Source: Burkholderiales bacterium (GTDB lineage: Bacteria > Pseudomonadota > Gammaproteobacteria > Burkholderiales > Burkholderiaceae_C). From it: DNA of 52,715 nt. Positions 1 through 52,715 of this stretch are shown piece by piece (the stretch's first letter is position 1; the number at the start of each line of letters is the position of its first letter). The notes below the pieces were generated by a model, which ran no database searches, had not been told where the DNA came from, and worked only from the letters and a program-made list of their open reading frames with translations. The position numbers and the translations under genes were made by a program. The DNA is taken from NCBI GenBank assembly GCA_016000195.1, contig JAECRO010000017.1, positions 1-52,715 on the forward strand. The letters run 5' to 3'.

Positions 1-200
1 GAGCACTACTCTTGCAAGCCAGGGCGATTTCGCTCTAGGCCGTGTTCGGAAAGTCAATGGAGCCATTTCATGGTGCTGGCGATGTGCTCAGCGCCATGCA
101 GTTTCACCCATTTGGTACTGCTCCGCAGATACTGAAAAACTGGTGTAACCCGCATGGATATTGGGTTTCAAGCGTTTCGGTGCTCAGTCAACTGCTTTTT
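1..200. other. Window edge, no assignable gene
   Basis: I see no supportable gene in this stretch. On the minus strand a frame of about 38 codons ends with a stop at 54-56 and reads ...KLHGAEHIASTMKWLH, which could be the tail of a decayed gene. I cannot tie it to any family. The tetR-type gene to its right ends at 201, so the stretch may simply be its downstream flank. Confidence 0.3.
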
Positions 201-911
201 CTAGGTTGATAGCGGGTCTTTCTCCGCTGTTGCCAGGCCTTGCTGTTCAGCACGAAAGCCCAGGCCGCTTAAATAGATGCCAATGCTGGAAGTGCCCACC
301 TTCAGCAGGTCAAAGTTTTGTGGGTTGAGCAGCCAGTTCTGAATGATGCCATCGATCAAGGCATGCAGGCCCTGTGCGGCCACTGATGCGCTTACCGGCA
401 ATGGCTGGCCGGTCTGCTGCGATGCGGCTTCTATGCTTTGTTCGATCCGGCTCAAAAAACCGTTGCGTACGGTGATGTGGCGAAGGCGAACCGCCTGAAG
501 CTCTTCGACATATTCCACTTTATGGGTGGCGACCTCAAATACCCGCCGTGTCTGGGCATCGGTGACGATTTGCCTGAGGGCACCCTGGGTGCATTGCAGT
601 ATCCGCTGCAGCGCATTGCCAGCGGCTTCGCCACTTCCTGGGACGCTGGTGTCTTCAAGGCTGAACGACGCTTCCATGGGCAGCGTGACACGCTCCATCA
701 TGGCGTTGAACAGGTCCGCCTTGTCTTTGAAATGCCAATAGACGGCGCCGCGTGTAGCGCCTGCCCGCAGGGCAATGTGCTGCAGTGTTGTGCGCGAAAC
801 TCCTTGCGCCTGAAACAGGCACTCCGCTGCATCCAGTAGTTTGTTGCGAGTAACCAACGTTTCTTCTTTGGTTCGACGAGCCAATTCGGTGTCTCCTGAA
901 AACGATTTCAT
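201..911 (-). CDS. TetR/AcrR-family repressor of the RND efflux operon
   Basis: This is a 236-residue TetR-family regulator. The N-terminal helix-turn-helix covers roughly residues 15-65 (LLDAAECLFQAQGVSRTTLQ, then GATRGAVYWHFKDKADLF), which matches the AcrR/TtgR/MexR-type TetR group. The rest is an all-helical ligand-binding domain. I chose the ATG at 911 (MKSFSGD) over an upstream start at 953 because the upstream codons would run through the operator at 921-942. The gene is divergent from the efflux operon starting at 1066, the standard arrangement for a local repressor that releases DNA when it binds a toxic substrate. Being the repressor of acrA-acrB-oprM is inferred from position and operator; the TetR family call is firm. 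No clear ribosome binding site precedes the start, so translation may begin on a very short leader. Confidence 0.93.
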   Translation of the reverse strand: MKSFSGDTELARRTKEETLVTRNKLLDAAECLFQAQGVSRTTLQHIALRAGATRGAVYWHFKDKADLFNAMMERVTLPMEASFSLEDTSVPGSGEAAGNALQRILQCTQGALRQIVTDAQTRRVFEVATHKVEYVEELQAVRLRHITVRNGFLSRIEQSIEAASQQTGQPLPVSASVAAQGLHALIDGIIQNWLLNPQNFDLLKVGTSSIGIYLSGLGFRAEQQGLATAEKDPLST

Positions 912-920
912 GGGAATTTT

Positions 921-942
921 TATACATTCACAAATGTATGTA
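921..942. promoter_or_regulatory. AcrR-like operator between the repressor and efflux genes
   Basis: An imperfect palindrome with core ACATTCACAAATGTATG lies 10 bp upstream of the repressor start. It matches, as I remember it, all but the outermost bases of the E. coli AcrR operator (a 24-bp TACATACA.../...TGTATGTA element). It overlaps the likely repressor promoter, where TTTACA- and TATAAA-like hexamers sit on the minus strand with a short spacer. It therefore probably serves autoregulation as well as control of the efflux operon. Confidence 0.8.
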
Positions 943-1065
943 AACTGTAGCACTCGTAGAAATCCTTATTCTCTAGATTCCGTTTTTCGGCCGACGCGCT
1001 TGCGTGGATTGCCGATGCCGTACTAGTCTTTGCGCCTTTTCTCCCAAAAAATTCGAGGAACAGAT

Positions 1066-2313
1066 ATGCCTACGCCCCGCGTTGCCCCTTCTTTTTTGCC
1101 CGCCAGATTTGCGCGCCATCAGCCGCTTGTCCTGATTGCCGCGTTGTCATTGCTTCTGGCCGGATGCGGCAAGGGTGATGCACCGGCCGCCGGTGCGGGC
1201 GCCGCGCCTCCGCCGCCCGAGGTCGGGGTCGTGACAGTCACACCCGGTGATGTGGGTCTGGTGACAGAGTTGCCCGGCCGCCTGGAGGCCTCGCGCGTTG
1301 CGCAGGTCAGGGCGCGTGCCGCAGGCATCCTGCAAAAGCGCCTGTTCCGTGAGGGCAGTGATGTCAAGGCTGGCCAGCCGCTGTTCACCATTGACTCCGC
1401 GCCCTATGCCGCCGCCGCCGCCAGTGCCAAGGCCGGCCAGGCGCGCGCCGAAGCCAATCTGGCGCAAGCCACGGCCCTGGCCGAGCGCTACAAGCCGCTG
1501 GTCGAGGCCAATGCGATCAGCAAGCAGGAATACGCCAATGCCGTTGCCGCGCAAAAGCAGGCTGCTGCCGATGTGGCCGTGGGCAAGGCCAATGTGCAGA
1601 CTGCCAATATCACGTTGGGCTATGCCTCGGTGACGGCGCCGATTTCGGGCCGCATTGGCCGCTCGCTGGTGACCGAAGGTGCGCTGGTGGGGCAGGGCGA
1701 TGCCACCGAACTGGCTGTTATCCAGCAGATCAATCCGATGTATGTGAATTTCACCCAGTCGGCGTCCGAGGTGATGAAGCTGCGCGCCGCCATGGCCAGC
1801 GGCCAGTTCAAGCGGGCCAGCGGCTCCGATGCGGCCAGTGTGCTCATCGTGCTTGAAGACGGCACCGAATACGCGCAACCGGGCCGCCTGCTGTTTTCAG
1901 ACCTGACGGTCGATGCCACCACCGGACAGATCACCTTGCGGGCCGAAGTGCCCAATCCGGACGGACAGTTGCTGCCCGGGCTCTATGTGCGCGTGCGGCT
2001 GGAGCAGGCCCAGGCCAGCAACGCCGTGACCTTGCCGCAGCAAGCCGCCACGCGGGGAGCCCAGGGCGACACGGTCATGGTCGTGGGCCCCGACAACCAT
2101 CTGACCCCGCGCCCGGTCAAGCTGGGTCCGGTCCAGGACAACAAATGGGTTGTCCTGGAAGGTCTCAAGGCTGGCGAGCAGGTGATGGTCGATGGTTTCC
2201 AGAAGCTGCCGCGCGGCAAACCGGGTGATCCGATCGTCGTCAAGCCCGTACCGTGGCAAGCACAGGGTGCAGCCAAGAGCGCCCCGCCCGCAACTGCTGC
2301 GGCCAAACCATAA
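1066..2313 (+). CDS. acrA: RND efflux periplasmic adaptor lipoprotein (AcrA/MexA/TtgA type)
   Basis: This 415-residue membrane fusion protein bridges an inner-membrane RND pump and an outer-membrane channel. A lipoprotein signal peptide ends in LLAGC with the lipidated cysteine at residue 34. It is followed by a Pro/Ala-rich linker, a biotinyl-lipoyl-like half motif (ARAAGILQKRLFREGSDVKAGQ), an alpha-helical hairpin (about residues 120-180) and the beta-barrel and membrane-proximal domains. The ATG at 1066 follows GAGGAA; an upstream TTG at 1030 lacks a good binding site and would spoil the signal peptide. It is first of three tightly packed genes, 12 bp before the pump gene. Length and domain order are normal for AcrA/MexA. 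Confidence 0.95.
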   Translation: MPTPRVAPSFLPARFARHQPLVLIAALSLLLAGCGKGDAPAAGAGAAPPPPEVGVVTVTPGDVGLVTELPGRLEASRVAQVRARAAGILQKRLFREGSDVKAGQPLFTIDSAPYAAAAASAKAGQARAEANLAQATALAERYKPLVEANAISKQEYANAVAAQKQAAADVAVGKANVQTANITLGYASVTAPISGRIGRSLVTEGALVGQGDATELAVIQQINPMYVNFTQSASEVMKLRAAMASGQFKRASGSDAASVLIVLEDGTEYAQPGRLLFSDLTVDATTGQITLRAEVPNPDGQLLPGLYVRVRLEQAQASNAVTLPQQAATRGAQGDTVMVVGPDNHLTPRPVKLGPVQDNKWVVLEGLKAGEQVMVDGFQKLPRGKPGDPIVVKPVPWQAQGAAKSAPPATAAAKP

Positions 2314-2325
2314 GGAGCGCGGCAG

Positions 2326-5300
2326 ATGGCCAAATTTTTCATCGAGCGCCCCATCTTTGCGTGGGTGATCGCCATTTTCATCATGGTCTTGGGTGGCGTG
2401 TCCATCACACAATTGCCGATTGCGCAATACCCGCCGGTGGCGGCACCGATTATCCAGATATCGGTCGCCTATCCCGGCGCCACGGCGCAGACGCTGGAAG
2501 ACAGCGTGCTGGCCGTGATCGAACGGGAAATGAACGGCGCCACCGGCTTGGCTTACATGGAAACCACCAGCCAGGCCAACGGAACCGGCATGATTTCGTT
2601 GAGTTTCGAGCCCAGCACCAACCCGGAACTGGCGCAGGTGGACGTGCAAAACCGCCTGTCGCGCGCCACCCCGCGGCTGCCTTCGGCCGTGACGCAACAG
2701 GGGGTGCGCGTCGAGAAGTCCCGCACCAACTTCCTGCTGGTTGCGATTCTGTCGTCCAAGAACCCGGACGTGACCATTGACATGCTCAATGACTATGCGG
2801 CGCGCAACGTGCTGCCCGAGCTCCAGCGTCTGGCGGGCGTTGGCACCGTGACGCAGTTCGGCGCCGAACGCGCGATGCGCATCTGGATCGATCCGGCCAA
2901 GCTCAAGGGCTATAACCTGTCGCTGGAGCAGGTCAACGCTGCGATTCGCGCCCAAAATGCGCAAATATCGGCCGGCAATCTGGGCGACCTGCCCAGTGCG
3001 CCCCACCAGGCCATGACCGCCACCATCGTGGTGCCCGGCCAGCTGAGTTCGGTGGAGCAATTCGGCGAGGTTCAGCTGCGTGCCAATACCGACGGTTCAT
3101 CGGTCCGCCTGAAAGACGTCGCCCGTATCGAACTGGGTGCGCAAAGCTACAACACCAGCGCACGATTGAACGGACAGCCGGCGGTTGGCATGGGCGTGCA
3201 GCTCACGCCCTCGGCCAATGCACTGGCCACCGCCAAGGCAGTAAAGGCCAAGCTGGCTGAGCTGCAACCGTTTTTCCCGCAAGGCGTGAATTACACCATC
3301 CCCTATGACAGCTCAACCTTTATCTCGGTCTCGATCGAGAAAGTGGTGGAGACCCTGCTGGAAGCCATGGTGCTGGTGTTCCTGGTGATGTTCCTGTTTC
3401 TGCAGAACATCCGGTACACGATCATTCCGACCATCGTGGTGCCGGTGGCGCTGCTGGGCACCTTTGGCGCGCTGCTGGCCATGGGGTTCTCGATCAACGT
3501 GCTGACGATGTTCGGCATGGTGCTGGTCATCGGTATTGTGGTTGACGATGCCATCGTGGTGGTTGAAAACGTCGAGCGCATCATGAGCGAAGAAGGCCTG
3601 CCACCGTTGCAGGCCACGCGCAAGGCCATGTCGCAGATATCGGGCGCCATCATCGGCGTGACCGTGGTCTTGATCTCGGTGTTCGTGCCGCTGGCCTTCT
3701 TCGCCGGCTCCACCGGCAATATCTACCGCCAGTTCTCCGTCACGATGGCCACCTCGATTGCCTTTTCGGCTTTCCTGGCGCTGTCACTGACGCCCGCGCT
3801 GTGCGGCACGCTGCTCAAGCCGGTGGAGGCCGGACACCACCTGGAAAAAAGCGGTTTCTTTGGCTGGTTCAACCGCAAGTTCAAGTCGGCCGCCAAGGGT
3901 TATGAAAGCGGATTGTCCAAAGTGCTGAAACGTACCGGACGGATGACCGTCATCTATGTGTTGCTGATCGGCGTCGTCGGGCTTGTTTACACGCGCTTGC
4001 CCACCTCGTTCCTGCCCAATGAAGACCAGGGCTACATCCTCGCCAACGTGCAATTGCCCGCCGGCGCTTCGCTGGATCGGACACGTTCGGTGCTGCAACA
4101 GGTCGAAGGCTTCATGCTCAAACAGCCTGAAATCACCAACATCATCACCGTTGCCGGCTTCTCATTCTCCGGGCAAGGGCAAAACGCCGGACTGGCGTTC
4201 GTGATGCTGAAAGACTGGAGCGAACGCAGTGGTGCCGGGCATTCGGCGCAGGCGATTGCCCAGCGTGCCTTTGTGGCGCTGGCGGGCATTCGCGACGCCT
4301 CCATCTTCGCGTTGAGTCCGCCGCCCATCCCCGAGCTGGGCAACGCGACCGGCTTTACCTTCCGTCTGCAGGACCGCGGCAGCAAGGGCCACGCGGCGTT
4401 GCTGGCCGCGCGCAATCAACTGCTGGGCATGGCCAGCCAGAGCAAGGTGCTGGTCCGCGTGCGCCCTGACGGCATGGAAGACGCGCCTCAGATGCAAATC
4501 GACATCGACCGCAGCAAAGCCAGTGCATTGGGCGTGGGTTTCGACAGCATCAACAACGCGCTTTCGTCCGCTATCGGATCGAGTTACGTCAACGACTTTC
4601 CGAACCAGGGCCGGCTGCAGCGCGTGATCGTCCAGGCCGACGCCACCGCCCGCATGCAGCCCGAGGACATCCTGAATCTGCCCGTGCCCAACAGCGGCGG
4701 TCAGCTCGTGCCACTTTCCGCCTTTGCCAGTACCCGCTGGATCACCGGCCCAATGCAGACCGTGCGCTACAACGGTTATCCGGCCATGAAGATCGCAGGC
4801 GATGCAGCGCCCGGTTTCAGCACCGGCGATGCCGTGGCGGAAATGGAAAAACTGGCCTCCCGGCTCCCTGAAGGCTTCAGTTATGAATGGACCGGCCAGT
4901 CACGCGAAGAAAAGCTCGCCGGCTCGCAGGCCATGGTGTTGTATGGCTTCGCGCTGCTGGCCGTGTTCCTGTGCCTGGCCGCGCTGTATGAGAGCTGGTC
5001 GATCCCGTTCTCGGTGCTGCTGGTGGTTCCGCTGGGCGTGCTCGGCGTGGTGCTGGCAGTCCTGATGCGTGGCATGTCCAATGACGTGTACTTCCAGATC
5101 GGCCTGATCACCATCATCGGCCTGTCCTCCAAGAACGCGATTCTGATCATCGAATTCGCCAAGGACCTGCAGGCCGAAGGCAGGAGCATCTTTGATGCTG
5201 CGCTTGAAGCGGCCCACCTGCGTTTTCGCCCCATCATCATGACCTCGATGGCGTTCACCCTGGGCGTGGTGCCGCTTTTCATCGCAAGCGGTGCCAGCTC

Positions 5301-5505
5301 GGCCAGCCAGCGGGCCATCGGCACCGGGGTGATCGGCGGCATGATCACCGGCACCGTGCTGGCGGTCATTTTTGTGCCAGTCTTCTTTGTGATCGTGCGC
5401 GGCTTTTTCAAAGGCAGCGAACGGCAGCGGCACATTTATTCCGAACATGCCAAGGCGGCAGGTATCGAAGGTCATCACGCAATTGAAGGCAAGGCCCATG
5501 ACTAA
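2326..5505 (+). CDS. acrB: RND multidrug efflux pump inner-membrane subunit (AcrB/MexB type)
   Basis: This 1059-residue hydrophobe/amphiphile efflux-1 transporter exports drugs, detergents and other lipophilic compounds using the proton gradient. It opens with the typical MAKFFIERPIFAWVIAI and has two large periplasmic loops and twelve expected membrane helices. The proton-relay pair is present as D407-D408 in GIVVDDAIVVVE, the same numbering as E. coli AcrB, and the conserved Lys is at residue 936 in GLSSKNAILIIEFAKDL. Length is full and no lesion is seen. The last codons overlap the start of the channel gene by 8 nt, indicating translational coupling. Substrate range cannot be read from the sequence. 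Confidence 0.97.
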   Translation: MAKFFIERPIFAWVIAIFIMVLGGVSITQLPIAQYPPVAAPIIQISVAYPGATAQTLEDSVLAVIEREMNGATGLAYMETTSQANGTGMISLSFEPSTNPELAQVDVQNRLSRATPRLPSAVTQQGVRVEKSRTNFLLVAILSSKNPDVTIDMLNDYAARNVLPELQRLAGVGTVTQFGAERAMRIWIDPAKLKGYNLSLEQVNAAIRAQNAQISAGNLGDLPSAPHQAMTATIVVPGQLSSVEQFGEVQLRANTDGSSVRLKDVARIELGAQSYNTSARLNGQPAVGMGVQLTPSANALATAKAVKAKLAELQPFFPQGVNYTIPYDSSTFISVSIEKVVETLLEAMVLVFLVMFLFLQNIRYTIIPTIVVPVALLGTFGALLAMGFSINVLTMFGMVLVIGIVVDDAIVVVENVERIMSEEGLPPLQATRKAMSQISGAIIGVTVVLISVFVPLAFFAGSTGNIYRQFSVTMATSIAFSAFLALSLTPALCGTLLKPVEAGHHLEKSGFFGWFNRKFKSAAKGYESGLSKVLKRTGRMTVIYVLLIGVVGLVYTRLPTSFLPNEDQGYILANVQLPAGASLDRTRSVLQQVEGFMLKQPEITNIITVAGFSFSGQGQNAGLAFVMLKDWSERSGAGHSAQAIAQRAFVALAGIRDASIFALSPPPIPELGNATGFTFRLQDRGSKGHAALLAARNQLLGMASQSKVLVRVRPDGMEDAPQMQIDIDRSKASALGVGFDSINNALSSAIGSSYVNDFPNQGRLQRVIVQADATARMQPEDILNLPVPNSGGQLVPLSAFASTRWITGPMQTVRYNGYPAMKIAGDAAPGFSTGDAVAEMEKLASRLPEGFSYEWTGQSREEKLAGSQAMVLYGFALLAVFLCLAALYESWSIPFSVLLVVPLGVLGVVLAVLMRGMSNDVYFQIGLITIIGLSSKNAILIIEFAKDLQAEGRSIFDAALEAAHLRFRPIIMTSMAFTLGVVPLFIASGASSASQRAIGTGVIGGMITGTVLAVIFVPVFFVIVRGFFKGSERQRHIYSEHAKAAGIEGHHAIEGKAHD

Positions 5506-6964
5506 GACAAGGTTCCCCCAACTCCTGGCCCTGAGCGCTGCGGCGCTGCTGGCCGGCTGCTCGATGATTCCGGCCTACGAGCGTCCGGCGGCGCCGGTTG
5601 CCGCCGACTGGCCCGCCCTGGGCACCACGGCTGCGGCCGGAACGACGGGCAACGGCGTCGCTGCCGCCGACATCGAATGGCAGAACTTTTTCAGCGACCC
5701 CCGGCTGCGCCAGCTGATCGACGCGTCGCTGCGCAACAACCGTGATTTGCGCGTGGCCGTGCTCAACATCGAGCAGGCCAGGGCGCAGTTCCAGATTCGC
5801 CGGGCCGACCAGTACCCGACGGTCAGCGCGGCCGCGACCGGTTCGCGCCAGCCGTCCAGCAGCGGAGACAGCATCACCAGCACGTACACCGCCGGCCTGG
5901 CGATGACCGCGTATGAGTTTGACTTTTTCGGCCGCGTCGCCAGCCTGAAGGAAGCCGCGCTGGCCCAGTACCTGGCCACCGAGGAAGGGCGCAAGACCAC
6001 GCAGATCAGCCTGATTGCGGCCGTGGCCAACAACTACCTCAGCCTGCTGGCCGATGAGGAGCTGATTGCCATCACCCGGCAGACACTGGCCACGCGCGAA
6101 GACTCGTTTCGGCTGAGCAAGCTGCGCTTTGACAATGGCGTGAGTTCAGAGCTGGACGTGCGCCAGGCCGAATCGCTGATTGAATCGGCGCGTGTCTCGC
6201 TGGCGCAGCTGGTTCGCCAGCGCGCGCTGGACCAGAACGCGCTGGTGCTGCTGCTGGGCCAGCCGGCTACGGGCGATCTGGCTGTGGCGCTGCCGGCCGG
6301 CAAGGGGCTGGCCGACATGCCGATGATGGTCGATGTGCCAGCCGGCCTGCCGTCCGATTTGCTGACGCGCCGCCCCGATGTGCGCCAGGCCGAGCAGCTG
6401 CTGATGGCGTCGAATGCCAACATTGGCGCGGCGCGGGCGGCGTTTTTTCCGAAGATTTCGCTGACCGCCAGCGCGGGCAGCGCCAGCTCGCACCTGTCCG
6501 ACCTGTTCAAGAGCGGCAGCTTTGGCTGGACGCTCGCGCCCCAGTTGCTGCTGCCGATTTTTGACGCCGGACGCAACCGTGCCGGGCTGGACTCGGCCAG
6601 CGCCGGGCGCGACATTGCCGTGGCGCAGTACGAAAAATCGATACAAACGGCGTTTCGCGAAGTGGCCGATGCGCTGGCTGGCCGCGCCACGCTGGGCGAG
6701 CAGTTGCGCGCGCAGCAGGCGCAGGCCAATGCCGAAGGCGTGCGCTTCAAGCTGTCCGACCTGCGCTACCGCAATGGCATTGCCAGCCAGCTCGACCTGC
6801 TCGACGCGCAGCGTTCGCTGTTCACGGCGCAGCAGGCCGTGGTGCAGACCCGGCTGGCGCAGCTGCAAAGCCAGGTCACGCTGTACAAAACGCTGGGCGG
6901 GGGGTGGACAGAGCCGGGCGCGGTGGCGCCGGCTGCGAATACGGCAGTTGCCCCCAAGTCTTGA
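5498..6964 (+). CDS. oprM: Outer-membrane efflux channel lipoprotein (OprM/TtgC/NodT type)
   Basis: This 488-residue outer-membrane factor forms the trimeric exit duct of the RND pump. The lipobox ALLAGC places the lipidated cysteine at residue 21. Two repeated OEP domains follow, with the usual long coiled-coil helices (for example LRQLIDASLRNNRDLRVAVL and VRQAEQLLMASNANIGAARA). The start at 5498 overlaps the pump stop codon; earlier in-frame starts lie inside the pump gene and lack a signal peptide. It completes the operon. No intrinsic terminator with a T-run was found after it, only the dispersed repeat at 6971-7024. Confidence 0.95.
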   Translation: MTKTRFPQLLALSAAALLAGCSMIPAYERPAAPVAADWPALGTTAAAGTTGNGVAAADIEWQNFFSDPRLRQLIDASLRNNRDLRVAVLNIEQARAQFQIRRADQYPTVSAAATGSRQPSSSGDSITSTYTAGLAMTAYEFDFFGRVASLKEAALAQYLATEEGRKTTQISLIAAVANNYLSLLADEELIAITRQTLATREDSFRLSKLRFDNGVSSELDVRQAESLIESARVSLAQLVRQRALDQNALVLLLGQPATGDLAVALPAGKGLADMPMMVDVPAGLPSDLLTRRPDVRQAEQLLMASNANIGAARAAFFPKISLTASAGSASSHLSDLFKSGSFGWTLAPQLLLPIFDAGRNRAGLDSASAGRDIAVAQYEKSIQTAFREVADALAGRATLGEQLRAQQAQANAEGVRFKLSDLRYRNGIASQLDLLDAQRSLFTAQQAVVQTRLAQLQSQVTLYKTLGGGWTEPGAVAPAANTAVAPKS

Positions 6965-6970
6965 TGCAAA

Positions 6971-7024
6971 AACAGCTGTTTGCGCATATCCTGCCTGCGC
7001 AAGCAGCTATCAAATAAGTAGCAA
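6971..7024. repeat. Dispersed Comamonadaceae-type repeat, copy A
   Basis: This copy contains the core TCCTGCCTGCGCA at 6989-7001, shared exactly with copy B (10954-10966) and with one mismatch by copy C. It can fold as a hairpin, with AGCTGTTTGCGCA pairing with TGCGCAAGCAGCT. It lies between the convergent channel and murI genes, and its right arm supplies the stop codon and last residues of murI. Confidence 0.75.
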
Positions 7025-7828
7025 TTCGACCGGCTGCGAGAGGCCCAGCCAGCGCCTGGCGGCTGCTTGCAGCATGTGCGGGTCGCCGGTCGTGAACAGG
7101 CTGACCCGGCCCGGCGGCGCATTTGCCGGCATCACGGACGCGGGCAGCCGCCGCCGCGTCTGGCGCGCCACCGCTTCGCCGTTGTCGATGAACTGCACTT
7201 GCGCGCCGACCAGGGCGCGCAGGTGTTCGCTGGCAAACGGGTAGTGCGTGCAGCCGAGCACCAGCGTGTCGATTTGCCCGGTTTCAGTGCCAAATTGGCC
7301 CATGGCGCTTATGTAGTGTGCGCAGAGTGCTATGGTTCTGGTAGCGTCGCCAGTGTCTGCGCTGGCCTCGATGGCATGGGCCAGGCCGTCGCAGGGCTGG
7401 ACGATGAATTCAACTTTTTGCGGGCCGCCTGATTGGGAGGCCAGCAGCGCCTGGAACTTGGCGCTGGCCAGTGTGCTGCGGGTCGCCATCACGCCGATGC
7501 GCCCGGTCTGCGTGCGCCCGGCGGCGGGCTTGAGCGCCGGCTCGACGCCGATCAGCGCCAGCCCCGGATGCGCGTCGCGCAGCAGCCGGATGGCCGCCGC
7601 CGTGGCCGTGTTGCAGGCCATCACCAGCGCCTTGACGTTCTGGCCCGCCAGATACTGCACGATGGCGCGCGAGCGCGCCAGCACATGCGCCTCGTCGCGC
7701 TCGCCGTAGGGCGCGTGGCCGCTGTCGGCGATGTAGATAAAGTGCTCGTGCGGCAGTTCGGCCCGCAGCGCTTTCAACACGCTCAGGCCGCCTATGCCGC
7801 TGTCGAACACGCCGATGGCGCTATTCAT
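7010..7828 (-). CDS. murI: Glutamate racemase
   Basis: This 272-residue enzyme interconverts L- and D-glutamate, supplying D-Glu for peptidoglycan. The N-terminus has the signature IGVFDSGIGGLSVL. The two catalytic cysteines are Cys72 in ACNTATA and Cys193 in LGCTHYPF. The start at 7828 directly precedes the conserved N-terminus; upstream in-frame codons are not family-like. The gene begins 26 bp after the class I fumarase stop on the same strand, suggesting cotranscription. Its final residues (about ELLLI) and stop codon lie in the arm of a dispersed repeat, so the natural C-terminus may have been replaced. Confidence 0.96.
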   Translation of the reverse strand: MNSAIGVFDSGIGGLSVLKALRAELPHEHFIYIADSGHAPYGERDEAHVLARSRAIVQYLAGQNVKALVMACNTATAAAIRLLRDAHPGLALIGVEPALKPAAGRTQTGRIGVMATRSTLASAKFQALLASQSGGPQKVEFIVQPCDGLAHAIEASADTGDATRTIALCAHYISAMGQFGTETGQIDTLVLGCTHYPFASEHLRALVGAQVQFIDNGEAVARQTRRRLPASVMPANAPPGRVSLFTTGDPHMLQAAARRWLGLSQPVELLLI

Positions 7829-7854
7829 CAGCGGCAATTCACTCAAGCGAATCG

Positions 7855-9405
7855 TCAGGCGTTGGTGACGGCAATGTTCTTGAACTCGCCGGTGGCAATC
7901 CGCTTCTGCCATTCGGCCGGGCCGGTGATGTGCGCGCTGGTGCCGCCGGCATCGACCGCCACGGTCACGGGCATGTCCACCACGTCGAATTCGTAGATTG
8001 CTTCCATGCCCAGGTCGGCAAAACCGACCACTTCGGCATGCTTGATCGCCTTGGACACCAGATAGGCGGCGCCGCCCACGGCCATCAGGTAGGCGCTCTT
8101 GTGCTTCTTGATGGCTTCGATGGCGACCGGGCCGCGCTCGGCCTTGCCGACCATCGAGATCAGGCCGGTCTGCGCCAGCATCATCTCGGTGAAGCCGTCC
8201 ATGCGCGTGGCCGTCGTCGGGCCGGCCGGGCCGACCGCTTCGCCCTTGACCGGATCGACCGGGCCGACGTAGTAAATCACGCGGTTGGTGAAATCGACCG
8301 GCAGCTTTTCGCCCTTGGCCAGCATGTCGGCGATGCGCTTGTGCGCGGCGTCGCGGCCGGTCAGCATCTTGCCGTTGAGCAGCAGGGTCTGGCCGGGCGT
8401 CCAGCTGGCGACTTCTTCCTTCGTGAGCGTGTTGAGATCGACCTTCTTGCTCTTGACGTAGTCAGGCTTCCAGTTCACGTCGGGCCAGGTGTCGAGCGAC
8501 GGCGGCGTCAGGTAGACCGGGCCGCTGCCGTCCATGACGAAATGCGCGTGGCGCGTGGCCGCGCAGTTCGGGATCATGGCGACCGGCTTGCTGGCGGCGT
8601 GCGTCGGGTACATCTTGATCTTCACGTCGAGCACGGTCGTCAGGCCGCCCAGGCCCTGCGCGCCTATGCCCAGGGCGTTGACCTTTTCAAACAGCTCCAG
8701 GCGCAGCGCCTCGACCTTGGTCAATGCTTCGCCGGCAGCGGATTTGGCCTGCAACTCATACATGTCCAGGTCGTCCATCAGGCTTTCCTTGGCCATCAGC
8801 ACGGCTTTCTCGGCGGTGCCGCCGATGCCGATGCCCAGCATGCCGGGCGGGCACCAGCCGGCGCCCATGGTCGGCACGGTTTTCAGCACCCAGTCCACCA
8901 CCGAATCGCCGGGGTTGAGCATGACCATCTTGCTCTTGTTTTCGCTGCCGCCGCCCTTGGCCGCGACCGTCACTTCGACCGTGTTGCCGGGAACGATCTC
9001 GGTGAAGATCACGGCCGGCGTGTTGTCCTTGGTGTTCTTGCGGTCGAACTGCGGGTCGGCCACGACCGAGGCGCGCAGCGTGTTGTCGGGGTGGTTGTAG
9101 CCCTGGCGCACGCCCTCGTTGATGGCGTCGTCCAGGCTGCCGGTGAAGCCGTCCCAGCGAACATCCATGCCGACCTTCAAAAACACGTTGACGATGCCGG
9201 TGTCCTGGCAGATCGGGCGGTGGCCGGTGGCGCTCATCTTGCTGTTGGTCAAAATCTGCGCAATCGCGTCCTTGGCGGCCGGGCTTTGCTCACGCTCGTA
9301 GGCGCGCGCCAGATGGGCGATGTAGTCGGCCGGGTGGTAGTAGCTGATGTACTGCAGGGCGGCGGCAACGGATTCGATGAGGTCGGCTTGTTTGATCGTG
9401 GTCAT
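7855..9405 (-). CDS. fumA: Fumarate hydratase, class I (iron-sulfur)
   Basis: This 516-residue oxygen-sensitive [4Fe-4S] fumarase interconverts fumarate and L-malate in the TCA cycle. An N-terminal catalytic part carries the cluster ligand region RPICQDTG (Cys66), GWCPPGMLGIGIGG and NCAATRHAHF. The C-terminal beta domain contains GPTTATRMDGF. Length and order fit single-chain FumA/FumB-type enzymes. It is divergent from the class II fumarase at 9510, and murI follows it at short distance. The sequence does not strictly exclude a related class I hydro-lyase such as L(+)-tartrate dehydratase, but length and context favour fumarase. Confidence 0.93.
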   Translation of the reverse strand: MTTIKQADLIESVAAALQYISYYHPADYIAHLARAYEREQSPAAKDAIAQILTNSKMSATGHRPICQDTGIVNVFLKVGMDVRWDGFTGSLDDAINEGVRQGYNHPDNTLRASVVADPQFDRKNTKDNTPAVIFTEIVPGNTVEVTVAAKGGGSENKSKMVMLNPGDSVVDWVLKTVPTMGAGWCPPGMLGIGIGGTAEKAVLMAKESLMDDLDMYELQAKSAAGEALTKVEALRLELFEKVNALGIGAQGLGGLTTVLDVKIKMYPTHAASKPVAMIPNCAATRHAHFVMDGSGPVYLTPPSLDTWPDVNWKPDYVKSKKVDLNTLTKEEVASWTPGQTLLLNGKMLTGRDAAHKRIADMLAKGEKLPVDFTNRVIYYVGPVDPVKGEAVGPAGPTTATRMDGFTEMMLAQTGLISMVGKAERGPVAIEAIKKHKSAYLMAVGGAAYLVSKAIKHAEVVGFADLGMEAIYEFDVVDMPVTVAVDAGGTSAHITGPAEWQKRIATGEFKNIAVTNA

Positions 9406-9509
9406 GGCTTTTGGTGAGGTGGGGCAACTCCCATTGACTGAGCGTTGCTTTTATTAACGGCTTATGCTTGAAATTACCACCCTCCATTTTGACAGGTCAG
9501 GCCAACACC

Positions 9510-10901
9510 ATGAGCACATCCCAAGCCACCCGCACCGAACGCGACACCTTCGGCCCCATCGAGGTTCCGTCTGACCGGCTGTGGGGCGCGCAGACCCAGC
9601 GTTCGCTGCAGAACTTCGATATTTCAGGCGAGCGCCAGCCGGTCGAGCTGATCCGGGCGCTGGCGCAGATCAAGCGTTCCTCGGCCCTCGTCAACCAGTC
9701 GCTGGGCCTGCAGGAGCAGAAAAAAACCAAGGCCATCGTGGCCGCCGCCGATGAAGTCATTGCCGGGCGGCACCCGGACGAGTTTCCGCTGGTGGTCTGG
9801 CAGACCGGCTCGGGCACGCAGACCAACATGAACGTCAATGAAGTGCTGGCGAACCGGGCCAGTGAGCTGCTGGGCGGCGAACGCGGCGATGCGCGGCTTG
9901 TCCATCCGAACGACGATGTGAACCGCAGCCAGTCGTCGAACGACGTGTTTCCCACGGCGATGCAGGTGTCGGCGGTCGATGGCATGACGAACAAGCTGCT
10001 GCCGGCAATTGAAAAACTGCGCGGCACGCTGGCGCAAAAATCCAGCGATTTTGACGGCATCGTGAAAATCGGCCGCACCCATCTGCAGGACGCGACGCCG
10101 CTGACGCTGGGCCAGGAATTTTCGGGCTACGTCGCGCAGCTGGCGCACGGCGAGGCGCATGTGCGGGCCGCGCTGCCGCATCTGTATGAACTCGCCTTGG
10201 GCGGAACGGCGGTGGGAACGGGGCTGAACGCGCCCAAGGGCTACGCCGGACAGGTCGCCGCCGAGCTGGCGCGGCTGACCGGCTTGCCCTTCGTCACCGC
10301 GCCGAACAAGTTCGAGGCCATGGCGTCCTGCGACGCGCTGGTCCACGCCCACGGCGCGCTGAAAACGCTGGCCGCCAGCCTCATGAAGATTGCCAACGAT
10401 GTGCGCTGGCTGGCCAGCGGGCCGCGCAGCGGCATTGGCGAGATCAGCATTCCAGAGAACGAGCCGGGCTCGTCCATCATGCCGGGCAAGGTCAACCCAA
10501 CGCAAAGCGAAGCGCTGACCATGCTGGCGGCGCAGGTGTTCGGCAACGACGTGGCGATCAACTTTGGCGGCGCCTCGGGCAACTTCGAGCTGAACGTGTT
10601 CCGGCCAATGATTGCGTACAACTTTTTGCAAAGCGTGCGCCTGCTGGCCGACGGCATGCTGAGTTTCAACGACCACTGCGCCGTCGGCATCACGCCCAAC
10701 CGCGAGCGCATTGCTGAACTGGTGAGCCGTTCATTGATGCTGGTGACGGCGCTGAACCCGCACATCGGCTACGACAAGGCGGCCTTCATTGCCAGGAAGG
10801 CGCACAAGGAAGGCAGCAGCCTGCGCGAGGCGGCGATTGCCTCGGGCCATGTCACGGACCGGCAGTTCGATGCCTGGGTGGTGCCGCAAAACATGGTGTG
10901 A
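9510..10901 (+). CDS. fumC: Fumarate hydratase, class II
   Basis: This 463-residue, iron-independent fumarase belongs to the aspartase/fumarase superfamily. The N-terminus [20 protein letters not shown] and the signature loop [16 protein letters not shown] are diagnostic. The ATG at 9510 is preferred over an upstream TTG at 9468, which adds residues not found in the family. It is divergent from the class I enzyme with about 100 bp between starts. Having both lets the cell keep malate formation going when iron is short or oxidative stress damages the iron-sulfur enzyme; that regulatory logic is known from E. coli and only inferred here. Confidence 0.96.
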
Positions 10902-10913
10902 TGAAACGGAAAA

Positions 10914-10985
10914 AGGCGCTAACTGCTATGGTTTAGATAGCTGCTAGCGCCCGTCCTGCCTGCGCAGGAGGCTTGTTTGATCAAT
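10914..10985. repeat. Dispersed repeat, copy B
   Basis: A hairpin is formed by GGCGCTA and TAGCGCC, with inner TGCTAT/ATAGC pairing, followed by the core TCCTGCCTGCGCA and a small CCTGC/GCAGG hairpin. It lies between fumC and the convergent yqhA-type gene and may act as a bidirectional folded boundary. No strong T-run terminator is evident. Confidence 0.75.
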
Positions 10986-11583
10986 GTTTTTGCGCTGCGA
11001 TGCCCGACATGATCTTGTCGGTGTAGGCAATGGCCAGCGCACTGAGCAGGAAGGTGATGTGAATCACCGTCTGCGCCATCAGCACCCGGTCGCTGTAGTT
11101 GTCCGCATTGATGAAGGTCTTGAGCAGGTGAATCGAGCTGATGCCGATGATGGCCGTGGCCAGCTTGACCTTCAGCACCGACGCATTCACATGGCTGAGC
11201 CATTCGGGCTGGTCCGGGTGGCCTTCGAGGTCCATGCGGCTGACGAAGGTTTCATAGCCGCCCACGATCACCATGATCAGCAGGTTGGAGATCATGACCA
11301 CGTCGATCAGCGCCAGCACGACCAGCATGATGACAGTCTCGTTGAGCGTGACGATGGGCGTGATGGTCTTGTAGCCGATGCTGCTGATCAGCGCCTGCAG
11401 CGCCGTCTGGCTGCCGAAGGCCGCTTCAATCAGGTGCAGCAGCTCGACCAGAAAATGCACCACATAGACCGCCTGCGCCGCAATCAGCCCCAGGTAAAGC
11501 GGCAACTGCAGCCAGCGGCTGGCAAAAATCAGTTTGGGCAGCGGACGCAGCGGGGAGTTTTTAAGCGGGCTAGGGTCTGACAT
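10981..11583 (-). CDS. yqhA: YqhA/UPF0114-family inner-membrane protein
   Basis: This 200-residue integral membrane protein has hydrophobic stretches at about residues 20-45, 75-105, 135-155 and 170-190. The middle segment, VVLALIDVVMISNLLIMVIV followed by GGYETFVSR, is characteristic of the UPF0114/YqhA family. The biochemical role of that family is not established. The start at 11583 (MSDPSPLKN) fits family length; upstream codons to 11694 look like non-coding sequence. Its 3' end abuts dispersed repeat copy B. It appears monocistronic and divergent from acs. Confidence 0.85.
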   Translation of the reverse strand: MSDPSPLKNSPLRPLPKLIFASRWLQLPLYLGLIAAQAVYVVHFLVELLHLIEAAFGSQTALQALISSIGYKTITPIVTLNETVIMLVVLALIDVVMISNLLIMVIVGGYETFVSRMDLEGHPDQPEWLSHVNASVLKVKLATAIIGISSIHLLKTFINADNYSDRVLMAQTVIHITFLLSALAIAYTDKIMSGIAAQKH

Positions 11584-11731
11584 GATGGCAATCGTTGAGC
11601 AGGAGTGGCAAATTGTAGGGGCACTCTGCCTATCGCTGGCATGGCATGGGGTAAGCTTCAATCCAGTCAGTGGCCTGTAAGTGCAAAGCACCAAAGTACC
11701 ACGCGTTCAATGACCCAAGGAGACATTACCA

Positions 11732-13726
<1,995 letters not shown>

Positions 13727-13752
13727 GGTTTTGCAGGCTGTACTGGCCCATG

Positions 13753-13781
13753 AAAAAGCCCGTCGATTGACGGGCTTTTTT
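13753..13781. terminator. Bidirectional intrinsic terminator between acs and the cytochrome c gene
   Basis: The 12-bp stem AAAAAGCCCGTC / GACGGGCTTTTT has a 4-nt loop and T-runs on both strands. It lies between two convergent genes and can serve both. Confidence 0.92.
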
Positions 13782-13833
13782 CATGGATGCCGGTGAGGCA
13801 GCTGGACGTGTCCAGCCAACGCAGTGAACGGGA

Positions 13834-14157
13834 TTACTTTTGCGCCAGAATCCAGGCGACCAGTTTCTTCGCTTCGTCAGGCGTGACTTGAGGGTTGGCA
13901 GGCATGGAAATAACCGTGCCCCATACGCCTCCGCCACCCTTCATGACCTTGGTTGCGAGCTTGTCGGCTACACCTTTTTGGTCGGCGTATTTGGCGGCTA
14001 CTTCCTTGAACGAGGGTCCTAGAACCTTCTTGTCGACCGCATGGCAGGCCATGCAGTTTTTGGTGGTCGCCAATTGCAGATCAGCCATGGCAGGGGCGCA
14101 GACCGCAAAACCTGCAGCCAGGGAAGCGATGGTCAAAAAGGTGCGTTTCAGCTTCAT
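13834..14157 (-). CDS. Small periplasmic class I cytochrome c (c551/c552 type)
   Basis: This 107-residue precursor has a Sec signal peptide (MKLKRTFLTIASLAAGFAVC, cleavage probably after AMA) and a mature protein of about 82 residues. The haem-binding motif is CMACH. The distal Met ligand is in ISMPANPQV, followed by the C-terminal helix DEAKKLVAWILAQ. Such proteins shuttle electrons in the periplasm to oxidases or reductases. The gene is monocistronic and convergent with acs, so its partner cannot be named from context. Confidence 0.93.
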   Translation of the reverse strand: MKLKRTFLTIASLAAGFAVCAPAMADLQLATTKNCMACHAVDKKVLGPSFKEVAAKYADQKGVADKLATKVMKGGGGVWGTVISMPANPQVTPDEAKKLVAWILAQK

Positions 14158-14284
14158 GATGTCTCCTCATTCGTAAATGATGATGGATTCGGTTACAGTG
14201 ATTTAACGCGATTGTAGTGGCGGGGGTTGACCTTGACTGATTGCCAGAATCCGTATCGGCTTGCCAGAATTTCAGGAGTTTGCA

Positions 14285-14527
14285 ATGTATTTTTTAATCA
14301 TCGGAGTTTTGGGACTGGTCCTGAAATACCTTGAAATCGGCCCGGTGGCCAGCTTGAGCTGGTGGCTGGTGCTGTCTCCGTTTGCGCTGGCTGCCTGCTG
14401 GTGGGCCTGGGCCGATGCGTCGGGCTACACCAAGCGAAAAGAGGTTGAAAAGATGGATGACCGCAAGCAAAAACGCATTGACAAGCAGCGCACCGCAATG
14501 GGCCTGACATCGAAAAAACGTCCCTGA
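14285..14527 (+). CDS. Small Trp-rich membrane protein (TIGR04438-like)
   Basis: This 80-residue protein has two hydrophobic N-terminal segments (MYFLIIGVLGLVLKYLEIG and WWLVLSPFALAACWWAWA) rich in Trp, then a strongly basic tail (YTKRKEVEKMDDRKQKRIDK). The ATG at 14285 is preceded by TTCAGGAG at good spacing; an earlier in-frame start at 14261 has none. It resembles a small conserved betaproteobacterial Trp-rich family of unknown function; the family name is from memory. A terminator follows at 14571. Confidence 0.75.
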   Translation: MYFLIIGVLGLVLKYLEIGPVASLSWWLVLSPFALAACWWAWADASGYTKRKEVEKMDDRKQKRIDKQRTAMGLTSKKRP

Positions 14528-14570
14528 AGTTCTGGCTTGATGCGCGAAAAGCGAGCGTTTCCACCCAAGT

Positions 14571-14607
14571 AAAAAGCCCGTGAAGTTTGTAACTTACGGG
14601 CTTTTTT
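14571..14607. terminator. Bidirectional intrinsic terminator before ilvD end
   Basis: The stem AAAAAGCCCGT / ACGGGCTTTTT has inner AAGT/ACTT pairing and T-runs on both strands. It lies between the convergent small Trp-rich gene and ilvD. Confidence 0.92.
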
Positions 14608-14623
14608 CAATGCGATTCAGGTA

Positions 14624-16318
14624 TCAATAGTCATCAAGCACCGCGCCTTTGCTGGCGCTTGAGGCGTTGAAGGCAAACTTGGCCTGCACGCCACGGGTGT
14701 AGCGCGGGGCCGGGGCCGTCCAGCCGACCTTGCGCTGGGCCAGCACTTCATCGCTGATGTTCAGCTGCAGCAGCAGTTGCCTGGCGTCAATCGTGATCGA
14801 GTCGCCTTCCTCGATGAACGCGATATTGCCGCCAGCCGCTGCTTCGGGTGCCACATGGCCAACGACCATGCCCCAGGTGCCGCCCGAGAAGCGGCCATCG
14901 GTGATCAGGCCGACGCTTTCGCCCAGGCCGGCGCCAACCAGCGCACCCGTGGGGGCCAGCATTTCCGGCATGCCGGGGCCGCCCTTGGGACCGAGGTAGC
15001 GCAGCACCATCACGTCGCCGGCGACGATTTTTCCGTCCAGGATGGCCTTGAGGCCGGACTGTTCGTCATCAAACACGCGGGCCGGGCCGGTCATGACCGG
15101 ATTCTTCAGGCCGGTGATCTTGGCCACGCAGCCTTCGGGCGACAGGTTGCCCTTCAGGATGGCGAGGTGGCCCTGCGCATACATCGGCTTGCTGATGGGG
15201 CGAATCACGTCCTGGCCGGCACGCGGCGCATCGGGCACGTCCGCCAGCACTTCGGCAATCGTCTGGCCCGAAATCGTCAGGCAGTCGCCATGCAGCAGGC
15301 CGGCCACCAGCAGCATTTTCATGACCTGCGGAATGCCGCCGGCCTGGTGCAGATCCACCGCCAGGTAGTCGCCGGATGGCTTGAGGTTGCACAGCACCGG
15401 GGTTTTCTGGCGCACGCGCTCGAAGTCGTCAATCGTCCATTCGACGCCCGCCGCATGGGCGATGGCCAGGAAATGCAGCACGGCATTGGTCGAGCCGCCG
15501 GTGGCCATGATGACGGCCACGGCGTTTTCGATCGACTTTTTCGTGACGATGTCGCGCGGCTTGATGTCTTTCTTGACCGCTTCGATCAGCACCCTGGCCG
15601 ACTCCTTCGCCGAGTTCAGCTTTTCGTCATGCGGATTGGCCATGGTGCTGGAGTAGGGCAGCGAAATGCCCAGCGCCTCAAACGCGCTGGACATGGTGTT
15701 GGCTGTGTACATGCCGCCGCAGCTGCCGGTGCCGGGAATGGCGCGGCGCTCGATCTGCAGCAGGTCTTCGTCGGTCATGCGGCCGGCGGCGTTTTCGCCG
15801 ACGGCTTCGAACACGCTGACGATGTTCAGGTCCTTGCCCTTGTAATGGCCGGGCAGGATGGTGCCGCCGTAGACATAGATCGCCGGCACGTTGGCGCGCA
15901 GCATGCCCATCAGGCCGCCGGGCATGTTCTTGTCGCAGCCGCCGACCACCAGCACGCCGTCCATCCACTGGCCCTGCACGCAGGTTTCGATGCAGTCGGA
16001 AATGACTTCGCGGCTGACCAGCGAATACTTCATGCCTTCGGTGCCCATGGCCATGCCGTCGGAAATCGTCGGCGTGCCGAACACCTGCGCATTGCCGCCG
16101 GCTTCTTCAATCGCGGCAATGGCCGCGTCCGCCAGCTTTTGCAGGCCGCTGTTGCACGGCGTGATGGTGCTGTGCCCGTTGGCCACGCCGATCATGGGTT
16201 TCTTGAAATCGCTTTCCTCGTAGCCCATGGCGTAGTACATGGAGCGGTTGGGCGCGCGTGATTTGCCCTCGGTGATGTTGGCCGAGCGGCGGTTGATGGC
16301 GATGACTTTGGTTTCCAT
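14624..16318 (-). CDS. ilvD: Dihydroxy-acid dehydratase
   Basis: This 564-residue iron-sulfur enzyme of the valine, isoleucine and pantothenate pathways dehydrates 2,3-dihydroxy acids to 2-oxo acids. Cluster and metal ligand regions are [19 protein letters not shown] and [12 protein letters not shown]. The C-terminal signature is [21 protein letters not shown] chose [11 protein letters not shown] at 16318; a longer form from 16402 would add 28 non-conserved residues and run into the divergent promoter. It is divergent from a LysR gene, which suggests local control. Confidence 0.95.
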
Positions 16319-16400
16319 GGGCTTGGCCTTGATGGGTTGTGGGGTTGATGCGAAACGCCAAGTATCCGCGCTTTGAGTGATTCTTTCCAATCCATTGTTC

Positions 16401-16424
16401 ATGCTGTATTAATATCTGTTGCAT
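16401..16424. promoter_or_regulatory. Candidate LysR-type binding site in the ilvD/LysR divergent region
   Basis: ATGC and GCAT arms flank an AT-rich centre containing TATTAATA, immediately upstream of the LysR start and about 80 bp upstream of ilvD. The dyad geometry and location fit a LysR autoregulatory site. The assignment is by position only. Confidence 0.35.
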
Positions 16425-17366
16425 ATGAAAAAGCAGCCATCGACAGACGCGCGCGCGCCTCATTTGATTGAACTGCGGCTGTGGCGGCAGTTTGTCGCCG
16501 TGGCCGAGGAGCTGCATTTCAGCCGGGCGGCGCAGCGCCTGAACATGACCCAGCCGCCGCTGACCCAGGCCATTGCCCAGCTGGAGGCCGCCCTGGGGCT
16601 CAGGCTGTTTGACCGCACCAAGCGCAGCGTGCAACTGACGGCGGCGGGCGCTGCCCTGGTGCCCGAGGCGCGCGACCTGCTGGCCCGCGCAGCCGCCTTG
16701 CCGGTTTTTGCGCGCGCCAGCGCCGACGGCGAAGCGGGAAGGCTGCGGCTGGCGTTTGTCTCGACCGTGGGTTTTGATGTGCTGCCGCGCTGGGTTCGCG
16801 CCTTTCGGGAGCAGCATCCCAAGGTGCAGCTCGAACTGATCGAGGCGACTGGCGATGTTCAGCTCGAGGCCCTCGGGCGCGGTGAAATCGACGCCGGCTT
16901 CATTTTGCATTCGCCCGGATTTGCACCGCCCGGCCTGGCTTGCCAGCTGATTGCCCGGGAGGCGCTGGTGGTGGCGCTGCCCGGTCAAAACGCGCTGGCC
17001 GCCAGCGACACGCTCGCGCTGAAGGACTTGCTGGAGCAGCCGCTGGTGATTTTTCCGCGCCGCATCCTGCCGTCGCTGTACGACGCCATTTTTGCCATGT
17101 ACCACGCTGCCGGCCACCTGCCGCGCGTGGCGCAGGAAGCCATCCAGATGCAGACCATCGTCAACCTGGTGTCCGCCGGCATCGGCGTCGCCTGGGTGCC
17201 CGACAGCGTGCGGCAGTTTCAGCGCTCGGGCGTGGTGTACCGGGAACCCCGGCTGGCTAATAAAGGGAAAGGGCAGGCCGTTCCGGGGTGCGAGACCAGC
17301 CTTGTGTGGGCCGCCGGAGTGGCCAGTCCCGCGCTGCTGCGCTTCATGGCGTTTGCGCCGGGCTAG
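16425..17366 (+). CDS. LysR-family transcriptional regulator
   Basis: This 313-residue regulator has an N-terminal winged helix (LRLWRQFVAVAEELHFSRAA, then RLNMTQPPLTQAIAQLEAAL and GLRLFDRTKRSVQLT) and a C-terminal periplasmic-binding-protein-like effector domain. The ATG at 16425 is preferred over a TTG six bases earlier. It is divergent from ilvD, so ilvD is a plausible target. The effector domain resembles the BenM/CatM-like LysR set in general layout, but the ligand cannot be read. Downstream, 183 bp separate it from the kinase gene. Confidence 0.92.
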   Translation: MKKQPSTDARAPHLIELRLWRQFVAVAEELHFSRAAQRLNMTQPPLTQAIAQLEAALGLRLFDRTKRSVQLTAAGAALVPEARDLLARAAALPVFARASADGEAGRLRLAFVSTVGFDVLPRWVRAFREQHPKVQLELIEATGDVQLEALGRGEIDAGFILHSPGFAPPGLACQLIAREALVVALPGQNALAASDTLALKDLLEQPLVIFPRRILPSLYDAIFAMYHAAGHLPRVAQEAIQMQTIVNLVSAGIGVAWVPDSVRQFQRSGVVYREPRLANKGKGQAVPGCETSLVWAAGVASPALLRFMAFAPG

Positions 17367-17517
17367 GCACGAAAGCTGCTCAGAACAAATGGCGCACTCT
17401 TGTCGAGGGTCTTGGGCCGGCCAGGCGCGCAAAGGCTGGCGCGCAACCTTTAAATCAGGCGAGGTTGATAATTCGTTTTTCGATGACCCGATTTTCGCTT
17501 GGAGAAGGCTTTGAGCA

Positions 17518-17553
17518 ATGATGAACACTCTTTTGGATGGGACGGCGGCATGA
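17518..17553 (+). CDS. Possible 11-codon upstream ORF coupled to the kinase gene
   Basis: The short frame MMNTLLDGTAA starts at an ATG preceded by GGAGAAGG at about 9 nt. Its TGA stop overlaps the kinase ATG at 17550 as ATGA. This arrangement allows termination-reinitiation. It may equally mark a chance overlap, with the kinase starting at TTG 17499 instead. Confidence 0.3.
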   Translation: MMNTLLDGTAA

Positions 17554-20500
17554 CCGATCCGCGCCAGCAGACAGAAGCATTGAGCCGCATCAACCGCATT
17601 GCGGTCGGGAACGGCTTGCGCATCATGAGCCTGGAGCAGGAGGTGAATGCGTTGTGCCGGCAGTACGGTGAGCCGCTGCGCTACCCGCCAGAATGCGCGC
17701 CTGACACAAGATGGCCCGCGTCCGGGCCTGCTCCGGTGGCTTTGCAAGCCGGCCTGGTGCCGCTGGATGCGGTCCTGTGTACCGGGGAGTTGACCCGGCG
17801 TCCGGTCCGCACGCCGGATTACGAAGCTGAAGGCCAGGTGCTGACGGTATTGGTCCAGGCGCTGGCTGATTCGCCAAAAGACATTTTCCAGACACTGGCC
17901 GACACCCTCTTGCGGGTTTCCCGGGCCGGCTCGGCAGGCATCAGTCTGCTGAGCCGGGATGAAAAGAGCTTTTACTGGCCCGCCATGGCTGGCGCCTGGC
18001 AGGCACATCAGGGCAGCGGCATGCCGCGCGATTTCAGCCCCTGCGGTGACACGCTGGACCGCAATGCCCCGCTGCTGTTCAGCCATCCCGAGCGGCGCTA
18101 CCCGTATTTGTTGTCGATGACGCCGCCGGCCGAAGAGTGCCTGCTGCTTCCTTTTTACGTGAAAGGCAAGGCGGTCGGGGCGATCTGGGCGATTTCGCAT
18201 GATGCGCGCCGCCAGTTCGACGCCGAGGATCTGCGGCAGCTGATGCGTCTGGGCCAGTTTGCAGCGGCCGCCTACCAGACGGCAAAGTCTCTGGATGCCG
18301 CGTTTGAACAGGGCCAGATTGCGCTCGGCCTGATGGAGGACGCGATTCGCGCGTATCAGGCCATCGAAATGCTGCGCCAAAGCGAGGAGCATTACCGCAC
18401 GCGCTTTGAGTCCATCGACGAAGGCTTTTGCATCATCGAGAAGGTTGAGGGTGAAGCGCTGGATTTTCGCTACGTTGAAGCCAACCTGGCCTTCGCCGCG
18501 CAAACCGGCTTGCACAATGTGGTCGGAAAGACGCTTCGGCAAGTGTTGCCGGACGAATTCGAGGATCGGCAGGCCATTTATGACAGCGTTCTCCGAACCG
18601 GCGAGCCGGTCAAGCTTCAACGCCGATTTGGCGGCCAGGGGCGCGTGCTGGAACTCTACGCCTTCCGGGTCGAAGACCGCACGCACCGGCGCGTGGCCAT
18701 CAATTTCCAGGATGTTACCGAGCGCGCGCAGGCCGAGGAGAAGCTGGCCCGGCAGGCTGCGGAACTGGCCGGCCTGTATGCCACGGCCCCGGTGGGTTTG
18801 TTCATGCTGGACACCGGCCTGCGGTTTGTACGCATCAACCAGGCCATGGCCGATCTCAACGGCCTTTCAGTGGAGCAGCATGTCGGCCGGGCATTGCGCG
18901 AAGTATTGACAGCGGAACTGGCCGACGCCATCGAACCCCTGTTTCGCCAGGTTCTTGAAACGGGCCGGCCGGTGCTGAACCGCGAGGTGCATGGGGCGAC
19001 CATGTCTCGATCCGGCGAGCAGCGCCACTGGCTGGTGAGTTATTACCCGGTGCAGACCGAGGGCGGGGCGATCCGGGGCGTTCATGGCGCCGTGAAGGAC
19101 ATCACCCAGCGCAAGCACGCGGAAGAAGCCCTGCGCGAATCGCAGCGCTTTTTGCGCTCATGCCTCGATGCCTTGTCGGGCCATATCGCCGTGCTCGATG
19201 AGTCTGGAACGATCCTGGAAATCAACGCGGCATGGAGCCGGTTTGCCATTGAAAATCAGGCGACGGGCGCCGGCGTCGGCGTCGGCGTCGGCGCCAACTA
19301 CCTCCAGTATTGCGGAGATTTATCGTCGAGCGGTGAAGGCATGCCGGCTTGTGTCCGGGGCATCCGCGACGTGATCGCCGGTCGGCAAACGCATTTCGAG
19401 CTCGAATACCCCTGTCACTCGCCAACGCAACAACGCTGGTTTGTCATGCGGGTGACTCGATTCCAGAGTCCCGGGCCGGTCCGCGTCGTCATTGTTCACG
19501 ATGACTGCACCGAACAAAAGCTGGCCGAAAACGCGGCGCGTAAAAGCGAAAAGCGCTATCGCAATCTGTTCAACCTGATGGATGAAGGCTTTTGCATCCT
19601 CGAAATGAGTTTCGACGGCCATGAACAAGCGGTCGATGGCCGCTTTCTGGAAGTCAATCCGGCTTTCGGCAAGCAGACGGGAATGCCTCAGGTCGCAGGC
19701 GGGAAGCTGAGTGAATTTTCCCTGGAGAGCGCGCCGGTGTACTTGAAGGTTTTCGGCCAGGTCGCCCTGACGGGCGAGCCCACTCGCTTTATCCACGAAG
19801 AAAAGGGATTTCACAGCCTCTGGTTCGATATCTATGCCGTCCGGCTTGGCGATAGGCGCAACGCAAAAGTCGCCGTCATTTTCAACAACATTTCCAAGCG
19901 CACCAGGGCCGAGGAGGCCTTGCGCCAAAGCGAGCAGCGGTTTCGGGCCTTGTTTGAAAACGGATCGGTCGGGATTTTTTACTGTGATGCTTCGGGCGTG
20001 ATCCAGGAGTTCAACCGCAGCGCGGTTGAGTTGTATCGGCAAAAACCGGCGCCGGGGGAAAGCGTCGCAGCGTTTCGGCGCTCGTTAAAGCTCTACTTTC
20101 CAGACGGAAGCGTGATGCCTTACGCGCAAACCAGCGGCGTGCTCAAAGGCGAATTCGCTGCGGTCGAGAACATGGAAATCATCGTCGAGCGATACGATGG
20201 CTCGCGCATCAACGGCATTGTCAATATTGTTCCGCTGAAAAATGCCTTCGGCGAAATCACCGGCGTCATCAACAGCATCTACGACATCACCGAGCGCAGC
20301 CGCCTGGAGCGCAAGACGCAGGAGCAGTCGCAGGCCCTGGTCGAGCTGCACCAGCGCAAGGATGAGTTTCTGGCGATGCTCAGCCATGAACTGCGCAATC
20401 CGCTCGCCTCGCTCGTCAACGCGCTGCAACTCCTTCGCCGTCAGGAAAACGAAACGCCGCAGCAGCGACAGGCGCTCGACATCATCGAGCGCCAGACCGG

Positions 20501-21515
20501 GCAGCTGACGCATCTGGTGGACGACCTGATGGACATCTCGCGCATCACCAGCGGCAGCATCCGGCTTCGCCCGGAGCGGATCAGCGTGGGCGACATCGTG
20601 CAGAAGGCGCTGGAGACCGCGCAGCCGCTGATCGTGCAGCGCCGCCATGAACTCACGCTGTCGCTGCCGCCGCAGCCGGTCTGGCTGCATGCCGACGCCA
20701 CCCGGCTGGAGCAGGTGCTGGTGAACCTGCTCATCAACGCCGCCAAGTACACCCACGAAGGCGGCCGCATCTGGCTGAGCGTCGCGCAGCAGGACGCTGG
20801 CGGGGTGGCTGCGGCGCAGCCGATGGCGGTGATGCGGGTGCGCGATAACGGCATCGGCATCGCCCCTGAACTGTTGCCGCACATCTTTGACCTGTTCACG
20901 CAGGCCGAGCGTTCCATTGACCGCTCGCAAGGCGGCCTGGGCATCGGCCTGTGCCTGGTGCAGCGGCTGGTCGAGCTGCATGCGGGCAGCGTCAGGGCTT
21001 ACAGCGTTCCGGGGCAAGGCAGCGAGTTCGTCGTGCATCTGCCGGTCATGCCGGCTGACGTGCCGGAGCTGCCTTTCATCCCGCCGGCCCAGCCAGCCGG
21101 CAAAGGCTGCCGGGTGCTGGCGGTCGATGACAACGTGGATGCCGTCCGAAGCCTGGCGGCGCTGCTGAAAATGTCCGGGCATGAGGTGCGGATTGCCTAC
21201 GACGGCCCGAGCGCCCTGGAGGCGGCCCGCGCCATGCGGCCCGACGTGATGCTGCTGGACATCGGCTTGCCGGGGCTCACCGGCTACGAGGTCGCCGAGC
21301 AGGTTCGCCAGGACGAGGCGCTCAGGAACATCGTGCTGGTCGCCCTGACGGGGTATGGACGGGCGGCCGACCGCCAGCTGTCCACGCAGGCGGGGTTTGA
21401 CCACCATCTGGTCAAGCCGGCTGACTTTCGCGAGGTGGAGAAAATCCTGGCGCTTGTCAGCGCGCCGGCCGCCTTGCCGGGCGGTAAAGTTCAATCCGTT
21501 GCGCCTGGGGCTTGA
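17550..21515 (+). CDS. Soluble multi-PAS hybrid sensor histidine kinase
   Basis: This protein of about 1321 residues has no membrane segment, so it should sense in the cytoplasm. Order: a GAF domain (about 85-255), five PAS-like domains (starting near FESIDEGFCIIE, LYATAPVGLFML, CLDALSGHIAVL, LFNLMDEGFCIL and LFENGSVGIFYC), HisKA with the phospho-acceptor His in FLAMLSHELRNPLASL, HATPase_c (RDNGIGIAPELL, GGLGIGLCLVQRL), and a C-terminal receiver with the phospho-Asp in VMLLDIGLPGLTGYEV. The first and fourth PAS units resemble each other, suggesting internal duplication. No output response regulator lies nearby, so signal and target are unknown. Start choice is uncertain: 17550 ATG or 17499 TTG. 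Confidence 0.93.
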   Translation: MTDPRQQTEALSRINRIAVGNGLRIMSLEQEVNALCRQYGEPLRYPPECAPDTRWPASGPAPVALQAGLVPLDAVLCTGELTRRPVRTPDYEAEGQVLTVLVQALADSPKDIFQTLADTLLRVSRAGSAGISLLSRDEKSFYWPAMAGAWQAHQGSGMPRDFSPCGDTLDRNAPLLFSHPERRYPYLLSMTPPAEECLLLPFYVKGKAVGAIWAISHDARRQFDAEDLRQLMRLGQFAAAAYQTAKSLDAAFEQGQIALGLMEDAIRAYQAIEMLRQSEEHYRTRFESIDEGFCIIEKVEGEALDFRYVEANLAFAAQTGLHNVVGKTLRQVLPDEFEDRQAIYDSVLRTGEPVKLQRRFGGQGRVLELYAFRVEDRTHRRVAINFQDVTERAQAEEKLARQAAELAGLYATAPVGLFMLDTGLRFVRINQAMADLNGLSVEQHVGRALREVLTAELADAIEPLFRQVLETGRPVLNREVHGATMSRSGEQRHWLVSYYPVQTEGGAIRGVHGAVKDITQRKHAEEALRESQRFLRSCLDALSGHIAVLDESGTILEINAAWSRFAIENQATGAGVGVGVGANYLQYCGDLSSSGEGMPACVRGIRDVIAGRQTHFELEYPCHSPTQQRWFVMRVTRFQSPGPVRVVIVHDDCTEQKLAENAARKSEKRYRNLFNLMDEGFCILEMSFDGHEQAVDGRFLEVNPAFGKQTGMPQVAGGKLSEFSLESAPVYLKVFGQVALTGEPTRFIHEEKGFHSLWFDIYAVRLGDRRNAKVAVIFNNISKRTRAEEALRQSEQRFRALFENGSVGIFYCDASGVIQEFNRSAVELYRQKPAPGESVAAFRRSLKLYFPDGSVMPYAQTSGVLKGEFAAVENMEIIVERYDGSRINGIVNIVPLKNAFGEITGVINSIYDITERSRLERKTQEQSQALVELHQRKDEFLAMLSHELRNPLASLVNALQLLRRQENETPQQRQALDIIERQTGQLTHLVDDLMDISRITSGSIRLRPERISVGDIVQKALETAQPLIVQRRHELTLSLPPQPVWLHADATRLEQVLVNLLINAAKYTHEGGRIWLSVAQQDAGGVAAAQPMAVMRVRDNGIGIAPELLPHIFDLFTQAERSIDRSQGGLGIGLCLVQRLVELHAGSVRAYSVPGQGSEFVVHLPVMPADVPELPFIPPAQPAGKGCRVLAVDDNVDAVRSLAALLKMSGHEVRIAYDGPSALEAARAMRPDVMLLDIGLPGLTGYEVAEQVRQDEALRNIVLVALTGYGRAADRQLSTQAGFDHHLVKPADFREVEKILALVSAPAALPGGKVQSVAPGA
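19266..19295 (+). repeat. GGCGTC hexanucleotide microsatellite inside a PAS domain
   Basis: Three tandem GGCGTC units at 19272-19289, with half units either side, encode GAGVGVGVGAN in the third PAS domain. Gain or loss of a unit keeps the frame and changes a Gly-Val loop length. Confidence 0.7.
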
Positions 21516-21564
21516 ACACACGAGCCGGCGGTGAAGGCCGGGCTTGCATGCACAATGACAACCC

Positions 21565-22380
21565 ATGCTTATCCACCCTGAAATCAATCCTGTTGCGCTC
21601 CAGCTCGGCCCGCTGGCCATTCACTGGTACGGCCTGACTTACCTGGCGGCCTTTGGCCTGTTCTTTTTCCTGGCCAGCCTGCGCCTGCGCCATGAGCCGT
21701 ATGCGTCCATCACCGGCCCCGGCGCCTGGTCGCGCCGGGACATCGAGGACATTTTGTTCCTGGGCGTGATGGGCGTGGTGCTGGGCGGGCGGCTGGGTTA
21801 CTGCCTGTTCTACAAGCCCGGCTACTACGCCAGCCATCCGCTGGAGATTTTTGCCGTCTGGCAGGGCGGCATGAGTTTTCATGGCGGCATGCTGGGCGTG
21901 CTGGTGTCGCAGTGGTGGTTTGCGCGCTCGCGCCAGCGGCCCTGGCTGCAGGTGATGGACTTTATCGCGCCCTGCGTGCCGACCGGGCTGGCGGCCGGGC
22001 GCGTGGGCAACTTCATCAACGGCGAACTGTGGGGGCGCTTCAGCTCGCCGGATTTGCCGTGGGGCATGGTGTTCCGGCACAGCGGCTCGATGCTGCCGCG
22101 CCATCCGTCGCAGGTGTACCAGTTTTTGATGGAAGGCCTGCTGCTGTTCGTGCTGCTGTGGCTGTACGCGCGCAAGCCGCGCAAGATGGGGCAGGTCTCG
22201 GGCGCCTTTCTGGTCGGCTACGGCGTGTTCCGCTTCATTGCCGAGTTTTTCCGCGAGCCTGACGATTTCCTGGGCATCCTGGCGCTGGGCATGAGCATGG
22301 GCCAATGGCTGTGCATTCCCATGATCGGTGCCGGGGCCTGGCTCTGGTTTTGGGCTTCAAACCGCACTTCGCGCATATAG
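21565..22380 (+). CDS. lgt: Phosphatidylglycerol--prolipoprotein diacylglyceryl transferase
   Basis: This 271-residue inner-membrane enzyme transfers diacylglycerol to the lipobox cysteine of prolipoproteins, the first step of lipoprotein maturation. Several hydrophobic helices are visible ([19 protein letters not shown], then [18 protein letters not shown]). The Lgt signature is [18 protein letters not shown]. The N-terminus [20 protein letters not shown] is typical, so the ATG at 21565 is secure. It follows the kinase gene by 49 bp. Substrates in this window include the efflux adaptor, the channel and the putrescine-binding protein. Confidence 0.97.
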
Positions 22381-22483
22381 TACGGGCGTAAGGTGCTATT
22401 TATTTCATAGTGAATCCGTTTCTTTGCCTTTTTCCGCAAGGGCAAGGAATGCCGGCATTCCGTCACTTTCAGGAGTTCCTTCC

Positions 22484-23977
22484 ATGAACAGCAGCAACTG
22501 GATAGGCCGCAACGTCTCCCGGCTGCTGCCTGCCGCCTCTGCAAAGCAAAAAGACGCTGATACGCAGCTTGCACGGGCACAGGCAGCTGGCAAATCAGGA
22601 GTACAGGCGGCTCCAAAAGAAAAAGGCAGCCCGGCCTTGCGCTCGATTCCCCTGCGCCTGGAAGCCGCGCTGCGCCAGGAAGGCGAGGCGCTGTCGCCCC
22701 GTTTGCTGCGCCGCGCCTTGCAGGCGCTGCAGGCCATCATCGACCCGCGCGTGAGCGAGGTCGAGGGCGGGCGGCGCGCCATGGACGTGGCCGCCTGGTA
22801 TGCAAACGCCCCGCTGGCGCAGCGCCGCGACCTGTGGCTGCTGATGAGCGAGCAATTTGTCGCCGATGCGGAAAAAACGATGGAAGCCCTGGCCAGGTTC
22901 GCCGCCGCGGTCGGCACGCCCGACGAGGCCGTGGCCGAAGTGCATTACCGCCGCGCCACCGTGTCGCCGCGCCGCCGCCTGCTGCAGCGCTTCAGCGTCT
23001 ATCCCGAAGGCGTTCGCTTCCTGGTCGATTTGCGGGCCGAGATGCTGCCCTTCCTGAAGGCCGACAGGCGGCTGATGGCGCTGGATGTCGAGCTGGAATA
23101 CATGTTCTCGACCTGGTTCGACGTCGGTTTTCTGGATTTGCGCCGCATCAGCTGGGACTCGCCGGCCTCATTGATTGAAAAGCTGATCCAGTACGAGGCG
23201 GTGCATGACATCAGGAGCTGGGCCGATGTGAAGAACCGGCTGGACAGCGACCGGCGCTGCTACGGGTTTTTTCATCCGCGCCTGCCCGGCATTCCCCTGA
23301 TTTTTGTCGAGGTCGCGCTGGTCGGAGAGATGGCGCAAAGCATCGAGCCGCTGCTCGACGAGCATGCCGCCGCGTCCGACCTGAACAAGGCGACCACCGC
23401 CATTTTTTACTCGATCAGCAATACCCAGTCCGGCTTGCGCGGCGTGAGTTTTGGCGATTCGCTGATCAAGCGCGTGGTGGAAACGCTCAAGAACGAGTTT
23501 CCCAGGCTCAAGGTGTTCGCCACGCTGTCGCCGATTCCGGGCTTGCGGAGCTGGCTCGGCAAGAATGCCGCTGTCCTGCTGGACAAGCTGGCCGACAAGG
23601 AACGCAGGGCGCTGGGCCAGGCCATCGGTTCCGATCCGCTCACGCCGGGCGATTTCCTGGCGGCCATTGAAAGTCCGCTGGAGTTGCCCGAGAAGTCGCC
23701 GCTGCGCCGGATGCTGCTGCGGTGCGCCGCCCATTACCTGGGGCAGGGGCTGCAAGACGGCAAGCCGCTCGATGCGGTGGCTCGGTTTCATCTGGGCAAC
23801 GGCGCCCGCGTGGAGCGCCTCAACTGGGCCGCCGACCCGTCGCCCAAGGGGCTCAAACAGTCTTGCGGCCTGATGGTCAATTACCTGTACGACCTCAAGC
23901 GCCTGGACAAGCACCGCGCGCTGCTGGCGCAGGGCAAGGTTCCGGTATCTATGGAACTGCAGGATTTGTATATTTGA
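22484..23977 (+). CDS. Malonyl-CoA decarboxylase
   Basis: This 497-residue enzyme converts malonyl-CoA to acetyl-CoA and CO2. The N-terminal helical part is followed by the GNAT-like catalytic domain with FHPRLPGIPLIFVEVALV, the ISNTQSGLRGVSFGDSLIK region, and LKVFATLSPIPGLRSWL, all diagnostic of the MCD family. The ATG at 22484 follows CAGGAGTTCCTTCC; earlier in-frame codons lie inside lgt. It is first of three genes handling malonyl-CoA. Upstream at about 22392-22411 a short GCTATTT...ATAG stretch may be a degenerate copy of the dispersed repeat. Confidence 0.93.
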   Translation: MNSSNWIGRNVSRLLPAASAKQKDADTQLARAQAAGKSGVQAAPKEKGSPALRSIPLRLEAALRQEGEALSPRLLRRALQALQAIIDPRVSEVEGGRRAMDVAAWYANAPLAQRRDLWLLMSEQFVADAEKTMEALARFAAAVGTPDEAVAEVHYRRATVSPRRRLLQRFSVYPEGVRFLVDLRAEMLPFLKADRRLMALDVELEYMFSTWFDVGFLDLRRISWDSPASLIEKLIQYEAVHDIRSWADVKNRLDSDRRCYGFFHPRLPGIPLIFVEVALVGEMAQSIEPLLDEHAAASDLNKATTAIFYSISNTQSGLRGVSFGDSLIKRVVETLKNEFPRLKVFATLSPIPGLRSWLGKNAAVLLDKLADKERRALGQAIGSDPLTPGDFLAAIESPLELPEKSPLRRMLLRCAAHYLGQGLQDGKPLDAVARFHLGNGARVERLNWAADPSPKGLKQSCGLMVNYLYDLKRLDKHRALLAQGKVPVSMELQDLYI

Positions 23978-24013
23978 AGGGCCTGCGCTTGAGCCCCCTG
24001 AAAGAAGGAAACC

Positions 24014-24067
24014 ATGAGATTGAATTGCTTGATGCCAACGGCCTTGCCGGGGCGGGCGCGTAAATGA
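24014..24067 (+). CDS. Possible 17-codon upstream ORF coupled to the hydratase gene
   Basis: The frame MRLNCLMPTALPGRARK has a strong GAAGGAAACC-type ribosome site. Its TGA overlaps the next gene's ATG at 24064. The hydratase gene itself lacks a good binding site, so it may depend on ribosomes terminating here. It has no homology I recognise. Confidence 0.35.
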   Translation: MRLNCLMPTALPGRARK

Positions 24068-24846
24068 GCGGCCAGGTATTGCTGGAAATTTCGGGTTCGT
24101 GCGCGGCGGTCACGCTGTCGCATCCCGGCAAGTTCAACGCCATGTCGCGCGCGATGTGGCGCGAGCTGCGCGCCGCGTTTGAGGCCATCCAGCAGCGCCG
24201 CAAGGTGCATTGCGTGCGGGTGCGGGGTGACAGCGGCCACTTTTGCGCGGGCGGCGATATTGCCGAATACGCGGATTTTCGCTTCGGGCAAGCCAGCCTG
24301 CGCGACTTTCATGAAAATGATGTCTGGGGCGGCCTGCAGGCGATGCTCGACTGTGACGTGCCCATCGTCGCGCAGATCGAGGGCAACTGCATGGGCGCCG
24401 GCGTGGAGATTGCCAGCTGCTGCGACTTGCGGCTGGCCGCCGGCAGCGCCCGCTTTGGCGCGCCGATTGGCAAGCTCGGCTTTCCAATGGCGCCGCGCGA
24501 GGCGGCGCTGGTGATGCGCGCCGTGGGCGAGCTGACGGCGCGCGAAATGCTGCTGTCGGCCGCCGTGCTGGACGCGGCCGAGATGAAGCAGCGCGGATTT
24601 TTGAACCAGGTGCTTGCGGCCGACGCGCTGGACGCTGCGGTGCAGGAGCGCATCCACCGCATCCAGCAGCTGGCGCCGCAGGCCGCGCGCCTGAATAAAG
24701 CATCATTTCGGGCTCTTGCGCACGTCCCGCCTGCGCAGGCAGCTATAAATTTAATAGCGACTGCCTATGATTACGCGGATTCTGGCGAGCACCGTGAAGG
24801 CATCAGCGCCTTCATTGAAAAGCGCCCGCCGGCGTTCCGGCCATGA
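24064..24846 (+). CDS. Enoyl-CoA hydratase/isomerase-family protein of the malonate cluster
   Basis: This 260-residue crotonase-superfamily protein has the oxyanion-hole segments HFCAGGDIAEY and EGNCMGAGVEIASCCDLRLA. The family acts on acyl-CoA thioesters, but the exact substrate here is unknown. Its place between malonyl-CoA decarboxylase and malonyl-CoA synthetase suggests a role in malonate-derived CoA chemistry or side-product removal. Residues about 216-232 (LAHVPPAQAAINLIAT) are encoded by a dispersed repeat inserted in frame; the conserved tail resumes at YDYADSGEHREGISAFIEKR. Translation may be coupled to a 17-codon ORF upstream. Confidence 0.9.
   Translation: MSGQVLLEISGSCAAVTLSHPGKFNAMSRAMWRELRAAFEAIQQRRKVHCVRVRGDSGHFCAGGDIAEYADFRFGQASLRDFHENDVWGGLQAMLDCDVPIVAQIEGNCMGAGVEIASCCDLRLAAGSARFGAPIGKLGFPMAPREAALVMRAVGELTAREMLLSAAVLDAAEMKQRGFLNQVLAADALDAAVQERIHRIQQLAPQAARLNKASFRALAHVPPAQAAINLIATAYDYADSGEHREGISAFIEKRPPAFRP
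24711..24759. repeat. Dispersed repeat, copy C, inside coding sequence
   Basis: The core TCCCGCCTGCGCA (24725-24737) plus GGCAGCTATAAATTTAATAG matches the repeat seen at 6971 and 10914. It contributes about 16 in-frame codons to the enoyl-CoA hydratase-like gene without a stop. Confidence 0.75.
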
Positions 24847-24884
24847 ACGGCGGCATCCCACTTTCTTGAGATTTTTTGAACGCC

Positions 24885-26414
24885 ATGACCCACCACAACC
24901 TGTTTGCCGCGCTGCGGGCAGCCTTTCCTGACGCGCTGGACGAAGTCGCCGTTGAAACCGGCGACGGCCTGCTGTATTCATGGCGCGACCTGGAGCACGG
25001 CAGCGCCATGATGGCCAATCTGCTGCAGTCGCTTAACCTGCCCGAAGGCGCGCGCATTGCCGTGCAGGTCGAGAAATCGGTCGAGGCCATGGTGCTGTAC
25101 CTGGCCACTTTGCGCGCGGGCTATGTGTTCTTGCCGCTGAACACCGCCTACCAGAGCCTGGAGATCGCGTATTTCATCGGCAATGCCGAACCGGCGGTGG
25201 TGGTCTGCAGCCGCGCCAATTTTGGCTGGGTCAGCAAGATTGCCTTCAAGGCCGGCACGCAACATGTCTTCACGCTGGACGACGACCGCACCGGCTCGCT
25301 GTTAGAGCGCGCCGCGCACTGCAGCGACCAGCATGAAGTCGTGCCCAGGCAACCCGGCGACATGGCTGCGATCTTGTACACCAGCGGCACCACGGGGCGC
25401 AGCAAGGGCGCGATGCTGTCGCACGGCAACCTGCTCAGCAATGCGCGGGTGCTGCAGGACTACTGGGGCTGGAGAACGCGGGAAGAGGGCGGCGATGTGC
25501 TGATCCACGCGTTGCCGATTTTCCATGTCCACGGCCTGTTCATTGCCATTCACGGCGCGCTCATCAACGGCAGCAAGATGATCTGGCTGTCGAAGTTCGA
25601 GCCGAAAAAGGTCGTTGAAAAACTGCCGCAGGCGACCGTGTTCATGGGCGTGCCGACGCTGTATGTGCGCCTGCTGGCCGAGCCGGGGCTGACGATTGAT
25701 GCCTGCCGCAATATGCGCCTGTTTATCGCCGGGTCGGCGCCGCTGTTGATTGAAACCTTCCGGGAATGGCAGGCGCGCACCGGCCACACTATTCTGGAGC
25801 GCTACGGCATGTCCGAAACCGCCATGCTGACCTCCAACCCGTACCAAGGCGAGCGGCGCGGCGGCACGGTCGGCTTTGCGCTGCCGGGCGTGAGCCTGCG
25901 CGTCGTGGGCGATGATGGCCAGCCCTTGCCAGCGGGCGAGATCGGCAATATCCAGGTCAAGGGGCCAAATGTCTTTCAGGGTTACTGGCGCATGCCTGAA
26001 AAAACCGCTGAAGAATTCACCACCGACGGCTATTTCAAGACCGGCGATGTTGGCAAAATTGACGCCGACGGCTACATCACCATCGTCGGGCGCAGCAAGG
26101 ACTTGATCATCAGCGGCGGCTACAACGTCTATCCGGCCGAGATCGAAAGCTATATCAACGAGCTGCCCGGCGTGGCGGAAAGCGCCGTGGTCGGCGTGCC
26201 GCACCCGGACTTTGGCGAAGTCGGCGTGGCCGTGGTGATTGCCAGGCCGGGCGCAACGCTGGATGCGGCGCGGATCGTCGCCGGGATGAAGTCAAAACTG
26301 GCCAACTTCAAGGTGCCCAAGCAATGCTTCGTGGTCAGCGAGTTGCCGCGCAACACCATGGGCAAGGTGCAGAAAAACGTCTTGCGCGAGCAGTACAAGG
26401 CGCTGTTTGCCTGA
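24885..26414 (+). CDS. matB: Malonyl-CoA synthetase (MatB-like acyl-CoA ligase)
   Basis: This 509-residue AMP-forming ligase probably activates malonate to malonyl-CoA. Adenylation motifs are YTSGTTGRSKGAMLSHGNL, ERYGMSETAM and the C-terminal GRSKDLIISGGYNVYPAEIE; the catalytic Lys lies in NTMGKVQKNVLRE. Malonate specificity is inferred from overall resemblance to MatB/ACSF3 and from linkage to malonyl-CoA decarboxylase. The ATG at 24885 is preferred to a TTG three codons earlier. The gene ends only 6 nt from a convergent permease gene with no terminator between them. Confidence 0.88.
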   Translation: MTHHNLFAALRAAFPDALDEVAVETGDGLLYSWRDLEHGSAMMANLLQSLNLPEGARIAVQVEKSVEAMVLYLATLRAGYVFLPLNTAYQSLEIAYFIGNAEPAVVVCSRANFGWVSKIAFKAGTQHVFTLDDDRTGSLLERAAHCSDQHEVVPRQPGDMAAILYTSGTTGRSKGAMLSHGNLLSNARVLQDYWGWRTREEGGDVLIHALPIFHVHGLFIAIHGALINGSKMIWLSKFEPKKVVEKLPQATVFMGVPTLYVRLLAEPGLTIDACRNMRLFIAGSAPLLIETFREWQARTGHTILERYGMSETAMLTSNPYQGERRGGTVGFALPGVSLRVVGDDGQPLPAGEIGNIQVKGPNVFQGYWRMPEKTAEEFTTDGYFKTGDVGKIDADGYITIVGRSKDLIISGGYNVYPAEIESYINELPGVAESAVVGVPHPDFGEVGVAVVIARPGATLDAARIVAGMKSKLANFKVPKQCFVVSELPRNTMGKVQKNVLREQYKALFA

Positions 26415-26420
26415 ACGAAC

Positions 26421-26897
26421 TCAAGGCGGCGGCGCGGCCTGTGCCGGCTTGGGCTTGCCGCGTTCGGGCAGCGTCGCCAGCACCACGCCGGTCAGCGCAA
26501 TCGCAAAAGCGCCGGCCTGCGCGCTGATGCGTTCACGCAGCAACAGCCAGCTCAGCAGCGCCACCGTGGCCGGAATGGCCGCCATGATGACGCCGGCAGC
26601 CACCGCGCTGGTCAGGCTCACGCCAAACAGCATGCAGATCGAAAACAAAAAATTGCCCAGAAACGACTCCAGGAACAGCAGCCGGCGGGTCTGCGAACTC
26701 ATTGGCGCTTCATGGGCCGGCTTTTTCAGCCAGTGCGCCATCGCCAGCCCGCCAATGCCAAAGCGCAGCCAGGCCAGCAAAAACACCGGCAGCGCGGCCA
26801 CCAGCGGCTTGGACAGGGCGACATAACTGCCCACCAGCGCCATGCTCAGCGCCAGGCAGGCATAGGCAGTCCAGGGGGAAGCGGGGCGGTGTGGCAC
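26421..26897 (-). pseudogene. Half-length DMT (EamA) permease, probably 3'-truncated
   Basis: This 158-residue protein has five predicted membrane helices (for example AYACLALSMALVGSYVAL, LLFLESFLGNFLFSICMLFG, GVIMAAIPATVALLSWLLL). They correspond to only the first of the two EamA repeats normal for drug/metabolite exporters of about 300 residues. The GTG start at 26897 has GGAG upstream. The frame ends in a Lys/Pro/Ala tail (GKPKPAQAAPPP) immediately beside the matB stop, suggesting that the second half was deleted. A genuine small five-helix transporter working as a dimer is the alternative. Confidence 0.6.
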
Positions 26898-27064
26898 TTG
26901 GGAAGCTCCGGGATGGGGCAGGAAACGAAGTGGCTTGCCTGCGGGGAAATGAAGTGGACCCCGCCAAGGCAGCCTGGCCGGGTTATGTTCGGATCAGTTT
27001 ACCGGAGGCGTTTCTCATGATCCTGGGTCAGTTCGCCAAGCCTTTTCCCCTCAGCGCCTGAAGC
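26898..27064. other. Intergenic region upstream of puuB with a 14-codon ORF
   Basis: ATG at 27017, preceded by GGAGG at 8 nt spacing, encodes MILGQFAKPFPLSA. Its TGA at 27059-27061 stops 3 nt before the puuB ATG. The puuB start itself has no visible ribosome site, so coupling is likely. No other gene is seen here. Confidence 0.4.
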
Positions 27065-28366
27065 ATGCTGCTCCACTCCGATACCCAGCTGGGCCGCCAG
27101 AGCTACTACGAAGCCAGCGTGCGGCGCGAGCCGCCGTTGCCAGCGCTGCAAGAGGCCGTGGAGGCCGACGTGCTGGTGGTCGGCGCGGGCTTTGCCGGAC
27201 TGTCGGCGGCGCTGGAGCTGGCCGAACGCGGGCTGCGCGTGGTGGTGCTGGAGGCCGACCGCATCTGCAGCGGCGCGTCCGGGCGCAACGGCGGGCAGGC
27301 CATCGTCGGCTATGCCGGCGGCCAGGCGCCTTTCGAGCAGCAACTGGGCAATGCGGCGGCGCGCCAGGCCTGGGCCATGTCGCTCGAAGCCATCGCCCTG
27401 ATGGACGAACGCATCGCCCGGCACGGCATCGCCTGCGACTGGGTGAAAGGCTATGTGACCGTGGCCGATTCGGCGCGCAAGGCGCGGGCGCTGGCGGCCG
27501 AGGTCGAGGCGCTGGAGCGCGACTACGGCTTTCATTGCGAACTCGCCACCGGGGCTGGCGTGGGCCGTTTCATCGACAGCCCGCGTTACCGAGCCGCCGC
27601 CTTTGAAAACACTTCGGGCCATCTGCATCCGCTCAAATACGGCCTCGGGCTGGCCCGGGCCGCGCGCGTGCTGGGCGTGCAAATCTTCGAGCATTCCGCC
27701 GTCACGTCGCTCAGGCGCGGCCCGGTGGTCGAGGCCGGCACCGCGCAGGGCCGGGTGCGCGCGCCCTTTGCCGTGCTGGCGGGCAACTGCATGCTGGCGG
27801 AATACGGTCCGAGAGTCGCGCCGGAAATCGGCCCGCGCATCATGCCGGTCGGCACCTACATGGTGGCCACCGAGCCGCTGGACCCAGCCCTGTGCGCCCG
27901 GCTGCTTCCGGGCAACGCGGCGGCCTGCGACAACAATTTCGTGCTCGACTATTTCCGCTTCAGCGCCGACCACCGCCTGCTGTTTGGCGGCCGGGTCAGC
28001 TATTCGACCGGCACGCCGCGCAACTTGCAGGCGGCGATGCACCGGCGCATGGCGGCGGTGTTCCCGGCGCTGCGCGGCGCGGCCATTGAGTTTGTCTGGG
28101 GCGGCTTTGTCGATATCAGCATGAACCGGGCGCTAGACTTTGGGCGCCTCGGCGGCAATGTGTATTACCTGCAGGGCTTCAGCGGCCATGGCGTCGCCGC
28201 GACCGGGCTGGGCGGGAGGCTGGTGGCCGAGGCCATCGCCGGGCAGGCCGGGCGCTTCGATGTGTTTGCCCGTCTGAAGCATGCACCGTTTCCGGGCGGG
28301 CGGTGGCTGCGAACACCCAGTTTGGTGCTTGGCATGGCCTATCACCGGCTGCGGGATTTGCTCTGA
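27065..28366 (+). CDS. puuB: Gamma-glutamylputrescine oxidase-like FAD enzyme
   Basis: This 433-residue DAO-family flavoprotein has an N-terminal Rossmann fold DVLVVGAGFAGLSAALELAE, the second FAD region ICSGASGRNGGQAI, and a C-terminal GFSGHGVAATGLGG segment typical of PuuB/OrdL. In the pathway it oxidises gamma-glutamyl-putrescine to the aldehyde, releasing ammonia and H2O2. Pathway assignment rests on linkage to puuA, puuC and puuD on the same strand a few kilobases away. Intervening GNAT and MocR genes are on the other strand. Other amine oxidases of the family are possible. Confidence 0.88.
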   Translation: MLLHSDTQLGRQSYYEASVRREPPLPALQEAVEADVLVVGAGFAGLSAALELAERGLRVVVLEADRICSGASGRNGGQAIVGYAGGQAPFEQQLGNAAARQAWAMSLEAIALMDERIARHGIACDWVKGYVTVADSARKARALAAEVEALERDYGFHCELATGAGVGRFIDSPRYRAAAFENTSGHLHPLKYGLGLARAARVLGVQIFEHSAVTSLRRGPVVEAGTAQGRVRAPFAVLAGNCMLAEYGPRVAPEIGPRIMPVGTYMVATEPLDPALCARLLPGNAAACDNNFVLDYFRFSADHRLLFGGRVSYSTGTPRNLQAAMHRRMAAVFPALRGAAIEFVWGGFVDISMNRALDFGRLGGNVYYLQGFSGHGVAATGLGGRLVAEAIAGQAGRFDVFARLKHAPFPGGRWLRTPSLVLGMAYHRLRDLL

Positions 28367-28394
28367 GTTCTCCTGCGGCAAGGGCGGAAAAGCC

Positions 28395-28895
28395 TCAAAA
28401 CGCTGCCGCGTTGGCCTTCAGCTGGTCGGGCGCAAAGCGGTAAATGGTCATGCTGTCCACGCTGGTGGCGCCCAGGCTTTTGTAGAACTTGATGCCCGGC
28501 TTGTTCCAGTCCAGGCAGCCCCATTCGAGCCGCTGGCAGCCCCGGTCAAGCGCCAGCTTGGCCATGAAGGCCATCATGGTCTTGCCCAGTCCCTTGAAGC
28601 GCATGGCGCGGATGACCAGGAAACCGTCGATGTAAAGCCCCGATTGCCCGGTAAAGGCCGAGGAGGTCTGGCAAAAATAGACGAACCCGACCACCCTGCC
28701 GTCGTAAACGCCAAAAACCGCCTCGCCCTTTTTGTCGGCCAGCAGCCGGCGGATGCCTTCTTCCGTGGCGGTGATCTTGTCGGCCATCTTCTGGTAGTCG
28801 CCGAGCTTTTTCATGAAGCTCACCACCAGGCCGGCATCGTCAGGTGTGGCAAAACGCAGTAGAAATTTGGGGTCTTGGGTCAGGATGATGGTCAT
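28395..28895 (-). CDS. GNAT-family N-acetyltransferase
   Basis: This 166-residue protein has the GNAT fold: an N-terminal LLRFATPDDAGLVVSFMKKL helix, VFGVYDGRVVGFVYF beta-strands, the acetyl-CoA loop RFKGLGKTMMAFM, and a C-terminal RLEWGCLDWNKPGIKFYKSL stretch typical of diamine acetyltransferase (SAT)-like members. The ATG at 28895 is family-like; upstream codons are not. Its position inside the polyamine cluster suggests, but does not prove, acetylation of a polyamine. Confidence 0.88.
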   Translation of the reverse strand: MTIILTQDPKFLLRFATPDDAGLVVSFMKKLGDYQKMADKITATEEGIRRLLADKKGEAVFGVYDGRVVGFVYFCQTSSAFTGQSGLYIDGFLVIRAMRFKGLGKTMMAFMAKLALDRGCQRLEWGCLDWNKPGIKFYKSLGATSVDSMTIYRFAPDQLKANAAAF

Positions 28896-29083
28896 GGCTT
28901 TGCTTTGCAGATACGCGGTCCGGCGCGCCCTTGCCGCCAAGGACGGGAAACGCAACCGCATGAATCAAATATCGTACCAAGGCACGGTTTCGACTCCTTG
29001 CAACCGGCTGTCCGGATCAGGAATTCACTATCAAAAATATAGCTGAACACGCAGGTGCAGCATGCGCAAGCGCCTGATTTTCC

Positions 29084-30562
29084 TTAAAAACCAGTCTTCC
29101 AGCGCCGCAGCTCCTCCTGGATCAGCCGCGCCAGCACCGGCGCGCCCTGGCGGATGCCGGCCAGGGGCGCGTAGCCGTAGCCGATGACCAGTCCGCGCGC
29201 ATCGCGCCGCTGCAGGCAGTAGCCCGACAGCGGGCGCACCAGCAGGCCGTGTTCGGCAATGCGGCGGGCCAGCGCCTGGTCGTCCAGCGTGGGCGGCAGG
29301 CGCACGCACAAATGCAGGCCCTGCCCGGCGCCGGAGATGAAGGCGTGCTCGCCCAGGCAGGGCTTGAGGCCTTCGAGCAGGCTTTGCCGCCGCAGCGCAT
29401 AGCTCACGCGCGACTTGCGCAGCGCCGCCGTGAAATGCCCCATCCCGATGAACTCGGACAGCGCGGCCTGCAGCGGCATCTGGCCGGGCCGGTTCAGGTC
29501 GTAATGGGCCTGGCGAAACGGGCCGATCAGCGACTTGGGCACCACCAGATAGCCCAGCTTCAGGCCGGGGTAGAGCACCTTGGAGAACGTGCCCATGTAG
29601 AGCACCCGCTCGTCCTTGTCCAGCCCGGCCAGCGACGACACCGGCGGGCCGCTGAAGCGGAATTCGCTGTCGTAGTCGTCCTCCAGAATCCAGGCGCCGT
29701 GGCGGCCGGCGGTGTCCAGCAGTTGCTGGCGCCGCGCCAGCGACATGACGGCGCCGGTCGGGTACTGGTGCGAGGGCGTGACGTAGATCAGCCGGGGCGG
29801 CGCGGCTTCGTCGGCGGCGCCGGGCGCCATGCCTTCGCCATCGACCGCCACCGGGTGCAGCCGCAGGCCGCCAGCCGTCAGGGCCTTGACGGCGCCCCAG
29901 TAGGCCGGGTCTTCGATCCACAGCGTATCGCCAGGGTCGGCCAGCAGGTGGGCGCACAGGGCAATCGACTGCTGGGTGCCGGCGGTGATGATGACCTGGT
30001 CGGCATCGAGCTGCACGCTGCGGAACACGCGCAGGTAATCGGCCACGGCGCGGCGCAGCGGGGCATGGCCGCCGGCGCAGCTGTAGTCCAGCATCTCGGG
30101 GTAGCTCATGCGCCAGTGCTTGTTTTGCAGCCGCTGCCACAGCGCCGTCGGAAAGACGCTGAAATCGGGAATCCCGGCGGTGAAAGGCTGCACCTCCAGC
30201 TGGTCGGCGGTGTAGCGGCTGGTCAGGGCTTCGCCGCGCCGCGACAGGTGCGGGCGCTGCACGGCCAGTTGCGCGCGGGGCTTGCGGGCGGCCTTGGGGC
30301 AGTTGTCGCTGACATAGGTGCCGCTGCCGACGCGGCTGACCAGGTAGCCCTCGACCGTCAGCTGGTTCAGCGCGGTGATGACGGTATTGCGCGACAAACC
30401 CAGGCCCTGCGCCAGGTCGCGGCTGGAAGCCAGGCGCTCGCCGGCCTGCAGGTAGCCATCGAGCATGACGCGCCGCAGCGCCTCGTAGAGCTGCCGGTGC
30501 AGCGGCAGTTCGCTGGCGGCGCGCAGCCGGGCCAGTTCAACGAGCAGGAATTCAGACAGCAT
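29084..30562 (-). CDS. MocR-family regulator (GntR HTH fused to aminotransferase fold)
   Basis: This 492-residue protein has an N-terminal GntR winged helix (PLHRQLYEALRRVMLDGYL, GLSRNTVITALNQLTVEGYL) joined to a PLP-dependent fold type I aminotransferase domain (ITAGTQQSIALCAHLLADPG, EDDYDSEFRFSG, with the PLP Lys region MGTFSKVLYPGLKLGYLV). MocR proteins use bound PLP adducts as signals. It is divergent from puuD, whose upstream region carries two TGGCACC direct repeats. A role as the local regulator of polyamine catabolism is therefore the best inference. The ATG at 30562 gives a family-like N-terminus. Confidence 0.93.
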   Translation of the reverse strand: MLSEFLLVELARLRAASELPLHRQLYEALRRVMLDGYLQAGERLASSRDLAQGLGLSRNTVITALNQLTVEGYLVSRVGSGTYVSDNCPKAARKPRAQLAVQRPHLSRRGEALTSRYTADQLEVQPFTAGIPDFSVFPTALWQRLQNKHWRMSYPEMLDYSCAGGHAPLRRAVADYLRVFRSVQLDADQVIITAGTQQSIALCAHLLADPGDTLWIEDPAYWGAVKALTAGGLRLHPVAVDGEGMAPGAADEAAPPRLIYVTPSHQYPTGAVMSLARRQQLLDTAGRHGAWILEDDYDSEFRFSGPPVSSLAGLDKDERVLYMGTFSKVLYPGLKLGYLVVPKSLIGPFRQAHYDLNRPGQMPLQAALSEFIGMGHFTAALRKSRVSYALRRQSLLEGLKPCLGEHAFISGAGQGLHLCVRLPPTLDDQALARRIAEHGLLVRPLSGYCLQRRDARGLVIGYGYAPLAGIRQGAPVLARLIQEELRRWKTGF

Positions 30563-30615
30563 GAGGCCTTGAATCGGTTGGCGGGCATGCGCTGCTTGCC
30601 CGCTTTTCGCAAAAG

Positions 30616-30645
30616 TGGCACCATCACCAAGCGCCAAATGGCACC
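30616..30645. promoter_or_regulatory. TGGCACC direct repeats, candidate MocR operator
   Basis: TGGCACC occurs at 30616-30622 and again at 30639-30645 in the same orientation, 23 bp apart, about two helical turns. Spaced direct repeats on one face are typical of MocR regulators such as PdxR and GabR. The site sits between the divergent regulator and puuD. Confidence 0.55.
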
Positions 30646-30730
30646 TATTGTCACCCAGTCTCGCTTCATGATGAACTGGTCAGGCCAAGCCAGGCATACA
30701 ACCCAACCAACGCGATCCACGCGCCACGTT

Positions 30731-31537
30731 ATGTCGATTCCTTTGCAAGCATTTCCCCAGGCCCTGGTGTGGTTGCCAGCCGATCACCGGCTCTTGGGAA
30801 AAGAGGGCCAGCAAACGCCTTTCCTGGTGCTGGGCGACAAATATGCCCGTGCCGTCAAGCAGTGCGCCGGTGCGCAGCCGGTGCTGTTTCCGCTGGCCGA
30901 TGCGGGCCAGATACCGGCGCTGCTGGGGCTGGTCGATGGCGTCATGCTGACCGGCTCGGCCTCGAATGTGCATCCATCCCATTTCGACGAGAAAGTGCTT
31001 GATGCCGCCTTGCCGCTGGACCCGCAGCGCGATGCGCTCACGCTGGCGCTGGTGCGCGCCTGCCAGGCTTGTGGCGTGCCGCTGCTGGGAATCTGCCGGG
31101 GTTTCCAGGAAATCAATGTGGCCCTGGGCGGCTCGCTGGAGCAAAGCGTGCATGACCGGGAAGGGCGCCTCGATCACCGCGACCCCGAGGGCGTCAGCCT
31201 GGACGAGGCTTACGGGCCGGCGCATGAAGTGCGTTTTGTGCCGGGCAGCGCTTTTGCCGGCTGGGCCGGCGCTGAAACCGCGCAGGTCAATTCACTGCAC
31301 GGTCAGGGCATTGCCCGGCTGGCCAGCGGCCTGCGCGCCCTGGGTCATTCGCCCGACGGCCTCATTGAAGCATTTGAGATCGAGGGCGCCGCCACGTTTG
31401 CCTATGCGGTGCAATGGCATCCCGAATGGAATTGCCAGGACAACCCTTTTTACCGCGCCATCCTGGCGGCGTTTGGCCAGGCCTGCCAGCGCCGCCATGC
31501 CAGCCGAACCCGACAGCAAGGGGCACCCGCCGCCTGA
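30731..31537 (+). CDS. puuD: Gamma-glutamyl-gamma-aminobutyrate hydrolase
   Basis: This 268-residue class I glutamine amidotransferase-like peptidase (C26) releases GABA and glutamate from gamma-glutamyl-GABA. The nucleophile is Cys122 in LLGICRGFQEINVALGGSLEQ's first part (ICRGFQEIN), and the His/Glu pair is in QWHPEWN. The start MSIPLQAFPQALVWLPADHR at 30731 is typical. Much longer in-frame extensions upstream run antisense through the MocR gene and are rejected. It is first gene of the rightward polyamine operon, 49 bp before puuA. Confidence 0.93.
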   Translation: MSIPLQAFPQALVWLPADHRLLGKEGQQTPFLVLGDKYARAVKQCAGAQPVLFPLADAGQIPALLGLVDGVMLTGSASNVHPSHFDEKVLDAALPLDPQRDALTLALVRACQACGVPLLGICRGFQEINVALGGSLEQSVHDREGRLDHRDPEGVSLDEAYGPAHEVRFVPGSAFAGWAGAETAQVNSLHGQGIARLASGLRALGHSPDGLIEAFEIEGAATFAYAVQWHPEWNCQDNPFYRAILAAFGQACQRRHASRTRQQGAPAA

Positions 31538-31586
31538 ATACAAGTTAATCCAATCCACCGACATGCGTTGACAACAGGAGCGCGCC

Positions 31587-32966
31587 ATGAGTTTGAACAC
31601 GAGCATGAACAAGGCATCGACCTTCACCGACCTTGAAAACTGGCTGAACGAACGCAGGGTCACGGAAGTGGAGTGCCTGGTGCCCGACCTGACCGGCGTG
31701 GCCCGGGGCAAGATACTGCCGCGCGGCAAGTTCACCGAGGACCGGGGCATGCGCCTGCCCGAAGCGGTGGTGGCCATGGGCGTGACGGGCGAGTTTCCCG
31801 AGAGCGGCCCGTATTACGACGTCATCAGCCCGACCGACAAGGACATGCACCTGCGCCCCGACCCGTCCACCGTGCGGATTGTTCCGTGGGCCTCCGACCC
31901 GACCGCCCAGGTCATCCACGACTGCTTTGACCCGAACGGCAAACTCGTGCCTTTCGCGCCGCGCAGCGTGCTGCGCCGGGTCTGCGATCTGTATGAGACC
32001 GAAGGCCTGGTGCCGGTGGTGGCGCCCGAGCTTGAGTTTTACCTGGTGGCCCGCAACACCGACCCGAACACCCTGCTGCGCCCGCCGATTGGCCGCAGCG
32101 GGCGGGCCGAAACCTCGCGGCAGGCCTATAGCATCGATGCGGTGAATGAATTCGATCCCCTGTTCGAGGATATTTACGACTACTGCGAAAAGATGGAACT
32201 CAATGTCGATACGCTGATTCACGAGGTCGGCGCGGGGCAGATGGAGATCAATTTTTTCCATGCCCATCCGCTGGGCCTGGCCGACGAGGTGTTTTTCTTC
32301 AAGCGCACGGTGCGTGAAGCGGCCCTGCGCCACAACATGTATGCCACCTTCATGGCCAAGCCCATCGCCGGCGAGCCCGGCAGCGCCATGCATGTACACC
32401 AGAGCATCCTCAACAAGGCAACCGGCCAGAACATTTTCAGCAACAAGGATGGCAGCGAATCGGAGGCTTTCTTTCATTACATCGGCGGCTTGCAGCGCTA
32501 CATTCCGGCGGCCATGGCCCTGGTGGCGCCGTATGTCAACAGCTACCGGCGGCTGTCGCGCGACACGGCGGCCCCGATCAACATCGCCTGGGGGCATGAC
32601 AACCGCACGGTCGGCATCCGCTCGCCGATTGCCACCCCGCAGGCGCGCCGGGTCGAAAACCGCGTGATCGGGGCCGACGCCAATCCCTATGTGGCGCTGG
32701 CCATGACGCTGGCCTGCGGCTACCTGGGCATCAAGAACAAGATCAAGCCCAAGCCCGAGATGAAGGGTGACGCCTACCTGTCGCCTTATTCGCTGCCGCG
32801 CAGCCTGGGCGAGGCGCTGGAGTGGCTGCGGCGCGAGTCTGATTTGCATGAGGTGCTGGGCCGCGAGTTTGTCACGGTCTATTCCGAAATCAAGGAACTT
32901 GAATTCGCCGAGTTCATGAAGGTGATTTCGCCGTGGGAGCGCGAGCACCTGCTGCTGCATGTGTGA
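31587..32966 (+). CDS. puuA: Gamma-glutamylputrescine synthetase (glutamine-synthetase fold)
   Basis: This 459-residue glutamine-synthetase family protein has the PuuA-like N-terminus VECLVPDLTGVARGKILPRG and active-site segments VAPELEFYLVAR, GAGQMEINFFHAHPLGLADE, GSAMHVHQSI and NIAWGHDNRTVGIR. It would ligate glutamate to putrescine using ATP, opening the glutamylated pathway. A canonical glutamine synthetase is less likely, given the cluster and the PuuA-type features. Spacing to puuD (49 bp) and to the aminotransferase (42 bp) supports one operon. Confidence 0.9.
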   Translation: MSLNTSMNKASTFTDLENWLNERRVTEVECLVPDLTGVARGKILPRGKFTEDRGMRLPEAVVAMGVTGEFPESGPYYDVISPTDKDMHLRPDPSTVRIVPWASDPTAQVIHDCFDPNGKLVPFAPRSVLRRVCDLYETEGLVPVVAPELEFYLVARNTDPNTLLRPPIGRSGRAETSRQAYSIDAVNEFDPLFEDIYDYCEKMELNVDTLIHEVGAGQMEINFFHAHPLGLADEVFFFKRTVREAALRHNMYATFMAKPIAGEPGSAMHVHQSILNKATGQNIFSNKDGSESEAFFHYIGGLQRYIPAAMALVAPYVNSYRRLSRDTAAPINIAWGHDNRTVGIRSPIATPQARRVENRVIGADANPYVALAMTLACGYLGIKNKIKPKPEMKGDAYLSPYSLPRSLGEALEWLRRESDLHEVLGREFVTVYSEIKELEFAEFMKVISPWEREHLLLHV

Positions 32967-33008
32967 AACCCGGCCCTGCACCGAACCACTGAAGTGAGGA
33001 AAAAACCC

Positions 33009-34406
33009 ATGAATCCCGTCATTGACACTGCCCTGATCCAGGCCCTGGATCGCGAGCATTTCCTGCACCCTTTCACCGACTTCAAGGACCTGGCGACGCG
33101 CGGTGCGCGCGTCATTACCCGGGCCGAGAACATCTATGTCTGGGATTCCGAGGGCCACAAGATACTCGATGCCATGAGCGGCCTGTGGTGTGTCAATGTC
33201 GGCTACGGGCGCGAGGAACTGGCCAGCGCCGCCTACCAGCAGATGATGACGCTGCCCTACTACAACAGCTTTTTCCAGACCACCAATGTGCCGGCGGTGC
33301 AGCTGGCCGCAAAGCTGGCGTCACTGGCGCCCGAGGTGGGCGGGCGCACTTTCAGGCATGTGTTTTATTCGAGCAGCGGCTCCGAGAGCAACGACTCGAA
33401 TGTGCGCATGGTGCGCCGCTACTGGGATTTGCTGGGCCAGCCGGAGCGAAAAGTCATCATCAGCCGCAACAACGCCTACCACGGCAGCACCATGGCCGGG
33501 GCGTCGCTGGGCGGCATGAGCGGCATGCATGCGCAGGGCGACCTGCCGATTCCCAACATCACCCACATCGAGCAGCCGTATTTTTACGAGCTGGGCCAGC
33601 CGGGCGAGAGTTCCGCCGAGTTCGGCGTGCGCGCCGCCCGCTGGCTGGAAGACAAAATCCTGGAGATCGGCGCGGAAAAAGTCGCGGCCTTCATCGCCGA
33701 GCCGGTGCAGGGCGCGGGCGGCGTCATCATTCCGCCCGACAGCTACTGGCCCGAGATCCAGCGCATCGTTGACAAATACGGCATCTTGCTGATCAGCGAC
33801 GAAGTGATCTGCGCCTTTGGCCGGCTGGGCCACTGGTTTGCTTATGAGAAATTCGGCTACCGGCCCGATCTGGTCACTTTTGCCAAAGCCGTGACCAGCG
33901 GCTATGTGCCGCTGGGCGGTGTCATGGTGGGCGACCGGGTGGCCAGGGTGCTGATCGAGCAGGGCGGGGAGTTTACCCACGGCTACACCTACAGCGGCCA
34001 TCCGGTGGCCTGTGCGGTGGCGCTGGCCAACCTGGACCTGATGGAAAAAGAAAACCTGCCTGGCCGGGTGCAGACCGACATCGGCCCCTACCTGGCGCGG
34101 TGCTTCACCGAGCTTGGCGAGCATCCGCTGGTGGGGCTGGCCGAAACCTGCGGCTTCATGGCCGGGCTGGTGCTGGCCCGGAACAAGGCGACGCAGGAAG
34201 CGTTCAAGCCCGAACTGGGCGTGGGCATGCTGTGCCGCAGCCACTGCTTCCGGCTGGGGCTGATCATGCGGGCCGTGGGCGACCGCATGATCATTGCGCC
34301 GCCACTGGTCATGACGCATGCGCAGATTGACGAGATGATTGCACTGATCCGCCGTTGCCTGGACGCCACCCTGGCCGATTTGCAGGCAGCCGGTCAGATG
34401 GATTGA
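33009..34406 (+). CDS. spuC: Class III aminotransferase, putrescine--pyruvate type (SpuC-like)
   Basis: This 465-residue PLP-dependent omega-aminotransferase begins with the SpuC-like DREHFLHPFTDFKDLATRG, followed by MSGLWCVNVGYGREELA. Later motifs include the PLP-contact region SSSGSESNDSNVRMVRRYW, LISDEVICAFGRLGHWFA and the PLP Lys in TFAKAVTSGYVPLGGV. It probably transaminates putrescine with pyruvate, giving 4-aminobutanal and alanine, a route parallel to PuuAB. The ATG at 33009 has GAGGAAAA upstream. Beta-alanine:pyruvate aminotransferase is the main alternative reading. Confidence 0.87.
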   Translation: MNPVIDTALIQALDREHFLHPFTDFKDLATRGARVITRAENIYVWDSEGHKILDAMSGLWCVNVGYGREELASAAYQQMMTLPYYNSFFQTTNVPAVQLAAKLASLAPEVGGRTFRHVFYSSSGSESNDSNVRMVRRYWDLLGQPERKVIISRNNAYHGSTMAGASLGGMSGMHAQGDLPIPNITHIEQPYFYELGQPGESSAEFGVRAARWLEDKILEIGAEKVAAFIAEPVQGAGGVIIPPDSYWPEIQRIVDKYGILLISDEVICAFGRLGHWFAYEKFGYRPDLVTFAKAVTSGYVPLGGVMVGDRVARVLIEQGGEFTHGYTYSGHPVACAVALANLDLMEKENLPGRVQTDIGPYLARCFTELGEHPLVGLAETCGFMAGLVLARNKATQEAFKPELGVGMLCRSHCFRLGLIMRAVGDRMIIAPPLVMTHAQIDEMIALIRRCLDATLADLQAAGQMD

Positions 34407-34535
34407 ATAGAATAATTGTTGCAATTTATCGGGCTTTGACGGGTCCGTTTATTGCTTGGCCCCATCGGTGCATCACGGCCATGTTGTGGCGCTGTACCCC
34501 ATCCATTCTTACCTATCCCTGGAGTGAGTTTCACC

Positions 34536-35696
34536 ATGAAAAAACTTGTACTGGTCATGGCCATGTCGGCAGTTCTGCTGGCTGCCTGCGGCAAAAAAGA
34601 GGAACCCGTGGCGGTCGCTCCCGCGCCCGCGCCTGTGGCATCGGCTCCGGCGCTACCTGTCAACACCGAGGAGAAGGTGCTCAACATCTACAACTGGCCC
34701 GATTACATTCCCGACGGCATGATTGCCGCCTTTGAAAAGGAAACCGGCATCAAGGTCAACTACGACACCTTTGAAACCAACGAAGCCCTGCACGCCAAGC
34801 TGGTGGCGGGCAACACGGGTTACGACATCGTGGTGCCGGGAACGGTGTTTGCCAAACCCCAGATCGAGGGCGGACTGCTGCAGCCGCTGGACAAGTCCAA
34901 GATTCCCAATCTGGCCAACCTGGACCCGGCCATCATGGGCATATTGACCAAGGCCGACCCGGGCAACAAATACCTGGTGCCGTGGGCCTGGGGTTTCACG
35001 ACGGTGGGCATCAACAGGACCAAGGCAGAAAAAGCCCTGGCCGGCCTGCCCATGCCTGAAAATGCCTGGGATCTGGTCTTCAACCCCAAATACAGCAGCA
35101 AGCTCAAGTCCTGCGGCATTGCCTACCTGGATTCCCCTACCGAGATTATTCCGGTGGCGCTGCATTACATCGGCAAGGACGCCTATTCCAACGACCCGGC
35201 CGACTACAAGGCCGCCACGGCCATGCTGGTCAAGGTCCGCAAGGATGTGCGCCTGTTCAGCTCGACCATGATCGACGACATCGCCGGCGGCAAGGCCTGC
35301 GCGGTCGTTGGCTGGTCCGGTGACATCAACATCGCGGCGGGCCGGGCCAGGGACAACGGCTCGAAAGATGCTATTGAAGCACTGCTGCCAAGCACCGGCG
35401 CCCTGCTTTTTTCCGACACGATGGCCATCACCAAGGACGCCAAGCATCCAAACAATGCCTATGCCTTCATCAACTTCTACCTTCGCCCCGAGAACGGCGC
35501 CTCCGTGACCAACACGATGAGCTATCCCACCGCGAACAAGGCTGCCATTGCCCAGATCAAGCCTGAGATTTCCGGCAACAAGACCATCTTTGTGGATACG
35601 GACTACTTCAGCAAGATGATTCCTCCCAGCAGCTTCACCAACGAAGCCCGTGAAGCCATGGCCAACGCCTACATCAGTTTCAAAAAAGGCAAGTGA
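34536..35696 (+). CDS. potF: Spermidine/putrescine ABC transporter substrate-binding lipoprotein
   Basis: This 386-residue binding protein starts with a lipoprotein signal peptide (MKKLVLVMAMSAVLLAAC). A flexible Pro/Ala/Val linker (VAVAPAPAPVASAPALPVN) precedes the PotD/PotF fold (LNIYNWPDYIPDGMIAAFEK, TNEALHAKLVAGNTGYDIVV, GKACAVVGWSGDINIAAGRA). It captures putrescine or spermidine for PotGHI. Most Gram-negative PotF proteins are free periplasmic; here lipidation would tether it. An intrinsic terminator follows before the ATPase gene. The ATG at 34536 follows GGAGTGAG. Confidence 0.93.
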   Translation: MKKLVLVMAMSAVLLAACGKKEEPVAVAPAPAPVASAPALPVNTEEKVLNIYNWPDYIPDGMIAAFEKETGIKVNYDTFETNEALHAKLVAGNTGYDIVVPGTVFAKPQIEGGLLQPLDKSKIPNLANLDPAIMGILTKADPGNKYLVPWAWGFTTVGINRTKAEKALAGLPMPENAWDLVFNPKYSSKLKSCGIAYLDSPTEIIPVALHYIGKDAYSNDPADYKAATAMLVKVRKDVRLFSSTMIDDIAGGKACAVVGWSGDINIAAGRARDNGSKDAIEALLPSTGALLFSDTMAITKDAKHPNNAYAFINFYLRPENGASVTNTMSYPTANKAAIAQIKPEISGNKTIFVDTDYFSKMIPPSSFTNEAREAMANAYISFKKGK

Positions 35697-35717
35697 TCCT
35701 TTCTTTTAAGTAAACCC

Positions 35718-35757
35718 GGGGCTGTTTGTACGTACCGTATAAGCAGCCCTTTTTTTG
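35718..35757 (+). terminator. Intrinsic terminator between potF and potG
   Basis: A GGGCTG / CAGCCC stem with internal pairing around GTACGTAC is followed by eight T residues. It sits within the presumed operon and would make the transporter ATPase and permease genes a readthrough product, giving more binding protein than transporter. Confidence 0.8.
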
Positions 35758-35787
35758 TTTCCGGTGCACGAAACTGAAAGGCGATAC

Positions 35788-36891
35788 ATGGCAGACAAGG
35801 AAGAAAAAGAAAGCTATCTGGTCACCGAAAAACTCGTCAAGCGCTTCGATGAAGCGCTGGCAGTGGACGAGGTCTCGCTGTCGGTGCGACGGGGCGAGAT
35901 TTTTGCCCTGCTGGGCAGCTCGGGCTGCGGCAAGTCCACCTTGCTGCGCATGCTGGCAGGGTTCGAGAAGCCCAGTTCAGGCCGCATCCTGCTGGGCGGC
36001 CAGGACGTGGCCAGCTTGCCGCCTTATGACCGGCCGATCAACATGATGTTCCAGTCCTACGCCTTGTTTCCGCACCTGGACATCTGGGAAAACATTGCGT
36101 TCGGCCTGAAGCGCGAAGGGCTGCCCAAGGCCGAGATCAAGCAGCGCGTGGGTGAAATGCTGGACCTGGTGCAACTGGCCCCCTATGCCAAGCGCAAGCC
36201 GCACCAGCTCTCGGGTGGCCAGCAGCAGCGAGTGGCGCTGGCCCGCAGCCTGGCCAAGCGGCCCAAGCTCCTGCTGCTCGACGAGCCGCTGGGCGCCCTG
36301 GATAAAAAACTGCGGGAGCAAACGCAATTCGAGCTGGTCAACATCATCGAGACGGTCGGCGTAACCTGCGTGATGGTGACGCACGACCAGGAGGAGGCCA
36401 TGACCATGGCCGGCCGCATTGCCGTCATGAGCAGCAAGGGCAGCGTCCTGCAGGTGGGCACGCCCGTAGAGGTTTATGAGCATCCGGTCAACCGTTTCGT
36501 GGCTGACTTCATCGGCAACGTCAATCTTTTTGAAGGCCGGCTCAGCGTGGACGAAACCGACCGCTGTGCCGCTGTCACTGCCATTGGTGAAATCCAGGTG
36601 GGGCATGGCGTGAGCGGTACGCTGAACATGCCGATGGCGATTGCCGTGCGTCCCGAGAAGATCGAGATCAGCCGGGAGCGGCCTGCGGTGAATAAAAATA
36701 TCTTTGCGGGCAAGGTCAAGGAAATTGCCTACTTCGGCTCCTACAGCACCTACATCGTCCTCACCAGCGATGGCTCGCACGTCAAGATCACCGAGGCCAA
36801 CACCTCGCGGCAGGCTCTGAGCGAGATCACCTGGGAGGACAACGTCTTTTTCTGGTGGGACGATCGCGCCGGCGTGGTCTTGCGCGACTAA
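35788..36891 (+). CDS. potG: Spermidine/putrescine ABC transporter ATPase
   Basis: This 367-residue ABC ATPase has Walker [10 protein letters not shown], signature [17 protein letters not shown], Walker [13 protein letters not shown], switch His in [11 protein letters not shown], and a C-terminal TOBE domain ([18 protein letters not shown]). It energises polyamine import with PotH and PotI. The ATG at 35788 is preceded by AAAGGCGA. An earlier in-frame start at 35755 falls in the terminator T-run and is unlikely. PotA and PotG cannot be separated by sequence alone; the four-gene order matches potFGHI. Confidence 0.94.
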
Positions 36892-36903
36892 AGGAGGATT
36901 GAC

Positions 36904-37821
36904 ATGGCCGCTTTGACCTTCCCCATGCCGGGCAAACGCTTCGTGATCGGCGTGCCTTATGCGTGGCTGATTCTCTTTTTCTTCCTGCCCTTCCTGATCC
37001 TGCTCTACATCAGCTTTGTGGACATGGGCAACGACATCAATCCCTTCAAGCCGATCTGGGACTCGCAGACCGGCCTGCTCAAGCTCAAATACGAAAACTA
37101 CTGGTCCATCTTTCGCAGCAGCGATGGCGGAGCGCTTTTTCGGACCCTTTACATCGAAGCCTATTTGCGCTCCATTTGGTACGCCTTATGCACGTCCTTG
37201 CTGTGTCTGGTGATGGGCTACCCCTTTGCCTATTTCATTGCTCGTTCCCCGGCCAGCCTGCGGCCTGCGCTCCTGATGATGGTCATGCTGCCGTTCTGGA
37301 CCTCGTTTTTACTGCGTGTCTATGCCTGGAAAGGCATTCTGGCCGACCAGGGTGTGCTCAATCAGGCGCTGATGTTTGTGGGGCTGACGTCCGAACCCCT
37401 TCAGCTGCTCTACACCGATGTCTCCATGCTGGTGGGCATGACCTATGTGTACCTGCCGTTCATGGTTCTGCCGCTGTACGCCAATCTGGTGAAGATGGAT
37501 TTCCGCCTGCTGGAAGCTGCCTACGATTTGGGGGCCTCACCATTCAAGGCTTTCTGGCTGGTCACGGTGCCCTTGTCCCGGGCGGGCATCATTGCCGGCT
37601 TCATGCTGGTGTTTATCCCGTCGGTGGGCGAGTTCGTGATTCCTTCCCTGCTGGGCGGCCCCGAGAACATCATGATCGGGCGAGTGGTGTGGGATGAAAT
37701 GTTCACCAGCAACAACTGGCCCCGGGCCACGGCGCTGGCGGTGCTCATGATCGCGCTGATTGTGATTCCGCTGGCCATTTATTACTACTACACCGGCGAT
37801 TCCGCCGAGCCCAGGAAGTAG
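36904..37821 (+). CDS. potH: Spermidine/putrescine ABC transporter permease
   Basis: This 305-residue inner-membrane permease has about six hydrophobic helices (WLILFFFLPFLILLYISFVD at the N-terminus). The EAA loop that docks the ATPase is LLEAAYDLGASPFKAFWLVT. AGGAGG just upstream of the ATG at 36904 is a strong ribosome site, and it follows the ATPase stop by 12 bp. It pairs with the next gene to form the heterodimeric channel. Confidence 0.94.
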   Translation: MAALTFPMPGKRFVIGVPYAWLILFFFLPFLILLYISFVDMGNDINPFKPIWDSQTGLLKLKYENYWSIFRSSDGGALFRTLYIEAYLRSIWYALCTSLLCLVMGYPFAYFIARSPASLRPALLMMVMLPFWTSFLLRVYAWKGILADQGVLNQALMFVGLTSEPLQLLYTDVSMLVGMTYVYLPFMVLPLYANLVKMDFRLLEAAYDLGASPFKAFWLVTVPLSRAGIIAGFMLVFIPSVGEFVIPSLLGGPENIMIGRVVWDEMFTSNNWPRATALAVLMIALIVIPLAIYYYYTGDSAEPRK

Positions 37822-37832
37822 GGGAGACGGCG

Positions 37833-38702
37833 ATGAAAACCTTTTTGGAGAAGCATTTCAGCAAGCTGTGGCTGGGGCTGGTGTACCTGTTCCTGTACCT
37901 GCCGCTGATCTTCATGATTGTCTTTTCGTTCAACAGCACGCGGCAGGACGCCCGGTTCACCGGCTTTTCGCTGCGCTGGTATGAGGCCCTCACGCATGAC
38001 ACCAAGATCGTGGAAGGATTTTGGCTCTCGCTGAAGGTGGCGACCATCTCAGGGGTGCTGTCCGCCATTCTGGGAACATTTGCCGCTTTTGTGCTGGTAC
38101 GCTACCGCCGTTTCACGGGCCGGACCATTTTCTCGGGCATGGTGAACGCGCCGCTGGTGATGCCCGAGGTCGTCATTGGCCTGTCGCTGCTGCTGCTGAT
38201 GGTGGGTGCGCAAAACTTTTTCGGCTGGCCGCAGCGCGGCATGCTCACCATTATTTTTGGCCATACCCTGCTCGGCATGGCGTATGGCATGGTGGTGATC
38301 CAGTCGCGGCTGCTGGAAATGGATCGCTCCATCGAGGAAGCTGCCATGGATCTGGGCGCCCGGCCGCATCAGGTGTTTTTTTTGATCACCTTGCCGAATA
38401 TTTTTCAGGCCATCCTGGCCGCCTTTTTGCTGGCTTTTACCCTGTCGTTCGATGACGTGGTGATTGCCGAATTTTTGTCCGGCCCGGGTGTCAATACCTT
38501 GCCGCAGGTAATTTTTGGCTATGCCCGGCGCGGCATCAACCCGACCATCTACGCGGCGGCGACCCTGCTGATCGTCACGGTGACGATATGCATCGTGAGT
38601 TACAGCATCTGGGTGGCGCGGCAAACCCGCAAGCGCGAGCGCGAGATTGCCGCCGCCACTCGCGCCGAACTGACCGCATTGACCGTGCTGGCTGTCAAAT
38701 AA
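37833..38702 (+). CDS. potI: Spermidine/putrescine ABC transporter permease
   Basis: This 289-residue second permease has about six membrane helices (LGLVYLFLYLPLIFMIVFSF first). Its EAA loop is IEEAAMDLGARPHQVFFLIT. It lies 11 bp after potH, in the standard order for potFGHI clusters. It forms the inner-membrane channel with PotH. The C-terminal tail, RQTRKREREIAAATRAELTA, is basic and cytoplasmic. Confidence 0.94.
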   Translation: MKTFLEKHFSKLWLGLVYLFLYLPLIFMIVFSFNSTRQDARFTGFSLRWYEALTHDTKIVEGFWLSLKVATISGVLSAILGTFAAFVLVRYRRFTGRTIFSGMVNAPLVMPEVVIGLSLLLLMVGAQNFFGWPQRGMLTIIFGHTLLGMAYGMVVIQSRLLEMDRSIEEAAMDLGARPHQVFFLITLPNIFQAILAAFLLAFTLSFDDVVIAEFLSGPGVNTLPQVIFGYARRGINPTIYAAATLLIVTVTICIVSYSIWVARQTRKREREIAAATRAELTALTVLAVK

Positions 38703-38774
38703 CCGGTTGCCCGGTGGAAGGCGCGCCATGCGGCGGGTTTGCAATCCGATGTTTTTCTTTCAAGCGAGGTGGAT

Positions 38775-40244
38775 ATGACTGATATGACGTTTGATGGCAG
38801 GGCCTTTATCAACGGGGAGCGTGTGGCTGCCCGTGACGGCCGGACTTTCGACTGTATTTCCCCGGTCGATGGCCGTTTGCTTACTCCCGTGGCCCGTTGC
38901 GGAGAAACCGATATTGACGCCGCCGTGGCAGCTGGCCGAGCCGCCTTTGAGGACCGTCGCTGGCGCGGCATGAGTCCGGCCCAGCGCAAGCGCGTGATGA
39001 TCAGGTTCGCCGATGAGTTGCTGGCGCATGCCGATGAACTCGCCCTGACCGAAACCCTGGACATGGGCAAGCCGGTCAAATATGCCCGTTCGGTGGATGT
39101 GAACAGCGCGGCCAACTGCATTCGCTGGTATGGCGAGGCGGTGGACAAGGTGTATGACGAGATCGCCCCCACCGCATCCAATGCGCTGGCACTGATCACG
39201 CGTGAGCCGGTCGGCGTGGTCGGCGTCATCGTGCCGTGGAATTACCCGATGATCATGGCCGCCTGGAAGATTGCCCCCGCGCTGGCGGCAGGCAATTCGG
39301 TGGTGCTCAAGCCCAGCGAGAAATCGCCCCTGACCGCCCTGCGGCTGGCCGAACTGGCGCTGGCCGCCGGTATTCCGCCCGGTGTCTTCAACGTTGTGCC
39401 GGGCTACGGCCCCGAGGCCGGCTCGCCGCTGGCGCTGCACATGGATGTGGACTGCATCGCCTTCACCGGCTCCACCCGCGTCGGCAAGCAGATCCATGTG
39501 ATGGCCGGGCAGAGCAACCTCAAGCGCGCCTGGACCGAGCTGGGCGGCAAGTCGCCCAATATCGTCTTTGCCGACTGCCCCAACCTGGACCGGGCCGTGG
39601 AAGCCGCCGTGGGCAGCATCTTCTTTAACCAGGGAGAAAGCTGCAATGCCCCGTCGCGCCTGTTTGTGGAAGCCTCGATCAAGGACGCTTTCCTGGAAAA
39701 GGCGCTGGCGCTGGTGCCGCGCTACCAGCCGGCCAATCCGCTGGACGCCTCAACCGTGATGGGGGCCATCGTGGACCAGGTGCAGCTTGACAATGTGCTG
39801 CGCTATATCGAGTCCGGCAAGAACGAAGGCGCCAGGTTGCTGGCCGGTGGCAGTCAGGCCCTGCCGGACTCCGGGGGCTGCTATGTGCAGCCCACCATTT
39901 TTGACGGTGTGACCAACCAGATGACGATTGCCCGAGAGGAAATCTTTGGCCCTGTGCTGTCGGTTCTGTCGTTCACCGATGCCGCCGACGTGGTCCGCCA
40001 GGCCAACCAGAGCATCTACGGACTGCAGGCGGGCGTCTGGACGAGCGACATCAACCAGGCCCACGGCGTGGCCCGTGCGCTGCGTGTCGGCACGGTGCAT
40101 GTCAACCAGTACGACGAGGACGACATCACCGTGCCGTTTGGCGGCTTCAAGCAAAGCGGGGTGGGGCGCGACAAATCCCTGCATGCCTTTGACAAATACA
40201 CCGAAGTCAAGACGACCTGGATACGCATCGACAGTCCGGTTTGA
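38775..40244 (+). CDS. puuC: Gamma-glutamyl-gamma-aminobutyraldehyde dehydrogenase
   Basis: This 489-residue NAD(P)-dependent aldehyde dehydrogenase has the cofactor site PWNYPMIMAAWKIAPALAAG, KPSEKSPLTAL, FTGSTRVGKQI, the catalytic Glu in WTELGGKSPN, and the nucleophilic Cys in NQGESCNAPSRLFVE. In the pathway it oxidises gamma-glutamyl-aminobutyraldehyde (from PuuB) to gamma-glutamyl-GABA; it could also take 4-aminobutanal from the aminotransferase. The ATG at 38775 follows GAGGTGGAT; another ATG three codons later is possible. Confidence 0.9.
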   Translation: MTDMTFDGRAFINGERVAARDGRTFDCISPVDGRLLTPVARCGETDIDAAVAAGRAAFEDRRWRGMSPAQRKRVMIRFADELLAHADELALTETLDMGKPVKYARSVDVNSAANCIRWYGEAVDKVYDEIAPTASNALALITREPVGVVGVIVPWNYPMIMAAWKIAPALAAGNSVVLKPSEKSPLTALRLAELALAAGIPPGVFNVVPGYGPEAGSPLALHMDVDCIAFTGSTRVGKQIHVMAGQSNLKRAWTELGGKSPNIVFADCPNLDRAVEAAVGSIFFNQGESCNAPSRLFVEASIKDAFLEKALALVPRYQPANPLDASTVMGAIVDQVQLDNVLRYIESGKNEGARLLAGGSQALPDSGGCYVQPTIFDGVTNQMTIAREEIFGPVLSVLSFTDAADVVRQANQSIYGLQAGVWTSDINQAHGVARALRVGTVHVNQYDEDDITVPFGGFKQSGVGRDKSLHAFDKYTEVKTTWIRIDSPV

Positions 40245-40293
40245 CTGATTCCAGCACGCCAGAATCTGAACAAAGCCTGAAAGCGATTTGCCC

Positions 40294-41631
40294 ATGAGCA
40301 GCCCGGATATTCCAGCCCTGGTCAAGGCGCTTGAGGCGCAAGGCATCCATAGCCTGCTGGTGCAGTTTGCCGATATCCACGGCATCGCCAAGGGAAAGCT
40401 GGTTCCGCTCAAGCTGATGCGTGAATGGGTGGAAACCGGCGCCGGTTTTGCCGGTCCCAGCATCTGGGGAACCGGCTTGCCGCGCATGGGTGAGCGCAGC
40501 GAATATTACGGCCGGGTGCAGCCAGAGACCATTCGTCCGCTGCCTTTCATGCCTGGAGTGGCCCATGCCGTATGCGATGGCTATGCCGGCGGCGAGCCGC
40601 TGCAGACCTGTTCCCGTCAACTGCTCAAGCGGCAAATCGACGCGCTGCGCCAGCGTGGCCTGACGCTCTGGGTGGGCATTGAGCCTGAGTTCTTCCTGCT
40701 GCGGCGTGGCGCCACCGGCCGTTGGGAAATTGCCGACACCGAGGATCACCTGTCCAAGCCGTCCTATGACCTCAAAGCGATTTATCGCCACCGGGATTAC
40801 CTCGACGACATGCGGCTGACACTGACGGCCTTGGGCTTCGACCTTGAACAGATCGATCATGAAGATGCCAACGGCCAGTATGAAATCAATTACCGGTTCG
40901 ACGAGGCGCTGGCGGCCGCCGACCGCTTCATGCTGTTCAAGCTGGCCGCCCACGCGGTAGCGGAAAAACACGGCCTGACCTTCAGCTGCATGCCCAAGCC
41001 AATGGCCCATGCGCCTGGCAGCGGCCTGCATTTTCACTTGAGCCTGACCGACAGCTCGGGACGGGCGGTGATGGCCGACCCGTCCGGTGCGCTGGGCTTG
41101 AGTGCCGCCGGCCACCAGTTCGCCGCCGGCCTGCTGCACCATGCCGATGCACTGGCGGCGCTCTGCGCACCCACGGTCAATAGTTACAAGCGGCTGGCAT
41201 CGAGCGCCAGCGTTTCCGGCACCACCTGGTCGCCCGTCTGGAAGAGCATTGGCGACAACAACCGCACCTGTCTGGTTCGCACTGTCGCAGGCCGAATCGA
41301 ATGGCGTCTGCCCGACCCTTCTTGCAATATCTACGCTGCGCTGGCGGGCACCCTGGCGGCCGGCCTTGATGGCCTTGACAAAGGCCTGCCCGCCGTTGAG
41401 CCCTGCACCGAAGATATTTACCTGCGCAAAGCCTCAGGCGCCTGCATGCCTGCAGCCCTGCCGCGCGACCTGTCCGAGGCGCTGGATGCACTGGCCGGCA
41501 ACGAGGTGCTGACCCAACGCCTCGGGCCGGCGTTTGTGGCCCAGTTCCTGGGCTGCAAGCGGGACGAATGGGATGCCTTTAGCGCCCAAGTGTCAGATTG
41601 GGAATTGCAGCGCTACGCCAGCCTGTTTTGA
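40294..41631 (+). CDS. Second glutamine-synthetase-fold ligase (type III GlnT-like)
   Basis: This 445-residue glutamine-synthetase family protein is distinct from the puuA product. Visible segments are VQFADIHGIAKGKLVPLKLM, WVGIEPEFFLLRRG, DANGQYEINYRFDEALAAAD, GSGLHFHLSL and IGDNNRTCLVRTVAGRIEWR. It resembles type III or gamma-glutamylmethylamide-synthetase-like enzymes that glutamylate amines. It follows puuC by 49 bp and closes the polyamine operon, so it probably handles another amine, such as spermidine, diaminopropane or a monoamine. The substrate is not readable. Confidence 0.85.
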   Translation: MSSPDIPALVKALEAQGIHSLLVQFADIHGIAKGKLVPLKLMREWVETGAGFAGPSIWGTGLPRMGERSEYYGRVQPETIRPLPFMPGVAHAVCDGYAGGEPLQTCSRQLLKRQIDALRQRGLTLWVGIEPEFFLLRRGATGRWEIADTEDHLSKPSYDLKAIYRHRDYLDDMRLTLTALGFDLEQIDHEDANGQYEINYRFDEALAAADRFMLFKLAAHAVAEKHGLTFSCMPKPMAHAPGSGLHFHLSLTDSSGRAVMADPSGALGLSAAGHQFAAGLLHHADALAALCAPTVNSYKRLASSASVSGTTWSPVWKSIGDNNRTCLVRTVAGRIEWRLPDPSCNIYAALAGTLAAGLDGLDKGLPAVEPCTEDIYLRKASGACMPAALPRDLSEALDALAGNEVLTQRLGPAFVAQFLGCKRDEWDAFSAQVSDWELQRYASLF

Positions 41632-41814
41632 GTTGGCGGCAGGCATGGTGCTGGATGCGCGGTGATGATCGACTTTACTTTTCATTAGCCGGTAATTTTT
41701 TTTGCAATATGAAATCAAGCAAAATGTTCTTTAAAGGCAGTCAATCGCAATGAGAAAAGCATTTCTGCATTATGAAATAATTTCTTAAGTCTTTGATTCT
41801 TAAAGAGATAAATA

Positions 41815-41828
41815 GTCTTATATAAGAC
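41815..41828. promoter_or_regulatory. Palindromic operator O1 upstream of aceA
   Basis: This perfect 14-bp palindrome, GTCTTATATAAGAC, lies just upstream of the candidate -35 of the aceA promoter. It is repeated in a degenerate form exactly 30 bp further right. The form resembles GntR-type operators. Confidence 0.65.
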
Positions 41829-41835
41829 ATAAGAG

Positions 41836-41865
41836 ATGACAATAGTCTTGTAGAAGACTTAAAAT
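41836..41865 (+). promoter_or_regulatory. Candidate sigma-70 promoter of aceA
   Basis: -35 ATGACA (41836-41841), an 18-bp spacer and -10 TAAAAT (41860-41865) lie in an AT-rich region that stands out from neighbouring GC-rich coding DNA. The second palindrome lies entirely in the spacer, so a bound protein would block polymerase. Confidence 0.5.
41845..41858. promoter_or_regulatory. Palindromic operator O2 inside the aceA promoter spacer
   Basis: GTCTTGTAGAAGAC shares arms GTCTT/AAGAC with O1 and is centred 30 bp from it, about three helical turns, which would place two dimers on the same face. Confidence 0.65.
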
Positions 41866-41899
41866 AAAAGCACTTTCTTTTCAACCATCGGAGTTCACC

Positions 41900-43219
41900 A
41901 TGCCACAAAGCCTCACAGAACAACTCAGCCGCGATCAGCAAGCTGCCGCTCTGCAAAAAGACTGGGACACCAACCCCCGCTGGAAGGGCATCAAGCGCGG
42001 TTACACCGCCGCCGAAGTTGTGCGTCTGCGCGGCTCGTTCCCCATCGAGCACACGCTGGCCCGTCGCGGCGCTGAAAAGCTCTGGGATTTGCTGCACACC
42101 GAGGCGTATGTCAACTGCCTGGGCGCTTTGACCGGTGGTCAAGCCATGCAGCAGGTCAAGGCCGGCGTGAAGGCCATTTACCTGTCGGGCTGGCAAGTCG
42201 CCGCCGACAACAACGGCTACGCCGCCATGTACCCCGACCAGTCGCTGTACCCCGTGGATTCGGTGCCAAAAGTGGTCGAGCGCATCAACAACACTTTCCG
42301 CCGTGCCGATGAAATCCAGCACTCCAAGGGCATTGACGCCGGCGATAAAGGCTACATCGACAACTTCGCGCCCATCGTGGCCGATGCCGAAGCCGGTTTC
42401 GGCGGCGTGCTGAACGCGTTTGAACTGATGAAGGCCATGATCAATTCCGGCGCGGCCGGCGTGCATTGGGAAGACCAGCTGGCTTCGGTCAAGAAGTGCG
42501 GTCACATGGGCGGCAAGGTTCTGGTACCCACGGCTGAAGCCTGCCAGAAACTGATCGCGGCCCGCATGGCTGCCGACGTTTGCGGCGTGCCTACCCTGGT
42601 GATTGCCCGTACCGACGCTGAAGCCGCCGACCTGCTGACCAGCGACTACGACGAAAACGACAAGCCATTCCTGACTGGCGAGCGCACCGCCGAAGGCTTC
42701 TACAAGACCAACAAGGGCATGGACCAGGCCATCTCCCGCGCCATCGCTTACGCTGAGTATGCTGACTTGGTGTGGTGCGAAACCGGCACGCCTGACCTCG
42801 AATTTGCAAAGAAATTCGCCGATGCCGTGCATGCTGTTCACCCCGGAAAGATGCTGGCTTACAACTGCTCGCCATCGTTCAACTGGAAGAAAAACCTGGA
42901 CGACGCCACCATCGCCAAGTTCCAGAAAGAACTCGGCGCCATGGGTTACAAGTACCAGTTCATCACCCTGGCCGGCATCCACTCCATGTGGTACAACATG
43001 TTCGACTTGGCTCAGGACTACGTCGCTCGCGGCATGTCGGCTTATGTCGAGAAGGTGCAGGAGCCTGAATTCGCCGCCCGCGACCGTGGCTACACCTTCG
43101 TGTCGCACCAGCAGGAAGTCGGCACCGGCTACTTCGACGAAGTGACCACCGTGATCCAGGGCGGCAAGTCCAGCGTGACCGCGCTGACCGGCTCGACCGA
43201 AGAAGATCAGTTCCATTGA
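41900..43219 (+). CDS. aceA: Isocitrate lyase
   Basis: This 439-residue glyoxylate-shunt enzyme splits isocitrate into glyoxylate and succinate, allowing growth on acetate and fatty acids. The catalytic Cys is in [14 protein letters not shown]. Mg/substrate contacts are in [31 protein letters not shown] and [12 protein letters not shown]. Length is typical of the short proteobacterial type. It is monocistronic, with its own AT-rich promoter and terminator (43246-43289). Malate synthase is not in this window. Confidence 0.97.
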
Positions 43220-43245
43220 TCCTCTGATCGGCGCTTGCCGAGCTT

Positions 43246-43289
43246 AAAGGCCTTGGGCAACCCGCAGCGGGTGGCTCAGGGCCTTTTTT
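43246..43289 (+). terminator. Intrinsic terminator after aceA
   Basis: AAAGGCCTTGGGC pairs imperfectly with the downstream GCTCAGGGCCTTT arm, with an inner AACCCGCAGCGGGT hairpin, followed by TTTTTT. It insulates aceA from the thrS leader. Confidence 0.85.
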
Positions 43290-43315
43290 CATGGTGCATG
43301 ACATTGTGACTGCGG

Positions 43316-43321
43316 TAAAAT
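43316..43321 (+). promoter_or_regulatory. Candidate -10 element of the thrS leader transcript
   Basis: TAAAAT lies between the aceA terminator and the leader ORF. A convincing -35 is not visible (the best at 17 bp is GGTGCA), so the promoter is tentative. It would give a leader RNA of about 185 nt. Confidence 0.3.
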
Positions 43322-43365
43322 CCGGCCATCGTCCCGTCAACAAGAGCGAGAAAGGCAAACTGGTT

Positions 43366-43401
43366 ATGACACCGCGAACTACAACGGCAAAGTTTTTATA
43401 G
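43366..43401 (+). CDS. Threonine-rich leader peptide upstream of thrS
   Basis: This 11-codon [14 protein letters not shown], has Thr at positions 2, 5, 6 and 7 using ACA, ACT, ACA and ACG, followed by TAG. A weak site, GAAAGG, lies about 10 nt upstream. Downstream lie a potential hairpin (43413-43437), a segment CCGCGC (43418-43423) able to pair with the terminator 5' arm, and a strong terminator before thrS. The layout is that of an amino-acid attenuator. No equivalent upstream of thrS is known to me in Betaproteobacteria. Confidence 0.6.
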
Positions 43402-43459
43402 CTTATGAGGTCGTAGTCCGCGCGCCTTGTGCGCTACCAGCTACAAAATTCATAGTAAA
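43393..43459. repeat. Dispersed repeat, copy D (divergent), within the thrS leader
   Basis: TTTTTATAGCTTATGAGG..., GCGCGCCTTGTGCGC and ...AGCTACAAAATTCATAG follow the arm-core-arm layout of the other repeat copies, but with a divergent core. It provides the hairpin and the antiterminator-capable segment of the leader. Confidence 0.5.
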
Positions 43460-43485
43460 GCGCGGTTCGGGCCGCGCTTTTTTTT
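43418..43485 (+). promoter_or_regulatory. Alternative antiterminator/terminator structure controlling thrS
   Basis: The terminator is a 9-bp stem, AAAGCGCGG (43457-43465) with CCGCGCTTT (43472-43480), a 6-nt loop and eight T residues ending at 43485. Upstream CCGCGC (43418-43423) can pair with GCGCGG (43460-43465) to prevent it. A competing hairpin at 43413-43437 (GTAG/CTAC and CGC/GCG) could sequester CCGCGC. The thrS ATG lies 26 nt beyond the T-run. The mutually exclusive pairings are read from sequence; the ribosome timing is inferred. Confidence 0.6.
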
Positions 43486-43511
43486 GCCCATCGCCATTTC
43501 TATTTTTCACC

Positions 43512-45419
43512 ATGATTCAAATCACACTTCCTGACAGTTCCAAACGTGAATATCCTCAAGCCGTGACGGTGGCCGAAGTCGCTGCGTCGATTGGCGCCGG
43601 TCTGGCCAAGGCAGCCCTGGGCGGCAAGGTGGATGGCAAGCTGGTCGATACCAGCTGCCTTATTGACAAGGACAGTGCGGTGTCGATCATTACCGCCAAG
43701 GATGCCGAGGGACTGGAGTTGATTCGCCACAGCGCCGCTCACTTGCTGGCGTATGCGGTCAAGGAGTTGTTTCCAGAAGTTCAGGTCACTATCGGGCCGG
43801 TGATTGAGAACGGATTTTTCTATGATTTTTCCTATAAGCGGCCGTTCACGCCAGACGATCTGGTAGCCATCGAAAAGCGCATGGCCGAGCTTGTCGCCAA
43901 GGACGAACCCGTCACGCGCCGCATCTTGCCACGCGATGAAGCTGTGGCGTATTTCAAGAGCCTTGGCGAGTATTACAAGGCCGAAATCATTGCCAGCATT
44001 CCAGCCAATGAAGATGTGTCGCTCTACCGAGAAGGCGCTTTTGAAGACTTGTGCCGTGGCCCTCACGTGCCAAGCACGGGCAAGCTGAAATTCTTCAAGC
44101 TCATGAAGGTGGCGGGCGCCTACTGGCGCGGCGATCACCACAACGAAATGCTGCAACGCATCTACGGCACGGCCTGGGCCACGAAAGACGAACTACAGCA
44201 GTATTTGACGATGCTTGAAGAAGCCGACAAGCGTGATCACCGCAAGCTCGGCAAGGAACTGGACCTGTTCCACATTGACGACCATGCACCGGGTCTGGTG
44301 TTCTGGCATCCCAAGGGCTGGACGGTCTGGCAGGGCGTCGAGCAGTACATGCGCAAGGTCTATCAGAATAATGGCTACCAGGAAGTCAAGGGTCCGCAAT
44401 TGCTGGACAAGACGCTGTGGGAGAAAACCGGCCACTGGGACAAGTACCGCGACAACATGTTCACGACCGAGAGCGAAAAGCGCGATTTCGCCTTGAAACC
44501 GATGAACTGCCCCGGCCACATCCTGATTTTCAAGCAGGGTATCAAGAGCTACCGCGACCTGCCGCTGCGTTACGGCGAATTTGGCCAGTGCCACCGCAAC
44601 GAGCCGACCGGCGGGCTGCACGGCATCATGCGCGTGCGCGGCTTCACGCAGGACGACGGGCATATTTTCTGCACTGAAGCGCAGATTCTCAAAGAGTGCG
44701 TGGATTACACGACGCTGCTGCAAAAGGTCTATACCGACTTCGGCTTCAAAAACATCATCTACAAGGTTGCCACGCGGCCTGAAGCGCGGATCGGCTCGGA
44801 CGAAAGCTGGGACAAGGCCGAGCATGCCTTGATCGAAAGCCTGCGCGCGTCGGGTTGCGAATTTGAAATTTCCCCAGGCGAGGGTGCGTTTTACGGTCCG
44901 AAGATCGAATACACGCTGAAAGATGCGATTGGCCGGCAGTGGCAGTGCGGCACGATTCAGGTCGATTTCTCGATGCCCGAGCGGCTGGACGCCGAGTATG
45001 TGGGCGAAGATGGTGCTCGTCATCGCCCGGTCATGCTGCACCGCGCCATCGTCGGCAGCCTGGAGCGGTTCATCGGAATTTTGATCGAGGAACATGCCGG
45101 CGCGTTACCCACATGGCTCGCTCCAGAGCAGGTTTCGGTGCTCACAATCACCGATTCGCAGGCCGAATACGCTCGAGGAGTTGCTAAAATGCTGCAGAAT
45201 CAAGGGCTTAGGGTTAATCTTGACCTGCGCAACGAGAAAATAACGTATAAAATACGTGAGCACTCATTGCAAAAGCTGCCTTTTATCCTGGTTGTAGGCG
45301 ACAAGGAAATGGCAGAAGACGCAGTTTCAGTGCGTGCCCGGGGTAACAAAGACCTTGGTGTGATGTCCCTTAAAGCGTTTTCAGAGCGAATCGCTTCCGA
45401 CATTGCACAAAAAGCCTGA
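43512..45419 (+). CDS. thrS: Threonyl-tRNA synthetase
   Basis: This 635-residue class II synthetase has an N-terminal TGS domain (about 1-62), the editing domain with [15 protein letters not shown] and its HxxxH zinc-type motif, and a catalytic core with zinc ligand regions [10 protein letters not shown] and [13 protein letters not shown]. Motif 2 is [20 protein letters not shown]. The C-terminal anticodon-binding domain ends near [10 protein letters not shown]. Start and length are standard. An attenuator-like leader precedes it. It heads the thrS-infC-rpmI-rplT cluster. Confidence 0.98.
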
Positions 45420-45465
45420 TTTCTCAAGAATTTTGATGAAATATCGCTAATGTCCTTGATGGACG

Positions 45466-45498
45466 GGTGCAAGCAGCTATAGCTTTTATAGCAAATAT
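45466..45498. repeat. Partial dispersed-repeat copy E between thrS and infC
   Basis: GCAAGCAGCTATAGC and TTTTATAGC match the right arm of the dispersed repeat, and GCTATAGC/GCTAT-type pairing is possible. It leaves only a few bases before the infC ribosome site. Confidence 0.5.
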
Positions 45499-45513
45499 TA
45501 AAGGATTCTCACC

Positions 45514-46104
45514 ATCGCTACAGAATTTCGTGACCGCCGTCACCGTGAAGAACGCAAGCATCGCTTGAACCGTGAAATCATGGCCCCTGAAGTACGCCTG
45601 ACCGGGCCAGACAACGAGCCTTTGGGCGTTGTCAGCCTCATGGAAGCGTTGCGTTTGGCTGGTGAAGCGGATGTGGACTTGGTAGAGATATCGCCCACAG
45701 CTATTCCGCCTGTGTGCCGGCTCATGGACTACGGCAAGTTTAAATATGCCGAGCAGAAAAAGGCGGCGGAAGCGAAGTCCAAGCAAAAAGTGATTGAGGT
45801 TAAGGAAATCAAGTTCCGTCCTGGCACTGATGATGGTGACTACAACATCAAATTGCGTAATATCAAGCGTTTTCTCGATGACGGCGACAAGTGCAAGATT
45901 ACCCTGCGCTTTCGCGGTCGGGAAATTACTCACCAAGAGCTTGGTCTGGCCTTGCTGGCGCGGATTCGCGACGAACTGGCTGATTTGATCTTGGTAGAAC
46001 AGTTTCCCAAGCTTGAAGGCCGTCAGATGGTCATGATGATTGCGCCCGGTCGCAAGAAAGTTGCATCCAAAGCCACTGCAGAAGCTACGTCAGCTTCTTC
46101 TTGA
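45514..46104 (+). CDS. infC: Translation initiation factor IF-3, ATC start
   Basis: This 196-residue IF-3 binds the 30S subunit and checks start-codon pairing. The N domain begins [20 protein letters not shown]; the linker [20 protein letters not shown] and C domain [20 protein letters not shown] follow. Translation most likely starts at ATC 45514, 8 nt after AAGGA. The first ATG, at 45565, would remove conserved N-terminal residues and has no ribosome site. A non-canonical start lets IF-3 repress its own synthesis, as established in E. coli (AUU). Confidence 0.93.
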
Positions 46105-46335
46105 GCTTACCGTTATAAATTAAGGGCTTGCTGATTTTTAGTCGGCAGGTCGTTAAAGGGGCACTTAGCCGTGTTCCTGTGAAGTCAGGCGATAAGCCGG
46201 ATTTCCAGAAGTGACGGTCTTAAGACTGTTGCACCAATGGCAAGCGTCAAGCCTGCCATTACAAGTGGCTCGGGGCCATCAAGCCTGCGAAAGTTTCGCA
46301 GCGCCTCACGAGCACAAATGAAAAGGAGCGTTTAT
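46105..46335 (+). promoter_or_regulatory. infC-rpmI intercistronic leader
   Basis: This 231-bp non-coding stretch holds inverted repeats, including GCGAAAGTTTCGC near 46286-46299. In E. coli the same interval carries the pseudoknot through which ribosomal protein L20 represses rpmI-rplT translation. Here I infer an analogous autoregulatory leader or a secondary promoter from position and length; no precise pseudoknot was verified. Confidence 0.4.
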
Positions 46336-46539
46336 ATGCCCAAAATGAAGACCAAGAGCGGCGCTAAAAAGCGTTTCCGCGTTCGTCCAGGTGGCACCGT
46401 CAAGCGCGGTCAAGCCTTCAAGCGTCACATCCTGACCAAGAAGACCACGAAAAACAAACGTCAACTGCGTGGTTCAGTCGCTGTTCATGAGACCAATATG
46501 GGTCACATGGCACAGATGCTGCCAGGCCGTGGCATTTAA
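46336..46539 (+). CDS. rpmI: 50S ribosomal protein L35
   Basis: This 67-residue, highly basic protein has the canonical [20 protein letters not shown] opening and [16 protein letters not shown]. The start at 46336 follows AAAAGGAG; a longer frame upstream is leader sequence. It is assembled into the large subunit and is encoded 24 bp before rplT. Confidence 0.98.
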
Positions 46540-46563
46540 TTAACGACGAACAAGGAGTAATAC

Positions 46564-46923
46564 ATGCCTCGCGTCAAACGTGGTGTAACGGCTCGCGCCC
46601 GCCACAAAAAAGTTCTGGCCCTTGCAAAAGGTTTTCGCGGTCGCCGCGGTAACGTCTTCCGCATCGCCAAAGAAGCGGTAATGAAGGCGGGGCAATATGC
46701 CTACCGTGACCGTCGTAACAAGAAACGTGTGTTCCGCCGTCTGTGGATCGCTCGTATCAATGCTGCAAGCCGTTCGTTTGGCCTGACCTACAGCCAGTTT
46801 GCCAATGGCCTGAAAAAAGCCGGTATTGAGATTGACCGCAAGGTGCTGTCCGATATGGCAATTCACGATAGCGCCGCTTTCGGTGCCATCGTTGAACAGG
46901 CTAAAGCCAAGCTTGCTGCCTGA
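46564..46923 (+). CDS. rplT: 50S ribosomal protein L20
   Basis: This 119-residue large-subunit assembly protein has the N-terminus [20 protein letters not shown], then [20 protein letters not shown] and a C-terminal globular domain. AAGGAG precedes the ATG. It is cotranscribed with rpmI, and a terminator at 46976-47008 ends the cluster before pheS. L20 is the known repressor of this operon in E. coli. Confidence 0.98.
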
Positions 46924-46934
46924 TTTTCAGGACA

Positions 46935-46966
46935 AAATGCTATTATAAAGATAGCTGTTTTCGCAA
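46935..46966. repeat. Partial dispersed-repeat copy F after rplT
   Basis: AATGCTATTATAAAGATAGCTG and TTCGCAAG resemble repeat arms (GCTAT/ATAGC pairing and GCGCAAG-like core). It is degenerate and only weakly supported. Confidence 0.4.
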
Positions 46967-46975
46967 GAAAATAAA

Positions 46976-47008
46976 GGGCTGGAGCTTGAAAAAGCTCTGG
47001 CCCTTTTT
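46976..47008 (+). terminator. Intrinsic terminator between rplT and pheS
   Basis: GGGCTGGAGCTT pairs with AAGCTCTGGCCC around a GAAA-type loop, followed by TTTTT. No Phe-rich leader ORF precedes it, so it reads as a simple end of the rplT transcript. Confidence 0.85.
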
Positions 47009-47095
47009 CATGGTCTTTGGAGTAGCGTTGGAATTATGGCCGGGGGCCAAAAGTAACGCTGCTGTATTTCTCCCCGCACCCGTACAAGAGAATTT

Positions 47096-48160
47096 ATGAA
47101 CGACGCCGATACCCTCAACGAACTGGTAACTGCTGCCAAAACCAGTTTTGTCCAGTCAGTGACGCCTGCCGATCTGGAAAATGCCAAAGCCCAGTTTCTG
47201 GGAAAATCAGGCCGCATTACCGAGTTGATGAAGGGTGTGGCGCAGCTTTCCGTGGAAGAAAAAAAATCCCGTGGTGCTGCAATTAATCTGGCAAAGCAGG
47301 CCATTGAAGCCGCACTGAATGAGCGTCGCCAAGCCCTTGCCGATGCCGAGCTTGAAAAACAGCTCAAAGCTGAAGCCCTTGATGTGAGTCTGCCCGGTCG
47401 CCAGCGTTCGCCAGGTGGCCTGCATCCAGTGTCGCTGACGCTCGAGCGGATTGAAGCCATTTTCGGATCCATGGGGTTTGACGTGGCGCAGGGTCCTGAG
47501 ATTGAAACCGACTGGTTCAACTTCACCGCGCTCAATACGCCCGAAGACCATCCGGCGCGTTCCATGCATGACACCTTCTATGTCGAAGGCGGTACGGAAG
47601 CGGCGCCCAATCTACTGCGCACACATACCAGCCCGATGCAGATTCGTTACGCCGTCCAGCACGTTAAAAAACACCAAGCACTGATCGATGCCGGCGGCCG
47701 CATGCCTGAGATTCGAGTCATCGCACCGGGCCGCACATACCGAGTGGACAGCGATGCCACCCATTCACCAATGTTTCATCAGTGCGAAGGCTTGTGGATC
47801 GGCGAGAACGTGAGCTTCAAGGACTTGAAGTACGTGTTCACTGATTTTTGCCGCACTTTCTTTGAAAGCAACGATCTGGTGCTGCGTTTCAGGCCTAGTT
47901 TTTTCCCGTTCACCGAGCCCAGCGCCGAGATCGACATCCAGTTCCAGACTGGCCCGCTGGCCGGACGCTGGCTGGAAGTGGCCGGCTCTGGCCAGGTCCA
48001 TCCGAACGTGGTGCGCAACATGGGGCTGGACCCCGAAAAATACATCGGCTTTGCCTTTGGCATGGGACCGGACCGTCTGACAATGCTGCGCTACGGAGTC
48101 AATGATCTGCGCCTGTTTTTTGACGGCGATGTCCGCTTTTTGTCCCAGTTCCAGTCATAA
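47096..48160 (+). CDS. pheS: Phenylalanyl-tRNA synthetase alpha chain
   Basis: This 354-residue catalytic subunit of the alpha2-beta2 enzyme has an N-terminal coiled coil (about 1-90) that grips tRNA. The class II core begins [20 protein letters not shown], with [20 protein letters not shown], motif 2 region [20 protein letters not shown] and motif 3 [20 protein letters not shown]. Full length. The beta-chain gene follows 23 bp later. Confidence 0.98.
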
Positions 48161-48183
48161 AAACAAGAAAAAAAGGTAAGACT

Positions 48184-50610
48184 ATGCAATTTCCAGAATC
48201 CTGGTTGCGCGAATTTTGTAACCCGCCACTTAGCACCGAGCAGCTCGCTGAAACTCTGACCATGGCCGGACTTGAAGTTGAAGAACTCAAGCCGGTCGCG
48301 CCGCCTTTTACCCACATTGTGGTTGGTGAAATCATGGATGCCGTCCAGCACCCCAATGCTGACCGCCTGCGCGTGTGCCAAGTCGATGTGGGGCAGGGTG
48401 CTTTACTTACCATTGTCTGCGGTGCGCCCAATGCCCGAGTCGGCATCAAGGTGCCCTGTGCCTTGGTGGGTGCCGAGTTGCCGCCTGGCGAAGATGGCAA
48501 ACCTTTCCTGATCAAGGTTGGCAAGTTGCGCGGCGTCGAAAGCCAAGGCATGCTGTGCTCGGCGCGGGAACTCAAGCTCTCGGAAGACCACGGTGGTCTG
48601 TTGGAACTGGCTCCTGACGCACCGCTTGGACAAGACATTCGCCAACATCTCCAGCTTGATGACACGCTGTTTACGCTTAAGCTAACGCCCAACCTAGCGC
48701 ACTGTCTGAGCGTTTATGGCGTTGCACGTGAGGTTGCAGCCCTGACTGGTGAGCCTCTGAAGACGCCATTCATTCCTGAAGCCGTTGTTGGAATTTTCGA
48801 CAAACTGGCCGTCAAGGTCAGCGCGCCTGAGTTGTGCGGCCGTTTCTCTGGTCGCATCGTTCGCAATGTGAATCCGCAGGCATCGACACCCGCATGGATG
48901 GTGGATCGCCTGGCGCGCTGCGGTCAGCGCAGCGTCACCGCGTTGGTGGATATTTCCAACTATGTGATGTTCGAACTAGGCCGCCCAAGCCATATTTTCG
49001 ACCTCGATAAAATTCATGGCGGGCTGGACGTTCGCTGGGGTAGGTGCGGCGAAACGCTCAAGCTGCTGAATGGCAATACCGTCACGGTTGATGAAAAAGT
49101 GGGTGTTATTGCCGACGATGTTCAAGTTGAATCGCTGGCCGGTATCATGGGCGGCGATGCGACGGCGGTGTCAAACAGCACTGAAAACATTTATGTTGAA
49201 GCGGCTTTCTGGTGGCCGAAAGCTATAGCAGGTCGTTCGCGCCGCTTTAACTTCTCCACTGATGCCGGCCATCGATTTGAGCGTGGCGTTGATGCCGGCC
49301 AAACGGTGGAACATATTGAACGAATTACGCAGCTCATCATGGCGATTTGCGGTACGCCTGATACGGTATGCAGTCCGATTGATGACCTGCGGGTCAACCT
49401 GCCCAAAGCCATACCCGTGACCTTGCGCGTGGAGCGCGCAGCCAGAGTGATCGGCATGCCGGTTACTCAGGCGCAATGTCTGGATGCGCTCAAGCGCCTC
49501 GGCCTCGGAGTTAGGGTCGGCGCAGGTACCTTGACCGTCACTCCGCCCAGTTATCGTTTCGACCTGCAAATCGAGGAAGACTTGATTGAAGAGGTGGTAC
49601 GAATGCTCGGTTACAACCAACTGCCTGAAACACCGCCCCTTGCACCGATCACCGCCAGAATCCGTCCAGAAGCTCAGCGCAGTCCTTTTGCCGTGCGCCG
49701 GGTGCTGGCTTCACTGGGCTATCAGGAAACTATCAATTTCAGTTTCGTGGAAGCGCGCTGGGAACATGAGCTTGCGGGTAACCCCAATCCGATCAAGCTG
49801 CTGAACCCGATTGCCAGCCAGATGAGTGTGATGCGCTCATCGTTACTGGGTTCCTTGTTGCAGGTGCTCAAGTTCAACCTGGATCGAAAGGCTGCGCGTG
49901 TGAATGTGTTTGAGCTGGGGCGGGTATTCTTGCGCGACGCGCAAAGCCAGAACACTGATACCACCGTGGCGGGCTTCTATCAACCTATGCGCGTAGCCGG
50001 CTTGGCCTATGGTTCCAAATCGTCATTGGATTGGAGTCAGTCAGATAAAGTAGTAGACTTTTTTGACATCAAGGGCGATGTTGAAGCCTTGCTGGCGCCA
50101 TTGAAGACCGTTTTTGCACCGGCAGCGCATCCCGCCATGCATCCCGGCCGTTGCGCCAGTGTGTCGGTTGCTGGGCAATTGATTGGTTTCGTTGGCGAGT
50201 TGCATCCACGATGGCGCCAAGGCTATGAGCTGGCTCAAGCCCCCTTGCTGTTTGAACTGGAACTTGATGCGGTATTGGAACGCCAGGTACCTGTTTTCAA
50301 GGCAGTCAGCAAGCTGCAGCCCGTCGAACGCGATATTGCCGTGATCGTGCAGGAAAGTGTGACCCATGCAACGCTCATGGCCGCCATTCATCATGCTGAT
50401 ACACAAGGTTTGCTCAAGGCGGCAACGCTGTTCGACGTATATCGGCCGCAGCATGCCAATTCAACTATGCAATTAGGCGAAAAAAGTCTGGCCGTACGCC
50501 TGCTGCTGTCAAGTGATGTTGTGACCTTGACTGAGGAGTCCATTGAGGCTGCTGTTCATGCGGTATTGAAAAGCCTGGAAGCTCAATTCCAGGCACGGCT
50601 ACGTGCTTGA
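48184..50610 (+). CDS. pheT: Phenylalanyl-tRNA synthetase beta chain
   Basis: This 808-residue subunit has an N-terminal tRNA-binding/EMAP-like domain (VGEIMDAVQHPNADRLRVCQ), a B3/B4 editing domain, a B5 DNA-binding-like domain, a catalytic-like core lacking motifs, and a C-terminal anticodon-binding FDX-ACB domain (FKAVSKLQPVERDIAVIVQE). AAAAAAAGGT precedes the ATG. It is cotranscribed with pheS and probably ihfA, 42 bp downstream. Confidence 0.98.
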   Translation: MQFPESWLREFCNPPLSTEQLAETLTMAGLEVEELKPVAPPFTHIVVGEIMDAVQHPNADRLRVCQVDVGQGALLTIVCGAPNARVGIKVPCALVGAELPPGEDGKPFLIKVGKLRGVESQGMLCSARELKLSEDHGGLLELAPDAPLGQDIRQHLQLDDTLFTLKLTPNLAHCLSVYGVAREVAALTGEPLKTPFIPEAVVGIFDKLAVKVSAPELCGRFSGRIVRNVNPQASTPAWMVDRLARCGQRSVTALVDISNYVMFELGRPSHIFDLDKIHGGLDVRWGRCGETLKLLNGNTVTVDEKVGVIADDVQVESLAGIMGGDATAVSNSTENIYVEAAFWWPKAIAGRSRRFNFSTDAGHRFERGVDAGQTVEHIERITQLIMAICGTPDTVCSPIDDLRVNLPKAIPVTLRVERAARVIGMPVTQAQCLDALKRLGLGVRVGAGTLTVTPPSYRFDLQIEEDLIEEVVRMLGYNQLPETPPLAPITARIRPEAQRSPFAVRRVLASLGYQETINFSFVEARWEHELAGNPNPIKLLNPIASQMSVMRSSLLGSLLQVLKFNLDRKAARVNVFELGRVFLRDAQSQNTDTTVAGFYQPMRVAGLAYGSKSSLDWSQSDKVVDFFDIKGDVEALLAPLKTVFAPAAHPAMHPGRCASVSVAGQLIGFVGELHPRWRQGYELAQAPLLFELELDAVLERQVPVFKAVSKLQPVERDIAVIVQESVTHATLMAAIHHADTQGLLKAATLFDVYRPQHANSTMQLGEKSLAVRLLLSSDVVTLTEESIEAAVHAVLKSLEAQFQARLRA

Positions 50611-50652
50611 TGTTCCGCTTCAGATCATCAAATATAAGTAATAGCCAGAAAG

Positions 50653-51063
50653 ATGCCCATGGAATTTTCTGTTGAAAATCTGGAGACTCCGGCGTTGACC
50701 AAAGCGCATCTGGCAGAGTTGCTGTTTGAGCAGATCGGACTCAATAAGCGCGAATCCAAAGAAATGATTGACGCGTTTTTTGAACTGATCTCAGGTTGTC
50801 TGGTGGAAGGGAACGATGTCAAAATCTCGGGGTTTGGCAACTTTCAGATTCGCACTAAAGCTCCGCGTCCAGGCCGTAACCCACGAACTGGCGAAGCCAT
50901 TCCAATTGAGTCGCGCCGGGTCGTAACATTTCACGCGAGCCACAAGCTCAAGGACCAGATACAGGGAAACACCTTTGCCGAGTCGACGATAGAAAGTATT
51001 TTTACCGAAGGTAATGGTAACTTCTCAATAACCCATGGCAGCAACAGTTTTGAGGATGGCTGA
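50653..51063 (+). CDS. ihfA: Integration host factor alpha subunit with C-terminal extension
   Basis: This 136-residue nucleoid protein bends DNA as a heterodimer with IhfB. The HU/IHF fold is clear: LTKAHLAELLFEQIGLNKRE, then VKISGFGNFQIRTKAPRPGR and NPRTGEAIPIESRRVVTFHA. Typical IhfA is about 100 residues; here about 30 extra residues (QGNTFAESTIESIFTEGNGN and beyond) follow SHKLKDQI. ATG 50653 or 50659 could start. The gene directly precedes mobile-element debris, so its tail may derive from a rearrangement. Confidence 0.94.
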   Translation: MPMEFSVENLETPALTKAHLAELLFEQIGLNKRESKEMIDAFFELISGCLVEGNDVKISGFGNFQIRTKAPRPGRNPRTGEAIPIESRRVVTFHASHKLKDQIQGNTFAESTIESIFTEGNGNFSITHGSNSFEDG

Positions 51064-51102
51064 TTGGTTAAACTCGGCGCTATTAAAAGCAGATAAAAAA
51101 GG

Positions 51103-51549
51103 ATGCCTGGCTACCGACAGGTGTCGAAAGCCATGGCACCTATTGAAAAAGAAGAGATGACACCGCTGGTCAAGAAATTGGTGGCGATGATCGAGAACTT
51201 GCGGGAAGAAAACCAGCGGTTAAAAGAACAAGTGCAGCAGATGCGAGATGAAATAGCGGTGCTCAAAGGAGAAAAGGCCAAGCCGAAATTCAAATCCAGC
51301 AAGATGGATGAAAACACGGACAAGGACGATGGAGATGCATGCCAGGGCGAGAAAGCAGAAAAGCCAAAACGAGCGGGCTCGGCCAAGCGAAGCAAAACAG
51401 CCCAATTGCAAATACACGAAGAATGCGTGATTGCACCAACGATGCCCGTGCCAGCCAATGCACGATTTAAAGGCTACCGTGATGTTGTGATCCAGGGGCT
51501 GGTGATCAAAGCCCACAACACACGATACAGGCTGGAGTGCTGGCGATAA
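51103..51549 (+). pseudogene. 5' fragment of an IS transposase gene
   Basis: This 148-residue frame has an N-terminal leucine-zipper-like coiled coil (LVKKLVAMIENLREENQRLK EQ-type heptads), a charged linker and RFKGYRDVVIQGLVIKAHNT followed by RYRLECWR, then a stop. These segments match the beginning of IS66-like zipper transposases with an FKGYxxxVVQ block. The catalytic part is missing, so this is a remnant. It begins 39 bp after ihfA. The cut lies near 51549 where an IS256-type end begins. Confidence 0.7.
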
Positions 51550-51610
51550 AGCAACATCAATTCTGTAAATTTCGATTTTGGTTTTGGGGTTGTTGCGCAA
51601 TAGCGTCGGA

Positions 51611-52264
51611 TCAGGGTTTCATGTTCAGGTAGATTTTTGCGCTCATCCACTCCTCGTCTTGTTCGGCCAGCAAGGCGCTGACCAGTCGCAGGCAACTGTC
51701 CGTGTTTGGAAACAGCGTAGCGACACGGGTCCGTCGCTTGAGTTCCCTGTTCAAGCGCTCCAGGCCATTGGTGGTACGCAGGCGCAGCCGATGGGCCTCG
51801 GGCAGACCAAACACGGCGAAACCCTCAGCTTCGATCTCGCCAATGCGCCGGGTGCCAAAGTAGGGGAACAGGTCTTTTTCAAGGTTGCGTTTTTCCCGGA
51901 TGGCGTAATGACTGCTCCAGCCGTCGAGCTTCATGGCGTACCACTCCAGCGCCGTCGCCTTGAAGGTGTCGCCATCGGGCGTGATGGCTTTGAGCTTGGC
52001 CACCTTGCGCACCATCACCGGATCAGCCCCTTGTGACTTTTGCAGCTTGACGGCATCCCGCGCCTTGCGGGCATCGGACAGGCCCACGGCTGGGTATCCG
52101 CCAAGTGCTATGCGGCCTTCCTTGCCGTTGGCGTAGAGCTTGCAGAACCAGCGCTTCGAGCCTGCCGGGCTTACTTCCAGATACAGCCCGCCTGAGTCGG
52201 TGAAACGTGCTCGCTTCTTGTCTGGGGGGCAGGCGGCATTTTTGCATTGCTTGTCGGTCAACAT
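51611..52264 (-). pseudogene. Chimeric ORF: tyrosine-integrase N-terminus fused to IS256-type transposase C-terminus
   Basis: About 217 residues. The first part (MLTDKQCKNAACPPDKKRAR, then FTDSGGLYLEVSPAGSKRWF) is the arm-binding DUF4102 domain of P4-type island integrases and continues to about FPYFGTRRIGEIE. From near 51829 the frame switches to the tail of an IS256/mutator transposase (LRTTNGLERLNRELKRRTRV, ending SAKIYLNMKP). The integrase catalytic domain with its R-H-R-Y residues is gone, so it cannot recombine. The ATG at 52264 is in GGGGAAC-rich DNA. It lies next to tRNA-Pro, the usual insertion target. Confidence 0.8.
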
Positions 52265-52364
52265 CGGGGAACTCCAGGCCGGGGAACAGGTTTTCAGAGG
52301 GGAATCGGGGAACAAGCGGCTGATTTCTCAGTTTTGCCCCGTTTGTTCCCCGTAATGTTCCCCG
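52265..52364. repeat. Cluster of GGGGAAC boxes upstream of the integrase start
   Basis: GGGGAAC-type boxes occur at 52265-52272, 52280-52287, 52299-52305 (GGGGAAT) and 52306-52313, and inverted as GTTCCCCG at 52345-52352 and 52357-52364. Such clusters next to an island integrase usually are arm-type or autoregulatory binding sites; this function is inferred. Confidence 0.6.
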
Positions 52365-52430
52365 GTTTGACGTGCCTGTCAATGTCCAGCTTTGTACGCC
52401 GCTGTACTCTAAACTATTGATTTACCAATG

Positions 52431-52467
52431 AAAAAGGCCGCTAACTGTATGTCGTTAGCGGCCTTTG
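52431..52467. terminator. Strong hairpin terminator of tRNA-Pro
   Basis: AAAGGCCGCTAAC pairs with GTTAGCGGCCTTT over a short loop. On the minus strand the T-run follows the stem just after the tRNA 3' end, so it terminates the tRNA transcript; it may also act in the other direction. Confidence 0.88.
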
Positions 52468-52477
52468 TCTTTAGTCG

Positions 52478-52554
52478 TGGTCGGTGTGAAAGGATTCGAA
52501 CCTTCGACCCCTTGCACCCCATGCAAGTGCGCTACCAGGCTGCGCCACACACCG
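52478..52554 (-). tRNA. tRNA-Pro (anticodon GGG)
   Basis: The 77-nt cloverleaf includes an encoded CCA. The acceptor stem is CGGTGTG/CACACCG, the D-arm carries GCGC...GCGC, the anticodon stem is CTTGC/GCAAG around loop ATGGGGT with anticodon GGG, and the T-loop is TTCGAAT. It is a common integration site for genomic islands, consistent with the neighbouring integrase remnant. Confidence 0.95.
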
Positions 52555-52595
52555 ATCAACTGCAGATTATAACCTGCTCTGGAGAGCCAAAATTC

Positions 52596-52691
52596 TTAAC
52601 TGGATGAGCCAAGCAGATCACGGATTTTGAGTAATTCTTGGCGAACCAGATTAAGCAGCGACTCAGTAAGCGCTCCACGAACCCCAGACTT
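52596..52691 (-). other. Possible C-terminal fragment of a MerR-type regulator
   Basis: A minus-strand frame ends ...LLNLVRQELLKIRDLLGSSS with TAA at 52596-52598. This helical tail resembles the end of the MerR-type gene that, to my knowledge, often sits between ihfA and tRNA-Pro in Burkholderiales. The frame closes upstream at a TGA near 52692-52694, so it is broken or not the right frame. Confidence 0.25.
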
Positions 52692-52715
52692 TCAAAGATG
52701 AATTGAAATCGGCAT

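Follow-up and report, generated by a model that had tools for sequence, protein, structure and literature searches.

A predicted threonine leader-peptide attenuator upstream of thrS in the Burkholderiales

Introduction

The thr, his, trp, leu and ilv biosynthetic operons of enterobacteria are controlled by leader-peptide attenuators. In E. coli, thrS, the gene for threonyl-tRNA synthetase (ThrRS), is a classic example of translational autoregulation: the enzyme attaches to its own transcript, at tRNA-Thr-like arms beside the thrS ribosome site, and keeps ribosomes away. In the Bacillota, according to the available part of PMC12452182, thrS is under tandem T-boxes. As regards attenuators of synthetase genes, the accessible part of PMC1262725 names those of pheST in gamma-proteobacteria and of trpS and leuS in Streptomyces, while the corresponding part of PMC2965389 describes His leaders of hisS/hisZ in bacilli and mentions ThrRS only for its self-control in E. 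coli. For thrS itself, a Thr leader of 18 amino acids with two Thr, thrL, was proposed in Streptomyces lividans TK24, along with leaders for leuS, trpS and alaS (PMC8079986, in excerpt).

A Thr leader before thrS is therefore not first proposed here, since that of S. lividans precedes it (PMC8079986, same excerpt). A preliminary description of the locus studied below had considered such a leader new for a betaproteobacterium. This holds as far as the open-access matches listed go, none of which describes a Thr leader before a betaproteobacterial thrS in the parts available (subscription papers lay outside that scope), but in view of S. lividans the idea is not wholly new.

Results

The window (the whole stretch of DNA analyzed, 52,715 nucleotides of contig JAECRO010000017.1) belongs to a genome of 3.09 Mb, whose thrS has its best named match, at 94%, in a Polaromonas MAG. 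NCBIfam assignments place aceA (isocitrate lyase) at 41900–43219 and thrS, the presumed controlled gene, at 43512–45419 on the + strand (threonyl-tRNA synthetase, TIGR00418), with infC (45565–46104), rpmI (46237–46539), rplT (46564–46923), pheS (47096–48160) and pheT (48184–50610) beyond it. Between aceA and thrS lies the leader ORF (43366–43401, + strand), whose 11 codons and stop read ATG ACA CCG CGA ACT ACA ACG GCA AAG TTT TTA TAG. It has Thr at codons 2, 5, 6, and 7; the four Thr codons, three of them in a row, had been noticed in the preliminary description and are confirmed. The stop, TAG at codon 12, comes early, and a second in-frame TAG (codon 17, 43414–43416) falls inside the segment 2 defined below. 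In a related locus (L104), the leader frame is open up to codon 17. The likely ribosome-binding site is the purine-rich GAGAAAGG (43348–43355, + strand), 10 nt 5′ of the ATG. It had been called weak; it lies, all the same, in a stretch, AAGAGCGAGAAAGGCA (43342–43357, + strand), that is conserved across leaders, and part of this stretch is paired with 43424–43435 in the minimum free energy (MFE) structure of the window.

aceA has an apparent terminator of its own at about 43246–43289, as judged by eye. Between it and the leader there is a −10-like box, TAAAAT (43316–43321, + strand), 50 nt 5′ of the leader ATG, which is assigned to the predicted leader promoter. A consensus promoter scan of the window returned zero promoters. 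Among the 130 representatives to which near relatives were thinned for the pairing and folding tests, 89 carried TANAAT within 130 nt 5′ of the leader, and in 76 of these 89 the box lay 44–61 nt 5′ of the leader ATG; shuffles gave 7.3 (maximum 13).

The thrS upstream regions of relatives, whose alignment the preliminary description had proposed, yielded 187 distinct leaders (identical leaders were merged, some genomes having been fetched twice). Thr codons, terminator, and the pairing of leader and terminator arm were all found to be conserved. Past codon 5, 391 of 1707 in-frame codons encoded Thr; in the other two frames the counts were 26 and 51 of 1707. The Thr share from codon 6 to the stop came to 22.9% in the leader frame, compared with 1.5% and 3.0% in the others. 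When the leader bases were shuffled, 122.6 Thr codons (sd 10.1, maximum 155) were obtained in place of the 391. The same was seen for the 66 leaders selected through thrS with no motif selection, where the counts were 134 of 601 in frame versus 10 and 17. At least three Thr were present in 161 of the 187 leaders, and the minimum leader length was nine codons. The openness of the leader frame is no argument, because, although the +1 frame closes immediately, most leaders can also be read far into the +2 frame, where the median position of the first stop is codon 24. Judged by its conserved start and its frame-specific Thr signal, the short ORF before thrS is probably translated, and it is rich in codons for threonine, the amino acid cognate to its target, as the ORF of a leader-peptide attenuator should be. 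Example leaders are MTPRTTTTTTSTSTEV of Leptothrix (L084), MTPRTTTTPTKV of Roseateles (L070), and MTPRTTSEMYTGR of Delftia (L051). In some families Thr is confined to codons 2 and 5 (MTPRTCKVSEPRR). An in-frame upstream ATG, in the form ATG GTT ATG, occurs at certain loci only.

The start of the ORF is contained in a near-invariant core of 19 nt, GGTTATGACACCGCGAACT (43362–43380, + strand), which is conserved before thrS in relatives and has one match at up to two mismatches in the window's own genome. In the 187 leaders, the start codon was ATG in 185 (GTG 1, ATA 1), codon 2 was ACA in 185 (ACG 1, GCA 1), codon 3 was CCG in all 187, codon 4 was CGA in 174 (CGG 8, CTG 5), and codon 5 was ACT in 164 (ACG 21, ACC 1, ATT 1); codon 6 was Thr in 128. 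Both the ATA start and the codon-5 ATT come from one leader, L038, which seems decayed. In nine families the core bases hardly vary, and this extends to synonymous sites and to positions 5′ of the ATG. With 136 thrS genes from leader-bearing loci as the codon usage reference, the triplets that mostly occupy codons 2, 4, and 5 (ACA, CGA, ACT) represent 3.9%, 3.0%, and 5.2% of their own codon families; no other Thr codon is as rare as ACA and ACT, and CGA is the third-rarest of the six Arg codons. The possibility that CTGGTTATG mimics the anticodon loop of tRNA-Thr was dropped, as no stem was seen by eye.

Four segments, all on the + strand, were distinguished downstream of the leader start. Segment 1, GCG-A-ACTAC (43374–43382), overlaps Thr codons 5 and 6. 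Segment 2, GTAGTCCGCGC (43413–43423), is from the MFE structure and complementarity an alternative partner of segment 1 or of the terminator arm. Segment 3 (43457–43466) is the terminator 5′ arm as located by a terminator scan, and segment 4 (43471–43485) comprises the 3′ arm (to 43480) and a run of eight T (43478–43485). The resulting terminator-like hairpin (43457–43466/43471–43480) has a stem of 10 pairs, a loop of 4, and an overlapping T run; a terminator with eight T before thrS had indeed been described, though with a stem of 9 bp. CCGCGC (43418–43423) is complementary to GCGCGG (43460–43465) of the terminator arm. In the MFE structure of the window, GCG(A)ACTAC (43374–43382) is paired with GTAGT(C)CGC (43413–43421), which hides CCGCGC; both the pairing potential and the competing hairpin had been anticipated correctly. 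An intrinsic terminator and an antiterminator excluding it, two further marks of an attenuator, are both present as predicted structures. The window by itself is weak evidence: its fold was barely better than those of shuffles (z −1.67, with 13 of 200 equally good), and the terminator scan of the window found 1 terminator versus 0.7 expected. The leader and terminator are more than chance because they are conserved in relatives, and a chance origin was rejected on this ground.

Between segment 2 and the terminator, the window holds a copy of an interspersed repeat, AGCTACAAAATTCATAGT (43439–43456, + strand), identified by pattern matches in its own genome (37 with at most 3 mismatches; reversed control, 2). 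The repeat is small and near-palindromic, and look-alikes occur in the leader at several Rhodoferax and Polaromonas loci. A repeat origin of the leader was rejected, the repeat match being limited to 43439–43456.

A hairpin with a T run was present in all 187 leaders at a median of 27 nt before thrS, and the distance from hairpin end to thrS was 19–73 nt (5th–95th percentile). The terminator outscored all 20 shuffles in 185 of the 187, the exceptions being L041 and L216. Stem-pair types of the terminator were counted from the loop, so that their variety is partly a one-base register shift, and they are given no weight here. When cognate and swapped partners were compared in the 130 representatives, the leader second half favored its own terminator arm (0 of 2000 permutations; reversed control, 276 of 2000; double-centred value, −0.76), although such permutation ranks are not strict probabilities because some close relatives remain. 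The ribosome-site region, 5′ of the core, also paired better with the cognate leader second half (2 of 2000; control, 1456). Between segments 1 and 2, true partners paired only slightly better than swapped ones (43 of 2000; control, 1909); this is what one would expect of the Thr-codon segment, because it hardly varies.

In textbook attenuation, segment 2 is covered by the ribosome that has reached the stop codon. Ribosome states were modeled by folding in three versions. Version 1 counted terminator-arm pairing with any unmasked upstream base, version 2 counted only pairing by the leader second half, and version 3 was version 2 with 25 base shuffles added. Version 1 gave the expected direction in 52% of the 130 loci and the opposite in 29%, and the window went in the wrong direction (0.38 with a ribosome stalled at codon 6, 0.96 at the stop). 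For the window in version 2 (14 nt mask), a stall at codon 5 gave 0.73 versus 0.34 when free; a stall at codon 6 gave 0.36, which is hardly any rise, and ribosomes at stop and start together gave 0.96. In version 3, the value for the leader second half capturing the terminator arm rose from 0.40 with no ribosome to 0.73 once a ribosome stood at codon 5, a gain of 0.327 compared with 0.136 ± 0.025 (maximum 0.189) for the 25 shuffles. Since capture with a shuffled leader second half was 0.58 with no ribosome and 0.72 with a ribosome at codon 5, the real sequences would provide a stronger block on the antiterminator when the Thr codons are free, and not a stronger antiterminator.

Masking by a ribosome at the stop codon was unsupported with masks of 12–14 nt and a second ribosome on the start (33 for and 45 against; 39 for and 38 against), and supported with a 17 nt mask (63 loci for, 28 against). 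In the middle half of loci, segment 2 begins between about 2 nt 5′ and 7 nt 3′ of the first base of the stop. These models suggest that the off state may come from ribosome release and refolding instead of stop-codon masking. In the window, the stop lies about 12 nt 5′ of segment 2, and the earlier caveat that the geometry is not classical was right for this locus. This early stop codon is a poor fit to the textbook geometry and is unexplained; going by the folding, the window may possibly be a weaker version of the attenuator.

Unbiased conservation figures were obtained from 108 loci selected through thrS that had usable upstream DNA; L044 and L082 were left out of the counts, their sequence beginning inside thrS. 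The core was found within 420 nt before thrS in 66 of the 108 (51 times without mismatch, 14 times with one, and once with three), and in 42 there was no core at up to three mismatches. As matches were either near-exact or absent, the leader mostly survives almost whole or has disappeared. When mapped on a tree of ThrRS (FastTree, n = 107), leader presence needs 15 changes, compared with 32.9 for shuffled labels, and the well-supported branches alone force 11 presence/absence changes. The terminator outlasts the leader: in 35 of the 42 leaderless loci it beat all 20 shuffles. Such relatives include L003–L008, L013–L016, L018, L024, L042, L054, L059 and others, with near-copies among them. A TARAAT box lies 23–30 nt 5′ of the stem in 22 of the 26 leaderless loci that have a box, so the predicted leaderless transcript reaches the hairpin almost immediately.

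Within the family of the window, the core (up to two mismatches) was found in 231 of 299 sampled genomes (backwards control, about 10). A sample of the order (300 genomes, 51 families) gave 42 matches (backwards control, about 11), of which 40 had thrS 3′ of the core; the two exceptions, G430 and G377, are both two-mismatch. These 40 genomes fall into 9 of the 51 sampled families, a range beyond that expected in the preliminary description. Of the loci fetched by the pattern or from its hits, 138 of 140 carry the core no more than 420 nt ahead of a thrS gene (some genomes twice); core conservation is inflated in L112–L171 and L187–L266, because the core pattern itself selected them. In a sample of the class, 18 of 369 genomes matched the core at up to two mismatches (reversed control, about 44 genomes), and it precedes thrS in only three, all from the window's own family; the other 16 core-matched stretches encode no thrS. 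A spread of the leader past the order was rejected, as class matches outside the window's own family never precede thrS. One relative, G058, has two equally scoring thrS copies separated by about 43 kb (C1:2100083–2101984 and C1:2143565–2145466), a duplication or an assembly artefact.

Thr-rich short ORFs were also found in 8 of 58 order loci having no core at up to four mismatches, versus 0.57 in 60 simulations (maximum 3). Examples are MFKRTTTTRISR (L333), MAVRTTTTHP (L349), and MCNGLSCRTTTTRER (L316). Phe-rich ORFs exceed simulation in these loci as well (7 versus 2.3, maximum 5), perhaps due to T runs. On the strength of these Thr-rich ORFs, a Thr leader at thrS may predate the MTPRT core. 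A tRNA-Val(gac) gene stands 5′ of thrS or its leader in 14 of 14 scanned loci of other families (L298, L301–L304, L308, L310–L312, L333, L349, L320, L290, and L353). In L303 and L320, where neither the core nor a Thr-rich ORF is present, only a few tens of bases separate the tRNA gene from the thrS start. For Cupriavidus metallidurans, an RpoD promoter is listed under Rmet_R0015 in the thrS row of the available part of PMC9045368; it would fit transcription beginning before an RNA gene.

Discussion

From sequence comparison, we consider the region 43316–43485 to be, with a probability of roughly 0.83, a threonine leader-peptide transcription attenuator of thrS, and the earlier reading of this region as a Thr attenuator gains support from its conservation in relatives. 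When charged tRNA-Thr is ample, the ribosome would clear the Thr codons and leave, segments 1 and 2 would pair, the terminator would then form, and most transcripts would stop near 43485. Under a shortage of charged tRNA-Thr, the ribosome would stall on the Thr codons and cover segment 1, leaving segment 2 to capture the terminator 5′ arm; the polymerase would read through to thrS, and the readthrough would perhaps extend past it to infC, rpmI, rplT, pheS, and pheT.

Other explanations were weighed against this. The near-fixation of the core at the base level in nine families, including synonymous sites and pre-ATG bases, would suit an RNA element recognized by its sequence, whether by uncharged tRNA-Thr, by ThrRS, or by some other factor, with the ORF being incidental or secondary. 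Yet Thr codons 3′ of the core are enriched in frame only, codon 5 varies synonymously, Thr runs persist in some leaders without the core, and there were zero Rfam matches, T-box included: the T-box covariance model had no match at E up to 5 in 41000–52715 of the window, and no Rfam T-box reached the gathering score in ten relatives. A T-box or other Rfam RNA was rejected accordingly, and we hold an RNA element of this kind to be quite improbable.

Alternatively, the hairpin could simply end transcription of the gene upstream, or hold thrS down to a constant degree, with no amino-acid sensing in either case; this draws on the 35 of 42 leaderless loci that keep the terminator. Such a role appears very improbable to us, as aceA seems to own a terminator (by eye, about 43246–43289), the −10 box lies between that terminator and the leader, and leader and terminator arm match each other. 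The leader ORF might also act on thrS via translation, Rho, or a released small RNA and not via intrinsic termination; the better pairing of the ribosome-site region with its own leader's second half (2 of 2000) points that way. Against it stands the strong terminator-like hairpin of 185 of the 187 leaders, 19–73 nt before thrS, and we give this mode of action hardly any credence.

Two features are unexplained by the attenuator model, namely, the frequent loss of the leader with retention of the terminator and the near-invariant core written with rare codons. As to the latter, it is conceivable, if rather unlikely, that the core GGTTATGACACCGCGAACT is a second sensor, the first ribosome being timed or held at the leader start, besides the Thr run. 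Such timing or holding might be exerted through the codons, the nascent Met-Thr-Pro-Arg-Thr, or a bound factor. If this were true, thrS attenuation would sense events at the leader start plus the Thr run. The role of the nearly fixed 19 nt is amenable to testing, the repeated natural losses of the leader allow comparison, and the putative attenuator would make the leader a ready-made reporter of threonine tRNA charging.

With the enterobacterial attenuators, the present locus shares a short ORF rich in cognate codons, competing hairpins, and an intrinsic terminator; it differs in having a synthetase gene as its target, a core nearly fixed across families, and a tail that is moderately Thr-rich. 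The E. coli thrS operator has the same target, whereas the present locus has a leader ORF with a terminator-like hairpin. The T-boxes of the Bacillota likewise control thrS, partly in a thrS-infC-rpmI-rplT operon, but in them the RNA itself binds tRNA (PMC12452182, available part); the present locus has no T-box match. The leaders of pheST, trpS, leuS, alaS, and hisS/hisZ also place a leader peptide before a synthetase gene; they concern other amino acids and lineages, and the accessible parts of the sources describe no comparable fixed core. The thrL of S. lividans is alike in being a Thr-containing leader peptide upstream of thrS. In contrast to the leader described here, it belongs to an actinobacterium and to a leaderless transcript, its termination was called unclear by its authors, the T run being missing, and its peptide, MKRVRPFLETTPGFVPAR, is without the MTPRT start and has no Thr run beyond two (PMC8079986, excerpt). 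A Thr leader before thrS in many families of one order would represent a further solution for the control of the same gene.
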